Below are positions 1 through 64,000 of a DNA stretch of 64,000 bases, one piece after another (position 1 is the first letter of the stretch; the number at the start of each line of letters is the position of its first letter). A program made the position numbers and the translations under genes. Origin of the DNA: Clostridia bacterium (GTDB lineage: Bacteria; Bacillota; Clostridia; Oscillospirales; Acutalibacteraceae); assembly GCA_017474045.1 (NCBI GenBank), contig JAFUHX010000088.1, positions 1 to 64,000 of the forward strand, given 5' to 3'. A model generated the notes under the pieces. The model was not told the origin of the DNA and searched no databases. It worked only from the letters and a program-made list of their open reading frames with translations.

Positions 1-38
1 ACTTTGGCGTAATTGCCTTTAGAGTATATAACCCACTA

Positions 39-71
39 TGACACTTTCAAGCCGAAAGTGTCACTTTTTAT
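39..71 (+). terminator. Rho-independent terminator of a gene left of the window
   Basis: A perfect 10-base inverted repeat (39-48 and 54-63, arms TGACACTTTC and GAAAGTGTCA) with a 5-base loop is followed by CTTTTTA on the plus strand. No plus-strand gene in the window ends here, so it most likely terminates a gene that lies before position 1 and converges on the acyl-CoA synthetase. Confidence 0.7.
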
Positions 72-112
72 ATAAAAAATTGGGAGCACTTCATCACAAA
101 GTGTCTCCCAAT
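70..112 (-). terminator. Terminator of the acyl-CoA synthetase gene
   Basis: The inverted repeat TTGGGAG-CACTT (80-91) pairs with AAGTGTCTCCCAA (100-112) with one bulged base. Read on the minus strand the hairpin is followed by a run of T at 74-79. It lies 64 bases after the stop codon at 176-178. Confidence 0.8.
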
Positions 113-175
113 AATTTTATCTGTCCTTAGCAACCTTGCCCTTTTTCAGACAGGGATTTATAAAAGAAATTAAAT

Positions 176-1837
176 TTATGCTTTCTGAGTGTTTTTATAG
201 TTTCTCTTGATTTTAAGAGTTGTTGTTTTGGGGAATTCGCTGTCTCTTGTTTTAACAACTCTGATTCTCTTATAAACGGGAAGCTCTTTGTTAACCTCAG
301 CAACATCAGCTTCAATTCTTTCCTTAGCGTCGGGATATTCCTCTGTGTTAAGATAAAACTCAGCGCCGATAAGGTCAGTGTCGTCTTCATAAACAACAAC
401 TTCCTTAATATATTCAATTTTTGTAACAAGCTTATCTTCAATTTCTTCAGGTGCAACATTCTTACCGTTGGAAAGAACAATAAGATTCTTCTTTCTTCCG
501 ACAAAGAAAAGGAAGCCGTCTTCATCAAAATATCCGTAGTCACCGGTCATGAACCAATCACCGTCGAAAACAGAAGCAGTTGCTTCGGGATCTTCGAAAT
601 AGCCCTTGAAAACGTTTTCGCCTCTGACAAAAATTTCACCAACACCGTCTTCATCGGGATTGTTAATTTTTACTTCACAACAGAGCATGGGCTTTCCGCA
701 GGAGCCGAGCTTATGATCTTCAAAGGTGGAAATGGTTACACCGGGAGAGCACTCAGTAGTTCCGTATGCTCCGAAAATGGGAATTCCGAAATCTTCCATT
801 CCCTTTTCATATTTCGGGTCAAGATATGCGCCGCCGATAACGATATAATCAAGCTCGCCGCCAAGACCGTCAATAACCTGTTTGAAAAGCTTTCTTCTGA
901 CATCAATACCAACTTTAAGAAGAGCATTGCTTATCTTCAGACCCTTGCGAAGCTTATCAGCTCTTCCGCTTTGCTCTGCTTTTCTCCAGATTGATTTATA
1001 AATTGTTTCAACCAAAAGGGGTACACCGGCAATATTTTCGGGATTATAGTTTTTAATGTCGTCAGCGATCGTTTTAAGGCTGGGACAAATATATCCCCAA
1101 ACGTGATAAACGTTACTGAGAAGAAGCGCGCTGGCCCAGGCAAAAAGGTGGTTCATGGGAAGGAAGCCGATTGCGTGCTGACCCTGAATAACCTTTGCAG
1201 AAGCAAGGCAGCTTGCCATAATGTTTTTATGGGTAAGCATTACGCCCTTAGATTTTCCTGTCGTTCCGGAAGTGAAAACTATTGTTGCAAGATCTTCAGG
1301 TTCGGGCTTGAAATCAAGATAGCACTTATTGCCTGCGGCAAGGTCAGCGTGACCCTCTTCAACAACCTTGTCAAAATCTTCGATTTTGATATAAAGAGAA
1401 AGAGTTACATCTTCGTCAGCCTTCATTTTTTCAATGGCACTTTCAAATTCCCTGGTGTAGAAAATTGCATCGCATCTGCTTCTTTTCATAATTTCAACAA
1501 GGTCATCATCCATAAGCTTTGCGTCAAGGGGAATTGTTATATAGCGACCACTCATTATTGCATAGAAGCAAGCAATCCAATAATAGCTGTTTTCACTGAG
1601 AATGGCAACCTTCTTTTCGTGCATTCCGTTTTTATAGAGATACTGACCAAGACCCACTGTGTCATGCCAGACCTCGTTGAAGGTCTTTTTCTTTTCTTTC
1701 TTCTTTTCAGAAAAAACATATTGAACATTGTCACCACCGTCGGGATGGTTGTGACCGTTTTCAATAAGCTCGCGAACCGTTTTGAGATCGGGAACCTCTA
1801 CCCAAGGGTATCTGTATTTATACTTATATTTTGCCAT
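176..1837 (-). CDS. AMP-dependent synthetase/ligase (long-chain acyl-CoA synthetase-like)
   Basis: This 553-residue protein belongs to the ANL superfamily of adenylate-forming enzymes, which activate a carboxylic acid with ATP and usually transfer it to CoA. The phosphate-binding motif TSGTTGKSKGV lies near residue 200, YGTTE near 365, the TGD motif near 440 and a C-terminal lid with LSNGKNVAPEEIE. The whole length matches fatty-acyl-CoA ligases (FadD/AFT type). The start is the ATG at 1837, preceded by AGAAGGAG six bases upstream; an in-frame ATG 21 bases further upstream lies before that site. No signal peptide is visible, so it is probably cytosolic. It is monocistronic, with its own promoter and terminator. 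The acyl substrate cannot be read from the sequence. Confidence 0.9.
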   Translation of the reverse strand: MAKYKYKYRYPWVEVPDLKTVRELIENGHNHPDGGDNVQYVFSEKKKEKKKTFNEVWHDTVGLGQYLYKNGMHEKKVAILSENSYYWIACFYAIMSGRYITIPLDAKLMDDDLVEIMKRSRCDAIFYTREFESAIEKMKADEDVTLSLYIKIEDFDKVVEEGHADLAAGNKCYLDFKPEPEDLATIVFTSGTTGKSKGVMLTHKNIMASCLASAKVIQGQHAIGFLPMNHLFAWASALLLSNVYHVWGYICPSLKTIADDIKNYNPENIAGVPLLVETIYKSIWRKAEQSGRADKLRKGLKISNALLKVGIDVRRKLFKQVIDGLGGELDYIVIGGAYLDPKYEKGMEDFGIPIFGAYGTTECSPGVTISTFEDHKLGSCGKPMLCCEVKINNPDEDGVGEIFVRGENVFKGYFEDPEATASVFDGDWFMTGDYGYFDEDGFLFFVGRKKNLIVLSNGKNVAPEEIEDKLVTKIEYIKEVVVYEDDTDLIGAEFYLNTEEYPDAKERIEADVAEVNKELPVYKRIRVVKTRDSEFPKTTTLKIKRNYKNTQKA

Positions 1838-1872
1838 CGCTGTTCTCCTTCTTTGCATTAATATTTTAAATT

Positions 1873-1901
1873 ATTATACCTGACGGCTGTATCTATGTCA
1901 A
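1873..1901 (-). promoter_or_regulatory. SigA-type promoter of the acyl-CoA synthetase gene
   Basis: On the minus strand TTGACA (1896-1901) and TATAAT (1873-1878) are separated by exactly 17 bases, a perfect consensus promoter 36 bases before the start codon. Confidence 0.9.
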
Positions 1902-1995
1902 TAATGTGGATATTAAATTATTAAAATATTTTTAATTAATTTAATAAAAAATATGAACAAATTTGAAGATTTGTTACATGTTGTTTGATTTCGCC

Positions 1996-2025
1996 TTGAT
2001 TTTTTCTTTTATTTTTCGCTATATT
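1996..2025 (+). promoter_or_regulatory. Possible plus-strand promoter in the gap before thiZ
   Basis: TTGATT (1996-2001) and TATATT (2020-2025) are 18 bases apart on the plus strand. No plus-strand coding sequence follows, but a hairpin with a plus-strand T run ends at 2122. Together they could define a short transcript. In AT-rich DNA such a match can arise by chance. Confidence 0.25.
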
Positions 2026-2085
2026 TTGCTATATGAAGCATTTTTCTGTTGAAATGTAAATTTTTCTTATTAATTTCATAAAGAT

Positions 2086-2122
2086 GAGGTTCTCAGAAAT
2101 AATTCCGGGAACCTCGCTTTTT
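2086..2122 (+). terminator. Terminator-like hairpin between convergent regions
   Basis: GAGGTTCTC (2086-2094) pairs with GGGAACCTC (2107-2115), one wobble, and is followed on the plus strand by GCTTTTTATT. On the minus strand the hairpin sits just past the thiZ stop codon (2124) but is followed only by ATCTTTAT, a weak T run. It may serve thiZ, or an unannotated plus-strand transcript. Confidence 0.55.
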
Positions 2123-2123
2123 A

Positions 2124-2867
2124 TTAACCTTTAAGAGCTTCAAATATCTGTTTCTTATATGAAATAAACTCTTCGCTGACAACAAAATCATCACTTCTCG
2201 GCTTCTTTGCCTTGACTGTTATTTCATGGCTGATTCTTCCCGGATTTCCCGACAGAATATATATCCTGTCTGAAAGAAGAATTGCTTCGTCAATATCGTG
2301 AGTAACAAACAAAGTTGAAAGCCTGATTTTTTCCATTATATCAAGATACCAACGGTGAACAGCGTTTTTGGTTATTGTGTCTAACGCGCTGAAGGGTTCG
2401 TCTAAAAGTGCAACCTTATCAGAAGCGAGATAGGTTCTTAAAAAGGCTGCTCTTTGTCTCATTCCGCCGGAAAGCTGATGGGGAAATTTATTTTCAGTTC
2501 CCTCAAGACCAAACTGAGAAAAAAGAGCAGAAGCTTTTTCTTTTGCTTCTTTTTTGGAAAGTTTGCCTTTTATAACAAGAGGAAGACTTACGTTTTCCAA
2601 AATGCTGTAATAAGGCAACAAAAGGTCTTTCTGAAGCATATAGCTGACCACTCCGGGCTTTTGGATAATGCTTTCACCCTCGAGAAAAACTTCTCCGCTG
2701 TCTGCTGCACTCAAACCGCTTATTATGTTAAAAAGAGTTGTTTTTCCGCTTCCGCTGACTCCTAAAAGGCTGACTATTTCACCCTTTTCAAGATAAATTG
2801 ATATATCCCGGATAATCTCTTTTCCGTCGAAGCTTTTAGTGATGTTTTTTGTCTCTAAATATTTCAT
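2124..2867 (-). CDS. thiZ: Thiamine-precursor ABC transporter ATPase (ThiZ-like)
   Basis: This 247-residue ATPase of the nitrate/sulfonate/taurine subfamily energises uptake of a thiamine pyrimidine precursor. Walker A is GVSGSGKTT near residue 37, the signature motif is LSGGMRQR near 133 and Walker B is VALLDEPFSALD near 151; the switch histidine is in FVTHDIDEA. The start ATG is three bases after the thiY stop codon, with AGG seven bases upstream, so translation is probably coupled. The function is assigned from the operon: it is the last gene of a TPP-riboswitch operon with ThiY and ThiX homologues. Sequence alone would fit any SsuB/TauB-type ATPase. Confidence 0.85.
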   Translation of the reverse strand: MKYLETKNITKSFDGKEIIRDISIYLEKGEIVSLLGVSGSGKTTLFNIISGLSAADSGEVFLEGESIIQKPGVVSYMLQKDLLLPYYSILENVSLPLVIKGKLSKKEAKEKASALFSQFGLEGTENKFPHQLSGGMRQRAAFLRTYLASDKVALLDEPFSALDTITKNAVHRWYLDIMEKIRLSTLFVTHDIDEAILLSDRIYILSGNPGRISHEITVKAKKPRSDDFVVSEEFISYKKQIFEALKG

Positions 2868-2870
2868 ATC

Positions 2871-3869
2871 TTAACCTAAATAGTTATTTGTAAAATAATT
2901 TTTTTCTGTCAGGTCTTTTTCAACCAAGCCGTTATTGTAAAGCCAGGAATAAAAGCCGTTCCACCTGGTTTCGTCAATAATTCCCCATTTTTCGCCGTCA
3001 GCGATATATTGCTGAGAAATCCATTTCTGGCTTTCTTTGACCAGCTCTTCGCTTCCGAGAAGAGAACCGGTTTCATCGCCTCTTATCAGAATTTCAGCCG
3101 CTTCTTCAGGATTTTCAGCAGCATATTCATATCCCTTTGCAGTAGCAGACAAAAAGGCTTTTGCTGTTTCGCCGCTGTTTTCAAGAAAAGCATTGTTTGC
3201 AACAATAACAGGGGTATAGTAATCAAAAACCGGATCAATTTCTCTGAAGCTGAAATAATCAAACTCCAGACCGCTGAGCTTTGCATTTATTGCGCTCCAG
3301 CCGTAAAACACCCACACACAGTCAGTATCGTGATTTTTAAGCGCTCCGGCTTCATCTGTTATTACATTGGGAATAAGGTTAATTTTTGAAAAATCTCCGC
3401 CGTCTTTTTCAACAACATATTTTATTATGGCTTTTTCTGTGGGGCTATCCCATGTTGAATAGGTTTTTCCTTCCATGCCCTTGGGAGAATTCATCCCCTC
3501 GCCTTTTCGGGAAATAATTCCTGAAGTGTTATGCTGAAGAATTGACGCAACAGCAGTTATTTCAAGGGGAGAATCAGAAGCAAAGGAAGGAGCAATTGTG
3601 TCCTGAGCATCAACGGCAAACTGAGCCTGACCGGAAGCACACATCAAAGCCGCACCGTTTTCGGGCGGTTGAACGATTTTTACGCTGAGTCCGGCTTCTT
3701 CATAATAGCCTTTTTCAGCGGCAACATAAAAGCCCGTATGATTTGTGTTGGGGGTCCAGTCAAGACAGAGCGTTATTTCTTTTTTTTCGTTATCGTTTTC
3801 TTTTCCGCCACAAGCAGAAAAAGAAAGAATAAGGCAAAGCGCCAGAATTAAAACTAAAAACTTTTTCAT
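2871..3869 (-). CDS. thiY: Thiamine-precursor-binding lipoprotein (ThiY/NMT1 family)
   Basis: This 332-residue extracytoplasmic solute-binding lipoprotein has a signal peptide ending in the lipobox SFSAC, with Cys20 as the expected lipid attachment site. The motif LDWTPNTNHTGFYVA starting near residue 35 is characteristic of the ThiY/THI5 (NMT1) family, which binds hydroxymethylpyrimidine or formylaminopyrimidine compounds. It would capture the pyrimidine precursor and deliver it to ThiX. The start ATG is preceded by TAGGAGAC. Its place in a TPP-riboswitch operon supports the assignment. Whether the ligand is HMP, formyl-AMP or thiamine itself cannot be decided from sequence. Confidence 0.9.
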   Translation of the reverse strand: MKKFLVLILALCLILSFSACGGKENDNEKKEITLCLDWTPNTNHTGFYVAAEKGYYEEAGLSVKIVQPPENGAALMCASGQAQFAVDAQDTIAPSFASDSPLEITAVASILQHNTSGIISRKGEGMNSPKGMEGKTYSTWDSPTEKAIIKYVVEKDGGDFSKINLIPNVITDEAGALKNHDTDCVWVFYGWSAINAKLSGLEFDYFSFREIDPVFDYYTPVIVANNAFLENSGETAKAFLSATAKGYEYAAENPEEAAEILIRGDETGSLLGSEELVKESQKWISQQYIADGEKWGIIDETRWNGFYSWLYNNGLVEKDLTEKNYFTNNYLG

Positions 3870-3887
3870 AATTAATGTCTCCTAAAT

Positions 3888-4655
3888 TCATTGATCGGTG
3901 TTTTTCCATTTTATGACGCGCTTTTCAAGAACTGAAATTAAAAGCATTAAAAGAAGACTTATTATTGAAATAAAAATAATTACCGCAAACATTTTATCAA
4001 AAGCATAGGCTTTTTTAACTCTGGTCATATAAACCCCCAGACCTTCAAATCCGCCTAACCATTCGGCAATAACTCCGCCCACTACCGCATAAGAAGCAGA
4101 CACCTTCAAGCCTGAAAAGAACGAAGGCAAAGCCGACGGAAGCTTAATATGGCGAAATACCGTAAGTTTTGAGCCTCCCATGCTTCTTATCAGATCAATC
4201 GCATCTTTATCAGCACTTTTATAGCCGTCAAGAAGAGAAACTGTTACGGGAAAAAAGGTTGTTATTACCACAAGGGTTATTTTTGGCGCCATTGAAAAGC
4301 CCATCCACAAAACAAGAAGAGGGGCGATTGCAATGGTGGGAACTGTTTGAGTAACGATAAGAACAGGATAAAAAGCCTTATATAAAAAAGGGAATCTGTC
4401 CATAACGGTTGCAATAACAAAAGCGGCAAGAATTCCGATTAAAAGACCATATATTGCCTCCTGAAGAGTTACGGCGGCATGCTTCATCAAAATTGAAAAA
4501 TCTGAAACAAAAGCCTTGATTACGCTGAGGGGAGACGGCAACATATAGGCAGCAATGAGCTCACCCTCGCTAACGAAAAGCCAGAGAAGGCAGATTACTG
4601 CAACGGAAATCAGCGGCGCCGATTTACTCGTGATGTTTTGAAACTTTTTTATCAA
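3888..4655 (-). CDS. thiX: Thiamine-precursor ABC transporter permease (ThiX-like)
   Basis: This 255-residue membrane permease of the BPD_transp_1 family has about six hydrophobic segments and the cytoplasmic coupling loop (near residues 160-185, containing the DLIRSMGG stretch) that contacts the ATPase. It belongs to the same subfamily as SsuC and ThiX. The start appears to be TTG at 4655, which overlaps the end of the preceding thiamine-binding gene by 32 bases, with AAGGCGGTG about 12 bases upstream. That spacing is loose, so a slightly later start is possible. The 32-base overlap suggests translational coupling within the thiamine operon. Confidence 0.87.
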   Translation of the reverse strand: MIKKFQNITSKSAPLISVAVICLLWLFVSEGELIAAYMLPSPLSVIKAFVSDFSILMKHAAVTLQEAIYGLLIGILAAFVIATVMDRFPFLYKAFYPVLIVTQTVPTIAIAPLLVLWMGFSMAPKITLVVITTFFPVTVSLLDGYKSADKDAIDLIRSMGGSKLTVFRHIKLPSALPSFFSGLKVSASYAVVGGVIAEWLGGFEGLGVYMTRVKKAYAFDKMFAVIIFISIISLLLMLLISVLEKRVIKWKNTDQ

Positions 4656-4923
4656 TTGTCAAAACACCGCCTTCGGGTTTATAAACTATTTTTACATAAG
4701 ATGAAACTGAAGGGCAACCCGCTTTAATTGCCACCTTCTGACAGTTTGAAACAATTTCCATCAGTTGATCGTAGCTTTCTCCCTCAATGGTTGTTTCAAA
4801 AGGTCCCACATAGCAGTTAAGACCTGTGCTTTTAATATAGGCAATTACCTCATCAACAATTCTGATAAGCTCTTCTTCGCTGTTTACTTCGGGAAGAACC
4901 TGAATAGCAACACTAGCTGTCAT
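4624..4923 (-). CDS. Thiamine-binding protein, MTH1187/YkoF family
   Basis: This 99-residue protein belongs to the small ferredoxin-fold Thiamine_BP family (MTH1187, DUF77), whose members bind thiamine or its pyrimidine; VGPFETTIEG near residue 40 is a family hallmark. It has no signal peptide and should be cytosolic. The start is ATG 4923 with AAAGGAGTG upstream; an in-frame ATG at 5064 lies inside the riboswitch terminator hairpin and is not a real start. It is the first gene after the TPP riboswitch and overlaps thiX. Its role is probably thiamine or precursor binding linked to transport. Confidence 0.88.
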   Translation of the reverse strand: MTASVAIQVLPEVNSEEELIRIVDEVIAYIKSTGLNCYVGPFETTIEGESYDQLMEIVSNCQKVAIKAGCPSVSSYVKIVYKPEGGVLTIDKKVSKHHE

Positions 4924-5034
4924 AAAAACACTCCTTTGATATTTGCAGAAGGAAAAGCACGAAATCACAAGGCAAAAGCAAAAAGCTCCGTTGCCTTTCG
5001 AAAGCTTTCTGCAGTGAAAGTGCTCTTCTTTCTG

Positions 5035-5068
5035 AAAAAATAAACGCCACGGATAAACATCCATGGCG
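5035..5068 (-). terminator. Riboswitch-controlled intrinsic terminator
   Basis: On the minus strand CGCCATGGAT (5059-5068) pairs with ATCCGTGGCG (5045-5054), one wobble, four-base loop, followed by TTTATTTTTT (5035-5044). It directly follows the TPP aptamer and precedes the first gene, so it is the expected expression platform: TPP binding should favour termination. Confidence 0.88.
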
Positions 5069-5079
5069 GAAAAAGCTTT

Positions 5080-5172
5080 TAAACTTCCTACGTCGGCATT
5101 ATCCGAATCAGGTTAAGGGTTAAAGACGAGCAAGTCTTAATCTCAGCCGAATTTCATCAGCACCCCTGTTTA
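5080..5172 (-). promoter_or_regulatory. TPP riboswitch (THI element)
   Basis: The minus strand contains the conserved THI-box elements in order: a P1 stem TAAAC/GTTTA (5168-5172 and 5080-5084), GGGGTGC, GCTGAGA, ACCTGAT and GGATAATGCCGACGTAGGAA. It lies between a promoter and an intrinsic terminator and controls the four downstream thiamine-transport genes. High thiamine pyrophosphate should switch the operon off. Confidence 0.97.
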
Positions 5173-5189
5173 TCTTGTGGCGTAATTTC

Positions 5190-5218
5190 ATGTTAACACA
5201 AGTTAGATTTTTTGTCAA
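5190..5218 (-). promoter_or_regulatory. Promoter of the thiamine operon
   Basis: TTGACA (5213-5218) and TAACAT (5190-5195) on the minus strand are separated by 17 bases and lie about 18 bases before the TPP aptamer. Confidence 0.8.
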
Positions 5219-5229
5219 GAAAAAAATGG

Positions 5230-8200
5230 TTATTCAACTTTAATTTCTTTTCCCAGACTGAAGGAATAAAGATAGGTTTCTTCAACCTCATAATCTGTGC
5301 AAAGAGTCAAAGCCTCTTTATACACTTCCACCTGAGACTTATATTTTTCTATGAACTGTTTTTCTTCATAAAGATGGTCGGTTTTATAGTCAACAACAAC
5401 CAGCTTTCCGTTTTCCACAAAGGCACAGTCAGCAATACCCTGAATTACAACCGTTTCATCAGAAAACTCTTGAAGCTCAGGATAAATCTGAGTAATAGGC
5501 ACTCTGACGGTAAACTTTTTTTCTCTCATAACTGTTTCACTTCTGAGAATTCTTTTGGCAAGGCTGCTTTTGAAAAACTCAGTTATCGCCCCGGCATCAA
5601 TAGCCTTTGACTCAGTTTCGCTGATAAAGCCTTTTTCTGTCAGTCTTTTGATTTCCTCTTCAACACTCTGACACGCTTTTTCATAATCGGCAAACTGCAT
5701 GAAATTATGAGTTGCAGTTCCTCTTTGAGCTGCAGTTAATCCGTCTTTGCTTAAAAATGCCGGTCTTGACGAAGCAAAATATTCTCTGTTAACACTACCC
5801 TTATCAACCTCCGACGCTGCGCGTTTGCTGACAGCATAGGTTAATGGCTCATATTTATATTTATATTCTGCCCTTTCTTTAATAAGCTTTAAAAACTGCA
5901 AATCAATTTCCGGAGCTTCTTCTTCCTTCTGAAGATTTTTTTCTTCCGGACTCCACGGATGAATCTCGGCTCTGAAGCGGAAATTACTCTCAATAACAGC
6001 CTCTGAAGAAAGACCGCCGTAATTTCTTAAAACAGAAGCATCTTTATGACGCATGAGGGCAGTTATTAACCATTCACCGTAGCTTGAAGCCATTGAAACG
6101 GCAAAAGGTGCAGTCCTTTTGCTAAAAGGATTAATGTTTGAAGCGTATTTTGAAAGAGTTTCTTCAGCATTTTTTATGGCGCTGACCATAATAAGCTTTT
6201 CTTTGGCTCTTGTCATGGCAACATAGAGAATTCTCATTTCTTCAGAAAGAGTGTCTTTTTTAACGGAAAGCTTTACTGCGTCGTGACTTACTGTGGGATA
6301 TTGCGCCATAGTTTCGGTCTGGCGAAGAATAAGTCCAATACCGTCTTTTGAAGAAACAATCAGATTGTTTTTCTCGTCGCTCCGGTTAAATTTTCCTGCG
6401 CAATTGGCAACAATACAAACAGGGAACTCAAGACCCTTTGACTTATGAATAGACATAATTTTAACAACATCGGCATCTGACGAAACACCTACTGAGCCCG
6501 CAAGGTCCTGATTTTCTCTTTCAAGACGGTCAACAAAGCCAATAAATCCCGAAAGACCGATAAAACCGTTTTTTTCATAGTTGGAAGCATAGTCAAGAAG
6601 AAGACGGAGATTTGCGCTTTTCGTCCGGGCACCCTTCATGGCGGTAACAATGATATCTATTGCAGTTTCTTCATAAATCATTCTGATAAAATCTTCAACG
6701 CCCATTGAAACGCTGAGATTTCTCCAAGTATTGATTTTTGAAAGAAAATCGCTGACCTTTTTGTTGGCTTTTGCTTTAACAAGGCAGGAATACAAATCGC
6801 CCTTTCGGTTCTCTATTCTTAAGGCGGCAAGGTCGTCGGCATCAAAACCGAAAATTACGGAAAGCATTACCGTCAAAAGAGCAATATCCTGCCTCGGATT
6901 GTCTATTATTCTGAGAAGACTGAGAACGAGACTTACTTCATACGCAGAAAAAAAGTCTGTGGCAACCTCTGTAAAGCAAGGTATTCCTGCCTGACGAAGC
7001 TGTTTTGCATAAATCGCTCCTCTTCCGCCGTTTAAGCCGCGAAGAAGAATACAAAAATCTTTGTAGGTTGCTTTTCTGTCGGTTTCTCCGTCCTTTACGG
7101 TGAAACCGCTGTTTATCATCTCATTGATTTTCTGAGCAATAAACTTAGCCTGAAAATCATCTGAGCTTTCTTCGTATTTGTCAATCTCAGAAATATCGAG
7201 AAGATGGAGCTCTGAACACTCGTCTTCCTTTTCGCTGTAGGAAGCTGAACAAACAAGTTTTTCTTCTTCTGAGTAATCAATATCGCCGCAGCTTTCACTC
7301 ATCAGCTGAGAAAAAACAAAATTGACCGTTTCTGTTACACTTTTCCGGCTTCTGAAGTTGTTTCCTAAAATGATTTTGCAAGGATAGTTTTTTTCTTCTC
7401 TTTTATATTCATCATAGGCGTTTTTTAAAGATATAAATATTTCAGGCATGGCTCTTCTGAAGCGATAAATGCTTTGCTTAACATCGCCTACTCTGAAAAG
7501 GTTGTTGTTTGAAACAGACTCAAAAAGCATATCCTGAGCTTTGTTTGTATCCTGATATTCATCAATAAGAATTTCATCAAAATTCTTTGAAAGCTCTGTG
7601 GCAAGAGCCGTTTTTTCATAGCCGCTTTCGTTGTCACTTTCTTTAACAAGAAGAGAGATTGCCATTTGGGAAATATCGCTGAAATCGGCAAGATTTTTTG
7701 ACCTTTTCAAAAGACTGAAGTTTTCGGCAAAAAGCTTTGTTGCCTGACAAAGCTTGGCAACCATGGGAGAAAGATATTTCATATCTTCCTTAAACTGATA
7801 GCTGTCGCAACACATCAGATCGCCGATGTTTTTTCTGATTATATCTTTAACCTTGTCTCTTGAGGCAATCAGTCTTAAACAGGTGCTGTCGTCTTTCAGC
7901 TCTCCTGAAACTCTGCCTCTTTTTTCAGGCTCATAGCTATAAATTGACTGACGTGTTTCATCCCAATTTTTTGCTCTTGCATTTTCAAGAATTTCAATTA
8001 CCTTTCTTTTATCGCTTGAAACTGCATTTAAAAAGATTTTTTCCAATTCTTCGCAGCCTTCAATAGCTTCAAGACTCATGTTACAAAGCTCAAGACAAAA
8101 CTCAAGAGCGTCGCAGATGTAAGAAAGAATTATTGAGCCATAGTTGCTTTCGCTGACCTCGCAGCCGCAACTGAAGCTTTCTGAAATTTCTTTGAGCCAT

Positions 8201-8769
8201 TTTTCAGGAAAGGGATAGGAAACTGAAGTGTTATAGAGCTGATAAATCATCTGAGAAAGCTCGCCGTCATCTCTTCCTTTAAAAAGCAACTCAACCAGAT
8301 TAAAAAAGTCGGAATCCTGCTGACTGTATAGCTCTTCAAGAGTCAGCTGCATAGCCTGAGCCTTAAGAAGAGAAAGCTGGCCTTCATCAGCATTTTTAAA
8401 GTCGGGAGAAATATCAAGAAGCTGAAAATTATCTCTGACAAGGCTGTTACAGAAGCTGTCGATAGTGCATATTTTTGCGCTTTGAAGAAGAATCTGTTGA
8501 TTAATCAGATTTGAATCATCAGGATTCTTTTTAAGTTCATCTTCAATCGCTTTGGAAATTCTCTGACGCATTTCATTGGCTGCCGCCCTTGTGAAAGTTA
8601 CAATCAGGAGTCTGTCGGCGCTTGATGGCTTTTCTTTGTCGCAAAGACGCTCAATTACTCTTTCGACCAAAACTGCCGTTTTTCCCGAGCCTGCCGCCGC
8701 AGAAACAAGAACACTTCCGTCTCTGGCTTTTATTGCGTCAAGCTGTTTTTCAGTCCAATTTCTCGCCAT
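5230..8769 (-). CDS. addA: ATP-dependent helicase/nuclease subunit A
   Basis: This 1179-residue AddA subunit works with AddB to resect double-strand DNA breaks and prepare them for RecA. It has an N-terminal UvrD-type helicase with Walker A AAAGSGKTAVL near residue 25, DEYQDTN near 415 and the motif QSIYRFRRA, and a C-terminal RecB-like nuclease with GIADCAFVENGKLVVVDYKTD near 1120. Length fits the family. The start is ATG 8769 with AGGAGGTG seven bases upstream; the GTG nine bases earlier is part of the ribosome binding site. The gene overlaps the end of addB by 20 bases, the usual coupled addBA order. Confidence 0.97.
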   Translation of the reverse strand: MARNWTEKQLDAIKARDGSVLVSAAAGSGKTAVLVERVIERLCDKEKPSSADRLLIVTFTRAAANEMRQRISKAIEDELKKNPDDSNLINQQILLQSAKICTIDSFCNSLVRDNFQLLDISPDFKNADEGQLSLLKAQAMQLTLEELYSQQDSDFFNLVELLFKGRDDGELSQMIYQLYNTSVSYPFPEKWLKEISESFSCGCEVSESNYGSIILSYICDALEFCLELCNMSLEAIEGCEELEKIFLNAVSSDKRKVIEILENARAKNWDETRQSIYSYEPEKRGRVSGELKDDSTCLRLIASRDKVKDIIRKNIGDLMCCDSYQFKEDMKYLSPMVAKLCQATKLFAENFSLLKRSKNLADFSDISQMAISLLVKESDNESGYEKTALATELSKNFDEILIDEYQDTNKAQDMLFESVSNNNLFRVGDVKQSIYRFRRAMPEIFISLKNAYDEYKREEKNYPCKIILGNNFRSRKSVTETVNFVFSQLMSESCGDIDYSEEEKLVCSASYSEKEDECSELHLLDISEIDKYEESSDDFQAKFIAQKINEMINSGFTVKDGETDRKATYKDFCILLRGLNGGRGAIYAKQLRQAGIPCFTEVATDFFSAYEVSLVLSLLRIIDNPRQDIALLTVMLSVIFGFDADDLAALRIENRKGDLYSCLVKAKANKKVSDFLSKINTWRNLSVSMGVEDFIRMIYEETAIDIIVTAMKGARTKSANLRLLLDYASNYEKNGFIGLSGFIGFVDRLERENQDLAGSVGVSSDADVVKIMSIHKSKGLEFPVCIVANCAGKFNRSDEKNNLIVSSKDGIGLILRQTETMAQYPTVSHDAVKLSVKKDTLSEEMRILYVAMTRAKEKLIMVSAIKNAEETLSKYASNINPFSKRTAPFAVSMASSYGEWLITALMRHKDASVLRNYGGLSSEAVIESNFRFRAEIHPWSPEEKNLQKEEEAPEIDLQFLKLIKERAEYKYKYEPLTYAVSKRAASEVDKGSVNREYFASSRPAFLSKDGLTAAQRGTATHNFMQFADYEKACQSVEEEIKRLTEKGFISETESKAIDAGAITEFFKSSLAKRILRSETVMREKKFTVRVPITQIYPELQEFSDETVVIQGIADCAFVENGKLVVVDYKTDHLYEEKQFIEKYKSQVEVYKEALTLCTDYEVEETYLYSFSLGKEIKVE

Positions 8770-11700
8770 CTTCTTCACCTCCTGAAAGTTTGCCCAGACA
8801 CTCAGAGTGTTTCAGGCTTTCAATATATCTTTTGGGGCTGTCTTCATATCTTAAGCAAACGCTGCTGAAATCGCACCATTGGCAAGTTGTTGAATGATTT
8901 TTTCCGAAAGCCGGTTTTGCAGGAATCTTTCCCTTGTGAAGTTCATTGCCCATCTGAGCCATTATTTCATCCATTTTCCCTGCCAGCCTTCCCAACTGAG
9001 CAAGACTTATAAAATTACCGCTTATGCTGCCGGAACGGTTAACCCTGATTGGAATTACCGTTCCGCTGAGGTCGTTATCCATTCCCTTGATAACCTCTTC
9101 GCTGTCGAGAATCATTCCGTTCATTTTCCCAGCCGACAAGCGCTTTTTTTCTTTTTGCTCCTCGCTGTCGTCTCTTGAAACCGAATAAGCATCAAACTTC
9201 GCCGGAAGATATAAAACACCGGCAGGAACAATATTTTCGCCGTAATATTCTTTTCCGTTTCGCCAGATGCTCACAAGATAAAGAAGCATTTGCATGTTAA
9301 GTCCGCCAAGAACATCAGAGAGAGCGAACTCCTTCTTTCCTGTTTTATAGTCAACAACGCGAATATAACGTTTTCCCTCAAGATCCATTTTGTCAACTCT
9401 GTCAATTATTCCGCCAAGCTCAATATAGCCTTCCTCCAAAGCAACTCTGAAAGGCTTGATTTTTCCGTCGCTTCCGACTTTCAGTTCAAAATCACAAGGC
9501 TCAAAATCGCTGTTTTCAAACTCACACAGAAGCCTTGAAACAATTACCCTGAGAATTTTCAGCGTTCTGAGATAAAGATATTCAAAACGGCTTGATTTTT
9601 CTTTTAAGCCGCCCATATAGGTTTCAACATATTTTAAAAGCAAGCTCTGCATTTCTTTGTCAAGCTCTTCTTTTGAAACAGACAAAAAGTTTTTTCCTTT
9701 GTGTTCCGAAAGAAGATTTTCAAGAACAAAATGCACCAACGTTCCGCTTTGAGCCGGATCGAGCTTTGCAATTTTTCTCGGCTTTGCTTTAAGCTCATGA
9801 CGGCAAAAATACTTGAAAGGACAAAGACTATAGTCTTCAAGCCGCGTTGCAGACAAATAAATATTCTTTCCGAAAAGCTCCTTTGCCCTTTGAGGATTTT
9901 TGATTTCAAAGGGTTTTATTTCGGTTGCCCTTTCAATAGCTTTGATTTTTCCCTCATATTCAGGTTTTGAAAGAAAATATTCTTTTAAACTCTGAGAAAC
10001 CGGTGTTTTTTCGTTCCACAATTTAACCGCAAGCTCAAAAGCAGGAATTTCGCCTTCAATTTTTTCTTCAGCCGAGCGCATGGCAGTATTGACTGTTTTT
10101 ATTTTCAAAAACAGCTTTCTTAAATCAGTTACAATTTCAGACTCAGAAATTTTTTCCCCTGAAGAACCTGTCTGAGCCCAGGAAACATAAAGCTTTTCTC
10201 TGGCTGAGCAAAGGCTGTTATAAACCATAAATCTTTCAGCCATAATGTCTTTTTTTACGCTGTCGAACAAATCGGGAAAATCTTCCTTAAGCCTTTCCTT
10301 TTCAAATTCACCGAAAATTCCCGTTGAAGAAACAGTCTGAGGAAAAACTCCGCTGTTTGCACCCACAACAAAAATCACCTTGGGCATTATTGTGGCAATT
10401 CTGTCGCAGCCGCAAATATAAACTTCATCAAATCCATCGGGAAGCTTTCCGAGGCTCATTGTTGAAATAATCAGCTCAAAAACCTCACACAGTCTTTTGG
10501 GGCTGATTGTTTTTTCGTCAAGAACGCAGGCTATTTTGTCAATAGCCTCAATAACAAGATCCCAGACCTGCTCTTGCTCTTTGGCAAGGTCTAAGTTTCC
10601 GCTTTCTTCAAGAAACAAGGCGTAGTCACGAAGATGATCGTTAACACAGTTATCTGTTAAGAAACGATAAAGAAGAGTCATGCTTTCTTTTCCGTTGGCC
10701 GTTTTAATTTTTTCGGCAAAAAACGAAACCGCCGAGGTCACTTTGTTTCTTATTTCGTTGATTCTTTTAAGCTCTTCTCTTTTTTCATCGGTCATTTCCG
10801 TTCCGAAGCCCTCGGGGTCATCCTTCCACTCTTTGAGCCAGTCTTTTCCGTTTATTGACCACATTAAAGCGTAGTTTTCAACATCTGCCGTTTCTTCAGC
10901 AGTTACACCCATAAGCCCCGTTTTCATCAGGCGAAGAACACTTTCATCTGAAAAGCCCTGAGCACAGATTTCAAGAAGAGCGCGGACAAAAACAACCAGC
11001 GGCTCATTTTCAATGGGTTGGCGGCGGTCTTCAAAAACGGGAACACCATATTTTTTAAGGCTGAATCTTATTTCTTTTTCATAGGGCTGAGCATTTCTGT
11101 AAACAACGGCAATATCGCGGCAACGATATCGACCTTCTCTCAGCAGTCTTTTTATTTCGCAGGCAACAGTATTACATTCATCAGCGGCAGTCGCTGCAGC
11201 GCAAAGAGTTATGCAGTCGCAATCTTCCTTAAACACGCTGTAGTCAGATTTATAAAGATTATTTTCAAGATGATAAAGAGCTTTATGGGAATAGGTTGAA
11301 AAGCCTTCGCCCTCATCGGTTATTATAACAGGCGAAGAAACAGCAACACCCTCTTTGGCAGCAAGAGTGCGAAGACGGTTCACCGTTGTTACGCTTCTTG
11401 CAAAAGGACTGGAGAGAGGAACTGAAAAAATGCTGTCGCAGCAAGCTGTTACATAAACATCCTCTGCCTCTTTAAGCATCAGACTTATTATTTTAAGCTC
11501 CTGAACGGAAAAATTGCTGAAATCATCCAGAGCAACAATTTTGTTTTCAAAAAATCGGCTGTCTTTTAAAATTTCATAAATAATCGTCAGAAGGTCTCCG
11601 TCATCATAAAACGAAGTTTCAACAAGGGCGTTATAGGTTTCATAAATCAAGGCTGTTTCCTGAAGCTTTTTTTTGAGAATTCCGTCAGGAAGTTTAACCG

Positions 11701-12121
11701 AAGCAGCAAGAAGCTCTTCGGGAAGAACTGCGCTTTGTTTGAAGGACTTGATTTCAGAAAGAATTTTTTTCACAAAAGAAATATTTCCCGAATGTTTGGA
11801 GAAAAACTCAAGCTTTTCCTGAAGGCTTTCAAGTGCAAGTGACATTATTATTGCGTTTGCACCGTCTGAAAGCGGAGGCTTTTTTATTCCTCTGCAGGTT
11901 TTTAAAACAGTATCGGCAAGACGGGAGAAGCTCAGAACCTGAACATTGCAAGCATCCTTCGGGCCAAGAATATCTAAAACAGATGAATCGGTGTCAAAGG
12001 TAAACTGTTTAGGAACAATTAAAATAACCTGAGCGTTCTCTTCTTTAACGCGTTTCGCTATTAACTTGTGAAGCGCGGTTGTTTTTCCCGCGCCGACCTT
12101 TCCTATTATAAAATGAAGCAT
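8750..12121 (-). CDS. addB: ATP-dependent helicase/deoxyribonuclease subunit B
   Basis: This 1123-residue AddB subunit, partner of AddA in double-strand break repair, starts with a Walker A motif GKVGAGKTT at residues 8-16. The C-terminal nuclease carries GIIDRVDKM and VVDYKTGKKE. The four cysteines of the family's 4Fe-4S cluster are visible: one in YSLCPFKYFC and three in the late CQWCDFSSVC segment. The start is ATG 12121 with GCGGAGG nine bases upstream; an in-frame start 66 bases earlier lies within the promoter region. It is the first gene of an addB-addA operon driven by the divergent promoter at 12153-12181. Confidence 0.96.
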   Translation of the reverse strand: MLHFIIGKVGAGKTTALHKLIAKRVKEENAQVILIVPKQFTFDTDSSVLDILGPKDACNVQVLSFSRLADTVLKTCRGIKKPPLSDGANAIIMSLALESLQEKLEFFSKHSGNISFVKKILSEIKSFKQSAVLPEELLAASVKLPDGILKKKLQETALIYETYNALVETSFYDDGDLLTIIYEILKDSRFFENKIVALDDFSNFSVQELKIISLMLKEAEDVYVTACCDSIFSVPLSSPFARSVTTVNRLRTLAAKEGVAVSSPVIITDEGEGFSTYSHKALYHLENNLYKSDYSVFKEDCDCITLCAAATAADECNTVACEIKRLLREGRYRCRDIAVVYRNAQPYEKEIRFSLKKYGVPVFEDRRQPIENEPLVVFVRALLEICAQGFSDESVLRLMKTGLMGVTAEETADVENYALMWSINGKDWLKEWKDDPEGFGTEMTDEKREELKRINEIRNKVTSAVSFFAEKIKTANGKESMTLLYRFLTDNCVNDHLRDYALFLEESGNLDLAKEQEQVWDLVIEAIDKIACVLDEKTISPKRLCEVFELIISTMSLGKLPDGFDEVYICGCDRIATIMPKVIFVVGANSGVFPQTVSSTGIFGEFEKERLKEDFPDLFDSVKKDIMAERFMVYNSLCSAREKLYVSWAQTGSSGEKISESEIVTDLRKLFLKIKTVNTAMRSAEEKIEGEIPAFELAVKLWNEKTPVSQSLKEYFLSKPEYEGKIKAIERATEIKPFEIKNPQRAKELFGKNIYLSATRLEDYSLCPFKYFCRHELKAKPRKIAKLDPAQSGTLVHFVLENLLSEHKGKNFLSVSKEELDKEMQSLLLKYVETYMGGLKEKSSRFEYLYLRTLKILRVIVSRLLCEFENSDFEPCDFELKVGSDGKIKPFRVALEEGYIELGGIIDRVDKMDLEGKRYIRVVDYKTGKKEFALSDVLGGLNMQMLLYLVSIWRNGKEYYGENIVPAGVLYLPAKFDAYSVSRDDSEEQKEKKRLSAGKMNGMILDSEEVIKGMDNDLSGTVIPIRVNRSGSISGNFISLAQLGRLAGKMDEIMAQMGNELHKGKIPAKPAFGKNHSTTCQWCDFSSVCLRYEDSPKRYIESLKHSECLGKLSGGEEDGEKLD

Positions 12122-12152
12122 TGTTTTTTCCTCCGCCTTATTTTTCAGAAAT

Positions 12153-12181
12153 ATTATAATATTTTGCTTTGTTTTTTTCAA
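12153..12181 (-). promoter_or_regulatory. Promoter of addB-addA
   Basis: TTGAAA (12176-12181) and TATAAT (12153-12158) on the minus strand have a 17-base spacer. It is back to back with the promoter at 12200-12228; the two -35 boxes are only 18 bases apart. Confidence 0.8.
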
Positions 12182-12199
12182 TCTCAAAATGCTTTTTTA

Positions 12200-12228
12200 T
12201 TGAAATTTGACCTCAGATATTGTATAAT
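12200..12228 (+). promoter_or_regulatory. Promoter of the phosphatase-ymdB-recG-luxS operon
   Basis: TTGAAA (12200-12205) and TATAAT (12223-12228) on the plus strand have a 17-base spacer, 65 bases before the first start codon. Confidence 0.82.
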
Positions 12229-12261
12229 GTCCAAATAACGACTCTTTAGTAGATTATTTTT

Positions 12262-12293
12262 GAAAGGATAAAGGCGTTCGCCTTGATTTTAGC
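12262..12293 (+). promoter_or_regulatory. Hairpin between ribosome binding site and start codon
   Basis: GAAAGG (12262-12267) is followed by a stem AAGGC (12271-12275)/GCCTT (12280-12284) with a four-base loop, then nine bases and the ATG at 12294. Linear spacing from GAAAGG is 26 bases; without the hairpin it is 12. No closer Shine-Dalgarno sequence with normal spacing is visible. Confidence 0.55.
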
Positions 12294-12989
12294 ATGAAAA
12301 CATATAAGCTTCATTTGATTCGCCACGGCCTTACAAAAGGCAACCTTGACGGCCTCTATATCGGTCATACAGATATGCCCCTTTGCCCTCAGGGAATTGA
12401 ACAAATTAAAAAGATGAAAAAGGACTACACCTACCCTGCGGCTGACTATGTTTTTTCAAGTCCGCTTAAAAGGTGTGTTTCAACAGCCAAATTGATTTAT
12501 CCCAATATTAAGCCGATTATTATTGAAGACCTTATTGAATATGACTTCGGTCAGTTTGAAGGACGCTCAGCCGCTGAGCTTCATGAAAAGCAGGCTCTTT
12601 TTGACCAATGGCTCGCCGGAAAGCCCGACGTTAAACCGCCCTTTGGAGAAAGCAACGAGGAATTTGCCAGAAGAGTTTGCAACTGCTTTGTTAAAATTGT
12701 TGACGGAATTATCAAGGCTGACGCAGACAACACCTGCATTGTTACTCACGGCGGTGTTATCATGACTATTATGGCAAACTGTGCCCTTCCTGAAGCAATG
12801 ACTCATGAATGGCTCACACCCTCGGGTTGCGGCTACACGCTGAGAATTACCCCATCTCTCTGGCTTTCGGGAAGAAAGCTTGAAGCGGTTGAAGAAATTC
12901 CCATTGTTCCCTCTGAGCCGAGAAACTATTATGACGGCTGGGATTATTATCCCGATGACGATGATTTCGACATCAGCGAATATATTTAA
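12294..12989 (+). CDS. Histidine phosphatase family protein (phosphoglycerate mutase-like)
   Basis: This 231-residue protein has the family signature LIRHGLTKGN near residue 7, in which the histidine is phosphorylated, SSPLKRCVSTA near 56, and the second catalytic histidine in TCIVTHGGV near 150. Such enzymes remove phosphate from small metabolites (examples: 2,3-bisphosphoglycerate-independent side branches, alpha-ribazole phosphate, fructose bisphosphate); the substrate is not predictable here. The C-terminus ends in an acidic, aromatic tail (YYPDDDDFDISEY) that is not part of the domain. It is the first gene of the plus-strand operon that continues with ymdB 32 bases downstream. Confidence 0.88.
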   Translation: MKTYKLHLIRHGLTKGNLDGLYIGHTDMPLCPQGIEQIKKMKKDYTYPAADYVFSSPLKRCVSTAKLIYPNIKPIIIEDLIEYDFGQFEGRSAAELHEKQALFDQWLAGKPDVKPPFGESNEEFARRVCNCFVKIVDGIIKADADNTCIVTHGGVIMTIMANCALPEAMTHEWLTPSGCGYTLRITPSLWLSGRKLEAVEEIPIVPSEPRNYYDGWDYYPDDDDFDISEYI

Positions 12990-13021
12990 GAAAGGCAGAG
13001 CTTTCCGCTCTGAACAAAAAG
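12990..13021 (+). promoter_or_regulatory. Hairpin between ribosome binding site and ymdB start
   Basis: GAAAGG (12990-12995) immediately follows the upstream stop codon. The stem CAGAGC (12996-13001)/GCTCTG (13007-13012) with loop TTTCC comes next, then nine bases and ATG 13022. Linear spacing is 26 bases, nine without the hairpin. This is the same arrangement as at 12262-12293. Confidence 0.6.
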
Positions 13022-13795
13022 ATGAATATTCTTGTTTTAGGAGATGTTGTTTCTCAAAGCGGTTGCGACCTTATCAGAAAAAAGCTTCCTGCTTTGAAAA
13101 AGCTTAAAAATATTGATTTCACCATTGCCAACGCCGAAAATTCAGCAAAAGGCAACGGTGTTACTCCGCTTTCAGCAGAACATCTTTTCACAAGCGGAGT
13201 TGATTTTTTAACCACCGGAAACCACGCTTTCAGAAGAAGCGAAATCTATGACTTTTTAGACAGCAGAGACGACATTATCAGACCTTATAATTTTCCCGCA
13301 AGCACACCGGGAAAGGGAGTCAGCGTTGTGGACACGGGGAAATATCGTCTGGCGATTATTAACCTTATGGGAACAATGTATATGGAAAATCTTGAAAATC
13401 CGTTTTTTGCCGCAGACAAAGCTCTCAGAGAGACTGACGGTTGCAAAATTATTCTTGTTGATTTTCACGCTGAGGCAACCTCTGAAAAAAAAGCTATGGG
13501 GCATTATCTTGACTCAAAGGTTTCGGCTGTTTTCGGAACACATACCCACGTTCAGACGGCTGACGAATGTATTTTATCCGGCGGAACGGGCTATATCACC
13601 GACCTTGGAATGTGTGGCCCCGGCGACAGCGTTCTGGGCGTTAAAAAAGAAATTGTTATTAAAAAATTCACCAGCTTAATGCCTCAGCGCTTTGAAACGG
13701 CAGACCGGAATGAATGTTTTATAAACGGCTGCATTTTTTCTGTTGACGAAAAAAGCGGAAAATGCATTGATGTTGAAAGAATTAATTTATTTTAG
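13022..13795 (+). CDS. ymdB: YmdB-family metallophosphoesterase
   Basis: This 257-residue protein matches the YmdB/DR1281 family of dinuclear-metal phosphodiesterases, which in Bacillus subtilis hydrolyses 2',3'-cyclic nucleotides and affects biofilm and late gene expression. Visible metal-binding motifs are LGDVVSQSG near residue 5, ANAENS near 39, TTGNHAF near 65, and HAEATSEK and GTHTHVQTAD in the second half. The length is typical. It starts at the ATG preceded by an unusual SD-hairpin arrangement. In many Firmicutes ymdB sits beside rny; here it sits in an operon with a phosphatase and an orphan lipoprotein. Confidence 0.93.
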   Translation: MNILVLGDVVSQSGCDLIRKKLPALKKLKNIDFTIANAENSAKGNGVTPLSAEHLFTSGVDFLTTGNHAFRRSEIYDFLDSRDDIIRPYNFPASTPGKGVSVVDTGKYRLAIINLMGTMYMENLENPFFAADKALRETDGCKIILVDFHAEATSEKKAMGHYLDSKVSAVFGTHTHVQTADECILSGGTGYITDLGMCGPGDSVLGVKKEIVIKKFTSLMPQRFETADRNECFINGCIFSVDEKSGKCIDVERINLF

Positions 13796-13809
13796 ACACA
13801 GGTGACTTT

Positions 13810-15351
13810 ATGAAAAAAATTATCTGTTTATTGCTTTGCGCAGCAACTGTTTTTTTCTGTTTCAGTTCTTGCAAAAGAGAAAATGTTTCTCAGACCGAAG
13901 AAACTACCGCTTCTTCCGCTGAGCTTCCCTCAAACGAAAAAGAACAAAAAGAAATTAAACATGACGTTGTTCTGGGCTATTACAGCCACAAATCTTTAAA
14001 CCCCTTCAAAACAAACAGCGTTGCCAACAATAACATTACAAAGCTTATTTTTGACCCGCTATTCAAGCTTGACAACAACTTCAGGCTTGAATATTCCATT
14101 GCCGAAAGCTTTAACCTTGAAGGAAGAGTTCTCAGCGTTGAAATCAAAGAAGATGTTACCTTCTCGGACGGCAGTCTTTTGGACACAGATGACGTTGTTT
14201 ATTCCTATAATTTTGCATCAGACAGTCCCCTTTATAAAGAGCGTCTTTCAAATATAACATCAGCTTCAAGTCAGAACGGAAAGGTCGTTTTTACTTTAGC
14301 CACTCAAGATCCCTTTGCGGCAAACTGCCTTGATTTTCCCATTGTTAAAGCAGGAAGCGGCGACAATTCCATTCCAACGGGAAGCGGAAGATATATTCCG
14401 AAAAAACATAACGATTCCTATATTCTCAAAAGGAACGACAACTATTCTCTCAATGAAGAGCTGGAGCAGGAACAGCTTTTTCTCTATGACATCAATGAAA
14501 CCCATACGCCGCTTTATCTTCTTCAGATCGGTGAGCTTTCCTTTGTTTATAACGATTTTTCTGACGGTGAAGAAGAATATAAAATTAACGCCAACACCTC
14601 AAAGGTCAATCTGAACAATCTTGTTTTTCTTTCCTTCAACAGCAATAATGAAATTTTTTCAGACAAGAACATTAAAAAAGCAATTTCAAAGGCTTTGGAT
14701 TTAAACGCTCTTTGCGGAACTTGCTATAACTCTATGGCTACTGCCTGCACGTCTCCTTTTAACCCTGCATGGAGTGAAGTTTCTTCTCTTGAGCAAAAGG
14801 ACATTTCTCAAGACATTATTGAAGCTGACCGACTTCTTGAGGAAAGCGGATATATCTATCAATACAAGAACAATAAATATCGCTCAAAGGATTTTGAATT
14901 TTTAGAGCTTAACATGATTGTTAACAAAGAAAACCCTGCAAAACTAAGCCTCGCTAAAGAAATTGCCTCATCACTGAGAACCATGGGAATTGACATTAAG
15001 CTTGAAAAACTGGATTTTGAAGAATATAAAAGCCGTGTTGAAAGCGGTGAATTTGATATGTATATCGGTGAAATCAAGCTTTCCGCCAACATGAGTCTTT
15101 CTCCCTTTTTCTCCTCCGGCGGAAACGCAAACTACGGAATTGACCTTTCTTCAACCGTTCACGGAGCATACAGCGATTTTCTTGAAGGAAAGATTGATCT
15201 TTCAACCTTCATTAAGGTTTTTGATGAGGACAAACCCTTTATTCCGATTTGCTACAGAACCGGGCTGATTTATTATTCGAGACAGCTTAAATATGAAGGC
15301 GCAGCCGGAGAAAGCGACGTTTTCGAAAATATTTATTCATGGAGCTTTTGA
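13810..15351 (+). CDS. ABC transporter substrate-binding lipoprotein (SBP_bac_5, peptide/nickel type)
   Basis: This 513-residue lipoprotein has a signal peptide ending in FSSC, with Cys21 as the lipid site, followed by a Ser/Thr/Glu-rich linker and a DppA/OppA-like cluster C solute-binding domain (family-like stretches DVTFSDGSLLDTDDVVYS near residue 120 and SGRYIPKK near 195). It would bind a peptide, nickel complex or similar ligand at the outer membrane face. No permease or ATPase gene is adjacent, so it either serves a transporter encoded elsewhere or acts as a sensor or chaperone. It starts with AGGTGA seven bases upstream, 14 bases after ymdB, and precedes recG. Confidence 0.85.
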   Translation: MKKIICLLLCAATVFFCFSSCKRENVSQTEETTASSAELPSNEKEQKEIKHDVVLGYYSHKSLNPFKTNSVANNNITKLIFDPLFKLDNNFRLEYSIAESFNLEGRVLSVEIKEDVTFSDGSLLDTDDVVYSYNFASDSPLYKERLSNITSASSQNGKVVFTLATQDPFAANCLDFPIVKAGSGDNSIPTGSGRYIPKKHNDSYILKRNDNYSLNEELEQEQLFLYDINETHTPLYLLQIGELSFVYNDFSDGEEEYKINANTSKVNLNNLVFLSFNSNNEIFSDKNIKKAISKALDLNALCGTCYNSMATACTSPFNPAWSEVSSLEQKDISQDIIEADRLLEESGYIYQYKNNKYRSKDFEFLELNMIVNKENPAKLSLAKEIASSLRTMGIDIKLEKLDFEEYKSRVESGEFDMYIGEIKLSANMSLSPFFSSGGNANYGIDLSSTVHGAYSDFLEGKIDLSTFIKVFDEDKPFIPICYRTGLIYYSRQLKYEGAAGESDVFENIYSWSF

Positions 15352-15378
15352 TTTTTTGATTTAAGGAGGTGCGCAGCT

Positions 15379-17421
15379 TTGAACGCTGATTATTCAACAG
15401 ACATTAAATTTATTAAAGGCGTTGGAGAAGTTCGCGCCAAACTTTTTAAAAAGCTTGAAATCGAAACGCTTTATGACCTTGTTCATTTCTATCCCCGTTC
15501 ATATCTTGATTTCACTCAATGTACTTCTGTTTCAAAATTACAGGTTGGCCAGACAGCCTGCGTCAGAGCAATTCTTGGCTGTGACGTTTCAGAACACATT
15601 ATCAGAAAAAACATGGTCATTTATAAAACCATGGCAGCAGACGAAACGGGTATTTTTTATATTACTATTTTCAACAACAAATATCTCGCTCAGGCGCTGA
15701 AAACCGGTGAAGAATATTTTTTCATGGGAAAGGTTATTCTGGAAAACGGTCATCTTGCCATGAGTTCACCTCTTATTGAGCCCTATAGCGAGCTCACCGC
15801 TATGAAGCCGGTTTATTCTCAAACGGCTTCGCTTCGTTCAAAAACCATTGAAAAGGTTGTTTCCAATGGACTTCTTGCCCTCAGAGAAAGCAGAGAAGAA
15901 GACCCGATTCCCGACTCTGTCAGAAAAAAATATAAGCTTTGCCACGAAAGCTACGCTCTCAATGCAATTCATTTTCCAAAGAGTCAACAGGATATTGAAA
16001 TTGCAAAAAATCGACTGATTTTTGAAGAGCTTTTTTTGTTGCAATGCGGTTTATTGAGTATGAGACAAGGGAAAAGCGAAAAAACAGAAATGCTTTTAGA
16101 AAAAGATTTTACAAAAAATTTTGTCGCCTCCCTTCCCTTCACTCTGACCTCAGCTCAACAAAGAACAATTGATGAATGTGTTTCAGACATGAAAAAATGT
16201 GTTCCAATGAACAGACTTGTTCAAGGTGACGTTGGTTCAGGTAAAACAGTTGTTGCTGCAGCGCTGATTCATTCGATGGTAAAAAACGGCTATCAATGCG
16301 CCATGATGGCACCCACAGAGCTTCTTGCCCGTCAGCATTGCGAAACGCTTTCAAAACTTTTGGGAAACGAAATTAAAACCGTTCTTCTCACCGGTGCCGT
16401 TACAGCCTCTGTTAAAAATAAAATCAAAAATCTTCTTAAAAGCGGCGAAGCTGATGTTGTTGTGGGAACCCACGCCCTTATTACCGAAGACGTTGAGTTT
16501 TCTTCCTTAGGGCTTGTTGTTACTGACGAACAGCACAGATTCGGAGTCAGACAAAGAGGAAGTCTTTCTGAAAAAGGAAAATCACCCCACGTTCTTGTTA
16601 TGTCGGCAACACCGATTCCCAGAACACTTTCTCTGATTATCTATGGTGATCTTGATATTTCTGTTATTGATGAGCTTCCAAGAGGACGACAAAAAATCAG
16701 TACTTATGCCGTTGATTCTTCATATAAGCCAAGAATATATTCCTTTATTAAAAAGCATCTTGACAAAGGTCTTCAGGCATATATTGTCTGCCCTCTTGTT
16801 GAAGAGGGAGAAAACGAGTTAACAGCCGCCGCGAAATATGCCGAAGAGCTTTCTGAAAATGAATTTTCAGGCTATAATGTCGGGCTGCTTCACGGAAAAA
16901 TGAAACCGAAAGACAAAAAACAGGTAATGGAAGATTTTGTTTCCGGAAAAATTTCGCTTCTTGTTTCAACAACGGTTATTGAGGTTGGAATTGACGTTCC
17001 AAACGCTGTTTTAATGGTGATTGAAAACGCCGATATGTTCGGTCTCTCTCAGCTTCATCAGCTGAGAGGAAGAGTCGGAAGAGGAACCGAAAAATCCTAT
17101 TGCGTTTTAATAAGCGACACAAAAGGTGAAACCGCAAAGAAAAGAATGGATATCATGTGCAAAAACAACGACGGCTTTCTTATTGCTGACGAAGACCTTC
17201 GTTTAAGAGGTCCCGGTGACTTTTTCGGTTCAAAGCAGCATGGACTTCCCAATCTGAGAATTGCAGACCTGATTTCAGACATGGTTACTTTAAAAAACAC
17301 TCAGCAGGCAGCCAAAGAAATTTTCAAAAAAGATTCTTCTCTTTCTCTTAGCGAAAACAAGGGATTGCGAAAGGCAGTTAAAAGACTTTTTGACAAAACT
17401 GCTTCGACTATACTCAATTAA
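15379..17421 (+). CDS. recG: ATP-dependent DNA helicase RecG
   Basis: This 680-residue helicase reverses stalled replication forks and branch-migrates Holliday junctions. An N-terminal wedge/OB domain is followed by a superfamily 2 motor: Walker A GDVGSGKTVVAAA near residue 285, TDEQHRFGVRQR (the DEQH box) near 382, SATPIPRTL near 407, and the motifs VIEVGIDVPNA and QLRGRVGRG that are diagnostic for RecG. The length is typical. The start is TTG 15379 with AAGGAGGTG eight bases upstream; no ATG lies nearby. Confidence 0.98.
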   Translation: MNADYSTDIKFIKGVGEVRAKLFKKLEIETLYDLVHFYPRSYLDFTQCTSVSKLQVGQTACVRAILGCDVSEHIIRKNMVIYKTMAADETGIFYITIFNNKYLAQALKTGEEYFFMGKVILENGHLAMSSPLIEPYSELTAMKPVYSQTASLRSKTIEKVVSNGLLALRESREEDPIPDSVRKKYKLCHESYALNAIHFPKSQQDIEIAKNRLIFEELFLLQCGLLSMRQGKSEKTEMLLEKDFTKNFVASLPFTLTSAQQRTIDECVSDMKKCVPMNRLVQGDVGSGKTVVAAALIHSMVKNGYQCAMMAPTELLARQHCETLSKLLGNEIKTVLLTGAVTASVKNKIKNLLKSGEADVVVGTHALITEDVEFSSLGLVVTDEQHRFGVRQRGSLSEKGKSPHVLVMSATPIPRTLSLIIYGDLDISVIDELPRGRQKISTYAVDSSYKPRIYSFIKKHLDKGLQAYIVCPLVEEGENELTAAAKYAEELSENEFSGYNVGLLHGKMKPKDKKQVMEDFVSGKISLLVSTTVIEVGIDVPNAVLMVIENADMFGLSQLHQLRGRVGRGTEKSYCVLISDTKGETAKKRMDIMCKNNDGFLIADEDLRLRGPGDFFGSKQHGLPNLRIADLISDMVTLKNTQQAAKEIFKKDSSLSLSENKGLRKAVKRLFDKTASTILN

Positions 17422-17436
17422 AGAAAGGTAAATGAC

Positions 17437-17901
17437 ATGAAAAAAATTGCAAGCTTCACGATCGACCACACAATTTTGCCCAAAGGGCTTTATACTTCAA
17501 GAGTTGACGGCGACTGCATCACCTATGATATCAGAACCCGTCTTCCCAACAGAGAAGAAGTTATGGAAAACGGCGCTATTCATACCCTTGAGCATCTTTT
17601 CGCCACCTATGTCAGAAACAGCGAATTTTCAAAAGACATTATTTATTTCGGCCCTATGGGCTGCAGAACGGGCTTTTATTTCATAACAAGAGACAGCGTT
17701 TCAAAAAAAGATGCCATTGAGTTAACTAAAGCTGCTCTTTCATTCTGTTCAGATTTCGAAGGTGACGTTCCCGGTGTCAGCGAAGAGGAGTGCGGAAACT
17801 ATCGCGACCATAATCTTGAAGGCGCAAAAAAAGAAGCCGCCGCAATGGTCGAAATCTTAAAAGACTGGACTGAAGAGAAGCTTATCTACCCCTCAAAATA
17901 A
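17437..17901 (+). CDS. luxS: S-ribosylhomocysteine lyase
   Basis: This 154-residue LuxS converts S-ribosylhomocysteine to homocysteine and DPD, the precursor of autoinducer 2, in the activated methyl cycle. The metal ligands are His49 and His53 in HTLEH and Cys119 in EECGNYRDH; catalytic Cys76 is in GPMGCRTGFY. Length is normal. It starts with AAGAAAGG upstream, 15 bases after recG. The gene ends the constitutive part of the operon: a separate promoter starts six bases after its stop codon. No pfs gene lies in the window. Confidence 0.98.
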   Translation: MKKIASFTIDHTILPKGLYTSRVDGDCITYDIRTRLPNREEVMENGAIHTLEHLFATYVRNSEFSKDIIYFGPMGCRTGFYFITRDSVSKKDAIELTKAALSFCSDFEGDVPGVSEEECGNYRDHNLEGAKKEAAAMVEILKDWTEEKLIYPSK

Positions 17902-17906
17902 GAAAT

Positions 17907-17935
17907 TTGCAAAAAGGCAAGAATTATGTTATAAT
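17907..17935 (+). promoter_or_regulatory. Promoter of the M23 peptidase gene
   Basis: TTGCAA (17907-17912) and TATAAT (17930-17935), 17-base spacer, with TG one base before the -10 box (extended -10). It lies between luxS and the peptidase gene. Confidence 0.85.
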
Positions 17936-17968
17936 TAAAAGAGTTTCAAAAGAAAGGTGGGTGAATTA

Positions 17969-20026
17969 ATGACCGAAAACACTTCAGGCGGAATAATTAC
18001 CGAAAATGTTTCTCAGTTAAACGAAACAAACGAAATTGAAGATAAAACAGCCTCAGCCGAAACGGAGACAAATGAAGCCGTTATTCAAAAAAATGAAGCC
18101 GGAGACGAATACGGCTCTTCATTATATGACGAAGAAGACTATGTTCAATACGCCCGATATGACGGAAAGGAAGCGGTAAAAATTCTTTTTCCGTCGGAAG
18201 CGGAAGAAACTTTTGAGCCGAAGGAAAAATCCGTTTCTAAAAAAGCTCACCGCCAAAAGAAAGAGCTTGACCTTCAGGGCTTTTTCTCTTATTTTATCGG
18301 TCAGATTCCGTCTTTTGTTGAGCATACAGGTGAAATCACCATTAAGCTTGTCAGCACGTTTTTTTCAAAATACGGCGCACTTCTCGCCCTACCCTTTGTT
18401 GTTCTTTTTTCAGCGTTAAAAAAGCTATTCATCCACACAAAAGCTTCTGTCAAGGGTATGCCCAAAAACCTTTCAGATGACATTAAAGGAATAAAATTTG
18501 AAATCAGAACAATCAAAAAACAGATTAAAAACATGGAAAACAAAAGTCACTTTACCTATATTAAAGCGATGAGGAAATATCTGGTTATTTCTTTTTCTCG
18601 CCATAAGGTTTTTTGGCAATCGGTTTTCAACGTCATTTTTCCTGCTGTTGCGGCCGTTGTTCTTCTCGTTTTCTTTAACGCAAATAACAACAAGATAATC
18701 GCCCTTGAGGTTCTTTATAACAACATTTCAGTAGGCTACGTTGAAAGTGAAGCTGTTTTTGAAAACGCAAAGACTCAAGCCCTTGAGCTTCTTCCTGTTG
18801 ATGTTGAATCAGACACCGACTACAAACAGACTCTCGGGAGTGAACCCGTTTATAAAATCAGCAGAATTGAGCCTTCTGAGCTTTCAAATGAAGCAATGGT
18901 TTGCGAAAAGCTTATTGAAAGATCTGACGCTTCTCTTTTAAGAGCCTGTGGAATTTATGTTGACGGAGAATTCCTTTGTGCTGTTCAAAGTGAGTCAGAC
19001 GCAATTTCCGTTTTCGACGCTATTCTTGCCCCTTATGAAAAAAGGGCAGCCAAAGGAACAATTGTTGCTTTTGTTGAAGAAATCACGTATGAACAAAGGC
19101 TCTATCCCGAAAGCTCAATCTGGGATACGCTCACACTTAAGAAAACACTTTCTCAGCCGAAATCAAAGGCTGAATACTATAAAGCTAAAAAGGGTGAAAC
19201 AGCAAAGCAGATTGCTAAAAAGTTTTCAATTTCAGTCAGCGAGCTTAAAGCTTTAAACGGCTCTGTTGATTTTTCAAAACTAAAAAAAGGAACAAGACTT
19301 CTCGTTTCTCCCGAAAGCAACTATGTCAGAGTTAAAGTTATGAAAACACGAACAAAAACTCAGACAATTCCCTTTGAAACTATCAAAAAGAACAGCTCTT
19401 CTCTCACAAAGGGAACAACCAAAACAAGCCAGGAAGGCAGAAACGGAAAATATGTTATTACTGAGCTTGTTACCTATATTGACGGAAAAGAAACCTATTC
19501 AACCGTTGTTTCCAAAAAACAAACAGTTGCACCCGTTAACAAAATCGTTCTTGTGGGAACGAAGGTTATAAGCTATTATAACGATTATTATAATGGCGGC
19601 GGATATCCCTCTTATTCTTCAAAGTTTATCTGGCCCACCCGCGGAGCTTACAGAATTTCTTCCTATTATGGCTACAGAAATCCTTCAATTTCAGGCTGGG
19701 GCTTCCACGGAGGAATTGATATTGTCAGAAGCGGCGGTGGCTCAACAGGTTGCCCGATTGTTGCCTGCGCTTCAGGAACGGTTGTTACTGCAATTTCAGG
19801 CTACAGCGGCTATGGTCACACAGTTGTTATTGACCACGGCAACGGTCTGAGAACCCGCTACGCTCACATGCAGGCAGGCTCTCTTATGGTCAGAGTCGGA
19901 CAAAGAGTATATCAGGGGCAACAAATCGGCCGTCTCGGCGGAACCGGTAATGTTACCGGCCCTCACCTTCATTTTGAGGTTTTAAGAAACGGCGTTAAGG
20001 TTAATCCGCTTCCTTATATCAGCTGA
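17969..20026 (+). CDS. LysM-G5-M23 membrane-anchored peptidoglycan endopeptidase
   Basis: This 685-residue protein is probably a cell-wall metallo-endopeptidase. An acidic N-terminal region of about 90 residues and a basic segment precede a membrane helix near residues 218-236, so residues after that should be outside. There follow a LysM peptidoglycan-binding module (near 390-430), a G5 domain (near 440-515) and a C-terminal M23/LytM domain, whose zinc ligands appear in GFHGGIDI and HLHFEV, with a catalytic-region histidine in RYAHMQ. The start is ATG 17969 with AAAGGTGG upstream; the GTG at 17957 overlaps that site. The long cytoplasmic part is unusual for this class. Confidence 0.93.
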   Translation: MTENTSGGIITENVSQLNETNEIEDKTASAETETNEAVIQKNEAGDEYGSSLYDEEDYVQYARYDGKEAVKILFPSEAEETFEPKEKSVSKKAHRQKKELDLQGFFSYFIGQIPSFVEHTGEITIKLVSTFFSKYGALLALPFVVLFSALKKLFIHTKASVKGMPKNLSDDIKGIKFEIRTIKKQIKNMENKSHFTYIKAMRKYLVISFSRHKVFWQSVFNVIFPAVAAVVLLVFFNANNNKIIALEVLYNNISVGYVESEAVFENAKTQALELLPVDVESDTDYKQTLGSEPVYKISRIEPSELSNEAMVCEKLIERSDASLLRACGIYVDGEFLCAVQSESDAISVFDAILAPYEKRAAKGTIVAFVEEITYEQRLYPESSIWDTLTLKKTLSQPKSKAEYYKAKKGETAKQIAKKFSISVSELKALNGSVDFSKLKKGTRLLVSPESNYVRVKVMKTRTKTQTIPFETIKKNSSSLTKGTTKTSQEGRNGKYVITELVTYIDGKETYSTVVSKKQTVAPVNKIVLVGTKVISYYNDYYNGGGYPSYSSKFIWPTRGAYRISSYYGYRNPSISGWGFHGGIDIVRSGGGSTGCPIVACASGTVVTAISGYSGYGHTVVIDHGNGLRTRYAHMQAGSLMVRVGQRVYQGQQIGRLGGTGNVTGPHLHFEVLRNGVKVNPLPYIS

Positions 20027-20035
20027 CAAAAAATC

Positions 20036-20079
20036 AGCCAACACGAAATTCAACTGCATTTTCGTGTTGGCTTTTTTTA
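20036..20079 (+). terminator. Bidirectional terminator between the M23 gene and traX
   Basis: A 13-base perfect stem (AGCCAACACGAAA, 20036-20048, with 20060-20072) is followed by seven T on the plus strand and, on the minus strand, by GATTTTTTG. It serves the plus operon ending at 20026 and the minus operon ending at 20106. Confidence 0.93.
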
Positions 20080-20105
20080 TTTAAACAAAGAAAAATATGA
20101 TTGCT

Positions 20106-20816
20106 TTATAGCGTGTTTATCAGAGCTATTATTAAAATATGAGCCGGATAATAGCAATAAAAGAACCATTTGTTGATTTGTCTTCTGCCCTTTTTTCCGC
20201 TGTAAAACATAATAAGAATTAACGCCATAAAGGTTCCCAAGGAATAAAGAGAATATTTGAGAGCGAGAGAAAAAGACAAAAGAGTTGAATAGGACATCAG
20301 ACAGGTTTCAGCAAAATAGCAGAGCGAAACAACTGAAAACCAAAGAAGCTTCTTCTTTTCGTTTTCTCTGTATATGTGAAAAATCAAAGTCCAGATTACC
20401 GCATAAATATGCCAGTCACAAAAGACAGTAAAAAAAACAATCAAGACAATTAGAAGAGACCTGAGTGCTTTTTCTTTGACCTTTTCATAGACTTCAATTG
20501 CAACAACACAAAGAAAAAGAGCAAACATCATGTTAAAAGACGGCTCAGGAAAATTTCTGTGAACCATCCACCACGGAAGCTGAGAAATCAAAGCAAAAGC
20601 AAACAAACGAAGCGCATATTTTCTTTTGTCTGAAGTATAAATATAGCCCTCAGCAATAAAAAAGCACATAACGGGAGCTGTTATTCTTCCCGCAAAATGA
20701 AAAATCTGGGCGGTGGGAGAATAAAAATCAACAAAGAACCAACCAATATGGTCAAAAGTCATTGCAACTATGGCAATAAGCTTAAGAACATCTCTTGAAA
20801 TAGGCTTATTTTTCAT
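20106..20816 (-). CDS. TraX family membrane protein
   Basis: This 236-residue multi-pass membrane protein begins with the TraX family signature (ISRDVLKLIAIVAMTFDHIG) and carries RITAPVMCFFIAEGY near residue 44. TraX was named for N-acetylation of F pilin, but homologues in Firmicutes are chromosomal and probably acetylate a surface molecule; the acceptor is unknown. About eight hydrophobic segments are visible. The start codon overlaps the end of the upstream metallophosphoesterase gene by 11 bases, so the two are translationally coupled. Confidence 0.88.
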   Translation of the reverse strand: MKNKPISRDVLKLIAIVAMTFDHIGWFFVDFYSPTAQIFHFAGRITAPVMCFFIAEGYIYTSDKRKYALRLFAFALISQLPWWMVHRNFPEPSFNMMFALFLCVVAIEVYEKVKEKALRSLLIVLIVFFTVFCDWHIYAVIWTLIFHIYRENEKKKLLWFSVVSLCYFAETCLMSYSTLLSFSLALKYSLYSLGTFMALILIMFYSGKKGRRQINKWFFYCYYPAHILIIALINTL

Positions 20817-22431
20817 TTTTCAGCTCTTTTCTGAATTTGATTTGATTACAGACAAAACCGATTCCAAGCCACAACAAAATAGGAATTAAAAGAATTAAAA
20901 CCAATAAAACAGCGAGAATAATTATTCCGAGACCTTTTTTGCTGCTTTTTATTTCAGGTTTTTCTTGTGGCTGAACAATAATAGGAGCTTCACCTTTTTC
21001 CTTTTTTAAGGGATATAGCTTCAAAACAGCCGTTTCGTCGCAGATTCCGTTATTATAAAGAAGAGGCTCAACAATTTCTCCCACGCTGTTGAAGCCTTTA
21101 ACAAGCTTACCGATTTTAACACCGACTGTTTTCAGAAGGCTATCTAAAATACTGCAAACCGCCATGGTTATTTTATAATAGGCAGTTGAAGGCGAATAGG
21201 GGCTGTCGCCGCCATAGAGATTTGAAACAAGGGAAATAATAAAATCAACAACCCTTTCGTTTCCGATGTCTTGCCAATCTTCTTTTTTGAGCCCTGATTC
21301 TTTTTTGCAAATTCGGGCAACATGCTTGATTTTCAAAGCATTAAGAATTTTGGCAAAGGGTCTTATCAGCCAGCCGATTTTAAATATAAGCTCAGGCTTG
21401 ATACTAAAGGCTGACACCATTTTTGCAAGCTGATTTGTGTCGGTTGCGGCGCAGGAGATTACGTCTCCTATCATTCCGAAAAATTTCTTTTCAAGATGCT
21501 CTTTAAGAGTTTTTCCCTTCATTTCAAAGGGGAACGGGCCGTTAATTTCAACAGCTTTGACTTCAATTTTTTCTTCTGCAGGGTTAATAACAAGCTTTCT
21601 GTAGGTTCCGGGATAAGCAATGGGAGCCGCTGTTGTTATATCATAAAAAACATTGCCCTTTTCGCTGAAGCAATAGGAAATATCCTGAATATGAGTGTGG
21701 CCTGTCAGCATGAATGAAATTCCCAAATCGGCAAACTGCGCTCTTCTTTTTTCGTGCTCACCCATCATGTTTCCTCCGCCGATTATTTTATAAAACGGTG
21801 AGGGAGAAATCATGGGGTGATGAGTCATGGGAATAATAAACTGACCGTTTTTCTCAGCATCCTTCACCTGCTCTTCAATCCATGCCCACAGTTCTTCGCT
21901 GAATCCGCTGGCTCCGTTTAAATTGGAGTCATCATTTAAGGCAAAAAGACGATAGTTTCCCGGAAGCTGAACTATGTATGACATGCTTTTTTTGTGAAGG
22001 GCAATTGCTTCTGACGGACCGAAATCCCAATAAAGCTCAAGGAGCTTTTCTCTAGGATATGTTTCGATTTTAACAACTCCGTTTTCGGTGTAGCTATCGG
22101 TCTGATTTCCGTCGCGGTAATCGTGGGTAGCAGTTATTACATAAACCTTTTTTCCCATAGTCTGAAGCTTCTTTAAAAGAGCTATACATTCCATGTGACT
22201 GTCAGGCTCACCGTCTCTTGTTACATCTCCCGAAACAAGAACAATATCAGACTCGCTATCATTTCCCAGCTGGTTAATTAATTTTTCAAGAATTTCCTCT
22301 GTATTAACAAGGTCATTTGCTGTTTTAGCATTAACCTTTTCAAAAGCTTCACCGGAAACACCGACTTTTTTTGAATAATAGTGAATATCTGAAATAACAT
22401 TCACAGTAATCGGACTATGATTTTTAAACAT
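20806..22431 (-). CDS. Calcineurin-like metallophosphoesterase with C-terminal membrane segment
   Basis: This 541-residue protein has a metallophosphoesterase fold: ISDIHYYS near residue 14, VSGDVTRDGE near 66, TATHDYRDG near 99 (where GNHD is usual, so the Asn is replaced by Thr-His context), PMTHHPMI near 207 and LTGHTHIQD near 240. A helical region of unknown function occupies the C-terminal half, ending in a strongly hydrophobic stretch near residues 505-530. There is no signal peptide, so the catalytic domain may face the cytoplasm with a tail anchor. Substrate is unknown. GAGG precedes ATG 22431 by ten bases. It is the middle gene of a three-gene operon. Confidence 0.87.
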   Translation of the reverse strand: MFKNHSPITVNVISDIHYYSKKVGVSGEAFEKVNAKTANDLVNTEEILEKLINQLGNDSESDIVLVSGDVTRDGEPDSHMECIALLKKLQTMGKKVYVITATHDYRDGNQTDSYTENGVVKIETYPREKLLELYWDFGPSEAIALHKKSMSYIVQLPGNYRLFALNDDSNLNGASGFSEELWAWIEEQVKDAEKNGQFIIPMTHHPMISPSPFYKIIGGGNMMGEHEKRRAQFADLGISFMLTGHTHIQDISYCFSEKGNVFYDITTAAPIAYPGTYRKLVINPAEEKIEVKAVEINGPFPFEMKGKTLKEHLEKKFFGMIGDVISCAATDTNQLAKMVSAFSIKPELIFKIGWLIRPFAKILNALKIKHVARICKKESGLKKEDWQDIGNERVVDFIISLVSNLYGGDSPYSPSTAYYKITMAVCSILDSLLKTVGVKIGKLVKGFNSVGEIVEPLLYNNGICDETAVLKLYPLKKEKGEAPIIVQPQEKPEIKSSKKGLGIIILAVLLVLILLIPILLWLGIGFVCNQIKFRKELKNEK

Positions 22432-22449
22432 ATAGGCACATCCTCTTTT

Positions 22450-25227
22450 TTAGTTTTTTTCAGCAAAGATTTCAAGGTTATGGACTTTTTCTGAGCTCAG
22501 GTCTTTTTTATTAATTTTTATTTCGCAAAGTCCCTTTACTCTTTCGTTAACAGCAACCTCTTTTCCGTCAACAAAAGCTTTGTAAACGGGGCCTTCTTTC
22601 ATAACAGAAAGAAGCGTAAAACATTCATTTTCGCCATAGCAGCTGAACTTGCAGCAAAGAGCTGTTTTTTCGCTGTTGAAATGGCAGGAATCAAGCCATG
22701 TGTCAAAGCCGACATTGACTGTACCCGGCGAAAAATATGCTTTTGCCCAAAGATTAATCGGAGTGGAAAGACCGCCGAAATTATGGAACCATCCGCCGCA
22801 ACCTGTTACAACGCTGACCATTTCAAAAGTATAATAAGTGCTTTCAACTTCTCTTTTCCAGATATCCAAGGCTCTTTTAGCAATTTCAAAAGCAAAATCA
22901 CTTTCGCCGCAATCGAGCATTGCCTTCCAGATGAACCATTGGTGAGGGAACCAGATGTTTCCGTTCCAATATCCGTTAACCTTGAAGTATGAGGCTGTTT
23001 GGTCAACTGCGCTGATTCCAAAAGGAGAAAGCATTTCTTTTTCGCTTTGAAGGTGGGAAAGAATTGCTCTATTTTGCTCTTCATTGCAGGCTGCAGCAAT
23101 AATTGGGTAAATTCCGTCTAAGCCCTTATTCAGATTTTCGCCGCTTTCTGTGGTGAAAATCTTTTTCGGTTCATAGTTTTCATCGTGGAGAACATAGCCA
23201 AAATAGCCGCTTTCGCTGTCCCAAGAATATTTATTAAGAGCCTCGGTTAATCTTTCAATATCTTCGCCGTATTCTTTAAGATCGTCTTTTTTATTAAGCT
23301 TGTCGGCAAAAATAGAAAGTATTTTTGCAAAACGGATAACCTGAGAAGAAGAAATTACCGGTGACGCTTTGTCTCTGAGGTTGTTTTTCATCATTGCAAC
23401 CTGAGCCGGATAATCGTCCATTCCGCTTGTAGAATAGAAGTAATCATAGGTACTGAGAATTCCGCTTTTGAATTTTCCCGTGGTTGAATTTCTGATTTTT
23501 CCGCAAAGGAAAAGATAATAGAGTCTTGCTCTGTCATAAAGAGCAAGATATTTTTCTTTTTCGTTGGTTTTCTGAAGCATTTCAAAAAGCTGATATATCT
23601 GAACAGGTACCGGAGAGCCATGATGCAAAAAGGCATAGTCGGGATTGCTATCTTCACTTAAATAGCAATCAATTATAAATTCGGCAAAGCGAGGAGCATA
23701 TTCATTCATTCCAAGACCGATAAAGCCGCTGTCCCATGTATAAAGGCAATCCCAACGCTTTCCGGGAGTGTGATGAATAATGTTTTCGCCGTGTTTATAA
23801 ATCGGATAAACAACGTTGGTCAAAACAGCCGCCGCAAGAAGCTGATTGGAAAGCTTATATTTTTCGCCCTCGCTGTTAAGCTTAATATCAACAGCGGTTT
23901 TTCTTGCCTTAAGATAGAGCTTTTCATATTCTTCGGCTGAAAGATAGTCAGTTTCTTTATCGGAAATTACGGCATAGCGAACCGTCTTGCTGTTTGGCTC
24001 AATAAAAATCGTGTGGCTGATTTCGTTGTGAAAATAACCGTTGTCGCTGTGTTTTCTTTTAAATGCTCCGGTGAAGCTTTCGGTTACATCGTCGAAGGTT
24101 TCATCAGCGTTTGAAAGCCTTGCCGTCATGCAGTCTTCAAGGGCGCCGGTTTCAATTTTTCTGAAACGGGTGTTGTTGTCGAAAACTCTGAGATAGAATT
24201 TTTCGTCAACATTCTCATATTCAAGGCAGGTCAGAAAACCTTCTTCAAGCTCTTTTGTTTCTTCCGTAACGGGAACAAAATTTATCGGTAGGGTTTCAAC
24301 AATAATTTTTTCTGAATCTTCTTTTTCTGTTACAGCAAAGAAATCAAACTCCGCTGCGCCTTCACCCATACCTTCAAATTCAAGAGAAACCTCACCTTGA
24401 GAAAGCTTTCCCAGCTCAACGAAACAAAGCTTGGGATCATCGCAAGGTGAAAGACTGACCGTTTTTCCATTAATTAAAAAAACAGCGGGCTTTTCTGAGT
24501 TAATATAGGTTACACCAACTTGTTTTCCCTGAACATATTTAATGTCGCTTGTTCTGTAGCGCAAGGTTAAAACTGCATTTTCAAAATCAAAGGGTAAAAC
24601 AGTTTTATATGTTACCTTGTCGCCTTTTTCAGCGCCAAAAGGCTTAAAGACCTTGTGGGGCATGTGCCACTTTTCAGCGCGGTCACCGAGACCCTTTCCG
24701 AAGGTGAAGCGATTATCAAGAAACTCACCTTTTTTTCTTCCGTCTGCGTTTTGCTCATCCCACGGACGACCGATTGAATAGCTATAGCTTTCATAGTCAA
24801 GAGCCTTGATTACATGAGCTTTTTCAGGAAAGCTCGCCTTTGTATAGGAATCAAAAGGAAGCTCAATTGAAGCAAAATAATTAACAACAAAATTTTTGAT
24901 AATTGAAGAATTGTTAACAAGCTCTGTTCTGACAAGAACGCTGTTTTCTGAAAGCCTGGTGTAAGAAACATCAGCATAAATAACATCTTTCCATTCAAGA
25001 TCATGGCGAAAAGAATAGAAGCCGTAGTCATTGCTTGAAAGCCAGGGATGATAGGAAGAAGGAAGGGTCACATTTGGAACTTTTATATCAAAACCCATTA
25101 TTGCCGGTGCAACGGAAAAGTCAAACCTACAGCCCGCTTGCTCTTTGTGTTCACAAACCTTTGAAATTCCGGCGTATTTTTTGCTATATGGTCCCCACGG
25201 TGAAAAACAGTTAAAGATTTTATTCAC
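22450..25227 (-). CDS. Alpha,alpha-toroid glycoside hydrolase (GH63/MGH-like)
   Basis: This 925-residue protein combines an N-terminal beta-rich region (about 1-440) with a C-terminal (alpha/alpha)6 barrel. The barrel shows RWDCLYTWDSGF at 491-502 and STSGMDDYP at 599-607; the latter resembles the catalytic Asp motif of GH63-type glucosidases and mannosylglycerate hydrolases. The WFPHQWFIWKAM and TYYTFEMVSVVTGCGG stretches fit the second half of the site. No signal peptide is present, so the substrate, probably an alpha-linked oligosaccharide, is handled in the cytosol. The start is GTG 25227 with GCGAGG upstream. Exact specificity cannot be read. Confidence 0.82.
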   Translation of the reverse strand: MNKIFNCFSPWGPYSKKYAGISKVCEHKEQAGCRFDFSVAPAIMGFDIKVPNVTLPSSYHPWLSSNDYGFYSFRHDLEWKDVIYADVSYTRLSENSVLVRTELVNNSSIIKNFVVNYFASIELPFDSYTKASFPEKAHVIKALDYESYSYSIGRPWDEQNADGRKKGEFLDNRFTFGKGLGDRAEKWHMPHKVFKPFGAEKGDKVTYKTVLPFDFENAVLTLRYRTSDIKYVQGKQVGVTYINSEKPAVFLINGKTVSLSPCDDPKLCFVELGKLSQGEVSLEFEGMGEGAAEFDFFAVTEKEDSEKIIVETLPINFVPVTEETKELEEGFLTCLEYENVDEKFYLRVFDNNTRFRKIETGALEDCMTARLSNADETFDDVTESFTGAFKRKHSDNGYFHNEISHTIFIEPNSKTVRYAVISDKETDYLSAEEYEKLYLKARKTAVDIKLNSEGEKYKLSNQLLAAAVLTNVVYPIYKHGENIIHHTPGKRWDCLYTWDSGFIGLGMNEYAPRFAEFIIDCYLSEDSNPDYAFLHHGSPVPVQIYQLFEMLQKTNEKEKYLALYDRARLYYLFLCGKIRNSTTGKFKSGILSTYDYFYSTSGMDDYPAQVAMMKNNLRDKASPVISSSQVIRFAKILSIFADKLNKKDDLKEYGEDIERLTEALNKYSWDSESGYFGYVLHDENYEPKKIFTTESGENLNKGLDGIYPIIAAACNEEQNRAILSHLQSEKEMLSPFGISAVDQTASYFKVNGYWNGNIWFPHQWFIWKAMLDCGESDFAFEIAKRALDIWKREVESTYYTFEMVSVVTGCGGWFHNFGGLSTPINLWAKAYFSPGTVNVGFDTWLDSCHFNSEKTALCCKFSCYGENECFTLLSVMKEGPVYKAFVDGKEVAVNERVKGLCEIKINKKDLSSEKVHNLEIFAEKN

Positions 25228-25271
25228 AAATTTAACCTCGCTTTAAGTTAAGAGTATTACCATTTATAAAG

Positions 25272-25300
25272 ATTATACATTATTTGGAAAAATGAGTCAA
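25272..25300 (-). promoter_or_regulatory. Promoter of the glycoside hydrolase operon
   Basis: TTGACT (25295-25300) and TATAAT (25272-25277) on the minus strand, spacer 17 bases, 45 bases before the GTG start. Confidence 0.87.
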
Positions 25301-25395
25301 TTATTTGCATTTAAATTGAAAATATCCTCTTAACATTAAAAGTGTTACAAATTCATAATTTTTTAATATTTTGTGTTAAAGTTTATAAAAAGTAC

Positions 25396-25424
25396 TTGCA
25401 ATTATCTTTCCAAGATGTTATAAT
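25396..25424 (+). promoter_or_regulatory. Strong promoter of the secreted protein gene
   Basis: TTGCAA (25396-25401), 17-base spacer, TATAAT (25419-25424), with TG one base before the -10 box (extended -10). Together with the AAGGAGG ribosome binding site at 25452-25458 it suggests high expression. Confidence 0.88.
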
Positions 25425-25464
25425 CGTCCCATAGATAATAGCGAAAATTTAAGGAGGTCTTTAT

Positions 25465-26091
25465 ATGAAAAAAGCATTATCTGTATTCTTAGCAGTTCTC
25501 ATGATGTTCAGTTGTCTCGCTGTTGGCGCTTCAGCTTCCAGCTCAGCTAACCCTTCTCCTTGGCACGGCGACGCCGGCTCAGGTAAACCCGCTACATACG
25601 AGCAGTGTGTTGTTACATTTGACGCAGCAGGCGGCACTTTCAAGCAGGCATTATATGTTTATGATCTTGCAACAGGTGCTTGGGACGTTGCAGAAGCCGG
25701 TTCTCTCAAAGGCGTTTGGGCAATGGTTCCTCAGGACAGCGCTTCTCAGAAGCCCACTCAGACAATTAAAACTCCCACTGTTACAGCTCCTGAAGGCTGG
25801 CAGTTTGACGGTTGGTATTGCGCAGGCTACATGAGCCTTAAAGCTACTGAATTACAGGGCGTTACTGTTGGTGCTAACACCAACCTCACCCTTCCCACAG
25901 GTTGCGCAGGTGAAGTTCTTCAGTTCACAGCAGCCTACAGCCCCGCAGAACCCGAAGAAGACACCATGGCAACAGTTATGGGCATTCTTATTAAAATCTT
26001 CGGAACCATTATCGGTATCTTAATGTATCGTGGCGATGCAGATGCTGGTATTGCAATGATGGAAAAAGTTCTTGGCGGCGTTCTTGGTTAA
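25465..26091 (+). CDS. Small secreted or surface protein with an InlB B-repeat-like domain
   Basis: This 208-residue protein has a clear signal peptide (cleavage expected after ASA at residues 22-24). Residues about 49-158 resemble a single InlB B-repeat/Listeria-Bacteroides repeat unit: VTFDAAGGTF near 50 and WQFDGWY at 112-118. Two cysteine pairs could form disulfides. A hydrophobic segment at 171-187 (VMGILIKIFGTIIGILM) is followed by a short tail, so the mature protein is probably membrane anchored; there is no LPXTG. It is monocistronic with a strong promoter, perfect Shine-Dalgarno and terminator. Function is unknown; a host- or surface-facing adhesin-like role is a guess. Confidence 0.85.
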   Translation: MKKALSVFLAVLMMFSCLAVGASASSSANPSPWHGDAGSGKPATYEQCVVTFDAAGGTFKQALYVYDLATGAWDVAEAGSLKGVWAMVPQDSASQKPTQTIKTPTVTAPEGWQFDGWYCAGYMSLKATELQGVTVGANTNLTLPTGCAGEVLQFTAAYSPAEPEEDTMATVMGILIKIFGTIIGILMYRGDADAGIAMMEKVLGGVLG

Positions 26092-26120
26092 TTAAAATCA
26101 ACAAAAATAAAAGCGGCGAT

Positions 26121-26156
26121 TGCGAGACTTCTTATAAGGAAGTCTCGCAGTTTTAT
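26121..26156 (+). terminator. Terminator of the secreted protein gene
   Basis: TGCGAGACTTC (26121-26131) pairs perfectly with GAAGTCTCGCA (26139-26149) and is followed by GTTTTATT. It also forms the left edge of the palindromic repeat that follows. Confidence 0.8.
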
Positions 26157-26324
26157 TCGCCTTGCGGCGAGTTCTATTGCTTCGCAGTGATATTCGGCTG
26201 ACGCCGAGTGGTATTTGCTTCGCAAGTTTTGTAGGCGAATAAAATAACACTGAAACCGTGAGGTTTCAATATCACTATTGCCATAGGGCAATAATATCAC
26301 TCCGACAGAGTCGGAATATCACTT
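26151..26324. repeat. Composite palindromic repeat with AATATCACT linkers
   Basis: This non-coding stretch holds a 12-base perfect inverted repeat (26151-26162 TTTTATTCGCCT with 26233-26244) enclosing small hairpins including TCGGC/GCCGA near 26193-26207 and TTGC/GCAA near 26214-26225. It continues with hairpins TGAAACC/GGTTTCA (26251-26268), ATTGCC/GGCAAT (26277-26292) and TCCGAC/GTCGGA (26301-26315). The hairpins are joined by a linker that reads AGTGATATT in the left part (26186-26194, degenerate at 26207-26215) and its reverse complement AATATCACT in the right part. It looks like a repetitive extragenic palindromic element or MITE-like sequence; no transposase is present. Confidence 0.75.
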
Positions 26325-26340
26325 GAAAAACTAAGATTGA

Positions 26341-26392
26341 CTATAAAAGGCACCCTTTGTAATCATCAATTACACAAAGGGTGCCTTTATTA
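26341..26392 (-). terminator. Terminator of hisS-aspS (bidirectional hairpin)
   Basis: A 15-base perfect stem (AAAGGCACCCTTTGT, 26346-26360, with 26374-26388) lies 19 bases after the aspS stop codon. On the minus strand it is followed by TTTTATA. The plus strand also has a short T run, so it may stop transcripts from both sides. Confidence 0.88.
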
Positions 26393-26406
26393 TAATATCA
26401 ACAATA

Positions 26407-28185
26407 TCAGTCGTTTTTAAGCTCAATTCCAAGCTCTTCAAGCTGAACAGCGTCAACGATTGAAGGACATTCAGTCATGGGCTCGCTTGCGTTCTGAACC
26501 TTCGGATAAGCAACAACATCGCGAAGATTATCAAGCTTCAGCATCTGCATGCAAAGTCTGTCAAGACCAAGACCGATTCCGCCATGAGGGGGAGCACCGT
26601 AACGGAAAGCATCGGTGAGATAGCCAAACTTTTCATGAGCTTCTTCGTCTGAAAGGCCGAGAAGACCAAAAATTCTTTTTTGAAGCGCAGGGTCAGTGAT
26701 TCTGATTGAACCGCTGGCAAGCTCAACGCCATTAAGAACAAGGTCATAGGCATTTGCTCTGACTCTTGCTTTGTCTGTTTCAAGATATTCAAAGCATTCA
26801 TCAAGAGGTGAAGTAAACGGATGGTGCATAGCAACAAACTGCCCTGCCTCTTCGTCCCAATCAAAGAATGGGAATTCAACAATCCAAAGAAGATTGAATT
26901 TATCGGTGGGAATAATATCAAGCTTTTTGGCAACATTCTGACGAAGAGCACCGAGAACAGAAAGAGTTACTGCCTCTTTATCGGCTATTATCAAAACAAC
27001 ATCGCCGGGCTTTGCATCAGCCTTGCTGAGAATTGCCTTCATTTCTTCTTCGCTCATAAACTTGGCAAATGAAGAAGCTACTGAACCGTCTTCACCCAAT
27101 CTGATCCATGCAATACCCTTTGCGCCGATTCCCTTTACAAACTCAACAAGCTTATCAATTTCTTTTCTTGTGAGAACAGAGAATGCATTTTTAGCTGTAA
27201 TTCCGCAAACTCTTCCGCCGTTTTCAAGCGCACCTGTGAAAACACCGAAGCCGCAATTTTTAACCTCCTGACCAAGATCAAAAATTTCCATTCCATATCT
27301 TGTGTCGGGCTTATCGCTACCGTAGCGCTCCATGGCATCTTTATAGGTCAAGCGCGGGAACTTTTCGTTAACATCAACACCGATTGCCTCTTTGAAAAGC
27401 TTTTTAATAAAGCCTTCAATCATTGCCATAATATCTTCCTGAGTAACAAAGCTCATTTCAACGTCAATCTGTGTGAACTCAGGCTGACGGTCTGCTCGAA
27501 GGTCTTCATCTCTGAAGCAACGAGCAATTTGCATATATCTGTCGAAGCCGGCAACCATTGAAAGCTGCTTATAAAGCTGAGGAGACTGAGGAAGAGCATA
27601 GAAACTGCCCTTATGAATTCGGCTGGGAACAATGAAGTCTCTTGCACCTTCGGGAGTTGATTTAATAAGAATGGGTGTTTCGATTTCAATAAAGCCGTTA
27701 TTATCAAAATAATCACGGGTAATTTTTGTTATTTTGTGGCGCATGAGAATATTCTTTTGCAAATCAGGGCGACGAAGATCTAAATAGCGATATTTAAGTC
27801 TTGTCAGCTCGCTTGTGGGGCAATTTTCAATAATTTCAAAGGGCGGTGTTTCACTTTCGCCGAGAACACGAAGGTCACTGACGTCAATTTCAATTTCACC
27901 TGTGGGAATTTCCATGTTTTTAGATGAACGCTCACGAACTGTTCCCTTCGCCATGAGAACATATTCACTTCTTACGGCAAATGCCTTCTCGAAAACAGCC
28001 TTTTCTGTGTTATCACCAAAGGCAAGCTGAACAATTCCGGTTCTGTCTCTTAAATCGATGAAAATGAGCGCACCAAGGTCACGCTGCTTCTGCACCCATC
28101 CGCAAACTACAACTTCCCTTCCGATATCTTTTGCAGAAAAGGTTCCGCAATAGTCTGTTCTTTTAAGTCCTGTCATCAAATCCAT
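26407..28185 (-). CDS. aspS: Aspartyl-tRNA synthetase
   Basis: This 592-residue class IIb synthetase charges tRNA-Asp. It has the N-terminal OB-fold anticodon-binding domain, the catalytic core with motif 2 (RCFRDEDLRADRQPEFTQID near residue 222), a bacterial GAD insertion domain, and motif 3 (GIGLGLDRL near 542). The length is typical of bacterial AspRS. The start is ATG 28185 with AAAGGAGA upstream. It follows hisS by 16 bases and is under the same T-box. Whether it is discriminating or also charges tRNA-Asn cannot be said; no gatCAB or asnS is in the window. Confidence 0.98.
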   Translation of the reverse strand: MDLMTGLKRTDYCGTFSAKDIGREVVVCGWVQKQRDLGALIFIDLRDRTGIVQLAFGDNTEKAVFEKAFAVRSEYVLMAKGTVRERSSKNMEIPTGEIEIDVSDLRVLGESETPPFEIIENCPTSELTRLKYRYLDLRRPDLQKNILMRHKITKITRDYFDNNGFIEIETPILIKSTPEGARDFIVPSRIHKGSFYALPQSPQLYKQLSMVAGFDRYMQIARCFRDEDLRADRQPEFTQIDVEMSFVTQEDIMAMIEGFIKKLFKEAIGVDVNEKFPRLTYKDAMERYGSDKPDTRYGMEIFDLGQEVKNCGFGVFTGALENGGRVCGITAKNAFSVLTRKEIDKLVEFVKGIGAKGIAWIRLGEDGSVASSFAKFMSEEEMKAILSKADAKPGDVVLIIADKEAVTLSVLGALRQNVAKKLDIIPTDKFNLLWIVEFPFFDWDEEAGQFVAMHHPFTSPLDECFEYLETDKARVRANAYDLVLNGVELASGSIRITDPALQKRIFGLLGLSDEEAHEKFGYLTDAFRYGAPPHGGIGLGLDRLCMQMLKLDNLRDVVAYPKVQNASEPMTECPSIVDAVQLEELGIELKND

Positions 28186-28201
28186 AACACTAATCTCCTT
28201 T

Positions 28202-29533
28202 TTATTGATTAAAATCGCCTAAGAGGGCGCTGAAATCCATATCTTCAAATTCTTTGAGGCTTTCGCTGATTGTAATATTAAGAACATCACTTTCAAAAGT
28301 ATCAAGGCGAAGCTCAGTTTCTTCTCCGCTGTTCATATTTTTAAGCTTAACAATTCCGCTTTCAAGCTCACTATCACCAAGAACAACAGTGAATTTTGCG
28401 CCGATTTTGTTGGCATATTTCATCTGAGCCTTAACGCTTCTTCCAACAACATCAAACTCTGTGTGCATTCCCTCTTTTCTCAAAGCGTGAGCAATAGCAG
28501 CTGCTTTTTCAAGAGCATTTTCACCCATTGAAGCAATATAAAGCTCACATTGCGCAGGAGACGGGAAAGCAAGACCCTGATTTTCCATCAGAAGCATTAA
28601 TCTCTCGATACCCATTCCGAAGCCGAGAGCCGCTGTTTTCGGTCCGCCTACCTCTTCAACGAGTCCGTCATAACGACCTCCGCCGCAGACAGTACCCTGA
28701 GAGCCTATATCGGTTGAAACAAACTCAAAAACAGTTTTTGAATAGTAATCAAGACCTCTGACAATGGTGGGATTAACCTTGAAATCAATTCCCATTGCCT
28801 TGAGATATTTCTGAACTGAAGCAAAATGCGTTTTGCAGTCATCGCAAAGAAACTCAGTAACCTTTGGCGCATCTTTTGCAATTTCAGAGCAAACCGGACT
28901 CTTGCAATCAAGTATTCTCATGGGGTTGCGGCTTAGCCTGTCGTTGCAGGTTGCGCAAAGCTCACCGGTATGAGAATCGAAATAAGCCTTCAGGGCTTTA
29001 TGATATTCTTTTCGGCAAGTCGGACAGCCGATAGAGTTGATTTCAAGCTGAATATTCTGAACTCCAAGGAAATCAAAGATATTCTGAGCAACACCAATAA
29101 CCTCGGCGTCCGCTGCAGGTGAAGCCGCACCAAGACACTCAATTCCGAACTGATGAAATTCACGAAGTCTTCCTGCTTGTGGCTTTTCATAGCGATAGCA
29201 TGAAGTGAGATAACACATTTTTTGAGGCATGGGTTCATTATAAAGGCCATGCTCAAGATAAGAACGAACAACACCGGCTGTTCCTTCGGGACGAAGAGTT
29301 ATTGAACGGTCGCCCTTATCGTTGAAGGTGTACATTTCTTTCTGAACAACATCAGTCGTGTCGCCAACGCCTCTTTGGAAAAGCTCTGTATGTTCAAAAA
29401 CAGGAGTTCTGATTTCACGAAAACCGAAATTCTCGGCAATTTCAAGGCAAGTGTGCTCAACAAATTGCCTTTTGTGGCTTTCTGCAGGAAGAACATCAAG
29501 AGTTCCTTTTATTGATTTTGTTATTAACGCCAT
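28202..29533 (-). CDS. hisS: Histidyl-tRNA synthetase
   Basis: This 443-residue class IIa synthetase charges tRNA-His. Motif 1 lies near FGFREIRTPVFEH, motif 2 shows CYRYEKPQAGRLREFHQFG near residue 110, the HisA motif GLDYYSKTVFE near 260 and motif 3 ALGFGMGIERL near 312. The C-terminal anticodon-binding domain is present. A cysteine-rich segment between 170 and 240 (CPTCRKEYH, CATCNDRLSRNPMRILDCK, CDDCKTHF) is typical of Firmicute HisRS. The start is ATG 29533 with GGAGGTG upstream; an upstream in-frame extension would run into the T-box terminator. It is the first gene of hisS-aspS. Confidence 0.98.
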   Translation of the reverse strand: MALITKSIKGTLDVLPAESHKRQFVEHTCLEIAENFGFREIRTPVFEHTELFQRGVGDTTDVVQKEMYTFNDKGDRSITLRPEGTAGVVRSYLEHGLYNEPMPQKMCYLTSCYRYEKPQAGRLREFHQFGIECLGAASPAADAEVIGVAQNIFDFLGVQNIQLEINSIGCPTCRKEYHKALKAYFDSHTGELCATCNDRLSRNPMRILDCKSPVCSEIAKDAPKVTEFLCDDCKTHFASVQKYLKAMGIDFKVNPTIVRGLDYYSKTVFEFVSTDIGSQGTVCGGGRYDGLVEEVGGPKTAALGFGMGIERLMLLMENQGLAFPSPAQCELYIASMGENALEKAAAIAHALRKEGMHTEFDVVGRSVKAQMKYANKIGAKFTVVLGDSELESGIVKLKNMNSGEETELRLDTFESDVLNITISESLKEFEDMDFSALLGDFNQ

Positions 29534-29571
29534 AAGGCACCTCCGAAAATAATAGTTTGATTTAATAAAAC

Positions 29572-29791
29572 AAAAAAACGCCGCCATCCCCAAAAAAAAC
29601 AAAGGGATGAAGCGACGCTCCACGGTACCACCCTAATTGAGCGCATAAGCGCCCCACTTTAAGCTTTAACGCAGCTATACGGGCTTTCGCCGGCTCATGA
29701 ATGTCTTGGGGCTGATTGCTTGGCAGAACACTCTCAGCAAAATGTGTTCCTCTCTGGGCGGCTCACAGCCTTACTCTTTTCAGTCTTAGCC
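29572..29791 (-). promoter_or_regulatory. T-box riboswitch controlling hisS-aspS
   Basis: The minus strand shows stem I with the GAGTAAG kink-turn strand and AGAGAG. The specifier strand (29701-29708) precedes TCATGAGCC in the same position as the GGC specifier of the B. subtilis glyQS T-box. The T-box AGGGTGGTACCG is at 29623-29634. The antiterminator pairs AGGG and GTGGAGCG with CGCTTCAT and CCCT. The competing terminator pairs 29604-29617 with 29579-29591, followed by seven T at 29572-29578. Uncharged tRNA should promote read-through. In canonical register the specifier reads GAC (Asp); shifted two bases it reads CAT (His). No clear promoter separates it from mgsA. Confidence 0.95.
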
Positions 29792-29808
29792 TTTAGTAAT
29801 ATTGAATT

Positions 29809-30213
29809 TTATTTTTTTGGATTAACAATATCTCGCCAATCAAGGTCGCCTCTTTCGAGAGCATGAATAAGCGCTTCAGCAGTTGCAATATTTGTTGCTA
29901 TGGGAACATTATGAACATCGCATAGACGCATTAAATTGGCTTCATTAGGCTCGTTGGGCTTTGCATTAAGCGGGTCTCTGAAGAAAAGAACAAAGTCAAT
30001 TTCGTTGCAAGCTATTCTTGAAGCAATTTGTTCGTCGCCACCCTGATATCCGGCCAGAAACTTAACAATATCAAGTCCTGTTGCTTCACCAACGATCTTT
30101 CCGGTTGTTCCTGTGGCACAAATTGAGTGCTTGCTGAGAGTTCCGCAATAGGCAATGCAAAACTGAGTCATAAGTTCTTTTTTCGCGTCATGGGCTATTA
30201 TTGCTATGTTCAT
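29809..30213 (-). CDS. mgsA: Methylglyoxal synthase
   Basis: This 134-residue enzyme converts dihydroxyacetone phosphate to methylglyoxal and phosphate, a bypass that relieves phosphosugar stress. Family motifs visible are AHDAKKELM near residue 7, ATGTTGKI near 36, [10 protein letters not shown] near 56 and [15 protein letters not shown] near 77, including the catalytic aspartates. The length is close to the family norm. The start is ATG 30213 with AAAGGGG upstream; an upstream extension would cover the promoter. It has its own promoter but no terminator before the T-box, so read-through into hisS is possible. Confidence 0.96.
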
Positions 30214-30270
30214 AGTTTTCCCCTTTCTGATTAATATAAAACGGTTGTGGCAGCTGACCTGCCTTTTCTC

Positions 30271-30299
30271 TATATATAATAATATCAAAAAAATGTCAA
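30271..30299 (-). promoter_or_regulatory. Promoter of mgsA
   Basis: TTGACA (30294-30299) and TATATA (30271-30276) on the minus strand, spacer 17 bases. A small hairpin GGCAG/CTGCC (30249-30263) lies in the resulting 5' leader. Confidence 0.7.
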
Positions 30300-30362
30300 T
30301 AAAGCAAGTATTTTTGATATATTTTAACATTAAAATATTACAAATGCTACAGTTTTTATATT

Positions 30363-31079
30363 TTAAACCTCAAGAGGTATGTTTTTTCCTTCAATTCTGG
30401 CAGCAATATTGTTAAAAGCATCATAGGAAATCTGACCTTTTTTATAAATTGTTCCTTTCATTGAAGAATGGCGGATTTTTTCATCCTCAGGAACAAGACC
30501 AATAAGCTGAACCTGAGTCATATCAATAACGCTGTCGATATTCAACATCAGATTTTTCTTTATGTTCTTTTTATCGGCGCGATTAATTATCAGGCGGATA
30601 TCCTTAACATTATATTTACTCATTTCGTCAGCAGTTGTGCAAACACTTCTGACACAGACGCTATCCGGAGTTGAGACAACAAGACCTCTGTCGGCAACAA
30701 AGCTTGCAAGAATAAAACCAATTTCAATTCCTGCCGGTGAATCAAGAAGTATGTAGTCATAATCGTTTTCAACAAGCTTTATTAAAAGAGCCATGTTTTT
30801 AAGGCTGACACCTTTATAGGTTTTAGGACAGGTCATAAGGCTCATTCCCATAGCACTATAAATTGCTTCCTGCGCCTTACATCTTCCCAGCATGACATCG
30901 CCCCAATCATAAACGATCTTTTCAGCGGCGCCGGTCAGAATATCGAGACTTCTCAGAGTGTCGCAATCAATCAGAAGAACCTTCTTTCCCAACTGAGTCA
31001 AAGCCATTCCTAAGCCTACGGTAACTGTGCTTTTTCCGACTCCGCCTTTGCCTGAGGCAATTACAATTTTTTTAGCCAA
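30363..31079 (-). CDS. minD: MinD-like ParA family ATPase
   Basis: This 238-residue P-loop ATPase has the deviant Walker [16 protein letters not shown] at residues 10-24 and LLIDCDT near 35, as in MinD/ParA proteins that position the division site. Two features differ from classical MinD: it is shorter, ending in KNIPLEV without the amphipathic membrane-targeting helix, and neither minC nor minE is adjacent. The start is TTG 31079 with GGGAGTG eight bases upstream, 14 bases after pbp2. It is the last gene of the mreBCD-pbp2 operon, the context in which minD often occurs in Clostridia. The exact division role is uncertain. Confidence 0.82.
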
Positions 31080-31093
31080 AGTTAATCACTCCC

Positions 31094-33118
31094 TTATTTA
31101 AGAAGACTGCCCTCTTTCTGAGTTGTTTCACCTTTTTCATGAGTTTCAAAATAATACTCCATTATTGCCGAAGCAACGGGTGCGGTCGAGCCACCGCTTC
31201 CTGCGCCTTCAATAACAACAGCGATTGCAATTTCAGGGTTTTCATAGGGGGCATAGGTCATAATAAGACCGTTATAGGTTTCGGTTTTTCTTCCATTTAT
31301 TATTTTTTCAATAGTAGTTGTTCCGGTTTTGGCGGCAACATTAACCGGTACAGCTGAAAAATCAGCGTAGCTCTTTGTTCCAACAAGTAACATTCCTTTT
31401 TGAACAAGCTTCCAGTTTGAACTTTTAAAATCAGCCTTAGAAAGAATCTGTGTTTCTGTTTCAAGCTTCGTTTCACTATAGTCATAAGACATTACAGACT
31501 TGATGAAATGGGCATTATATCTGACACCGTTGTTAGCTATGGTTGAAACATAGGAGCAAAGCTGAATTGGCGTAAACTGATTATCACCATGACCGATTCC
31601 TGCCTGAATTGTTAAACCGGGTGTCCAGATTTCGCCCTTTGATGTTCTCAAAGAAACAGAGTCAACCATACCTTCGTTTTCAGTCAGCTCAACACCCGTT
31701 TTTTGTCCAAGACCAAACATTGCAAAATAGTCGTTAAGCTTTTCTATTCCGAGAAGACGGGAAGTTTCATAAAAGAAGATGTTGCAGCTGTTGAAGATTG
31801 CATTAATAACGTCCTGATTTCCGTGAACATCCGTACAACCCGGCTGATAATCTTCATAATGAGTATAACGTCCCGTGCATTTAACAAGAGTTTCAGAATT
31901 GATTATTTTTTCTTCAAGTCCTGCCATTGCAACAGCCGGCTTGATTGTTGAACCCGGGGTATAGGTACTTCTTAAAGCTCTGTTCCAAAGTGGCTTTGCT
32001 TTATCGGCATTAAGCTCAGTTGCATTTTCATAATATGTTGAAAGATCATAGCTGGGATAGCTTGCGCTGGCAAGAATCGAGTTGTCGCTTGTTTTCATAA
32101 CAACAACTGCGCCGGAAGTTACTGCTCTTTTAGACTGCTGAGCCTTTATCAGCTTTTCAAGAGCGTCCTGAGCAACTTTTTGAATATCTTTGTCAATAGT
32201 CAGAATTATTGCGTCGCCTGCTATCGGCTCTTCAATATAGGTTTCTGTCATTTTTCCCGCGGAGTCAACAGTTATGTTTTTTATTCCCGAGGTTCCTCTC
32301 AGGTATTCTTCCATTGTGTATTCAACGCCGCTTTTTCCTATAACATCATTTTTAGTGTAGCCGCTTTCTTTTTTCTGTTCATACTCCTCAGAGCTGATTG
32401 CTCCCACAATTCCGATTATATGAGGAGCAATTGTTCCGTCGCTGTATTCTCTTTCGGCTGTTACCTGAGAGACAACTCCTTTAAAAATATCGCTGTTTTC
32501 CATAACTGCGGCAACAACCTCATCTGAAACATCTGAGGCAAAAACATAGGGCGTTGACGAATTAAAGCCGTTTTTTCTCATGGAATAATAAACAGAAGCG
32601 ATGTCTCTTGCATCTTTGACGCTGTAATCTTCAAGCTCATAGCGAGAAACCAAGGCGTAGAAGCAATCATCAACATCGGCGTAATAATTAAGATGAAGAA
32701 ACGCAGAAGATTTCAGATAGGAAACCTCGTTTTCCTTTTTTGAATCAAAAATCAGCTTGCCTTTTTTATATTTAATCGGCAAAGCATCATTCCACTCAAT
32801 TTTATATTTATCAAAAAGCTTAATAAGCGCATGAATAACCTGATTTCTTCCTTGAGGGTCACTACCCGAGGGAAAGGTTAAATAGTTGAAAACAATGGTG
32901 TTGACCTGCTTATTATAAGCCAGAGGGTAACCGTTACAATCAAAAATTTCGCCTCTCAGGGCATTAACAGGAACATTAACGCTCACAGCTGCGGCATTTT
33001 TCTGTTCGTTGCTTTCAAAAATCTGAATGTTAAAAAGATTAGAAAGAAAAACTATAAAAATGGCGGCAATAACACCAATAACTATTGCGTTTCTTTTTTT
33101 TGAAATTGTTTTTCTCAA
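31094..33118 (-). CDS. mrdA: Penicillin-binding protein 2 (elongasome transpeptidase)
   Basis: This 674-residue class B PBP cross-links peptidoglycan during cell elongation. It has an N-terminal membrane anchor (residues about 12-32), the PBP dimerisation domain and a transpeptidase domain with catalytic Ser in TPGSTIKP near residue 390, the SxN motif in FNSCNIF near 450, and KTG in AAKTGTTT near 615. The start is probably TTG 33118, because AAAGG lies nine bases before it; an in-frame GTG at 33127 is too close to the ribosome binding site. It follows mreD by 25 bases in the mre operon, supporting a PBP2/elongation role. Confidence 0.93.
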   Translation of the reverse strand: MRKTISKKRNAIVIGVIAAIFIVFLSNLFNIQIFESNEQKNAAAVSVNVPVNALRGEIFDCNGYPLAYNKQVNTIVFNYLTFPSGSDPQGRNQVIHALIKLFDKYKIEWNDALPIKYKKGKLIFDSKKENEVSYLKSSAFLHLNYYADVDDCFYALVSRYELEDYSVKDARDIASVYYSMRKNGFNSSTPYVFASDVSDEVVAAVMENSDIFKGVVSQVTAEREYSDGTIAPHIIGIVGAISSEEYEQKKESGYTKNDVIGKSGVEYTMEEYLRGTSGIKNITVDSAGKMTETYIEEPIAGDAIILTIDKDIQKVAQDALEKLIKAQQSKRAVTSGAVVVMKTSDNSILASASYPSYDLSTYYENATELNADKAKPLWNRALRSTYTPGSTIKPAVAMAGLEEKIINSETLVKCTGRYTHYEDYQPGCTDVHGNQDVINAIFNSCNIFFYETSRLLGIEKLNDYFAMFGLGQKTGVELTENEGMVDSVSLRTSKGEIWTPGLTIQAGIGHGDNQFTPIQLCSYVSTIANNGVRYNAHFIKSVMSYDYSETKLETETQILSKADFKSSNWKLVQKGMLLVGTKSYADFSAVPVNVAAKTGTTTIEKIINGRKTETYNGLIMTYAPYENPEIAIAVVIEGAGSGGSTAPVASAIMEYYFETHEKGETTQKEGSLLK

Positions 33119-33143
33119 AGCCGCCACCCTTTCTTATTTTTTA

Positions 33144-33680
33144 TTAATATGTAATACGCTTTTTCTCCGGAGCTGTTAATTCACAAATAAGCTTTACAAG
33201 GCCGTAATAAACAAAAGAAAAAACGCAGGTATAAATCACAGAGGAAAAATAATATCTGAAATAAACATAGAAAGCTGAGTCGTAGCCTTTAATTAAAAAG
33301 AACAAGACCCAATATAATGTGTTACAAATAAAAATTGAAATCAAACTGAGAATAAATGAAGAAAAAATATTGTTTCGCATTATAAAAACTATAAAAACAG
33401 AACTGAAAAAGCATACACAACCAAGTATAACAGTAAAATATCCATCAGTTGAAATGCTCATTGAGTCCCACATTATTCCTGCAAAAGTTCCGAAAGCTAA
33501 GGCGGCAATGTTTTTTTCAAACATTCCGATTGCAACAACAAGCGGAACAAGCAAAAAGGCATGAACCCCATTTATTGAAGGAACTGCACCTTTGGTGTTC
33601 TGGAAAACGGCGGTGACAATTATTAAAACAACAAAAGCTGCGCGCCGCAAATAGATTTTTTTATTATCGGCAAATTTCAC
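33144..33680 (-). CDS. mreD: Rod shape-determining protein MreD
   Basis: This 178-residue integral membrane protein has about five hydrophobic segments and the FAGIMWDSMS region typical of MreD, which links MreC to the elongation machinery. The start is GTG 33680 with AAGGAGG upstream. Sequence conservation in MreD is low, so the assignment rests on length, topology and its place between mreC and pbp2. Confidence 0.9.
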   Translation of the reverse strand: MKFADNKKIYLRRAAFVVLIIVTAVFQNTKGAVPSINGVHAFLLVPLVVAIGMFEKNIAALAFGTFAGIMWDSMSISTDGYFTVILGCVCFFSSVFIVFIMRNNIFSSFILSLISIFICNTLYWVLFFLIKGYDSAFYVYFRYYFSSVIYTCVFSFVYYGLVKLICELTAPEKKRITY

Positions 33681-33707
33681 CGCAACGTCCTCCTTTTTAA
33701 AATTATT

Positions 33708-34565
33708 TTAATCTGCCAATTCTTCAACGCCCTGACCTTTAAAAGACGTTATTACAAAAACATCTTCTATTTTATCAACTTCAGCGCCGGGCTCAATAAC
33801 AGCATAGCTTGAAATGTCGTATTCACTCTGAAGAACCTGAGAAACAGTTCCGATAATCAGACCTTTCGGATAAATTCCGCCAATTCCCGATGTGAGAACA
33901 ATTCCACCGGGAGAAACAGAGGTTGTTCGCTGAAGCCCGGAAAGAACACATCTTCCGCTTTCAGAATATTCAACAGTTGTTGTTACATAGGCTGTTTCTC
34001 TTGTTTTGCTTTCAATGGCGCTTATGTTAACATCGGGATTGAGAACAGAAGCGACAACACTATATGACTTATTAACCTTTCTGACAACGCCCACAAGATA
34101 GTTGCCGTAAATTACGGGGTCGTTTACACTCACACCGTCAGAAGAGCCTTTATCAATTATTAACGAGGAAAAAATATTTGCCGAATCAGTTCCGATTATA
34201 TTGGCATTTTCCAAAACAAAATCCTGATTCTTTTCTTTTATTTCAAGCATTCTTTCATAGGAAGTAATTTTTCTTTTCATTTCGTTATAATCGGCAAGCT
34301 GCTTTTCATAGTCGGCTATCTGTTCTTTTAGCTTATCATTTTCAATTTTCAAGGATCCTGCTGAAGCAAAAGAAGAATCAAACCAGCTGAATTTTTCTGC
34401 GATTTTTCCGGCAAGCTGTTGAAGCGGTGCAAACACTGTTCCCACAACGCTTGACGCCGGCGAAACAGAATTATCGGTTGCAACGGCAATAACCGTTCCC
34501 ATAAGAACGGCGCACAAAACAAACACCAATATTTTAAACTGAACACTACTGAAAAATCTTCGCAT
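33708..34565 (-). CDS. mreC: Rod shape-determining protein MreC
   Basis: This 285-residue bitopic membrane protein organises the elongation complex outside the membrane. A membrane helix near residues 10-28 is followed by a coiled coil (about 70-115, rich in Lys, Glu and Leu) and two beta domains; GIGGIYPKGLIIGTV near 225 is a family hallmark. The length is typical. ATG 34565 is preceded by GGGTGA six bases upstream and by GAAAGG further away, with a short hairpin between (34576-34589). Confidence 0.95.
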   Translation of the reverse strand: MRRFFSSVQFKILVFVLCAVLMGTVIAVATDNSVSPASSVVGTVFAPLQQLAGKIAEKFSWFDSSFASAGSLKIENDKLKEQIADYEKQLADYNEMKRKITSYERMLEIKEKNQDFVLENANIIGTDSANIFSSLIIDKGSSDGVSVNDPVIYGNYLVGVVRKVNKSYSVVASVLNPDVNISAIESKTRETAYVTTTVEYSESGRCVLSGLQRTTSVSPGGIVLTSGIGGIYPKGLIIGTVSQVLQSEYDISSYAVIEPGAEVDKIEDVFVITSFKGQGVEELAD

Positions 34566-34597
34566 TGATTTTCACCCGAGAAAATTCGGTTCCTTTC
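34566..34597 (-). promoter_or_regulatory. Possible hairpin between GAAAGG and the mreC start
   Basis: On the minus strand GAAAGG (34592-34597) is followed by CCGA (34586-34589)/TCGG (34576-34579), four base pairs with a six-base loop, then ten bases and ATG. Spacing without the hairpin is 12 bases. This case is weaker than the others because GGGTGA close to the ATG could act as a normal ribosome binding site. Confidence 0.35.
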
Positions 34598-34599
34598 GA

Positions 34600-35610
34600 T
34601 TAAAATCTTTTTCCAACCCTGCCTAAAACATCTGACTCTAAATAAATTCCTGTTCCGTCAACAACACAATCGAGGGGATTATCAGCAACATTAACGGGCA
34701 TTCCCGTTTCCTTGGCAATGAGACGGTCTATTCCGCGAAGAAGAGCGCCGCCGCCTGTGAGCATTATTCCTTGGTCAATGATATCTGAGGAAAGCTCAGG
34801 AGGTGTTTTTTCCAAAGTTGCCTTCACAGCGTCAAGAATCTGATTGACGCAGTCAGAAAGAGCCTCTCTGATTTCTTCGGCTGTTACTGTAATATTTTTT
34901 GGAAGACCGTCAACCAGATTTCTTCCTTTAACCTCCATTTTACCCTCGCCTTCATAAGACATTGCCGAGCCGATTTTTATTTTAATATCTTCGGCTGTTC
35001 TGTCGCCGATAAGAAGGTTATATTTCTTTTTAATATACTGAACAATGGTGCTGTCAAAGGTGTCACCTGCCACTCTGACAGAGCGCGAAGTGACAATATC
35101 TCCAAGAGAAATTACGGCAACCTCACTTGTTCCGCCTCCGATATCAACAACCATGCTTCCCATGGCTTCGCTTACGGGAAGACCGGCACCAATTGCGGCT
35201 GCCATAGGCTCTTCAATCAGGCTGACATATTTTGCCCCGGCTTCAATAGCAACATCATGAACATTTCTTCTTTCAACTTCAGTAACGCCTGAAGGAATAC
35301 AAATAACAACTCTTGCCTTGGCAAAAAAGTTTCCGTTCATTGCTTTTTGAATAAATCGCTTGAGCATTTCAGCGGTAATATCAAAATCAGCAATTACTCC
35401 GTCCTTCAACGGTCGCATGGCAGTAATTGAACCGGGAGTTCTTCCAATCATTTCTTTCGCTTCAGTTCCCACCGCAACAACCTTTGCCGGTCTTACGGCA
35501 ACATTGATTGCAACAACAGAAGGTTCTCGGATAACAATTCCCTTTCCCTTGACAAAAACAAGTGTGTTAGCAGTTCCTAAGTCTATTCCAATATCCTGTG
35601 AAAACAACAT
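34600..35610 (-). CDS. mreB: Rod shape-determining protein MreB
   Basis: This 336-residue actin homologue forms membrane filaments that guide cell-wall elongation. The phosphate 1 loop [12 protein letters not shown] lies at residues 7-18, [13 protein letters not shown] near 155 is the phosphate 2 region, and [12 protein letters not shown] near 286 is the adenosine motif. The length is standard. The start is ATG 35610 with AAAGGAGC upstream; an in-frame start 48 bases earlier is poorly supported. It is the first gene of mreB-mreC-mreD-pbp2-minD. Confidence 0.98.
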
Positions 35611-35684
35611 TTCAGTTGCTCCTTTCCGGAAAATCTTTAATTTTATGTATCTGAGCATAAAAACTCATTATAGTTTGATATTTT

Positions 35685-35713
35685 ATTATATCCCAAAAAC
35701 AGTCAAGACTCAA
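35685..35713 (-). promoter_or_regulatory. Promoter of the mre operon
   Basis: TTGAGT (35708-35713) and TATAAT (35685-35690) on the minus strand, spacer 17 bases, 74 bases before the mreB start. A TTGACT sits in between at too short a distance to be the -35 box of this -10. Confidence 0.7.
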
Positions 35714-35810
35714 TACAATTTGGAAAAATTCATATTTAATTTTATTAATTTCGATTTTTATTTTTGACAAATAAAAAACCGACCATACAAATTTAAGCTT
35801 ATAAAACATA

Positions 35811-35848
35811 TAAAAAAAACAACCCACGGTGATTTTTAAAGCACCGTG
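35811..35848 (-). terminator. Terminator of the NUDIX-maf operon
   Basis: CACGGTG (minus strand; 35842-35848) pairs with CACCGTG (35825-35831) and is followed, after GGTTG, by a run of eight T (35812-35819). It lies 13 bases after the maf stop codon. Confidence 0.82.
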
Positions 35849-35861
35849 AGCAGACTAAATC

Positions 35862-36443
35862 TTAAAGTTTTATCTTTCCGTTTATTTCAAAACTTCCAAG
35901 AGCTCTCGCTGTTTCTGCAAGAGGCAAGCCGACAACAGAAAAATAATCTCCGTTGATTTTTCTGACAAGAACGCTTCCCAGGCCCTGAATTCCGTAAGCA
36001 CCGGCTTTATCCATAGGCTCCGCCGTTTCAATATAGGAGTATATTGTTTCAGGGCTGAGCTCATAAAACTCAACTTCAACGCAAGAAGAAAAACTTTCTG
36101 TTCGTTTTCCGTCTGTTAAACAAACGCCTGTGTAAACACAGTGAGTTCTTCCCGAAAGAGACTGAAGAATTTTAAAGGCATCTGACTCATCTTTCGGCTT
36201 TCCTAAAATTATATTATCAAGAACAACCACGGTATCACAGCCCAGAACAACAGCGTCAGGATTCTCTTTTGAAACCGCCTGAGCTTTTCTTCCGGCAAGC
36301 TCCATAACAACATCTGAAGGCGACATTTCTTCTTCAATTTTTTCGTCAACATCAGAAACAATTATTTCAAATTCATAGCCTGCAGAAGAAAGAAGTTCCT
36401 TTCTTCTCGGCGAAGCAGAGGCAACAATAAAACGCTTTTTCAT
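35862..36443 (-). CDS. maf: Maf family nucleotide pyrophosphatase
   Basis: This 193-residue Maf/YhdE-type enzyme hydrolyses non-canonical or methylated nucleoside triphosphates (dTTP/UTP type in the YhdE subgroup) and has been linked to septum control. Family motifs are IVASASPRRKELL near residue 5, LGCDTVVVL near 67, PKDESDAFKIL near 80 and YGIQGLGS near 150. Length is standard. ATG 36443 is preceded by GGGGG in the end of the NUDIX gene; the genes are four bases apart. Confidence 0.95.
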   Translation of the reverse strand: MKKRFIVASASPRRKELLSSAGYEFEIIVSDVDEKIEEEMSPSDVVMELAGRKAQAVSKENPDAVVLGCDTVVVLDNIILGKPKDESDAFKILQSLSGRTHCVYTGVCLTDGKRTESFSSCVEVEFYELSPETIYSYIETAEPMDKAGAYGIQGLGSVLVRKINGDYFSVVGLPLAETARALGSFEINGKIKL

Positions 36444-36446
36444 TTC

Positions 36447-36983
36447 TTAAACCCCCATGTGTTTTGCTGTTTTTAAAATCAAGGCAACTGTTTTGCTATC
36501 TTTGATTTCGCCGTTCATAACCATTTCAACTGCTTTTGAAAGTTCAATTTCTTCAACTGAAATAAATTCACCCTCATCAAGATTTTGGCTTGTTTCTTTA
36601 AGACCTGTGGCAAGATAAAGATAGATTATTTCACTGCAATAAGCAACTGTGGGATATATTTCACCCATTGAAACAACCTTTTCAGCTATTACTCCACATT
36701 CCTCTTCAAGCTCTCTCATACCTGCTTCAAGAGGATTTTCGCCTTTTTCAAGCTTTCCTGCCGGAAGCTCGAGCAGAACCTTTTTATAGGGATAGCGAAA
36801 CTGCCTGACAAATTTCAGCTTCATCTCTTCTGTCAGCGCGGCAACGCATACTCCGCCGCTATGTTCAACAACCTCGCGAAAGCTTTTTGTTCCGTCTGAA
36901 AGCTCAACATCGTCAACATGAACCGTGATTATTTTGCCTTTAAAAATTTCTTTTTCGCTTAATGTTTTTTCTGTAAAATTCAT
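36447..36983 (-). CDS. NUDIX hydrolase (ADP-ribose pyrophosphatase-like)
   Basis: This 178-residue protein has the complete Nudix box (GKLEKGENPLEAGMRELEEE with the following CGV, near residue 88), which binds the catalytic magnesium. Overall sequence, including FVRQFRYPYKK before the box, is most like ADP-ribose pyrophosphatases of the NudF/YqkG group, which recycle ADP-ribose to AMP and ribose phosphate. Substrate assignment is from family only. ATG 36983 is preceded by AAAGGAGC. It is the first gene of the NUDIX-maf pair. Confidence 0.9.
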   Translation of the reverse strand: MNFTEKTLSEKEIFKGKIITVHVDDVELSDGTKSFREVVEHSGGVCVAALTEEMKLKFVRQFRYPYKKVLLELPAGKLEKGENPLEAGMRELEEECGVIAEKVVSMGEIYPTVAYCSEIIYLYLATGLKETSQNLDEGEFISVEEIELSKAVEMVMNGEIKDSKTVALILKTAKHMGV

Positions 36984-37037
36984 AATAGCTCCTTTGGAAT
37001 ATATTTTTAGTTTTGTTAATATATTTAACTAAAAGGG

Positions 37038-37949
37038 ATGGTGATTATTATTTCAATTGTTAATTCAGAAATATTTGACTATGAAAAAAACAAAGAATAT
37101 CTTGAAAAGCTCTGCAGAAAATTTCCGTTTATAAAAGCTGAAGCAATATCGAGGACAAGCCTTTCAAGAGGAATTTTTTCTCTGTCTTTGGGTAACAGAC
37201 AAAACAGCGTTTTATATATCGGCGGCGTTCACGGCTGTGAATGGATAACAAGCCTTGCGCTTTATCGCTTTGTTGAAACGCTTGGGGAATGTTTAATGTT
37301 TAACCGACTGATTAAAGGAATAAACATTAAAAAAGCCTTTGGACAGCTGGGTGTTACAATTATCCCCTGTCTTAATCCTGACGGAGTTGAAATTGCCGTT
37401 CATGGAAGTAATTCGGCAAAAAGCATGAGAAAATTTGTGGAAAGCCTTGGCTGTGAAGAATATTCTCAATGGAATTCCAACGCTATGGGTGTTGACATTA
37501 ACCATAATTTTGACGCCGGCTGGCATCTTCTTAGAAGAATGGAAGAGGAAAAAGGAATAACCGGACCTTCTTCACGGCAATTTGCAGGCAGTTACCCTGA
37601 AAGTGAGGCAGAGACAAAAGCCATAACTAAGCTTTGCCGAACCTTCAAATTCCGCCAGGCTATTGCGCTTCATTCCCAGGGTGAAGAGCTTTATTGGCAA
37701 TACGGAGAAAACACGCCGCCGCAATCAAACATGATGGCTAAAATTCTCGCCGACTCATGTTCTTATAAGCTTGTTAACAACGACGGCCTTGCCTCTCACG
37801 GTGGCTTTAAGGATTGGTTCATTGAAGAATTTTCAAAGCCTGCTTTTACTTTGGAAATAGGAAAAGGCAAAAATCCCCTACCCGTCAGTGAGCTTGACTC
37901 AATATATGAAAAAATTGAAGAAGCTCTGGTAATTTTTGCCTTAATGTAG
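37038..37949 (+). CDS. M14-family zinc carboxypeptidase
   Basis: This 303-residue protein has the M14 peptidase fold: zinc ligands in GGVHGCEW (HxxE) near residue 68 and in ALHSQGEE near 210, an Arg/Asn substrate region PCLNPDGVE near 115 and NHNFDAGW near 155, and the catalytic Glu in FTLEIGKG near 275. It resembles gamma-D-glutamyl-diamino acid peptidases that cut cell-wall peptides. It has no signal peptide or wall-binding module, so it may act in peptidoglycan recycling inside the cell. The start is uncertain: ATG 37038 and GTG 37041 are nearly fused to AAAAGGG. It is convergent with proC, with no gap. Confidence 0.85.
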   Translation: MVIIISIVNSEIFDYEKNKEYLEKLCRKFPFIKAEAISRTSLSRGIFSLSLGNRQNSVLYIGGVHGCEWITSLALYRFVETLGECLMFNRLIKGINIKKAFGQLGVTIIPCLNPDGVEIAVHGSNSAKSMRKFVESLGCEEYSQWNSNAMGVDINHNFDAGWHLLRRMEEEKGITGPSSRQFAGSYPESEAETKAITKLCRTFKFRQAIALHSQGEELYWQYGENTPPQSNMMAKILADSCSYKLVNNDGLASHGGFKDWFIEEFSKPAFTLEIGKGKNPLPVSELDSIYEKIEEALVIFALM

Positions 37950-38747
37950 TTAAATTTTTTTGTCTTTTTCAAAAGATGCCTTGACCGCTTTGGCGGTGGC
38001 AGCTTCAAAGCCCTCTTGCTGAAGAGTCAAAACTCCTTCTATTGTTGTTCCGCCGGGTGAACAGACCTTGTCTATTAACTGCCAGGGGTGCTCGCTGCTT
38101 TCAAGAATCATTTTTGCGCTGCCCAGAACTGTCTGAGCCGCAACTTTTAAAGCAACATCTTTTGTAAGACCATTTTCAACGCCTGCTCTGGCAAGAGAAT
38201 CAATAAACATATAGGAAAATGCAGGGCCGCAACCACCGATTGCGCTATAAATTGAAAAAAGACTTTCATCAATACATACGACCTTGCCAAAACTGCAACA
38301 AAGTCCGGAAACAAAAGCCTTATCGGAGTCGGTTGCATTTTCATTTGAACAACAGGCGCAGATTGCCTCAAGAGCAACAGCGTTAATGTTAGGCATTATT
38401 CTTATTATTCTCGCATCATCATAAGAAAGGCAAGACTTAATAAAATCGAGCGTTTTCCCTGCTGCAATGGAAATTATCAGCGGGGATTTTTCTTTTAGAA
38501 CATCTTTTATTTCATCAATTACTGAAGGCAAAACATTGGGCTTTATTGCAAAAACAATTCTTTCGCATTTTTCGGCAATTTCAAAACCGCCAGAGCACAC
38601 AACAACGCCAAACTCATTTGAAAGAGCCTTGGTTTTTTCGCTGTCTTTATCAAAAACAGCAATTTCGTTTCCTTTCAGAAAGCCTGAAGAAACAACTCCT
38701 TTAATTATTGCCGACGCCATATTGCCGGCTCCGATAAATCCAAGCAT
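37950..38747 (-). CDS. proC: Pyrroline-5-carboxylate reductase
   Basis: This 265-residue enzyme makes proline from pyrroline-5-carboxylate with NAD(P)H. The Rossmann motif GFIGAGNMASAI lies at residues 3-14, and the C-terminal signature VCSPGGTTIEGVLTL near 235 is diagnostic. The start is given as ATG 38747, which yields the usual ProC N-terminus. An in-frame TTG at 38771 would add eight residues, but it lies in the loop of a hairpin between GAAAGG and the ATG. The gene abuts the convergent M14 peptidase gene with no space for a terminator. Confidence 0.95.
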   Translation of the reverse strand: MLGFIGAGNMASAIIKGVVSSGFLKGNEIAVFDKDSEKTKALSNEFGVVVCSGGFEIAEKCERIVFAIKPNVLPSVIDEIKDVLKEKSPLIISIAAGKTLDFIKSCLSYDDARIIRIMPNINAVALEAICACCSNENATDSDKAFVSGLCCSFGKVVCIDESLFSIYSAIGGCGPAFSYMFIDSLARAGVENGLTKDVALKVAAQTVLGSAKMILESSEHPWQLIDKVCSPGGTTIEGVLTLQQEGFEAATAKAVKASFEKDKKI

Positions 38748-38791
38748 AGAACAGTCGCGGTGTATTTTCAACTATTTCACCGCATCCTTTC
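38748..38791 (-). promoter_or_regulatory. Hairpin between ribosome binding site and proC start
   Basis: On the minus strand GAAAGG (38786-38791) and two bases are followed by a perfect six-base stem GCGGTG (38778-38783)/CACCGC (38757-38762) with a 15-base loop, then nine bases and ATG 38747. Linear distance is 38 bases; without the hairpin it is 11. The GGTGA inside the stem could alternatively serve a TTG start at 38771. Confidence 0.6.
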
Positions 38792-38810
38792 TGAAGGTTA
38801 AAAATCAAGC

Positions 38811-39302
38811 TTAAGCTTCGGGAATATCTGATGTGCAATGAGGACATTTAACAGCCTCAATGCTGATTTCGCTTTTGCAGAACGGACAAACCTTTGTTGT
38901 GGGTTCAGCCGGAGCTTCTTCAGCCTTTTTATTTCCGATGGAAGTAATTTTGTTTATTGCCTTAACTAAAAGAAAAATTACAAAAGACATAATCAGGAAA
39001 TTAATAACAGCCATAATAAAGGAACCATAGTTAAAGGTTGCAAAGCCTGCTTCTTTGGCAGCTTCTGCAGTTTTAAAGGTTTCCTCCGTAAAACCAAGAA
39101 CAATAAATTTATCGCTGAAATTAATACCTTTGGTGAACACGCTGAGAAGAGGTGAAATAAGGTCGTTAACTATTGAGTTAACAATTGATTGGAATGCACC
39201 GCCGATGATAACACCGACAGCAAGATTAAGGGCGTTACCCTTGGAAATGAATGCTTTGAATTCGTTTAAAAATCCTTTACTTTTGTCTTTGATCTTTTTC
39301 AT
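38811..39302 (-). CDS. mscL: Large-conductance mechanosensitive channel with C-terminal zinc ribbon
   Basis: This 163-residue channel opens under membrane tension to release solutes during hypo-osmotic shock. The N-terminus and first helix (FKAFISKGNALNLAVGVIIG near residue 15) are diagnostic; the second helix is near 84-106. Beyond the usual end, residues 139-156 carry two CPxC pairs (Cys139, Cys142, Cys153, Cys156) that should bind zinc. The cytoplasmic zinc ribbon makes it longer than E. coli MscL. The start is ATG 39302 with GGAGG upstream. Confidence 0.95.
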   Translation of the reverse strand: MKKIKDKSKGFLNEFKAFISKGNALNLAVGVIIGGAFQSIVNSIVNDLISPLLSVFTKGINFSDKFIVLGFTEETFKTAEAAKEAGFATFNYGSFIMAVINFLIMSFVIFLLVKAINKITSIGNKKAEEAPAEPTTKVCPFCKSEISIEAVKCPHCTSDIPEA

Positions 39303-39386
39303 TTTAAATTCCTCCTGTTTTTATTACCTTTTTAGTTTATCACAAACAAATCAAAATTTAAAGACCTGAATGATTTTTTTCTGATT

Positions 39387-40259
39387 TTATACTCCCGTTA
39401 AATCAAAGGGTGGAATAAAATCTTCGTCTGCTGACTGAAGCTCCTGAATGAAGCTGTTTTCAAAGCCCTCTTCTCTAAGAAAAGAATAAACCTTTTCATA
39501 TTCTCGCTTTGTAATTTTTCTCTGAAGTTCAGGAAAGTCTTCGAGCCTTCCATAAGGTGTGTATTGAGCCATCAGACTGACACAGGTTTTTTCTCCGAAA
39601 TTGTTTTTTATCCACCTGAAAATTTCAATTGATTGATTAGTATTTTTCGGCAAAATCAAATGTCTTATTATAACACCTTTTTTCATCATTCCGTCTGAAG
39701 AAAAAACATCTTCTTTTTGTTGGCGTTTCATTTCTTTAATGGCCTCACCGGCAACCGAAAAATAATTTTCAGCCTTCGAATATTTTTTTGACCTTTCCGG
39801 ACTTATATATTTCAGATCAGGCAAATATATATCAACAAGGCCTTCAAGCTCTTTCAGCGTTTCAACCTTTTCGTAGCCGCTGCTGTTATATATAACGGGA
39901 ACGGAAGCTTTATAGCTTTTCAGCACTTTTGCAAGTCTTTTTGCGTAATGAGTAGGATTGACAAGGTTAATATTATGAACGCCCGACTCGATAAGTTCAT
40001 CAAATATTTCTGTCAGCCGCTTATCAGAAATTTCTTTTCCGAAGCCTTCGTGGCTTATTTCATAATTCTGGCAATATACACAGCGAAGACTGCACCCTGA
40101 AAAGAACACCGTTCCTGAGCCGTTTTTTCCGCTTATGCAAGGTTCTTCCCAAAAATGCTTTGAGGCTCTTGCCACAACGAAGTTTTCTTTTACTGAGCAA
40201 AAGCCCGGGTTCTGATTTCTTTCTGTCTTGCAGTTTCTCGGGCAACAATCACATTTCAA
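39387..40259 (-). CDS. Radical SAM protein, PflA/PflX-like
   Basis: This 290-residue protein has the radical SAM motif CSLRCVYC (CxxxCxxC) near residue 58, which binds a 4Fe-4S cluster and S-adenosylmethionine. An N-terminal set of cysteines (CDCCPRNC and CSV) may hold a further metal or cluster. The overall layout, including IYNSSGYE near 125 and DIYLPDLKY near 143, matches the PflX/COG1313 group related to pyruvate formate-lyase activases. Target protein is unknown, and no glycyl radical enzyme is nearby. The start is probably TTG 40259, since the GTG at 40268 is within the ribosome binding site. Confidence 0.85.
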   Translation of the reverse strand: MKCDCCPRNCKTERNQNPGFCSVKENFVVARASKHFWEEPCISGKNGSGTVFFSGCSLRCVYCQNYEISHEGFGKEISDKRLTEIFDELIESGVHNINLVNPTHYAKRLAKVLKSYKASVPVIYNSSGYEKVETLKELEGLVDIYLPDLKYISPERSKKYSKAENYFSVAGEAIKEMKRQQKEDVFSSDGMMKKGVIIRHLILPKNTNQSIEIFRWIKNNFGEKTCVSLMAQYTPYGRLEDFPELQRKITKREYEKVYSFLREEGFENSFIQELQSADEDFIPPFDLTGV

Positions 40260-40299
40260 AAATATCACCGCCTTCTTCCAACTATTCTATCACAAAAAA

Positions 40300-40328
40300 T
40301 TGACTTTTGGCAATGAGGCTGATATACT
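40300..40328 (+). promoter_or_regulatory. Promoter of coaX
   Basis: TTGACT (40300-40305) and TATACT (40323-40328), spacer 17 bases, 28 bases before the coaX start. Confidence 0.85.
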
Positions 40329-40356
40329 TTTTATATAAAACAAGGGGGTATTTTAT

Positions 40357-41139
40357 ATGCTTTTAGCTGTTGATATAGGAAACACAAACATAACCTTCGG
40401 TTGTTACAAAGAAGATGAACTGATTTTTGTTTCAAGAATGTACACCGAAAAAAGAAAAAGCTCAGATGAATTTGCCGTTAAGCTTCTTGATATGTTTTCG
40501 CTTTATAAGGTTTCTGCTGACGACTTTTCAGGGGCAATTTTAAGCTCTGTTGTTCCTCAGCTGACAGACATTATTTCAAGAGCAATCAAGCTGACTATTG
40601 GAAAAAATCCGCTTCTTGTCGGAAAAGAACACAACGGAAATCTCAAGGTAGATATTCTTCCCATTGAACAGCTCGGTGCTGACCTTATATGCGGCTGTGT
40701 GGGTGCCGTTAAAAAGCATAAGCTTCCCTGCCTTGTTGTTGACATGGGAACAGCCACAAAAATTCTTGCCATTGACGAAAATGAATATTTTGTCGGCTGC
40801 ATTATTTCTCCCGGTGTTAAGGTTTCTCTTGATGCTCTTGCCTCAAACGCTGCACTCCTTCCTTCAATCAGCTTCACAAAGCCCAAAAACGTTGTTGGAA
40901 CAAACACGGTGGAATGTATGCAATCCGGAAGCGTTTACGGCGCGGCAACCATGATTGACGGTCTGACAAGGCGAATGAGCGATGAGCTTGGCTTTAAAAG
41001 CCCGACCATTGTTTCAACCGGCGGTTACAGCAAAGGAATTATCCCCTGCTGTGAAACTGAGATTGTTTATGATGAAAACCTTCTTCTTGACGGTCTCAGG
41101 GAAATTTATTTGAAATCAAAGGAGAAAAACTATGGCTAA
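40357..41139 (+). CDS. coaX: Type III pantothenate kinase
   Basis: This 260-residue enzyme carries out the first step of coenzyme A synthesis, phosphorylation of pantothenate, and belongs to the ASKHA fold type III class that is insensitive to CoA feedback. Motifs are LAVDIGNTNITFG at residues 3-15 (phosphate 1), EQLGADLICGCVGA near 108 and VVDMGTATK near 128, and GCIISPGVKVSLDAL near 148. Length fits. ATG 40357 has GGGGG upstream. The next gene overlaps its end by eight bases. Confidence 0.97.
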   Translation: MLLAVDIGNTNITFGCYKEDELIFVSRMYTEKRKSSDEFAVKLLDMFSLYKVSADDFSGAILSSVVPQLTDIISRAIKLTIGKNPLLVGKEHNGNLKVDILPIEQLGADLICGCVGAVKKHKLPCLVVDMGTATKILAIDENEYFVGCIISPGVKVSLDALASNAALLPSISFTKPKNVVGTNTVECMQSGSVYGAATMIDGLTRRMSDELGFKSPTIVSTGGYSKGIIPCCETEIVYDENLLLDGLREIYLKSKEKNYG

Positions 41140-41317
41140 AAGAGAAGAAAGATTTATTAAAACATATACTCAGGGTCAACTTAATGTTTCAGAAATCTGG
41201 GTTGACAAAAAGACCGGCGTTAACTATTTGTTTCATTGCTCCGGCTACGCCGGCGGTCTGACTCCCCTTCTCGACAAAGATGGCAAGCCAATAATTACTC
41301 CGATTTATGAAGACTGA
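41132..41317 (+). CDS. Small DUF6440-type protein
   Basis: This 61-residue protein is made mostly of one conserved segment (VDKKTGVNYLFHCSGYAGGL near residue 24, then TPLLDKDGKP) that recurs in small Firmicute proteins of the DUF6440 type. Function is unknown. It has no membrane segment and no clear catalytic motif. AAAGGAG precedes its ATG, and its start overlaps coaX by eight bases, so it is co-translated with pantothenate kinase. Confidence 0.8.
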   Translation: MAKREERFIKTYTQGQLNVSEIWVDKKTGVNYLFHCSGYAGGLTPLLDKDGKPIITPIYED

Positions 41318-41333
41318 GTTAAACTTAACAATT

Positions 41334-41362
41334 AAAACCACGCTTCAGTGCGTGGTTTTATT
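41334..41362 (+). terminator. Terminator of coaX operon
   Basis: AAAACCACGC (41334-41343) pairs perfectly with GCGTGGTTTT (41350-41359) around a six-base loop, followed by ATTAT. It lies 16 bases after the last stop codon. Confidence 0.85.
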
Positions 41363-41366
41363 ATAT

Positions 41367-41396
41367 AAAAAATCCCGTCTTTCGACGGGATTTTTT
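41367..41396 (-). terminator. Terminator of pckG (bidirectional)
   Basis: AAAAAATCCCGTC (41367-41379) pairs perfectly with GACGGGATTTTTT (41384-41396), four-base loop. T runs occur on both strands, so it stops pckG on the minus strand and backs up the coaX terminator on the plus strand. Confidence 0.9.
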
Positions 41397-41406
41397 GTCA
41401 ACTGAA

Positions 41407-43197
41407 TTATTCAGCAGTATTTTTCTTGAGAGTTTCAAGTTCAGCCATAAGTTCTGCAGGAACTTTGCCGCCGAATTTTGAATAGAACTCTTCGATACCC
41501 TTAGCATCTTCTGCCCAAAGTTTCTTATCAACGTCAAGAATGCTGTTGAGTGATTCAAGAGAAACTTCGCCTTCAAGACCTTCAAGGTTAATGTCTTCAG
41601 CGTTGGGAAGATAGCCGATTGCTGTTTCCTGAGCGCCTACTTCGCCGTCACATCTCTTGAGAATCCATTCAAGAACACGAAGGTTGTCGCCAAATCCGGG
41701 CCACATGAAGTTGCCTTCGTCATCCTTACGGAACCAGTTAACATTGAAGATTTTGGGAGCCTTATCAGCATCAAGAGTTGAACCGATATCGATCCAATGC
41801 TGCCAATAATCAGCCATATCATAGCCGCAGAAGGGAAGCATTGCCATGGGGTCACGACGAACAACACCAACAGCACCTGAAGCTGCTGCAGTTGTTTCAG
41901 AAGCCATGATTGAACCTACGAATACACCGTGGTTCCAGTCTCTTGATTGATATACAAGAGGAGCAAGCTTAGCACGACGGCCGCCGAATACGATTGCTGA
42001 AATGGGCACACCGTTGGGATTTTCAAATTCGGGGCTGAGGCAAGGACAGTTTTTAGCAGGAGCTGTGAAACGGCTGTTGGGATGAGCGCCTTTAATTTCG
42101 TCAACCTTACCGTTCCAGGGCTTACCTGTCCATTCAACAGCATTTTCGGGAGGATTCTTATCGAGACCTTCCCACCAAACTGTGTTATCATCAAGGTTAT
42201 GAGCAACGTTTGTGAAAATTGTTCCCTTCTTTGTTGAAAGAAGAGCATTGGGGTTAGACTTCATGTTAGTTCCGGGAGCAACTCCAAAGAAACCGTTTTC
42301 GGGGTTGATTGCATAAAGTCTTCCGTCTGCACCCTTACGGATCCATGAAATATCGTCGCCTACGCACCAAACCTTATAGCCCTTCTTTGCATATTCTTCG
42401 GGAGGAATAAGCATTGCAAGGTTGGTTTTTCCGCAAGCTGAGGGGAATGCAGCGCAGATATATTTAACTTCACCCTGGGGATTTTCAATTCCGAGGATGA
42501 GCATGTGTTCAGCCATCCAGCCTTCTTTACGGCCCTGGTTAGAAGCGATTCTGAGAGCGAAGCACTTCTTGCCGAGAAGAACGTTTCCGCCGTAACCTGA
42601 GTTAACGGAAATGATTGTGTTATCCTGGGGGAACTGGCAGATATATCTCTTCTCTTCGTCGATTTGGCAACGGCAATGAAGACCTCTTACCCAGTCGTCG
42701 CTGTCGCCGAGATTGTCGAGAACATTGAAGCCAACTCTTGTCATAATTACCATGTTGAGAACAACATAAATTGAGTCTGTGAGCTCAATACCTGCTTTTG
42801 AGAAGGGTGAACCAACAGGGCCCATTGAATAAGGAATGATATATGCTGTTCTTCCCTTGTAGCTGTCTTTAGCAATGTCATAAAGCATTTCATAAGCTTC
42901 GTTGGGATCCATCCAGTTGTTTGTGGGGCCTGCTTCTTCTTTTGTTGCTGAACAAATGAAGGTTCTTCCTTCAACACGGGCAACGTCGTTAACAGCTGTT
43001 CTGTGAAGATAGCAATCGGGAAGAAGTTCCTGATTAAGCTTTGTCATTTCGCCTGTTGAGCAAGCTTCAGCTCTGAGAGCTTCAATCTGCTCTTCGCTGC
43101 CGTCAATCCAAACAACCTTATCGGGATTAACAAGTTTGATTTTGTCCTCAAGCCAAGCGAGAACGGTGGGGTTCTTAGTCGGTGCATTTGCAAACAT
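41407..43197 (-). CDS. pckG: Phosphoenolpyruvate carboxykinase (GTP)
   Basis: This 596-residue enzyme interconverts oxaloacetate and phosphoenolpyruvate with GTP/GDP. The P-loop FPSACGKTNLAM near residue 280 and the GTP-type signature (hypervariable context GGRRAKLAPLVYQS near 428, with NHGVFVGSIMASE) identify the GTP-dependent rather than ATP-dependent family. The reactive cysteine is in the P-loop. In a fermenting anaerobe it may run toward oxaloacetate, fixing CO2. ATG 43197 has GAAAGG ten bases upstream. It is monocistronic with its own promoter and terminator, and codon use suggests high expression. Confidence 0.97.
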   Translation of the reverse strand: MFANAPTKNPTVLAWLEDKIKLVNPDKVVWIDGSEEQIEALRAEACSTGEMTKLNQELLPDCYLHRTAVNDVARVEGRTFICSATKEEAGPTNNWMDPNEAYEMLYDIAKDSYKGRTAYIIPYSMGPVGSPFSKAGIELTDSIYVVLNMVIMTRVGFNVLDNLGDSDDWVRGLHCRCQIDEEKRYICQFPQDNTIISVNSGYGGNVLLGKKCFALRIASNQGRKEGWMAEHMLILGIENPQGEVKYICAAFPSACGKTNLAMLIPPEEYAKKGYKVWCVGDDISWIRKGADGRLYAINPENGFFGVAPGTNMKSNPNALLSTKKGTIFTNVAHNLDDNTVWWEGLDKNPPENAVEWTGKPWNGKVDEIKGAHPNSRFTAPAKNCPCLSPEFENPNGVPISAIVFGGRRAKLAPLVYQSRDWNHGVFVGSIMASETTAAASGAVGVVRRDPMAMLPFCGYDMADYWQHWIDIGSTLDADKAPKIFNVNWFRKDDEGNFMWPGFGDNLRVLEWILKRCDGEVGAQETAIGYLPNAEDINLEGLEGEVSLESLNSILDVDKKLWAEDAKGIEEFYSKFGGKVPAELMAELETLKKNTAE

Positions 43198-43273
43198 TGT
43201 GAGTCATCCTTTCATTAATACATTGTAATCAAGCAGTAGCTCCTATTTCTCCACACTACTTTTATTCTCTAGT

Positions 43274-43302
43274 ATTATACATATTTTATTCACCGTTTTC
43301 AA
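43274..43302 (-). promoter_or_regulatory. Promoter of pckG
   Basis: TTGAAA (43297-43302) and TATAAT (43274-43279) on the minus strand, spacer 17 bases. The resulting leader before the start codon is about 70 bases; no riboswitch is recognised in it. Confidence 0.82.
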
Positions 43303-43412
43303 GTGAGTTTAAACAAAAAATAGACTGATTTATATTTTTTACTATTTTGCCAAAAAATAGCGGTAAAATTTTCCATAGTTGTTAATTTTTTTCATTCCTG
43401 ACTGAAGCAAAG

Positions 43413-43446
43413 GAAAAAAGTCGGCATCCGTTGAAAAATGCCGACT
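43413..43446 (-). terminator. Terminator of the lipase-hydrolase-idi operon
   Basis: AGTCGGCAT (43419-43427) pairs perfectly with ATGCCGACT (43438-43446). On the minus strand it is followed by TTTTTCC. It begins five bases after the idi stop codon. Confidence 0.9.
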
Positions 43447-43450
43447 GATT

Positions 43451-43969
43451 TTATATTTTTCCGTTTTCAATAAGCTTAATTACCCTTGGGGCGCAAATCA
43501 TAAACCAGGTTGAAAACTTTTCAGGATTTTTAAGCATCATTTCTTTGAGCTCACTGATTTCAATCCAGAAAACAGCTTCTATTTCATCAGGATCGAAGTT
43601 GATTTTGCCATTATATTTTCCCACGAAAACATGGTCAAATTCATATTCATAAAGATCCTCGGCGTAGGTTGAAAAATAGACAAAATCAAAAACCTCTTTT
43701 ACCTCGCAGGAAACACCCAACTCCTCTTTCAGCCTTCGGCTCACACTTTCTGAAAGCTCTTCGCCTTTTCTTTGATGAGAACAGCAGGAATTTGCCAGCA
43801 AACCGCCTGAATGATATTTGTTTTTATTTCGCCGCTGAATCAGAATTTTTGTTTCATCAACAAGAAAAACAGAAAAAGCGCGGTGAAGAACCGGAGTTTT
43901 ATGAGCCTGAAGCTTTTGCATATAGCCTGTTTCGCGGTCATTAAAATCAACACAAATTATTTCTTCCAA
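43451..43969 (-). CDS. idi: Isopentenyl-diphosphate delta-isomerase, type 1
   Basis: This 172-residue Nudix-fold enzyme interconverts isopentenyl and dimethylallyl diphosphate. HRAFSVFLVD near residue 29, the active-site cysteine in ANSCCSHQ near 62 (TNTCCSHP in the classic family), the Nudix-like helix SESVSRRLKEELGV and the second active-site region EYEFDHVF near 108 support the type 1 family. The start is TTG 43969 with GGAGG seven bases upstream. It is the third gene after a lipase and a glycoside hydrolase. A related Nudix hydrolase cannot be fully excluded, but the CCSH and EYEFDH motifs favour Idi. Confidence 0.88.
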   Translation of the reverse strand: MEEIICVDFNDRETGYMQKLQAHKTPVLHRAFSVFLVDETKILIQRRNKNKYHSGGLLANSCCSHQRKGEELSESVSRRLKEELGVSCEVKEVFDFVYFSTYAEDLYEYEFDHVFVGKYNGKINFDPDEIEAVFWIEISELKEMMLKNPEKFSTWFMICAPRVIKLIENGKI

Positions 43970-43984
43970 ATCATAACCTCCGAA

Positions 43985-46606
43985 TCAAACCTCATCATAA
44001 GCCAGAGCTTTTGAATAAACCTTAACTCTGTTTTCATCAAAGAGATAAACCTCACCGGCAACAACACAGCTGAAGGCTTCATCTGTTTTGCAGCCCGCAT
44101 CAAGCTTTTTGTTGGTGTAAAGCTTGATTACTCCGTTTCGCTCTCTGACCGCCGTTACCTGAACTGTTTCGTGAGCAAAGGCTTTTGAAGAAATTGACTT
44201 GTTTCCGACGCGAAAAACGAAACGATCGTCTTCAATATAGAGGCTGATAAAGTCGCCTTGCTTATAAAGAACATCGTGAATTTCGCCACCGGTTGTGACC
44301 TGAATTGAAAATTCACCCTTGCCGGTTATAACAGCACTTTCGTTGATATTATCTTTATGATATTCAAAACTCAACTGCTGAGCCGACTCGTTAAGAAAAA
44401 CATCTTTAACCGACAAAAGATTATAGGTCTGATTATTTTCAAAGCTGTTTTCAAACGTTATCAAAAGGCTGAATCGGTCTTCAAGAAGCCTGATTTCTTT
44501 AATCGGATTCTCACGACAAACAATATCATCACAAATTATTGTTTGATTAAAAGAAACCTCCAGAGAATTTTCGCTCAGAGCTTTTATATATTCCGCTTCA
44601 ATCGGCTTCCTTTTCTTTCCGAAGTGAATAATCTTTGTTTCGAAGGGCGAGAGACTTATTTTCATATTATCGCCGAAGCTGTAGCGACCATATTGTCCGT
44701 GTTTGCTGTAGGGCAAAACGTCAATAGCACCCACGTCAGAAAAGCTTTTGTCTGCACCGATTTCGTGGCTGAAATTAAGAACATAATCCTTAGAAGCAGC
44801 CGAAGGATTTCTCAGCATAACAAGTCCTTCATTACCTGAAAAACAGCCGTAACCATAAGTTTGAGCCATGCCCGGTCTTCCGCCGAACTGAACAGAGTTT
44901 TTAAGTAAAGAAAGATTATCTCTGACAAATTTTAAAACGCTGTTATTGATTCTCCATTTAGCCTCATTCATTATATTGAAGCTGTAATACATTTCCCAGA
45001 AAGAGCTTCCTCTCGCCGCCATGGCAAAAAGATAGTCTCTGAATTCATCGTCGCTCATTGTTATATCAGCTTCATTGGCATAAATGGGGTCATGGTTATA
45101 GAGATTGCTATATGGGAAACAGAAATTTCTCACTTTTGAAAAATCATAGTATCTGTCATCTCTGTAGGTGAGCATCTTATCTTTTTTTGAAGCATGGATT
45201 TTCTTTCCGTTTTCATCTTTGCTCAGCGTTCCCATATCATCGCTGACCTGAAGCCACATGCTGTTTACCCACTGCAAAAACCATGCACTCGGGGGCGCAT
45301 AGCAGGTCAGATTAATATAGACTCCGTTTTTGCTTTCGCTTTCAAGACGCGAAAAAACATTGATCCACTTTTCCCAGACCTCAGAATAATAATACATATT
45401 GTTTTTTCCGCCGACAATATGGTCATGCTTTTTATTTTTGCAAGGCTTCTGAATAAAACCGTCAAGCTTCCAATAGGTTAAATCAAAGCGCTTTTCCAAA
45501 TCAAGCATAAAATCGGCAGTTTTTCTTATGTATTTGTCGCTTCCCACATCAATATCAATGGAGCGTTTATTAACATAGCCATTCCCGCCCTTTTCAATTT
45601 TTCGGGCAAATTTTATTGTTTCAGTGGTATATCCTCCTCGCGGACCAAGCCACATTCCAAAATTTGAGCCCATTGCTTTTGAAAGCTCTGAAGCGCAATA
45701 GAATTCATTTGGAAACTTATTATTGAAGCACCAGAAATCTTTTTTATAGTCATTCCAGCCGTCATCAACTACAAAGCAGTCAAGAGCAGGTGTTCCCACA
45801 GCCGTCATTGCCTTTTCAATTTCAAGAAAAGATTTTTCAATGTTTTCGTCTGTTATATTAAGCATGTGGTCATACCATGAATTATATTGAGTTCTAAGAA
45901 CAAGAGGCTTTGAAATTGTTTCAATATATTCAAAAAATGCGGCACGAAGTCTTTCCTCGCTTGCTTTATCCGCAACACCTATAACAGCCTTAACGGACTT
46001 ATACATTCCGTTTTGGTCCGATATTTCAGAAAACCTTTTTCCGCTGTAATATTTTACGCTGACAGCTGAGTTTTCTATTGTGTTATGTGTTGCAGGAAAT
46101 TCGCAGCCATAAAACGCGCTGGACAAAAACACCGGTTGACCTAAAGAAAGGGCCATTCCGTCAATATGGGAATTTTCCTGGGGCGGCAAGCACCAACGAT
46201 AAGCATTATCTTCAATAATAACCGGAGCAAAATCTATATAGTCAAGAACAGTTGAAATTTCTTTATTATCAAGTCTGAAAATCAACTGTTTTCTGAGGAA
46301 AAAATCGTTTTCAGAAAGCTCATAAACAAGATCGATCTGAACCTTTCCTTTTTTCAGCTTGATCGGTGAAAAGCAAAGAACCATAAAATCCTTGTTTTCT
46401 CTGACGTCGCTGATTTTCAGATTGCTTGATTTAACTTGCTCTGAAAAAAGACCGCTTTTTATGTTAAGAATAAAAAGCTCGCTGCCATCTTGACCCTCAA
46501 TGGTGTTACCGTCTCTTTTGTTAATAATATAAAATCTTTTCAGACGGCCTCTTTCCTGAAAAATATTCAAAGAAAGAAAGCCATTTTCAAGAACATAGTT
46601 TTTCAT
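43985..46606 (-). CDS. GH-D clan glycoside hydrolase (alpha-galactosidase-like)
   Basis: This 873-residue protein has an N-terminal beta-sandwich region (about 1-230), a TIM barrel starting at YNSWYDHMLNITDENI near 241, FVVDDGWND at 278-286, and YWKLDGF at 378-384, where Asp382 matches the nucleophile of GH36/GH27-type retaining alpha-galactosidases. A candidate acid/base is the Asp pair in SDDMG near 465. The C-terminal region (about 650-873) is beta-rich and resembles jelly-roll carbohydrate modules. There is no signal peptide, so it acts in the cytosol. The sugar specificity is not certain. ATG 46606 is preceded by AGAGG. Confidence 0.82.
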   Translation of the reverse strand: MKNYVLENGFLSLNIFQERGRLKRFYIINKRDGNTIEGQDGSELFILNIKSGLFSEQVKSSNLKISDVRENKDFMVLCFSPIKLKKGKVQIDLVYELSENDFFLRKQLIFRLDNKEISTVLDYIDFAPVIIEDNAYRWCLPPQENSHIDGMALSLGQPVFLSSAFYGCEFPATHNTIENSAVSVKYYSGKRFSEISDQNGMYKSVKAVIGVADKASEERLRAAFFEYIETISKPLVLRTQYNSWYDHMLNITDENIEKSFLEIEKAMTAVGTPALDCFVVDDGWNDYKKDFWCFNNKFPNEFYCASELSKAMGSNFGMWLGPRGGYTTETIKFARKIEKGGNGYVNKRSIDIDVGSDKYIRKTADFMLDLEKRFDLTYWKLDGFIQKPCKNKKHDHIVGGKNNMYYYSEVWEKWINVFSRLESESKNGVYINLTCYAPPSAWFLQWVNSMWLQVSDDMGTLSKDENGKKIHASKKDKMLTYRDDRYYDFSKVRNFCFPYSNLYNHDPIYANEADITMSDDEFRDYLFAMAARGSSFWEMYYSFNIMNEAKWRINNSVLKFVRDNLSLLKNSVQFGGRPGMAQTYGYGCFSGNEGLVMLRNPSAASKDYVLNFSHEIGADKSFSDVGAIDVLPYSKHGQYGRYSFGDNMKISLSPFETKIIHFGKKRKPIEAEYIKALSENSLEVSFNQTIICDDIVCRENPIKEIRLLEDRFSLLITFENSFENNQTYNLLSVKDVFLNESAQQLSFEYHKDNINESAVITGKGEFSIQVTTGGEIHDVLYKQGDFISLYIEDDRFVFRVGNKSISSKAFAHETVQVTAVRERNGVIKLYTNKKLDAGCKTDEAFSCVVAGEVYLFDENRVKVYSKALAYDEV

Positions 46607-46627
46607 AAAATCCTCTTTTAAAAGTTT

Positions 46628-47566
46628 TTATTTGATAATGTTATTTACCCATTCAACAACATCTGAGCAAACAGCATCAAACACAGCGCTTTCATTAAGA
46701 ATTTCATGTCTTGCGCCTTGATAGAGCTTCATTGTTACATTGCTCTTGCCTGAATTTTTAAGTCCGTCATAAACCTTCTGAACGCCCTTTGAATATTCAC
46801 CGACAGGGTCTTCAGAGCCGGAAATTATTAAAACAGGAAGGGCCTTCGGATAAGAAGCAAACCACTCTTTTGTTGAAACACTTGAAAGAAGCGAGAATAA
46901 ATCACGATAACCGTAAACTGTAAATAAATAGCCGCAAAGCTCATCGGCAATATATTTATCAACCTGGTCGTTATCTCTTGAAAGCCAATCAAAAGCTGTT
47001 CTTTTTTCAAAACGACTGTTATAAGCGCCGAAAGCCAATTTATCAATGAACTTGCTTCTATGATGATCGCCTTTGATTTTGGCAATGGCATTAGTCAGTC
47101 CGACAGCAATTGAAGCGGCAGGATTAGGTCCTGAAGTTCCGCAGAAAACCGCACCGGCAAGCTCAGAAGCATATTTAGCGCTGAAGCTTCTGGCAACAAA
47201 AGAGCCCATTGAGTGACCGAAGAAAACAACAGGAACTCCGGGGAACTCGCTTTTGGCGATTTCAAGAAGCTGATGGCAGTCTTCAACAAAGTTTTTCCAG
47301 CCGTCCTTTTTTCCGAAGTATCCAAGTTCGCTCTTTGAAGAAATGCTTTGTCCATGACCTAAATGGTCATTGATATAAAGTGCAATTCCGTTTTCGCAAA
47401 GTGCGTCGGCAAAAGCTTCGTATCTTTCAAGATGCTCTGCCATTCCGTGAGCGACCTGAATAACAGCCTTGACGTCTGCTTTATTTTCGGGAACATAGCT
47501 TGCAGCATGAATATTGGCAAGACCCGAAACTGATTTAAAGGTAAATTCTGTTTTGATTGCTTTCAT
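46628..47566 (-). CDS. Alpha/beta hydrolase (monoacylglycerol lipase/lysophospholipase-like)
   Basis: This 312-residue serine hydrolase has the nucleophile elbow GHSMGS with Ser119, an oxyanion region in VAHGMAEHLERYE near residue 38, the acid Asp in ISGSEDPVGEYS and the catalytic His in GARHEILNE. This set is typical of Hydrolase_4/PldB-type monoglyceride lipases. No signal peptide is present. The start is ATG 47566 with GGAGG eight bases upstream; the TTG 15 bases earlier overlaps that site. It is the first gene of a lipase, glycoside hydrolase, idi operon. Confidence 0.92.
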   Translation of the reverse strand: MKAIKTEFTFKSVSGLANIHAASYVPENKADVKAVIQVAHGMAEHLERYEAFADALCENGIALYINDHLGHGQSISSKSELGYFGKKDGWKNFVEDCHQLLEIAKSEFPGVPVVFFGHSMGSFVARSFSAKYASELAGAVFCGTSGPNPAASIAVGLTNAIAKIKGDHHRSKFIDKLAFGAYNSRFEKRTAFDWLSRDNDQVDKYIADELCGYLFTVYGYRDLFSLLSSVSTKEWFASYPKALPVLIISGSEDPVGEYSKGVQKVYDGLKNSGKSNVTMKLYQGARHEILNESAVFDAVCSDVVEWVNNIIK

Positions 47567-47599
47567 ATTGTATTCCTCCAAATAAATAATATCAATTAA

Positions 47600-47608
47600 T
47601 TATAACAC
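47600..47608 (-). promoter_or_regulatory. Extended -10 promoter of the lipase operon
   Basis: TGTTATAAT on the minus strand (47600-47608) is an extended -10 element 34 bases before the lipase start. No good -35 box is present at 16-18 bases, consistent with an extended -10 type promoter. Confidence 0.5.
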
Positions 47609-47743
47609 TAAACAGATTCCTTTGCACACTTTTTTAAAAAAATCTTCATAGTAAAAACACACAAAAAATCAGATTGTTTTTTGTCGAATTAAAATAAGAA
47701 TATATTTATTTTTTTATGAAAAACTTTTTTTGAGGTGTTATTT

Positions 47744-48439
47744 ATGAAAATTAAAATCAAAAGGTTTCTTAAAAGCCTTTTTATTTGCGTTTTAATCATG
47801 TCAGTTTTATCAACCACTCACAGCTATTTTCCCTCTTTCAGCAGCGAATCGATTTCAGTTCTCTCAAAGTTAGGTTCAAGAGGAGAAGAAGTCAGAAAAA
47901 TTCAACGGAAGCTTAAAGATCTTGGATATTACAAAGGTTCAGTTGACGGAATTTTCGGCACTGCAACGAGAAACGCAGTCAAGGCTTTTCAAAAAAACTG
48001 CGGAATAACTGCCGACGGAATTGCCGGTCCTAAAACCTTGAAGTTTCTTGGGTTAGGCTCATCTTCAGGTTCATCAGGAAAATATAGCGAAGGAGATGTT
48101 TATCTTCTTTCAAAGCTTATTGCTGCTGAAGCCAGAGGAGAAAGCTACACCGGTCAGGTTGCTGTGGGAGCCGTTGTTTTAAACAGGGTTTCTCATTCCT
48201 CCTTTCCCGACACAATTGCAGGGGTAATTTATCAAAGAGGAGCTTTTTCATGCGTTAACGACTCAAATTGGAGCGTTGCCGGAAATGAAACATCTTTAAA
48301 AGCTGCCAGAGATTGCATTAATGGTTGGGACCCCAGCGGAGGCGCGATTTATTATTATAATCCGGCAAAAACTTCAAACAGCTTTATGTGGTCAAGGCCC
48401 GTAATTAAAGTTATCGGAAACCACAAGTTCTGCAAATAA
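47744..48439 (+). CDS. SleB-like cell-wall hydrolase with peptidoglycan-binding domain
   Basis: This 231-residue exported enzyme has an N-terminal signal or anchor segment (residues about 10-28), a PG_binding_1 domain (GSRGEEVRKIQRKLKDLGYY, then VDGIFGTATRNAVKAFQ, near 45-90) and a C-terminal Hydrolase_2/SleB lytic transglycosylase domain beginning LLSKLIAAEARGESYTGQVA, with Glu in AEARGE as the catalytic residue. Homologues degrade spore cortex, but similar proteins occur in non-sporulating Clostridia, so a vegetative role is equally possible. The start is ATG 47744 with GAGGTG upstream. Confidence 0.93.
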   Translation: MKIKIKRFLKSLFICVLIMSVLSTTHSYFPSFSSESISVLSKLGSRGEEVRKIQRKLKDLGYYKGSVDGIFGTATRNAVKAFQKNCGITADGIAGPKTLKFLGLGSSSGSSGKYSEGDVYLLSKLIAAEARGESYTGQVAVGAVVLNRVSHSSFPDTIAGVIYQRGAFSCVNDSNWSVAGNETSLKAARDCINGWDPSGGAIYYYNPAKTSNSFMWSRPVIKVIGNHKFCK

Positions 48440-48494
48440 AAAAAGAGTTCATAAAGAACTCAAAAGCTAAAAATTCAGAAAACAAGTTTTTCAA

Positions 48495-48530
48495 ATAAAA
48501 AAATGAGCTGAAAACTTTCAGCTCATAATT
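48495..48530 (-). terminator. Terminator of the rpmG-secE-nusG-rplK-rplA operon (bidirectional)
   Basis: ATGAGCTGAAA (48503-48513) pairs perfectly with TTTCAGCTCAT (48516-48526). The minus strand continues with seven T (48496-48502), and the plus strand with AATTTTATT, so it can also end the SleB-like gene, which has a second weak hairpin GAGTTC/GAACTC at 48446-48462. Confidence 0.85.
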
Positions 48531-48542
48531 TTATTCAATTCA

Positions 48543-49247
48543 TTAGCCCTGAGCTGATGAACCAACCTTTGAAGGATTGATTCTTACGCCGGGGCCCATT
48601 GTTGCTGAAACAACACATGAACGAATGTATTGACCCTTTGCTGCGGCGGGCTTAGCCTTGATGATTGCATCAAGAAGAGCAGTAAAGTTCTCAAGAAGCT
48701 TTTCTGTTCCGAAAGAAGCCTTGCCGATGGGGCAATGGATGATGTTTGTTTTGTCAAGACGGTATTCAATCTTACCGGCTTTAGCGTCTGTTACAGCCTG
48801 AGCAACATTGGGAGTAACAGTACCTGCTTTGGGAGAGGGCATAAGTCCACGGGGGCCGAGAACCTTACCGAGACGACCAACAAGACCCATCATGTTGGGA
48901 GTTGCAACAGCAACGTCGAATTCAAGCCAACCGCCCTGAATTTTAGCAACAAGGTCTTCTGCACCAACAACGTCTGCACCTGCATCTTCTGCAGCCTTAG
49001 CGTCGTCACCCTTAGCAAAAACAGCAACACGAACATTTTTACCTGTTCCGTTGGGAAGAACAACAGCGCCTCTAACCTGCTGGTCAGCGTGACGTGAGTC
49101 AACACCGAGACGGATGTGTGCTTCAACTGTTTCATCGAATTTTGCAGTTGCAGTTTTGATAGCGATATCAAGAGCAGCTGCGGGATCAAAAAGCTCTGCC
49201 TTGTCGTAGAGCTTTACATTATCAAGATATTTCTTACCATGTTTCAT
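48543..49247 (-). CDS. rplA: 50S ribosomal protein L1
   Basis: This 234-residue protein forms the L1 stalk of the 50S subunit at the tRNA exit site and usually represses its own operon. The signature region ([20 protein letters not shown] near residue 120, then PSPKAGTV) is diagnostic. The start is ATG 49247 with GGAGGATAA upstream; an in-frame codon 45 bases upstream has no ribosome binding site. It follows rplK by 54 bases. Unlike the common rplK-rplA-rplJ-rplL order, a terminator follows directly. Confidence 0.98.
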
Positions 49248-49301
49248 TAAATTATCCTCCTGTAGAGTGGTTAATCGGAATTTTCCTCCCACCCGGAATC
49301 A

Positions 49302-49727
49302 TTAATCGGCAACAACAATGCCCATACTGCGAGCTGTGCCGGCAATCATACTCATAGCTGCTTCTACGCTAGCTGCGTTAAGGTCAGGCATCTTCTGTTC
49401 AGCGATTTTTCTGAGCTGTTCGCTGGAGATAGTTGCAACCTTAGTCTTGTTGGGAACACCTGAACCGCTTTCAAGGCCGCAAGCCTTCTTGAGAAGAACT
49501 GCTGCAGGCGGTGTTTTGGTAATGAATGAGAATGTATGGTCTGCATACACTGTGATTACTACCGGAATGATAAGTCCGATATCGTTCTTTGTGCGCTCAT
49601 TGAATTCCTTGGTGAAAGCCATGATGTTAACACCGTGCTGACCGAGAGCCGGACCAACAGGGGGTGCAGGAGTAGCTTTACCTGCAGGAATCTGAAGCTT
49701 AATTAAACCTACTACTTTTTGAGCCAT
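49302..49727 (-). CDS. rplK: 50S ribosomal protein L11
   Basis: This 141-residue protein is part of the GTPase-associated centre of the 50S subunit and binds 23S rRNA near the thiostrepton site. Visible hallmarks are [20 protein letters not shown] near residue 11 followed by QHGVNIMAF, and [13 protein letters not shown] near 73. Length is standard. ATG 49727 is preceded by GGAGGTAA. It follows nusG after a 127-base leader that contains an L1-binding-like structure. Confidence 0.98.
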
Positions 49728-49748
49728 TTTAATTTACCTCCAAATTAT

Positions 49749-49793
49749 TGTGGTTGATGGCGACTTACACTGAAAATTTATAAGTCTCCCACA
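49749..49793 (-). promoter_or_regulatory. Probable L1 autoregulatory leader before rplK
   Basis: On the minus strand TGTGG (49789-49793) pairs with CCACA (49749-49753), and GACTTA (49781-49786) with TAAGTC (49762-49767), leaving an asymmetric internal loop (GA against GCCATCAA). The segment GTGGGAGACTT resembles GUGGGAGGCUU of the L1-binding stalk of 23S rRNA. This fits the known feedback in which excess L1 represses rplK-rplA translation. Confidence 0.65.
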
Positions 49794-49854
49794 GGGAACC
49801 GAAGCCCCCTCAATATAATTAAACGGAAATCCGCAAATTATATGCAACATAAAA

Positions 49855-50538
49855 TTACGCAAGTTCAACCTGATGAAGCTTGAAATGAGTGGGTGTTTCA
49901 CGGTTCATGATGGGAAGATTAACAACAACCTCTTCTTTAACGAGGTCAATGCTCTTAACAACACCGTTCATGCCTGTAAACTGACCGTCAATAACAGTAA
50001 CAGTACTTCCGACTGAATACTTAACTTCAACTTTAACGCTGAAAATATCAAGGAAATCGTCATCACCGAAGGGATCGTCAAGTTCAACAACCTCTTCTTT
50101 TTCGGCGAGACCGAGAGCAACAAGCTCACTTTCGCTTAAGGGTGAGGGCTTTCCGTCGGGACCAACAAAACCAGTTACACCGCGGGTATTGCGAATAACA
50201 TACCAAGCTTCATCGCCCATTGAAACAACCTCTTCAAAAGAGCCGCCGAAATCTTCAAAATCGTCGCCGTCTTTTGATGATTTTCCGCCTTTGCCGTTAA
50301 GCTTTTCTTTTTTCTTATATGTTTCAGCTTTTACAAGAACGTAACCGGGAAACAGCTTGCGCTCTACTTCCTTTTCCTTGCCGTCTTTAATTTCCTTAAC
50401 CATTTCTGTCGGAACACAAACGTCAAGAATTTCGTCTTGCATATTTCGGTTTTCAACAACCGTTTTGATGTTTGAGGCTACTTTATTTTCGTAGCCGGAA
50501 TAGGTGTGCACAACAAACCATTTTGCGTTTCTTGCCAT
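49855..50538 (-). CDS. nusG: Transcription termination/antitermination factor NusG, with insertion
   Basis: This 227-residue NusG binds RNA polymerase and modulates elongation and pausing. The NGN domain begins WFVVHTYSGYE at residue 7 and resumes with AWYVIRNTRGVTGFVG near 111; the KOW domain holds GQFTGMNGVVK near 185. It is about 50 residues longer than usual: residues about 72-108 form a Lys/Gly- then Asp/Glu-rich insertion in the middle of the NGN domain, and residues 147-165 are an acidic linker before the KOW domain. ATG 50538 has GGAGGTG upstream. The order secE-nusG-rplK-rplA is canonical. Confidence 0.96.
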   Translation of the reverse strand: MARNAKWFVVHTYSGYENKVASNIKTVVENRNMQDEILDVCVPTEMVKEIKDGKEKEVERKLFPGYVLVKAETYKKKEKLNGKGGKSSKDGDDFEDFGGSFEEVVSMGDEAWYVIRNTRGVTGFVGPDGKPSPLSESELVALGLAEKEEVVELDDPFGDDDFLDIFSVKVEVKYSVGSTVTVIDGQFTGMNGVVKSIDLVKEEVVVNLPIMNRETPTHFKLHQVELA

Positions 50539-50562
50539 AATTACACCTCCGTGAGACTCAAA

Positions 50563-51039
50563 TTATTCTGCATCAGCAGTTGTTTCTTCTTTGTCGGCGG
50601 CAGTTGTTTCTTTTTCTTCAGAAACAGTTGTTTCTTCGCCTTCATCTTCTTCATGATCATGATCATGGTCATGAACTGTTGTTTCAACTACTGTTGTTTC
50701 TTCTTCACCTGTTGCGAGTTTTTTGAGTCCGGCGATACCTGCACCGATTCCTGTGTCAATTCCCCAGATAACAAGGGTAACAAAAATAACAACAACAATT
50801 ACGATACCGGTATTTTTAAGAACAGTTTTTGCATCGGGCCAAACAATCTTCTTAGCTTCGCCTTTAACGTCTTTGAAGAATTTCTTTGTTCCTTTGCCAG
50901 CACGGGAGAAAAAGCCGGGTTTGTCTGATTTTTTACCGCTGCCTTTTGCAGCTTTGGCAACTTTTTCAGCAGCCTTCTTTTCAGCGCTTACGGTCTCATC
51001 TGCGCTTGAAGCGGCAACCTTTTTTTCTTTATCAGCCAT
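50563..51039 (-). CDS. secE: Preprotein translocase subunit SecE with long acidic, His-containing tail
   Basis: This 158-residue SecE is about twice the usual length for single-span SecE. The conserved core is at residues 50-110: FFKDVKGEAKKIVWPD, then a membrane helix near 75-97. The N-terminal 45 residues are Ala/Lys-rich. The C-terminal tail (111-158) is Glu- and Thr-rich and contains HDHDHDH with His123, 125, 127 and 129. With SecE's known N-in, C-out topology, this tail should lie outside the membrane. It could bind divalent metal. ATG 51039 has GGGAGG upstream. It sits between rpmG and nusG, the conserved order. Confidence 0.94.
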   Translation of the reverse strand: MADKEKKVAASSADETVSAEKKAAEKVAKAAKGSGKKSDKPGFFSRAGKGTKKFFKDVKGEAKKIVWPDAKTVLKNTGIVIVVVIFVTLVIWGIDTGIGAGIAGLKKLATGEEETTVVETTVHDHDHDHEEDEGEETTVSEEKETTAADKEETTADAE

Positions 51040-51056
51040 CAGATTACCTCCCTAAA

Positions 51057-51206
51057 TTATTTGGTTTCTTTGTGGAGAGTATGTTTCTTGCAGAATTTGC
51101 AGTACTTGTTCATCTCCAGCCTGTCAGGATTATTCTTTTTGTTTTTCATAGTGTTGTAGTTGCGCTGCTTACACTCTGAGCAAGCCATTGTAACTCTAAC
51201 TCTCAT
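51057..51206 (-). CDS. rpmG: 50S ribosomal protein L33
   Basis: This 49-residue protein starts [17 protein letters not shown] and ends with KHTLHKETK. It carries two zinc-binding CxxC pairs (Cys9/Cys12 and Cys36/Cys39), so it is the zinc-containing L33 form. The start is ATG 51204-51206 with GGAGGTGCC upstream. A hairpin CAAGGC/GTCTTG around positions 51235-51260 sits in its leader. It is the first gene of the secE-nusG-rplK-rplA operon, the typical Firmicute arrangement. Confidence 0.96.
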
Positions 51207-51285
51207 GAACGGCACCTCCAATTATAGGATTATTTTGGATCAAGACCAAAGCCTTGTCCGGTGAGACCTCCCTCTTTTGACGGCA

Positions 51286-51352
51286 CAAAAATAAAGCCCT
51301 CGTCAGAGGTAGTAGAATTTTATCACAATCTACTGATTTCGTCAAGGGCTTT
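51286..51352 (-). terminator. Aminotransferase terminator containing the rpmG promoter
   Basis: On the minus strand AAGCCCT (51345-51351) pairs with AGGGCTTT (51293-51300), with inner pairing TAGA/TCTA around 51313-51334, followed by ATTTTT (51286-51292). Transcripts from the aminotransferase gene would form the whole hairpin and stop. The rpmG promoter lies between the arms, so rpmG transcripts start too late to form it. Confidence 0.65.
51317..51345 (-). promoter_or_regulatory. Promoter of rpmG-secE-nusG-rplKA
   Basis: TTGACG (51340-51345) and TAAAAT (51317-51322) on the minus strand, spacer 17 bases, about 110 bases before the rpmG start. Confidence 0.82.
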
Positions 51353-51395
51353 TTTGAATTTTTTTGGTCTTTTTCAGACTTTTTTGATTTAATTT

Positions 51396-52679
51396 TTATT
51401 TTGCTTCAGAGAGAAGCTTTTCACAAGCGGCAAGCTTAATTGCTACACAAAGAATATCAGTTGCAACCTTAAGCTCATCAACCGGCGGAAAAGAAGGAGC
51501 AATTCTGATGTTCTGATCCTGAGGGTCAATTCCGTAAGGGAAGGTTGCGCCTACAGAAGTGAGAGTTACACCGGCCTCCTTGCAAAGCTGACCAACTCTT
51601 TTGGCTGTTCCGGGCATTACATCAAGGCTGATGAAATAGCCGCCGAGAGGCTTGGTCCATGAAGCAATTGCGTATTCAGAAAGGCTATTTTCAAAAGCTT
51701 CAATAACTGCGTCAAATTTGGGAGCAAGAATTGCCTTGTGAAGAGCCATGTGTTTCTTTATTCCGTCAAGGTTTTCAAAATACATAACGTGGCGCAGCAT
51801 ATTCATTTTATCGTGACCGATTGTTTGAATGGTCATTCTTTTTCTGATCATTTCGCAGTTGTTTACTGAAGCTGCAAGAGCTGCAACACCTGCGCTGGGG
51901 AAAGTTATTTTTGAAGTTGAAGCAAATTCAATTACCATATCTTCATTGCCGTATTCTTTAAGACGGGGGAAGATATTTACAAGTTCATCTGTTTCATCAT
52001 AGAGGTCATGAATAACATAAGCGTTATCCCAAAGAATTCTGAAATCCTTTGCAGCAGGCTTCATCCTGGCAATTCTTTCAACTGTTTCTGCACTATAGGT
52101 TTCACCTGTGGGATTTGAATACTTGGGAACGCAGAACATTCCTTTAACAGTTTCATCTTTGATGAGCTCTTCAACCTGATCCATATCGGGACCATTACCG
52201 GTTAAATCAACATTGATCTGCTCAATTCCGTAGTATTCAAGAATGGCAAAATGTCTGTCATATCCGGGGCAAGGGCAAAGAAATTTGATTTTTCCCTGAT
52301 CTTTCCAGGGCTTTCCGCCTGAACCGGAAAACATGCATTGAGTAATATAGTCAAACATCATGTTAAGGCTTGAGTTACCGAAAACCATAACATTTTCTTT
52401 TTCAACCTCGAGAAGCTCAGCAAAAAGCTCTTTACATTCGGGAATTCCATCAAGAATACCGTAATTTCGACACTCAGTTCCCTCATGTGCCTGATATTCA
52501 TAGTGGCCTGAGGTTATTACGTCGATCATTGCATTTGAAAGAGTAACCTGCCTTAAAGAAGGCTTTCCTCTTGACATATCAAGATTAAGGCCCTTTGCCT
52601 TGAATTCAGCATATTGCTTTTCAAGCTCATTTTTAAAAGCTTCAAGCTGTTCTTTTGAATAAGATTTAAGCTCAGACAT
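51396..52679 (-). CDS. PLP-dependent aminotransferase (MocR-type class I)
   Basis: This 427-residue enzyme of aminotransferase class I fold belongs to the group annotated as aspartate aminotransferase-like or Aminotran_MocR domain without the regulatory HTH. Visible are NLDMSRGKPS near residue 32, VPKYSNPTGETYS near 184, DNAYVIHDLY near 218 and the PLP lysine in STSKITFPSAG near 254. It transfers an amino group between an amino acid, probably aspartate or glutamate, and a keto acid; substrate is a family inference. ATG 52679 has GGAGG upstream. It is monocistronic, with a structured leader and its own promoter. Confidence 0.92.
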   Translation of the reverse strand: MSELKSYSKEQLEAFKNELEKQYAEFKAKGLNLDMSRGKPSLRQVTLSNAMIDVITSGHYEYQAHEGTECRNYGILDGIPECKELFAELLEVEKENVMVFGNSSLNMMFDYITQCMFSGSGGKPWKDQGKIKFLCPCPGYDRHFAILEYYGIEQINVDLTGNGPDMDQVEELIKDETVKGMFCVPKYSNPTGETYSAETVERIARMKPAAKDFRILWDNAYVIHDLYDETDELVNIFPRLKEYGNEDMVIEFASTSKITFPSAGVAALAASVNNCEMIRKRMTIQTIGHDKMNMLRHVMYFENLDGIKKHMALHKAILAPKFDAVIEAFENSLSEYAIASWTKPLGGYFISLDVMPGTAKRVGQLCKEAGVTLTSVGATFPYGIDPQDQNIRIAPSFPPVDELKVATDILCVAIKLAACEKLLSEAK

Positions 52680-52692
52680 TGTTTACCTCCAT

Positions 52693-52762
52693 AACTAACT
52701 TAAACTGTCGATTCTTTCCGCAGGGCATACCCCGATTTCAGCTTCTAACACCAATTTTAGTT
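52693..52762 (-). ncRNA. Unidentified structured leader of the aminotransferase gene
   Basis: On the minus strand three nested helices are visible: AACTAA (52757-52762)/TTAGTT (52693-52698), AAGCTG (52739-52744)/CAGTTT (52702-52707, one wobble) and GGG/CCC closing a small loop at 52723-52733. The outer helix ends three bases before the ribosome binding site GGAGG. I do not recognise it as a known riboswitch class. It could sense an amino acid or be a simple translation-control structure. Confidence 0.4.
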
Positions 52763-52782
52763 TCTTTTTTCAAACGCCATAT

Positions 52783-52810
52783 ATTATATCATATTTTTAA
52801 CAAAAATCAA
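52783..52810 (-). promoter_or_regulatory. Promoter of the aminotransferase gene
   Basis: TTGATT (52805-52810) and TATAAT (52783-52788) on the minus strand, spacer 16 bases. This gives a leader of roughly 95 bases. Confidence 0.75.
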
Positions 52811-52874
52811 GTCTTCCGCTTGGATATTTTGCATAAAAAACGGCACCTTCAGAAATAACCATTTAAAAAAATGA

Positions 52875-54128
52875 TTATTCTTCGATTATCCAGTCTTTAA
52901 TTTCATCAAGGAAATATAATTCCAATGTTGCTTCCATATAAAGTCCGTTTTCCTGATATTCTTCTTCATGAACCACACCCTCGTTTCTGATTCTTGCAGC
53001 AACAGAACCATATTTGAAGGGAATCAGAAGCTTCGCTCTTCTCCTGCTTTGCGGAAGCTCTTTGACAATTGCGTTTAAAAGCTCATCAAAGCCTTTTTCT
53101 TCCAGAGCAGAAATCATTACGGTTTTTCCGAATGTTGGCATTGAATAGATATTTCCCACAAGGTCACATTTATTCATAACAGAGATTACGGGAGTGGCGG
53201 CGCAGTTGAGCTCATCAAGAAGCTTTTTGGTCACCTCCAGATGCTCACTTGCGTGTTCATCTGAGGCGTCACAAACATTGAGAATAACCGTTGCCTCGGC
53301 TGCGACCTCAAGAGTTGATTTGAAAGCTTCAACCAGCTTATGGGGAAGTCTTCTGATAAGTCCGACGGTATCAATAAGCATAACCTCTCTTCCGTCAGGA
53401 AGAGTCAGAGCTCTTGAAGTTGGATCAAGTGTTGCAAAAAGTTTGTTCTCAGCAAGAACGCCTGCCTTTGTCAGCGCATTCATCAGGGTCGATTTTCCTG
53501 CATTGGTGTAGCCGACAATGGCAACACTTTGAACGCCGTCTTTTTTTCTTCTTTTTCTCTGCATTTCGCGGCGTTTTTCAAGCTCCTTAAGCTCTTCTTC
53601 CAATTTCTGAATTCTTCTTCTGATATGCCTTTTGTCGCTTTCAAGCTTCGTTTCTCCGGGACCTCTTGTTCCGATTCCGCCGCCGAGACGGGAAAGCGAT
53701 GTACCCTGCCCTGCAAGCCGGGGCAGACTATATTTAAGCTGAGCAAGTTCAACCTGAATCTTACCCTCGCTGGTTCTTGCTCTAGCGGCAAAAATATCAA
53801 GAATCAACATTGTTCTGTCGATTACCCTGACCTTTGTAAGTCGCTCCAGGTTTCTTTGTTGAGATGGAGTAAGCTCGCTGTCAACAATAATCAAATCGAT
53901 TTCATTGCTGTCGCAAAAAACAACAATTTCAGCAAGTTTTCCAAGGCCAACAAAGGTTGCGTTTTCGGGTCTCTCTTTTTTCTGAATGATTTTTCCAAGA
54001 ACTTCTGCTCCTGCTGTGTGAGCAAGCTCTTCAAGTTCATCAATGGAAACCTCAGCGTCAAAATCGCCTGTGTCAACACTGACAAGCAGCGCTCTTTCCG
54101 CTTCTTGTTTGTTTTCATAAAGCTGCAT
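52875..54128 (-). CDS. hflX: GTPase HflX (ribosome-splitting/rescue factor)
   Basis: This 417-residue GTPase binds the 50S subunit and helps split stalled ribosomes under stress. An N-terminal HflX domain (IIVDSELTPSQQRNLE near residue 78) is followed by the glycine-rich RLGGGIGTRGPGETKLE near 147 and a helical linker. The G domain has GYTNAGKST (G1) near 205, DPTSR (G2 region), DTVGLIRRLP (G3) near 253 and MNKCD (G4) near 318. The length is standard. ATG 54128 has AAAGG upstream, 12 bases after the M24 peptidase stop codon. No strong terminator follows. Confidence 0.97.
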   Translation of the reverse strand: MQLYENKQEAERALLVSVDTGDFDAEVSIDELEELAHTAGAEVLGKIIQKKERPENATFVGLGKLAEIVVFCDSNEIDLIIVDSELTPSQQRNLERLTKVRVIDRTMLILDIFAARARTSEGKIQVELAQLKYSLPRLAGQGTSLSRLGGGIGTRGPGETKLESDKRHIRRRIQKLEEELKELEKRREMQRKRRKKDGVQSVAIVGYTNAGKSTLMNALTKAGVLAENKLFATLDPTSRALTLPDGREVMLIDTVGLIRRLPHKLVEAFKSTLEVAAEATVILNVCDASDEHASEHLEVTKKLLDELNCAATPVISVMNKCDLVGNIYSMPTFGKTVMISALEEKGFDELLNAIVKELPQSRRRAKLLIPFKYGSVAARIRNEGVVHEEEYQENGLYMEATLELYFLDEIKDWIIEE

Positions 54129-54140
54129 ATATTTATTCCT

Positions 54141-55205
54141 TTATAATATTATAAGTTCTTTGTCTGATTTTGTGTAATTATAATAACCGTTTTCCGTAAC
54201 AATAACCATGTCTTCAATTCTCACTCCGAATTCTCCGGGAAGATAGATTCCCGGCTCCGCAGTTACAACATTACCTTCTTTTAAAACCGCTTGGCTAAAA
54301 GGAGAAAGCCGGGGATATTCATGAATTTCAATTCCTACGCCGTGACCGTAGCCATGGCCAAAAAATTCTCCATAGCCCTTTGAAGAAATTAAATCTCTTG
54401 CGGCTTTGTCTATCAGATTGCAAGGAACACCTGCTCTGATTTTTTCAAGACCCGCCTTCTGAGCTTCAAGAACTATATTATAAACTTCCGCTTGTTTATC
54501 TGAAACCTCACCGACGGCAACAGTTCTTGTCATATCGCTGTGGTAACCCTCAAAAACCGCACCGAAATCCATTGTTATAAAATCGCCTTTTTCAATCTTT
54601 TTTTCACCGGGAACACCGTGAGGCATGGAGCTGTTTTTTCCCGAAACAGCAATTGTTTCAAAAGAAAGAGCCTCTGCACCGTTTCGAAGCATATAATAAT
54701 CAAGTTCAAGAGCAATTTCTTTTTCGGTCACACCCGGCTTAATAAATCCAAGAACATGGAGAAAAGCTTTTTCGGCAATTCGCTGAGCTTTTTCAATTTT
54801 TTCGCTTTCTTCTTTTGTTTTAACGCTTCTCAGAAGATCAATTTCATCGTCAAGAAGGCTGTTTGTTAAAAACGAAACTTCTGAAAATGATTTTTTAAAA
54901 CTTTCCAGCTGTGAAAGAGTCATTCGGCTTTGTTCAACAGCCATTGTTCTGATTTTCAGCTTTTTGACAATGGGCGAAAGTGTTTTTTCAACAGATTTTA
55001 TCTCACAGATTTCGTCGCAGGTTTTTATTGTTTTTTCAGCCGCCTCAATATATCTGCTGTCCGTCAGAAAAACAGATTTTTCAGGCGTTATCAGAAGATA
55101 GCCGTTTGATGAGGAAAAGGAGGTTAAATATTTAACATTTTCTTTGCTTATAATGAGTGCGGAATCTGCTCTGCCCTTTAAAAAATTTTTAATTTGATTT
55201 ATCAC
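54141..55205 (-). CDS. M24 family Xaa-Pro aminopeptidase
   Basis: This 354-residue protein has an N-terminal creatinase-like domain (to about residue 130) and a C-terminal pita-bread metallopeptidase domain. The dimetal ligands are visible as Asp in FITMDFGAVFEGYHSDMTR (two Asp) near 215-228, His in GHGVGIEIHEYP near 290-297, Glu in TAEPGIY near 318 and Glu in VRIEDMV near 332. It cleaves Xaa-Pro dipeptides or N-terminal residues before proline. The start is probably GTG 55205 (GGAG nine bases upstream); GTG 55214 is within that site. It appears to be read with rpsU and hflX. Confidence 0.94.
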   Translation of the reverse strand: MINQIKNFLKGRADSALIISKENVKYLTSFSSSNGYLLITPEKSVFLTDSRYIEAAEKTIKTCDEICEIKSVEKTLSPIVKKLKIRTMAVEQSRMTLSQLESFKKSFSEVSFLTNSLLDDEIDLLRSVKTKEESEKIEKAQRIAEKAFLHVLGFIKPGVTEKEIALELDYYMLRNGAEALSFETIAVSGKNSSMPHGVPGEKKIEKGDFITMDFGAVFEGYHSDMTRTVAVGEVSDKQAEVYNIVLEAQKAGLEKIRAGVPCNLIDKAARDLISSKGYGEFFGHGYGHGVGIEIHEYPRLSPFSQAVLKEGNVVTAEPGIYLPGEFGVRIEDMVIVTENGYYNYTKSDKELIIL

Positions 55206-55225
55206 ATTAATCACTCCGATTATAT

Positions 55226-55258
55226 AAAAAACTAAAAAGCAGGCACAAAGCCTGCTTT
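55226..55258 (-). terminator. Terminator after rpsU
   Basis: AAAGCAGGC (55236-55244) pairs perfectly with GCCTGCTTT (55250-55258). On the minus strand it is followed by TTAGTTTTTT. It lies nine bases after the rpsU stop codon and would limit read-through into the M24 peptidase and hflX. Confidence 0.87.
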
Positions 55259-55267
55259 AAAGGTTAA

Positions 55268-55444
55268 TTATTTGAATTTGCGCTTACGAGCAGCTTCGGA
55301 CTTTTTCTTTCTTGCAACAGAAGGCTTCTCATAGTGTTCTCTTTTTCTAACTTCCTGGATAATACCGTCGCGAGAAGTTTGTCTTTTGAAACGTCTGAGA
55401 GCGCTGTCAAGAGATTCATTTTCCTTAACTTTTACCTGACTCAT
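55268..55444 (-). CDS. rpsU: 30S ribosomal protein S21
   Basis: This 58-residue, highly basic protein (starts [20 protein letters not shown], ends ARKRKFK) is the small-subunit protein S21 that assists translation initiation. The ATG at 55442-55444 is preceded by GGAGGGA. It has a perfect consensus promoter and a terminator. S21 is often followed by yqeY and close to dnaJ operons in Firmicutes; here it is followed by an M24 peptidase gene. Confidence 0.97.
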
Positions 55445-55503
55445 CTATAATTCCCTCCCTCCGCCTATAGCAGGGGTATATTTCCATATTGGATACGCCG
55501 AAT

Positions 55504-55532
55504 ATTATACAACAACAAAGCATAGTTGTCAA
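55504..55532 (-). promoter_or_regulatory. Strong promoter of rpsU
   Basis: TTGACA (55527-55532), 17-base spacer, TATAAT (55504-55509) on the minus strand: a perfect consensus match. Confidence 0.93.
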
Positions 55533-55600
55533 GGGCTTATTGAGAAGAAAAATTAAAGATTTTGTAAAAACTCCGGCTTATTCTATATTCTTTTTTCGTT

Positions 55601-56323
55601 TTATTGCTTAATTGCTTCGCAAACCGCATTTGCAATTTGTTTTGCGCCCTCATTATTAGGATGAACTCCGTCTTTGGAAAACCATTCACGGTGATTAGCC
55701 GTCAGCTCACTGATTTCAATTACCGGAAGAGAGAATTCTTTAGCAACTTCTCTTATATATTGTGTCAGCTCTGAAACAACTTCACCTTGAATATCATAAG
55801 ACATTAAGCCCTCCTCTTTTTCGCCTTCAGCGTAATAAGTGGCAGGCGGAGTGCAGATATAAATTTTTTCGCAATGGGTCAGATAAAGACCGAGAAACGT
55901 TCTGTATGCCGCTTTGAAATCATCTTCGCCCTTCCAGTTTTCAGGCTTTGAATCATTTGAGCCAATCATAATGACAACAATATCTCCGAGGTATTTCTGA
56001 CTTTCTGCATAAGGCTTATAGGTGGTATAAGGTTGGTCACCGCTATCCTGAACAGTTGCACCGGATTCACCAAAATTCTGAACGCAATAATCTTCACCGA
56101 GAAGCCCTTGCAAAACTGCGGGATAGTTATTATCTTTCCAATTTTTTATGCTATGACCATAAGTTACGCTGTCTCCCACGCAAGAAACCTTAATCTGACC
56201 TTCTTTAGCTTCAGTATAGCTATGAAGACCGGACAAGCCGTTATCATAAAAATAATAAAAGCCTATTGAGCCTGATATCAAGGCTATTGCCAGAACCACA
56301 CAGATTATTTTTATTACCTTCAT
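55601..56323 (-). CDS. SGNH/GDSL hydrolase with N-terminal membrane anchor
   Basis: This 240-residue exported or anchored protein begins with a hydrophobic segment (residues about 5-27). The SGNH blocks are present in order: SCVGDSVTYG (Ser nucleophile) near residue 47, NFGESGATV (Gly) near 83, IGSNDSKP (Asn) near 120 and KDGVHPNNEG (Asp-His) near 217. Such enzymes remove acyl groups from cell-surface glycans or lipids; the ester substrate is unknown. ATG 56323 has AAGGAGA upstream. It follows leuS after a hairpin, with no clear own promoter. Confidence 0.93.
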   Translation of the reverse strand: MKVIKIICVVLAIALISGSIGFYYFYDNGLSGLHSYTEAKEGQIKVSCVGDSVTYGHSIKNWKDNNYPAVLQGLLGEDYCVQNFGESGATVQDSGDQPYTTYKPYAESQKYLGDIVVIMIGSNDSKPENWKGEDDFKAAYRTFLGLYLTHCEKIYICTPPATYYAEGEKEEGLMSYDIQGEVVSELTQYIREVAKEFSLPVIEISELTANHREWFSKDGVHPNNEGAKQIANAVCEAIKQ

Positions 56324-56346
56324 TTTAAATCTCCTTATATAAACCC

Positions 56347-56372
56347 GGCCGCACCATTTTCACAGCGCGGCC
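56347..56372 (-). terminator. GC-rich hairpin after leuS
   Basis: GGCCGC pairs with GCGGCC (stems at 56347-56352 and 56367-56372), directly after the leuS stop codon. On the minus strand only GGGTTTATAT follows, so it is a weak terminator, perhaps an attenuator before the SGNH hydrolase gene. Confidence 0.5.
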
Positions 56373-56380
56373 AAAAGCTT

Positions 56381-58786
56381 TTATTTAATTACAATATTAA
56401 CGAGTCTGCCTTTGACATAAAGCTCTTTAACTATTGTTTTTCCTGCAATTTCAGCGGCAATTTTTTCGTCGCTTTTTGCAAGAGCGATTGCTTCTTCACT
56501 TTCAGCGTCTGAGGCAATCATAATTTTTGCTCTGACTTTTCCGTTAAGCTGAACAACAATTTCAATTGAAGAGTCAACACACTTGGCTTCATCATAAGTA
56601 GGCCATGCAGTTTCAGCAAGCATTTTTTCGCCGCCGAGATTTTCGTTAATTTCTTCTGTTATGTGAGGAGCAAAGGGATTAAGCAAGCAAATGAGAGTCT
56701 TAAGCTCTTTCTTTGTTATCTGACCTGCAGAATAAATTTCGTTAAGAAGTGTCATCAGAGAAGCTATTGCTGTGTTATATTTAAGATTTTCAATGTCTGA
56801 GGTAACCTTCTTAATGGTTTTGTGGAAGGCTGACTCAAGCTTTTCTGAATATTCATCGCTGTCGTTAAGAATTTCCTGAAGGTTCCATACTCTGTCGATA
56901 AATCTCTTGCAGCCCTTAACGCCGTTTTCAGACCAGGGAGCAGCTTTTTCATAGTCACCCATGAAGAGAATATATGTTCTGAGAACATCGGCGCCGAAAA
57001 CTTCAACAACATCGTTAGGGTCAACAACATTGCCCTTTGACTTAGACATTTTTTCTCCGTCAGGACCTAAGATAAGGCCTTGGGCGGTTCTTTTTGCATA
57101 AGGCTCATCATAGGGAACCTCGCCGATATCATAAAGGAATTTATGCCAGAATCTTGAATAGATAAGGTGGCGGGTTACATGCTCCATTCCTCCGTTATAC
57201 CAGTCAACCTGACCCCAATATTTAAGCTTTTCTTCGTCTGCGAAGCGCTCTGTGTTATGAGGATCAATGTAGCGAAGGAAATACCATGAAGAGCCTGCCC
57301 ACTGAGGCATGGTGTCTGTTTCACGCTTTGCAGCTTTTCCGCATTTGGGGCAAGTGCAATTTACAAATGAATCAATTTTGGCAAGGGGGCTTTCGCCGTC
57401 CTGACCGGGTTCAAAGTTTTCCACCTTGGGAAGCTTGAGAGGAAGCTCACTATAGGGAACGGCAACCATTCCGCAAGAAGAACAATGAACAATGGGAATG
57501 GGTTCGCCCCAATAACGCTGACGGTTAAATGCCCAGTCTTTCATTTTATACTGAACGCCCTTTTCACCGATTCCTTTTTCCGAAAGGACTTCAAGCATTT
57601 TCTCAATGGAAGATTTTTTATCTTTAAATCCGTTAAGGAAGTCCGAATTAACCATTTCGCCGTCGCCGGTATAAGCTTCAACTGAAATATCTCCGCCTTT
57701 AATAACTTCGATTATGTCAATTCCGAATTTCTTTGCAAAATCATAGTCTCTCTGGTCATGCGCAGGAACAGCCATGATTGCCCCTGTTCCGTAACCCATC
57801 ATAACATAGTCTGAAATAAAAATGGGAATTTCTTTTTGGTTAACGGGGTTAATTGCGCTGAAACCTTCAAGCTTAACGCCTGTTTTTTCTTTAACAAGCT
57901 GTGTTCTTTCAAACTCTGTTTTCTTTGCACACTCTGTTCTGTATGCCTCAACATCAGCAAAATTTGAAATCATCTCTTTATGTTTATCAAGCATGGGATG
58001 CTCGGGTGCCATTACCATGAAGGTAACACCAAAAAGAGTATCAGGACGGGTAGTATAGATTCTTAAGGTTTCGTCGGTGTCTTTAACGCTGAAGTTTACA
58101 AAAGCACCTGTTGACTTTCCGATCCAGTTTTCCTGCTGAAGCTTAACATTGGGAAGGTAATCGACCTTATCGAGACCTTCAAGAAGCTTATCGGCATATT
58201 CTGTTATTCTGAGATACCAAACATCTTTGGACTTCTGAACGATATCGCTGTGGCAGATGTCACATTTTCCGCCCTGAGAATCTTCGTTTGAAAGAACAAC
58301 CTTGCATGAAGGACAATAGTTAACAAGAGTTTTATCTCTGAAGGCAAGGCCGTTTTCAAACATTTTAAGGAAAATCCACTGTGTCCACTTATAGTATTCT
58401 TCTTCAGTTGTGTCAACAACTCTTTTCCAGTCAAAAGAGAAGCCCACTCTTTTAAGCTGACTTGTGAACTTAGCAATGTTTGTGTCTGTTACCTGACGGG
58501 GATGAATTCCCGTTTTGATAGCATAGTTTTCTGTGGGAAGACCATAGGCATCAAAGCCAATGGGAAAAAGAACATTGTAGCCTTCCATTCTGCGCTTTCT
58601 TGAAACAACTTCAAGTCCTGAATAGGCTTTAATGTGGCCAACGTGCATACCTGCACCGCTGGGATAAGGAAACTCAACAAGGGCATAGAACTTCTTTTTG
58701 TCGCTTCCGTCCTGAGCGTTAAAAACGCCGGTTTCTTCCCATTTGTCCTGCCACTTTTTTTCAATTTGCTTAAAATTATACTGCAC
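56381..58786 (-). CDS. leuS: Leucyl-tRNA synthetase
   Basis: This 801-residue class Ia synthetase charges tRNA-Leu. The HIGH-type motif is in PYPSGAGMHVGH near residue 40, the CP1 editing domain carries the T-rich TTRPDTLFGVTFMV region near 232, and GEKMSKSKGN near 570 is the KMSKS loop. Zinc-binding cysteines CPSCK and CDIC are present near 160-175. The length is typical. The start is GTG 58786 (GGAG nine bases upstream), giving the usual MQYNFK N-terminus; a GTG nine bases earlier overlaps the ribosome binding site. Confidence 0.98.
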   Translation of the reverse strand: MQYNFKQIEKKWQDKWEETGVFNAQDGSDKKKFYALVEFPYPSGAGMHVGHIKAYSGLEVVSRKRRMEGYNVLFPIGFDAYGLPTENYAIKTGIHPRQVTDTNIAKFTSQLKRVGFSFDWKRVVDTTEEEYYKWTQWIFLKMFENGLAFRDKTLVNYCPSCKVVLSNEDSQGGKCDICHSDIVQKSKDVWYLRITEYADKLLEGLDKVDYLPNVKLQQENWIGKSTGAFVNFSVKDTDETLRIYTTRPDTLFGVTFMVMAPEHPMLDKHKEMISNFADVEAYRTECAKKTEFERTQLVKEKTGVKLEGFSAINPVNQKEIPIFISDYVMMGYGTGAIMAVPAHDQRDYDFAKKFGIDIIEVIKGGDISVEAYTGDGEMVNSDFLNGFKDKKSSIEKMLEVLSEKGIGEKGVQYKMKDWAFNRQRYWGEPIPIVHCSSCGMVAVPYSELPLKLPKVENFEPGQDGESPLAKIDSFVNCTCPKCGKAAKRETDTMPQWAGSSWYFLRYIDPHNTERFADEEKLKYWGQVDWYNGGMEHVTRHLIYSRFWHKFLYDIGEVPYDEPYAKRTAQGLILGPDGEKMSKSKGNVVDPNDVVEVFGADVLRTYILFMGDYEKAAPWSENGVKGCKRFIDRVWNLQEILNDSDEYSEKLESAFHKTIKKVTSDIENLKYNTAIASLMTLLNEIYSAGQITKKELKTLICLLNPFAPHITEEINENLGGEKMLAETAWPTYDEAKCVDSSIEIVVQLNGKVRAKIMIASDAESEEAIALAKSDEKIAAEIAGKTIVKELYVKGRLVNIVIK

Positions 58787-58815
58787 TTTTATCACTCCAA
58801 AATTTTTTTCGCTGA

Positions 58816-59175
58816 TTAATCGTCTGTTAAAACGTCGGAAAGGTCAATTTGATTTGCATCTGACCAAAGACGCTCAAGATTATAGTATTCACGGCTTTCA
58901 CCGGTGAAAACATGAACCAAAACGCTGCTGTAGTCAAGAAGAATCCAGCCGGTTGCTCTTCCTTCAATATGGTCGGGCTTTATTGAAAACTGATTTTCAA
59001 TTTCATATTCAACCTCATCGGCAAGAGCCTTGACATGAGTGTTTGAGGTTCCTGTTGCGATTACAAAATAATCAGCAACAATAGAATATTCTGTTATATG
59101 AATGGCTTTGATATCCATTGCTTTTTTATTGTCAAGAACCTTTGCTATAGCTTTGGCAAGTTCAAGCTCTGTCAT
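58816..59175 (-). CDS. rsfS: Ribosome silencing factor RsfS
   Basis: This 119-residue protein binds L14 on the 50S subunit and blocks subunit joining, lowering translation when nutrients are scarce. The pattern ADYFVIATGTSNTHVKALAD near residue 33 and GWILLDYSSVLVHVF near 76 is diagnostic. It sits between yqeK and leuS in the conserved nadD-yqeK-rsfS order. GAAAGG precedes ATG 59175 by about 12 bases. Confidence 0.97.
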   Translation of the reverse strand: MTELELAKAIAKVLDNKKAMDIKAIHITEYSIVADYFVIATGTSNTHVKALADEVEYEIENQFSIKPDHIEGRATGWILLDYSSVLVHVFTGESREYYNLERLWSDANQIDLSDVLTDD

Positions 59176-59182
59176 TATTACA

Positions 59183-59779
59183 TCAATCCTTTCCTAATGT
59201 TACGCCCTTTAAAATCAGGTCATTATAAAACTCAAGGCTATTTTCATGAATGACCAGTTCTCCGTCAGAAAGCTTCTTAAGAGTATATTTCAGAGAATAG
59301 AGCGCCGCTTTTTCAAGACTTTCTTTTGAAAGCCTTCTCATAACATCCACATCGGGATAATCTCTTTCGGCGGAAATATAATCTGCAATATAAACAATCA
59401 TTTCAAGAAGACTCATGTTAGCTTTTCCGGTGGTGTGATATCTCAAGGCACCGAGAAACTCTTCGTCGTCAATTCCCAACTCTTTTTTAACATAAATAGG
59501 AGCCGTCATGGAATGCCAGAGTTTAAAATTATTTTTTTCCGTCTGACTAAGAATTATAGCACTATCTGAAAGCATTTGCAACTGATTTTCGCTATTTTCG
59601 TTTTTAGTAACATCATGAAGAAGTCCTGCCATATAGGCTCTGTCTTCATTATAACCATATTGCCTTGCCAGCTCTCTTGCCGAATCGGCAACACAAAGAG
59701 AATGAAAATATCTTTCTTCTTTCAGTCTTTCTTTAAGAAGAGACTTAAATTCATCACATCGCTCAATATATGTGTTCAC
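59183..59779 (-). CDS. yqeK: HD-domain phosphohydrolase YqeK (diadenosine tetraphosphatase)
   Basis: This 198-residue HD-family hydrolase is the YqeK type, which cleaves Ap4A symmetrically. Metal-binding residues are in YFHSLCVAD near residue 24, GLLHDVTKNE (HD pair) near 53, WHSMTAPIY near 88 and VYIADYISAERDYP near 130. The start is GTG 59779, overlapping the nadD stop codon by four bases, with AAAAGGGG upstream. Co-translation with nadD is conserved across Firmicutes. Confidence 0.95.
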   Translation of the reverse strand: MNTYIERCDEFKSLLKERLKEERYFHSLCVADSARELARQYGYNEDRAYMAGLLHDVTKNENSENQLQMLSDSAIILSQTEKNNFKLWHSMTAPIYVKKELGIDDEEFLGALRYHTTGKANMSLLEMIVYIADYISAERDYPDVDVMRRLSKESLEKAALYSLKYTLKKLSDGELVIHENSLEFYNDLILKGVTLGKD

Positions 59780-60384
59780 AAATAAAGCCCCTTTTCTTTA
59801 ATATATTCTCCGGTTTTTTCTTCAAGCAGTCTGCAAACATCTTCGCCCTTTTTAATTTTTTCTCTGATTTCAGTTGAAGAAAGCTCAACAGCGTCGCTGT
59901 TTAAAACAACAATTTCGCCCTTTTCCTCCCTCAGCCCGAGAGTTTTTTCTGCATATTGACAAAGAAGCTTTTTCCCCTCTTCGTCGTCTCTTGAAATTAC
60001 GCAAAGAGTACAGTTTTGAAGAATTTCTTCAAATTTATACCACCGGTGAAAGCTCAGAAGCATATCTGAACCCACAAGCAAAAACAGCTTGTCGCCTCTA
60101 TAGCGTTTTTTCAGCTCAGAAACAGTTTCAACAGTATAGCTTTTTCCTTTTCTCCGGATTTCAATGTCGCTGACTGAAAAAAGCTTTTCGCTGAAGGTCA
60201 GACGACACATTTCTAATCTGTGTTCACAATCGGCAAGGCTGCTCGTTTCTTTATGAGGCGGAGTATAGGTTGGAATTATTATTATTTCATCAAAGCCAAC
60301 CACTTTCGCCATCTCAGTTGCCAAACGTTTATGGGCAATATGGGGCGGATTAAAGGTTCCGCCGAAAATTCCGATTTTCCTCAT
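59776..60384 (-). CDS. nadD: Nicotinate-nucleotide adenylyltransferase
   Basis: This 202-residue enzyme transfers AMP from ATP to nicotinate mononucleotide in NAD synthesis. The nucleotidyltransferase signature GIFGGTFNPPHIAH lies at residues 5-18, and the conserved ELSSTEIREKIKKGE (ISSTxIR-type motif) near 167. Length is typical. ATG 60384 lies just after the yhbY stop codon; AAAGG is about 16 bases upstream, a long spacing. Confidence 0.96.
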   Translation of the reverse strand: MRKIGIFGGTFNPPHIAHKRLATEMAKVVGFDEIIIIPTYTPPHKETSSLADCEHRLEMCRLTFSEKLFSVSDIEIRRKGKSYTVETVSELKKRYRGDKLFLLVGSDMLLSFHRWYKFEEILQNCTLCVISRDDEEGKKLLCQYAEKTLGLREEKGEIVVLNSDAVELSSTEIREKIKKGEDVCRLLEEKTGEYIKEKGLYL

Positions 60385-60386
60385 TT

Positions 60387-60785
60387 TTATTTTCGCTTAA
60401 CCTTTACGGTATAGGTTCTTTTTTTATTCTCAGCTTTTCTTTCAGCATAGTATTTTTCTTTTGCTTTCTTCGCTGCTTCTTTTTTGTTCTTCTCTTTTTT
60501 TGCAAGCTTTTCGCGAAGCTCCGGACTTTCTCTGTAAAGAACAATTACCCCACCGATTACCTGAATAACCTCAGCGCCTGTTGCAGCGGCAAGCTCATCA
60601 GCAGTTTCTCTGGGTGTTATTGGAGAAGATTCAAGAAGAACCTTGACCTTAATAAGCTCTCTTGCCCTGAGAGCGTCATCTGTTTGTTTAATAAGAGCCT
60701 CTGACATTCCTCCCTTTCCGATTTGAAAAAGAGGTTCAAGGGAATTCGCCTTCGCTCTGAAGGCAGCTCTTTCTTTACCTGTCAT
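60387..60785 (-). CDS. yhbY: YhbY/CRS1 family RNA-binding protein
   Basis: This 132-residue protein has the CRM domain (LTGKERAAFRAKANSLEP-type start, GKGGMSEALI near residue 23, and VQVIGGVIVLYR-like stretch near 76), which binds rRNA during 50S assembly. E. coli YhbY is about 97 residues; here a Lys/Ala/Glu-rich C-terminal tail (about 98-132) adds a basic extension. ATG 60785 overlaps the upstream gene's stop codon (ATGA), with AAAGGAG upstream. Confidence 0.93.
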   Translation of the reverse strand: MTGKERAAFRAKANSLEPLFQIGKGGMSEALIKQTDDALRARELIKVKVLLESSPITPRETADELAAATGAEVIQVIGGVIVLYRESPELREKLAKKEKNKKEAAKKAKEKYYAERKAENKKRTYTVKVKRK

Positions 60786-61534
60786 ATAGCAGTCTCCTTT
60801 AGTTTTTTCAGCAGCATTTCAATATCTTCCTCGCTGCTGTATATTTCGTCTTCAATTTTTTCAAATTGCTCTTGAATTTTTTCGCTTTTTTCAAGATAAG
60901 CTTCAGTTTTATTTTCATCTGAAAAATCAAAATTTTCAGGAAAAAGCCCAATTGCCTTTTCAAGAACAGAAGAATATATTTTCGACCCGATTTTTTCAAG
61001 AAGCTTCTGAGTCTCTTTGCAATATTTCGAAAACTCACTTGAAAAATAAGAATCTAAACCGTCAGCGTTAACTCTCTCCACAAATTCTTCGCATAAAATC
61101 AGACTTAGCTGACTTTCGCTCATTGCTTCTGAAAATTCTTGATTTTCGGTTTTGTCATATATGCTTTTAATTCTCGTCCAGTCATCAAAAAAGCCAAGTT
61201 CTTTTGAAAAATCCTCAGGGTCATTCACCCTTTCACAAAAAAGAAGAAAAAGCTTTTTGCAGTTTTCAAAATCTTTTTTCTTTTCATAGGCTAAACAAAG
61301 TGAAAACAACGTATCGGCAAAAACATCTTCAAAATCACAGCCTGATAAAAACTCAAACTCCTCACTCCATTCAAGAGAGAGCTCGGTCTTATATCTGACA
61401 AGATATTCATAAGCCTGAATAACCTCGTCTGTGATTTTTCTTTTTTTAAGAACAAAGCTTTCAAGATATGAAATTGCCTCAAGTGTCTTTCCTTCATCGT
61501 GAAGAATTTCGGCTTTAATCGCCGAATTAAACAT
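60782..61534 (-). CDS. Uncharacterised helical protein, C-terminal DUF4375/DMP19-like region
   Basis: This 250-residue acidic protein is mostly helical. Residues about 165-215 (RVNADGLDSYFSSEF, LLEKIGSKIYSSVLEKAIGL) resemble the DUF4375/DMP19 domain pattern of Gly-x-x-x-Tyr-Phe and Ile-Gly followed by a helix. The N-terminal half has a repeat-like feel (AEILHDEGKTLEAISYLESF) that could be a TPR-like helical hairpin. There are no catalytic motifs. The start is ATG 61534 (AGAGGTGG six bases upstream), inside rdgB's last codons. Its conserved-looking slot between rdgB and yhbY hints at translation- or nucleotide-linked work; the function is unknown. Confidence 0.7.
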   Translation of the reverse strand: MFNSAIKAEILHDEGKTLEAISYLESFVLKKRKITDEVIQAYEYLVRYKTELSLEWSEEFEFLSGCDFEDVFADTLFSLCLAYEKKKDFENCKKLFLLFCERVNDPEDFSKELGFFDDWTRIKSIYDKTENQEFSEAMSESQLSLILCEEFVERVNADGLDSYFSSEFSKYCKETQKLLEKIGSKIYSSVLEKAIGLFPENFDFSDENKTEAYLEKSEKIQEQFEKIEDEIYSSEEDIEMLLKKLKETAI

Positions 61535-62120
61535 TCTGACCACCTCTGAGAAGCTCAACCAGTTTTCTTAATGCCACTCCTCTGTGGCTGACAGCATCTT
61601 TTTCTTCCTTAGTAAACTGAGCAAAGCTCTTTTCTCCAACCATGAAAACAGGGTCATAGCCAAAACCGTCTTCTCCTATTTTTTCATAGCCAATTTTGCC
61701 TTCACATCTTCCTTCAAGTTCAATAACCTTCCCGTCAGGATAACATACACACACGGCGCAGGCAAAATAAGCTCCTCTTTTTTCATCGGGAATATTTTTC
61801 ATCTTTTCAAGAAGCTTTTCAATGTTTGCCTCGTCATTTCCGTGAACGCCGCTGTATCTTGCTGAATAAACACCGGGCTCACCGCCTAAAGCTTCAACGC
61901 AAAGGCCGCTGTCATCAGCTATGCACGGATATCCGCTTTCTTTGCAGCCCAGCTCTGCTTTGATTCTTGCGTTTTCCGAAAAGGTTTTTCCTGTTTCTTC
62001 AGCATCGGTCAACTCGATGCCTAACATTTCAGCAGTATAAACCTCAAAGCCCAAAGGTGAAAGAATACGGCTCATTTCGTCACGTTTCTTTTTGTTATGA
62101 GTTGCTAAAATAAACTTCAT
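61527..62120 (-). CDS. rdgB: XTP/dITP diphosphatase (RdgB/HAM1)
   Basis: This 197-residue enzyme removes deaminated purine nucleotides such as dITP and XTP, keeping them out of DNA. Signature residues are FILATHNKKKRDEM at 3-16, CIADDSGLCVEALGGEPG near 66, YSARYSG and GFGYDPVF near 147. Length is normal. ATG 62120 has AAAGGA upstream; its end overlaps the next gene. Confidence 0.97.
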   Translation of the reverse strand: MKFILATHNKKKRDEMSRILSPLGFEVYTAEMLGIELTDAEETGKTFSENARIKAELGCKESGYPCIADDSGLCVEALGGEPGVYSARYSGVHGNDEANIEKLLEKMKNIPDEKRGAYFACAVCVCYPDGKVIELEGRCEGKIGYEKIGEDGFGYDPVFMVGEKSFAQFTKEEKDAVSHRGVALRKLVELLRGGQNV

Positions 62121-62132
62121 AAAACCATTCCT

Positions 62133-63068
62133 TTATTCTTCGTCTGCGTGAGTTACCTCAGTGTTTTCAAAAAGTGCTTTTGCAAAAACAGCGGGCTTGA
62201 AGGGCTGAAGGTCATCAATTTTTTCGCCAACACCAATAAATTTAACAGGAAGCTTAAGTTCGTTTTTGATTGTTAAAACAACGCCACCTCTTGCCGTTCC
62301 GTCAAGCTTTGTTAAAACGATACCTGTAAGCTCGGCAACACCCATAAATTCCTTGGCCTGATTAACGGCATTCTGACCCGTTGTGGCATCAAGAACAAGA
62401 AGAATTTCACGGTCAGCATAGGGAAGCTTTTTTTCAACAACGCGATAGATTTTTACAAGCTCGTCCATAAGACCCTTTTTGTTATGAAGTCTTCCCGCGG
62501 TGTCGCAAATTATTATGTCGCAGTCGCGGTTTATTCCGGCGTCAATTGTGTCAAAAACAACAGCGGCAGGGTCAGCACCCTCTTTATGCTTAATCATTTC
62601 AACTCCGGCTCGCTCTGCCCAGACCTCAAGCTGTTCGATGGCAGCAGCTCTGAAAGTATCAGCTGCACCGAGAATAACCTTTTTTCCCTGCGCCTTATAC
62701 ATAGCTGCCATTTTTCCGATTGTTGTAGTTTTTCCTGCGCCGTTGACTCCGATAACAAGAATTACTGAAGGAACGGTTATAAGACCCATATCTTCGCCGC
62801 CGTCAATCATTTCGGCAACAATATCGGAAATTATCATTTTCGCGTGCTTCGGATTTCTGACGTCGCCCTTGCTGACCCTGTCTCTGAGAGCATCAACAAT
62901 ATCGGTTGCGGTCTGCATTCCGACGTCGCCCATAATAAGAGCTTCTTCAAGATCGTCATAAAGGTCATCGGTTATTTCTTCATAAGCGCCGAGAATGTCT
63001 TCAATGTTTTTGGTCATTCCCTCGCGGGTTTTTCTTAATCCGAAACCAAATTTTTTAAAAATACCCAT
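62133..63068 (-). CDS. ftsY: Signal recognition particle receptor FtsY
   Basis: This 311-residue SRP GTPase docks ribosome-SRP complexes at the membrane. The NG domain begins at the first residues (MGIFKKFGFGLRKTREGM), with G1 GVNGAGKTTTIGK near residue 111, AADTFRAAAIEQL near 137, G3 DTAGRL near 193 and G4 TKLDG near 253. It lacks the long acidic A domain of E. coli FtsY, as in most Gram-positives. The start is ATG 63068, the canonical N-terminus; an in-frame TTG at 63092 would add eight residues but lies in a hairpin between GAAAGG and the ATG. Confidence 0.96.
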   Translation of the reverse strand: MGIFKKFGFGLRKTREGMTKNIEDILGAYEEITDDLYDDLEEALIMGDVGMQTATDIVDALRDRVSKGDVRNPKHAKMIISDIVAEMIDGGEDMGLITVPSVILVIGVNGAGKTTTIGKMAAMYKAQGKKVILGAADTFRAAAIEQLEVWAERAGVEMIKHKEGADPAAVVFDTIDAGINRDCDIIICDTAGRLHNKKGLMDELVKIYRVVEKKLPYADREILLVLDATTGQNAVNQAKEFMGVAELTGIVLTKLDGTARGGVVLTIKNELKLPVKFIGVGEKIDDLQPFKPAVFAKALFENTEVTHADEE

Positions 63069-63109
63069 TTTTTCGGTAATACAAGGTTTCAAGCCTTGCT
63101 TTTCCTTTC
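63069..63109 (-). promoter_or_regulatory. Hairpin between ribosome binding site and ftsY start
   Basis: On the minus strand GAAAGG (63104-63109) and five bases precede a stem CAAGG (63094-63098)/CCTTG (63082-63086) with a seven-base loop, then 13 bases and ATG 63068. Linear spacing is 35 bases, 18 without the hairpin. The TTG within the loop could be the start instead. Confidence 0.45.
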
Positions 63110-63125
63110 TGAAAATTTGCTTAGA

Positions 63126-64000
63126 TTAAACTGTTATTCCCAATTTTTCGGCAAGTTCGGCAGTCTTAAGCTCAAGAAGCTTTGAAACGCCCTGCTCCTG
63201 CATTGTTATTCCATAGAGAACATCGGCTTCTTCCATAGTACCTCTTCTGTGAGTTATGAGAATAAACTGTGTGTTTTGTGTCATTCGGCGAACATATTGT
63301 GCGTAGCGCATAACGTTAACATCGTCAAGGGCAGCCTCAACCTCGTCAAAAATACAGAACGGGGCGGGATTAACCTTTAAAATTGCAAAAAGAAGTGAGA
63401 TTGCCGAAAGCCCCTTTTCACCGCCGGAAAGAGAATCAAGTCGTTTAACATTTTTTCCGGGTGGCTGAAGCTTTATGTCAATATCGCTTTCAAGAATGTT
63501 TGCCGGGTCGGCAAGAACAAGCTCTGCATTACCGCCGCCAAACAGTTCCTTAAAGGTTTCGCCAAAATATGTGTTAATTTTTCCGAACTGCTCTCTGAAC
63601 TGAGTTGACATTTTATCTGTCAGTTCATCAATGAGCTTTGTCAGCTCCTTCTTTGATTTTTCAACATCAGAAAGCTGCTGCGACATAAATTCATATCGCT
63701 CACTGACTTCTTTGTATTCATCAATAGCTGCAACATTAACGTTGCCCAGAGCTTTGATTTTATTTTTGATTTCTGTCAGTCGTTTTTTTGCTCCGTAGGG
63801 GTCGGTGGTTTTTTCAGCCGTCATCTGTGCCTGGCGCAAGCTCAACTGATATTCATCAAGAAGCTTATTGATTGTGTTTTCATATTCGGCAGCCATGGAA
63901 GCTCTTCTTTCTTCCAATCTGACTCTTTCTGAGCTGAGTTGTTCGCGCTCAATGCCTTTTTCTTTTTCTTCAGCACGAAGAGCTGTGTTTTCTTTTTCAC
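63126..64000 (-). CDS. smc: Chromosome segregation protein SMC (C-terminal part, runs off the window)
   Basis: The reading frame is open to the window edge, so only the C-terminal 290 or so residues are present. They contain the end of the coiled coil (Glu/Lys/Arg-rich), the ABC signature LDSLSGGEKGLSAISLLFA, Walker B PFCIFDEVEAALDD and the H-loop region ILITHRRGTMEEAD, as in bacterial SMC head domains. SMC condenses and segregates chromosomes with ScpAB. It precedes ftsY by 57 bases, the common smc-ftsY order in Firmicutes. Confidence 0.97.
   Translation of the reverse strand, partial: EKENTALRAEEKEKGIEREQLSSERVRLEERRASMAAEYENTINKLLDEYQLSLRQAQMTAEKTTDPYGAKKRLTEIKNKIKALGNVNVAAIDEYKEVSERYEFMSQQLSDVEKSKKELTKLIDELTDKMSTQFREQFGKINTYFGETFKELFGGGNAELVLADPANILESDIDIKLQPPGKNVKRLDSLSGGEKGLSAISLLFAILKVNPAPFCIFDEVEAALDDVNVMRYAQYVRRMTQNTQFILITHRRGTMEEADVLYGITMQEQGVSKLLELKTAELAEKLGITV

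Follow-up and report, generated by a model that had tools for sequence, protein, structure and literature searches.

The window, which is the whole 64,000-nucleotide stretch of DNA analyzed here, belongs to a draft genome of 2.5 Mb in 105 contigs (G000) and contains two consecutive forward-strand genes in whose leaders a predicted hairpin lies between a Shine-Dalgarno (SD)-like motif and the start codon. A sequence-only reading of the same DNA had pointed out this arrangement at five genes of the window, whose features are the following:

12262-12267, forward strand: SD-like motif GAAAGG of the histidine-phosphatase-family gene (sequence read directly)
12271-12284, forward strand: hairpin AAGGC-GTTC-GCCTT, 5 bp, within the SD-start spacer (fold and dinucleotide shuffle)
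12294-12989, forward strand: histidine phosphatase/alpha-ribazole phosphatase-like gene, ATG at 12294 (TIGR03162 below cut-off; orthologue starts)
12990-12995, forward strand: SD-like motif GAAAGG (AGAAAGG from 12989), directly 3' of the stop of the preceding gene
12996-13012, forward strand: hairpin CAGAGC-TTTCC-GCTCTG, 6 bp, within the SD-start spacer (fold and dinucleotide shuffle)
13022-13795, forward strand: ymdB-like metallophosphoesterase gene, ATG at 13022 (TIGR00282 over cut-off; start matches most orthologues)
34576-34589, reverse strand: mreC leader with a weak 4-bp hairpin, CCGA/TCGG (by eye); GAAAGG at 34592-34597, ATG at 34565
38757-38783, reverse strand: proC leader hairpin, 6 pairs, loop of 15; GAAAGG at 38786-38791, ATG at 38747
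63081-63099, reverse strand: ftsY leader hairpin, 6 pairs including one G-U; GAAAGG at 63104-63109, ATG at 63068

Leaders with a predicted hairpin in the spacer

The spacer between GAAAGG and ATG measures 26 bases at both 12294 and 13022. It is predicted to fold into five pairs with the loop GTTC (-6.2 kcal/mol) at the former and into six pairs with the loop TTTCC (-8.9 kcal/mol) at the latter, leaving 12 and 9 bases outside the hairpin, as the sequence-only reading had described. With 26 bases against 8-14 at ordinary GAAAGG genes, the SD lies too far away for normal use; with the hairpin looped out, the remaining 12 and 9 bases would give a functional, near-normal distance. Dinucleotide shuffles of the single sites gave modest values (p 0.05 for 12294 and p 0.005 for 13022). 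The best NCBIfam model for the product of the first gene is that of alpha-ribazole phosphatase (TIGR03162), with a score below its cut-off, and the product of the second exceeds the NCBIfam cut-off for the TIGR00282 metallophosphoesterase, which is YmdB-like. By homology, the start residue is the same in the orthologues of the 12294 gene and in most of those of ymdB. A mobile palindromic repeat (REP/MITE-like) was discarded as the origin of the 13022 leader, whose GAAAGG plus hairpin is found at a single location of the draft genome at up to three mismatches. An Rfam 15 scan of the window gave no match at the gathering score at these leader sites. Elsewhere on the reverse strand of the window, a TPP riboswitch aptamer (5068-5177; Rfam) lies directly upstream of an open reading frame at 4624-5064, and a T-box leader (29600-29796; 93.2 bits, gathering score 93) lies at and upstream of the start of the open reading frame at 28202-29623.

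Among the other three examples, the identities of proC and ftsY were confirmed by family models, and the name mreC is assumed from the sequence-only reading. The proC and ftsY hairpins are present as that reading had them, save that ftsY has six pairs with a G-U where five had been counted; nonetheless, both genes have an alternative start. Since an in-frame TTG follows GAAAGG at normal spacing in each (TTG 38771 after 14 bases in proC, TTG 63092 after 11 bases in ftsY), translation could simply begin at TTG, and both genes are excluded by the filter described below. The weak mreC example was recovered with its four pairs; the gene caller picked 34517 as the start of this gene, which is outside the counted set of 18. 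In the sister species G033, proC has an SD-hairpin-ATG arrangement of its own, with a different stem and a further in-frame ATG just behind the hairpin; the design was not found at ftsY among the other 29 leaders of the genus examined. A second FtsY coding region of the same assembly (G000:C95:19-951) is 100% identical over 311 residues to that of the window (62136-63068, reverse strand), possibly as a contig overlap or a strain variant.

Frequency in the draft genome and distribution in the genus

The sample of G000 comprised 1,027,138 bases and 693 genes called by codon score, 682 of them with sufficient upstream sequence; start positions rest on coding score or homology. The design was counted, in what we will refer to as its filtered form, where a near SD had fewer than 5 bases, a far SD had at least 6, no in-frame start codon stood at normal distance, and a fitting hairpin was present, that is, one of -3.5 kcal/mol or lower that brings the aligned spacing to between -1 and 13. 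Eighteen of the 682 genes show it, and five more have a far SD with no fitting hairpin; 24 genes were set aside for an in-frame start codon at normal distance, and in 216 of the 682 genes the upstream sequence contains no near SD of 5 bases and no far SD of 6. By extrapolation from 1.03 of 2.5 Mb, about 44 such leaders would be expected per genome.

The layout is genuine and commoner than chance. GAAAGG is present in 18 of the 23 far-SD genes, and in 16 of these 18 a hairpin leaves a functional distance, as it does at 12294 and 13022. The comparison with shuffled leaders that had been proposed in the sequence-only reading came out in favor of the layout: fitting hairpins numbered 5.1 on average, and never more than 10, in 500 shuffles of the spacers, against the 16 observed, which also exceed what is found at GAAAGG-ATG pairs other than called starts, where 107 of 356 (30%) fit a lenient criterion (Fisher p 7e-7). 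A GAAAGG-type SD occurs in 16 of the 18 hairpin genes versus 58 of the 274 ordinary genes whose SD has at least 6 bases (p 7.5e-9). The hairpin starts 0-5 bases after the SD in 17 of the 18 genes, and in 14 its end is 8-13 bases short of the start codon. The spacing of GAAAGG is itself discontinuous, with peaks at 8-14 bases and from 25 on, and a single case at 15-24, in the first 724,899 bases (444 genes); among 680 unfiltered G000 starts there are 55 cases at 8-14, two at 15-24 and 27 at 25-45, and 21 of these 27 have a fitting hairpin. In dinucleotide shuffles of individual leaders, p 0.05 is attained by 7 of 36 far-SD cases, in the set as it stood before the filtering of alternative starts, and for at least three of the 18 hairpin genes (L003+10300, L035-10676 and L314) the predicted fold is a poor fit. 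A position-only scan for hairpins gave 12 in the bin of 5-9 bases, compared with 4.8, with an equal or larger excess further upstream.

Besides the genes at 12294 and 13022, family models name obgE, dnaJ, dtd, polA, pyk and an MTA/SAH nucleosidase gene among the hairpin genes of G000, the remainder being known from their N-terminal sequence alone. No common function, loop or stem was seen among the 18 genes. Orthologues of dtd, obgE, polA and pyk have the same start residue. At up to two substitutions, 11 of the 18 hairpins have one copy in the 1.03-Mb sample and two have two copies; the other five, of 12-15 bases, have 5-110 copies (15 places for that of 12294), as is possible by chance for short words. 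The hairpins were also considered as intrinsic terminators, and this was rejected: a T-rich tail (at least 5 T in 8 bases) follows three of the 18, the hairpin of 12294 being followed by 4 T and that of 13022 by none.

A tree of four proteins was built for 33 of the 34 genomes of the genus, leaving out G023, whose aligned sequence was insufficient and which was placed outside the clade for the counts because its YmdB identity is low (54%). In this tree G000 forms a clade with G033, G021, G020 and G031 (support 0.998); the nearest named YmdB relatives are metagenome-assembled genomes, several of them from animal gut. At the sampled loci, one and the same detector found the filtered design in 30 of 1,196 genes of the clade, a figure somewhat raised by the inclusion of loci fetched for hairpin genes, versus none of 481 in the rest of the genus (p 5e-5). 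Larger stretches, mostly chosen regardless of hairpins (a few contigs were picked for ftsY, proC or ymdB) and with edge genes excluded, gave 5 of 168 genes in G031, 3 of 156 in G033, 2 of 93 in G021 and 3 of 63 in G020, some of these matches looking poor; outside the clade, they gave 0 of 129 in G003 and 0 of 92 in G023. Of 254 genes at 77 loci that come for the most part from other genera (at least one, L045, seemingly belongs to this genus), three show the filtered design, one or more of these three being doubtful. The filtered design thus marks the five-species clade in the sampled loci, though not absolutely, as recN of two species outside it (G025 and G008) also shows it. The contrast is confined to leaders with no near SD or other start, a far GAAAGG being as frequent outside the clade as within it when no filter is applied: among 222 genes of G003 and G023, 18 have GAAAGG at 8-14 bases, two at 15-24 and eight at 25-45, four of these eight with fitting hairpins, and a far GAAAGG is present in 14 of 467 genes, nine of them with fitting hairpins, in the remaining four species of the clade. 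The other members of the clade use AAGGAGG-type SDs too.

Leader structure in orthologous genes

At starts fixed by homology, a set which excludes orthologues with no clear start or too little upstream sequence, the design is present in 20 of 58 clade leaders, a figure inflated because the genes were picked from clade matches, versus 2 of 144 non-clade leaders, 110 of which have a near SD. For the ten genes found in G000, and with G000 itself excluded, the figures under slightly looser limits are 4 of 39 in the clade and 0 of 105 outside it (p 0.005). The names recN, hdrB, dprA, yetF, purM and rnc are tentative assignments from N-terminal sequence.

In recN, an SD-like motif, a hairpin and ATG can be recognized by eye in all five clade members, two of them weakly; the script accepts G000, G020 and G031, and rejects G033 (three to four pairs, with an SD-like run of 5 bases at the ATG) and G021 (imperfect SD). 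There are four different stems in the clade, those of G031 and G020 being nearly alike. Of the 25 recN leaders from outside the clade, a near SD is present in 17, no clear SD in six and the hairpin design in two, and the hairpin therefore looks derived in the clade. The ymdB leaders of G020 and G031 also have a hairpin, with a stem other than that of G000; between these two species, its 11 pairs comprise seven that are the same, two with single changes, two with double changes and none broken. The three closest YmdB relatives (G021, G033 and G019) have no hairpin in this leader. In hdrB the script detects small hairpins in G033, G021 and G000, and larger, perhaps branched, structures are visible by eye in G031 and G020, although the stretch available for G020 ends short of the start codon; a near SD is present in all 14 non-clade hdrB leaders tested. 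This range of sizes is possibly a natural record of a growing hairpin. The dtd hairpin has 13 pairs in G000 and three in G020 and G031, and none is present in G033, G021 and G012. Hairpins are predicted in dprA and yetF of both sister species G031 and G020, and for these two genes, as for recN, conservation rests on separately predicted folds, the sequences not being pairwise alignable.

Other hairpins are confined to single genomes: that of purM to G033, and, among the leaders examined, those of 12294, ftsY, obgE, polA, pyk, dnaJ and the nucleosidase gene to G000. The expectation of stems conserved in close relatives, raised in the sequence-only reading, fails for 12294 and ftsY, and at 13022 it is the hairpin that recurs, in G020 and G031, and not the stem. 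Structure is nevertheless kept through sequence change at several genes, which suggests that pairing rather than sequence is retained in orthologous leaders. In the dnaJ leader of G012 (L336), a long hairpin of about 12 pairs by eye is situated just upstream, not downstream, of an SD-like GAGAGGT. The rnc gene was dropped as an example because it is ambiguous, G031 rnc having an in-frame ATG after the SD. By eye, the G020 rnc leader (L299, about 15920-15975) has a short open reading frame at normal SD distance whose end overlaps the rnc start codon; in G031, the corresponding ATG shares the reading frame of rnc, and a hairpin can form in this stretch.

Probable looped-out ribosome binding sites

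We consider it probable, with some confidence, that the hairpin leaders are accommodated, or looped-out, ribosome binding sites; for the "accommodated" or split site of phage T4, a paper by Malys and Nivinskas is reportedly the reference. The SD, mostly AGAAAGG or GAAAGG in G000, would pair with the 3' tail of the 16S rRNA, to which it is presumably complementary (no 16S match was obtained in 33 of the 34 genus genomes, with a partial one in G030, and the 16S is absent from the G000 assembly). The spacer would fold into the hairpin and the 30S subunit would read across its base, so that the working distance would be near the ordinary one. In the five-species clade, such hairpins would have appeared downstream of ordinary SDs in numerous unrelated genes and, once a hairpin existed, its pairing would be required for the distance; selection on the spacing would then let stems vary in sequence while staying paired. 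A few percent of the sampled genes in a small gut-bacterial group, represented here by draft genomes, seem to carry a hairpin between SD and start, probably folded away so that the working distance is normal. The sequence-only reading is supported in part. Its proposal that the ribosome tolerates or uses a looped-out stem is supported by the excess over controls, the concentration of the filtered class in the clade and the hairpins kept despite sequence change. Two of its five examples (proC and ftsY) have alternative starts, and of the regulatory effect that it had thought possible no sign was found.

Three other readings were weighed. If the start codons were wrong, translation would start in frame at the usual distance from GAAAGG and the "hairpin" would be coding sequence, as the TTG codons of ftsY and proC, the in-frame ATGs of G031 rnc and G033 proC and the 24 genes set aside might indicate. 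We regard this as very unlikely: the 18 counted genes of G000 were filtered to lack such codons, the start residue is shared with orthologues in 12294, dtd, obgE, polA, pyk and most of ymdB, and fitting hairpins in 16 of 18 genes are not predicted by it. It is very improbable that the far GAAAGG is unused, the genes being read with no SD and the hairpins being random: the fit in 16 of 18 stands against 30% in non-start pairs and against the shuffles, the filtered class is concentrated in the clade, and pairing is kept through sequence change, even though 216 of 682 genes have no near or far SD, 107 of 356 non-start pairs pass the lenient criterion, these leaders have many hairpins, and a far GAAAGG, counted unfiltered, is equally frequent outside the clade.

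The position beside the SD is a frequent site of regulator action, and the hairpins could be regulatory or processing elements (a protein operator, thermosensor, attenuator or RNase site) that happen to sit there. With dnaJ among the hairpin genes and a T-rich tail, as defined above, behind the stem in three of the 18, this reading has something in its favor; we nonetheless judge it very improbable, given unrelated genes with no common stem or loop, few repeated copies and no Rfam family at the window sites.

Beyond looped-out sites as such, we put forward tentatively, as a possibility with less than even chances, that the clade shifted to an initiation mode in which spacers are routinely folded. 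Its 30S platform or its frequent AGAAAGG-type SD would accept hairpins of about 3-15 pairs, whose near-neutral gain at a few percent of genes would be locked by spacing; translational complexity would increase by a ratchet, of which recN, with structure kept but little sequence, would be an example. The idea that the clade has lost an S1-like protein was rejected, as matches to the rpsA model are found in 34 of 34 genomes, all below the cut-off, with no clade difference. A general excess of hairpins in the intergenic DNA of the clade was likewise ruled out, since their densities in co-directional gaps (2.32 per kb in G000, 2.48 in G031, 1.24 in G021, 2.37 in G033 and 1.34 in G020) are no higher than in G003 (2.81) and G023 (2.95).

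If the looped-out reading is true, a bacterial clade using such sites at a few percent of its genes would offer a natural experiment on the way in which the distance from SD to start is measured by the 30S subunit; leader structure would be selected with little sequence conservation, and caution would be due over the mis-annotation of SDs and starts in such genomes. A literature search of titles and the beginnings of abstracts, which covered few subscription journals and is weak evidence of absence, returned no report of the design as a genome-wide bacterial feature. The looped-out ribosome binding site is reviewed for two T4 genes, 38 and 25, in which a hairpin shortens the SD-AUG distance from 22 to 5 and from 27 to 11 nt and destabilizing mutations lower initiation; the arrangement of gene 25 occurs in a single phage group and has a lineage-restricted origin (PMC3014915). 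The likeness lies in a long SD-AUG distance shortened by an intervening hairpin; unlike the T4 genes, those described here are bacterial and chromosomal, belong mostly to one clade, have fast-changing stems and are known from sequence alone. At structured standby sites, the ribosomal platform binds hairpin leaders and accommodation is traded against unfolding (PMC3936740); their hairpins are upstream of the SD, whereas here they stand between SD and start codon. The TAACTGA repeats of Beggiatoaceae (PMC4679880) resemble the present leaders as a lineage-specific addition near the starts of many unrelated genes, but consist of one repeated heptamer, mostly with no SD, in contrast to the varied hairpins found here behind an SD.
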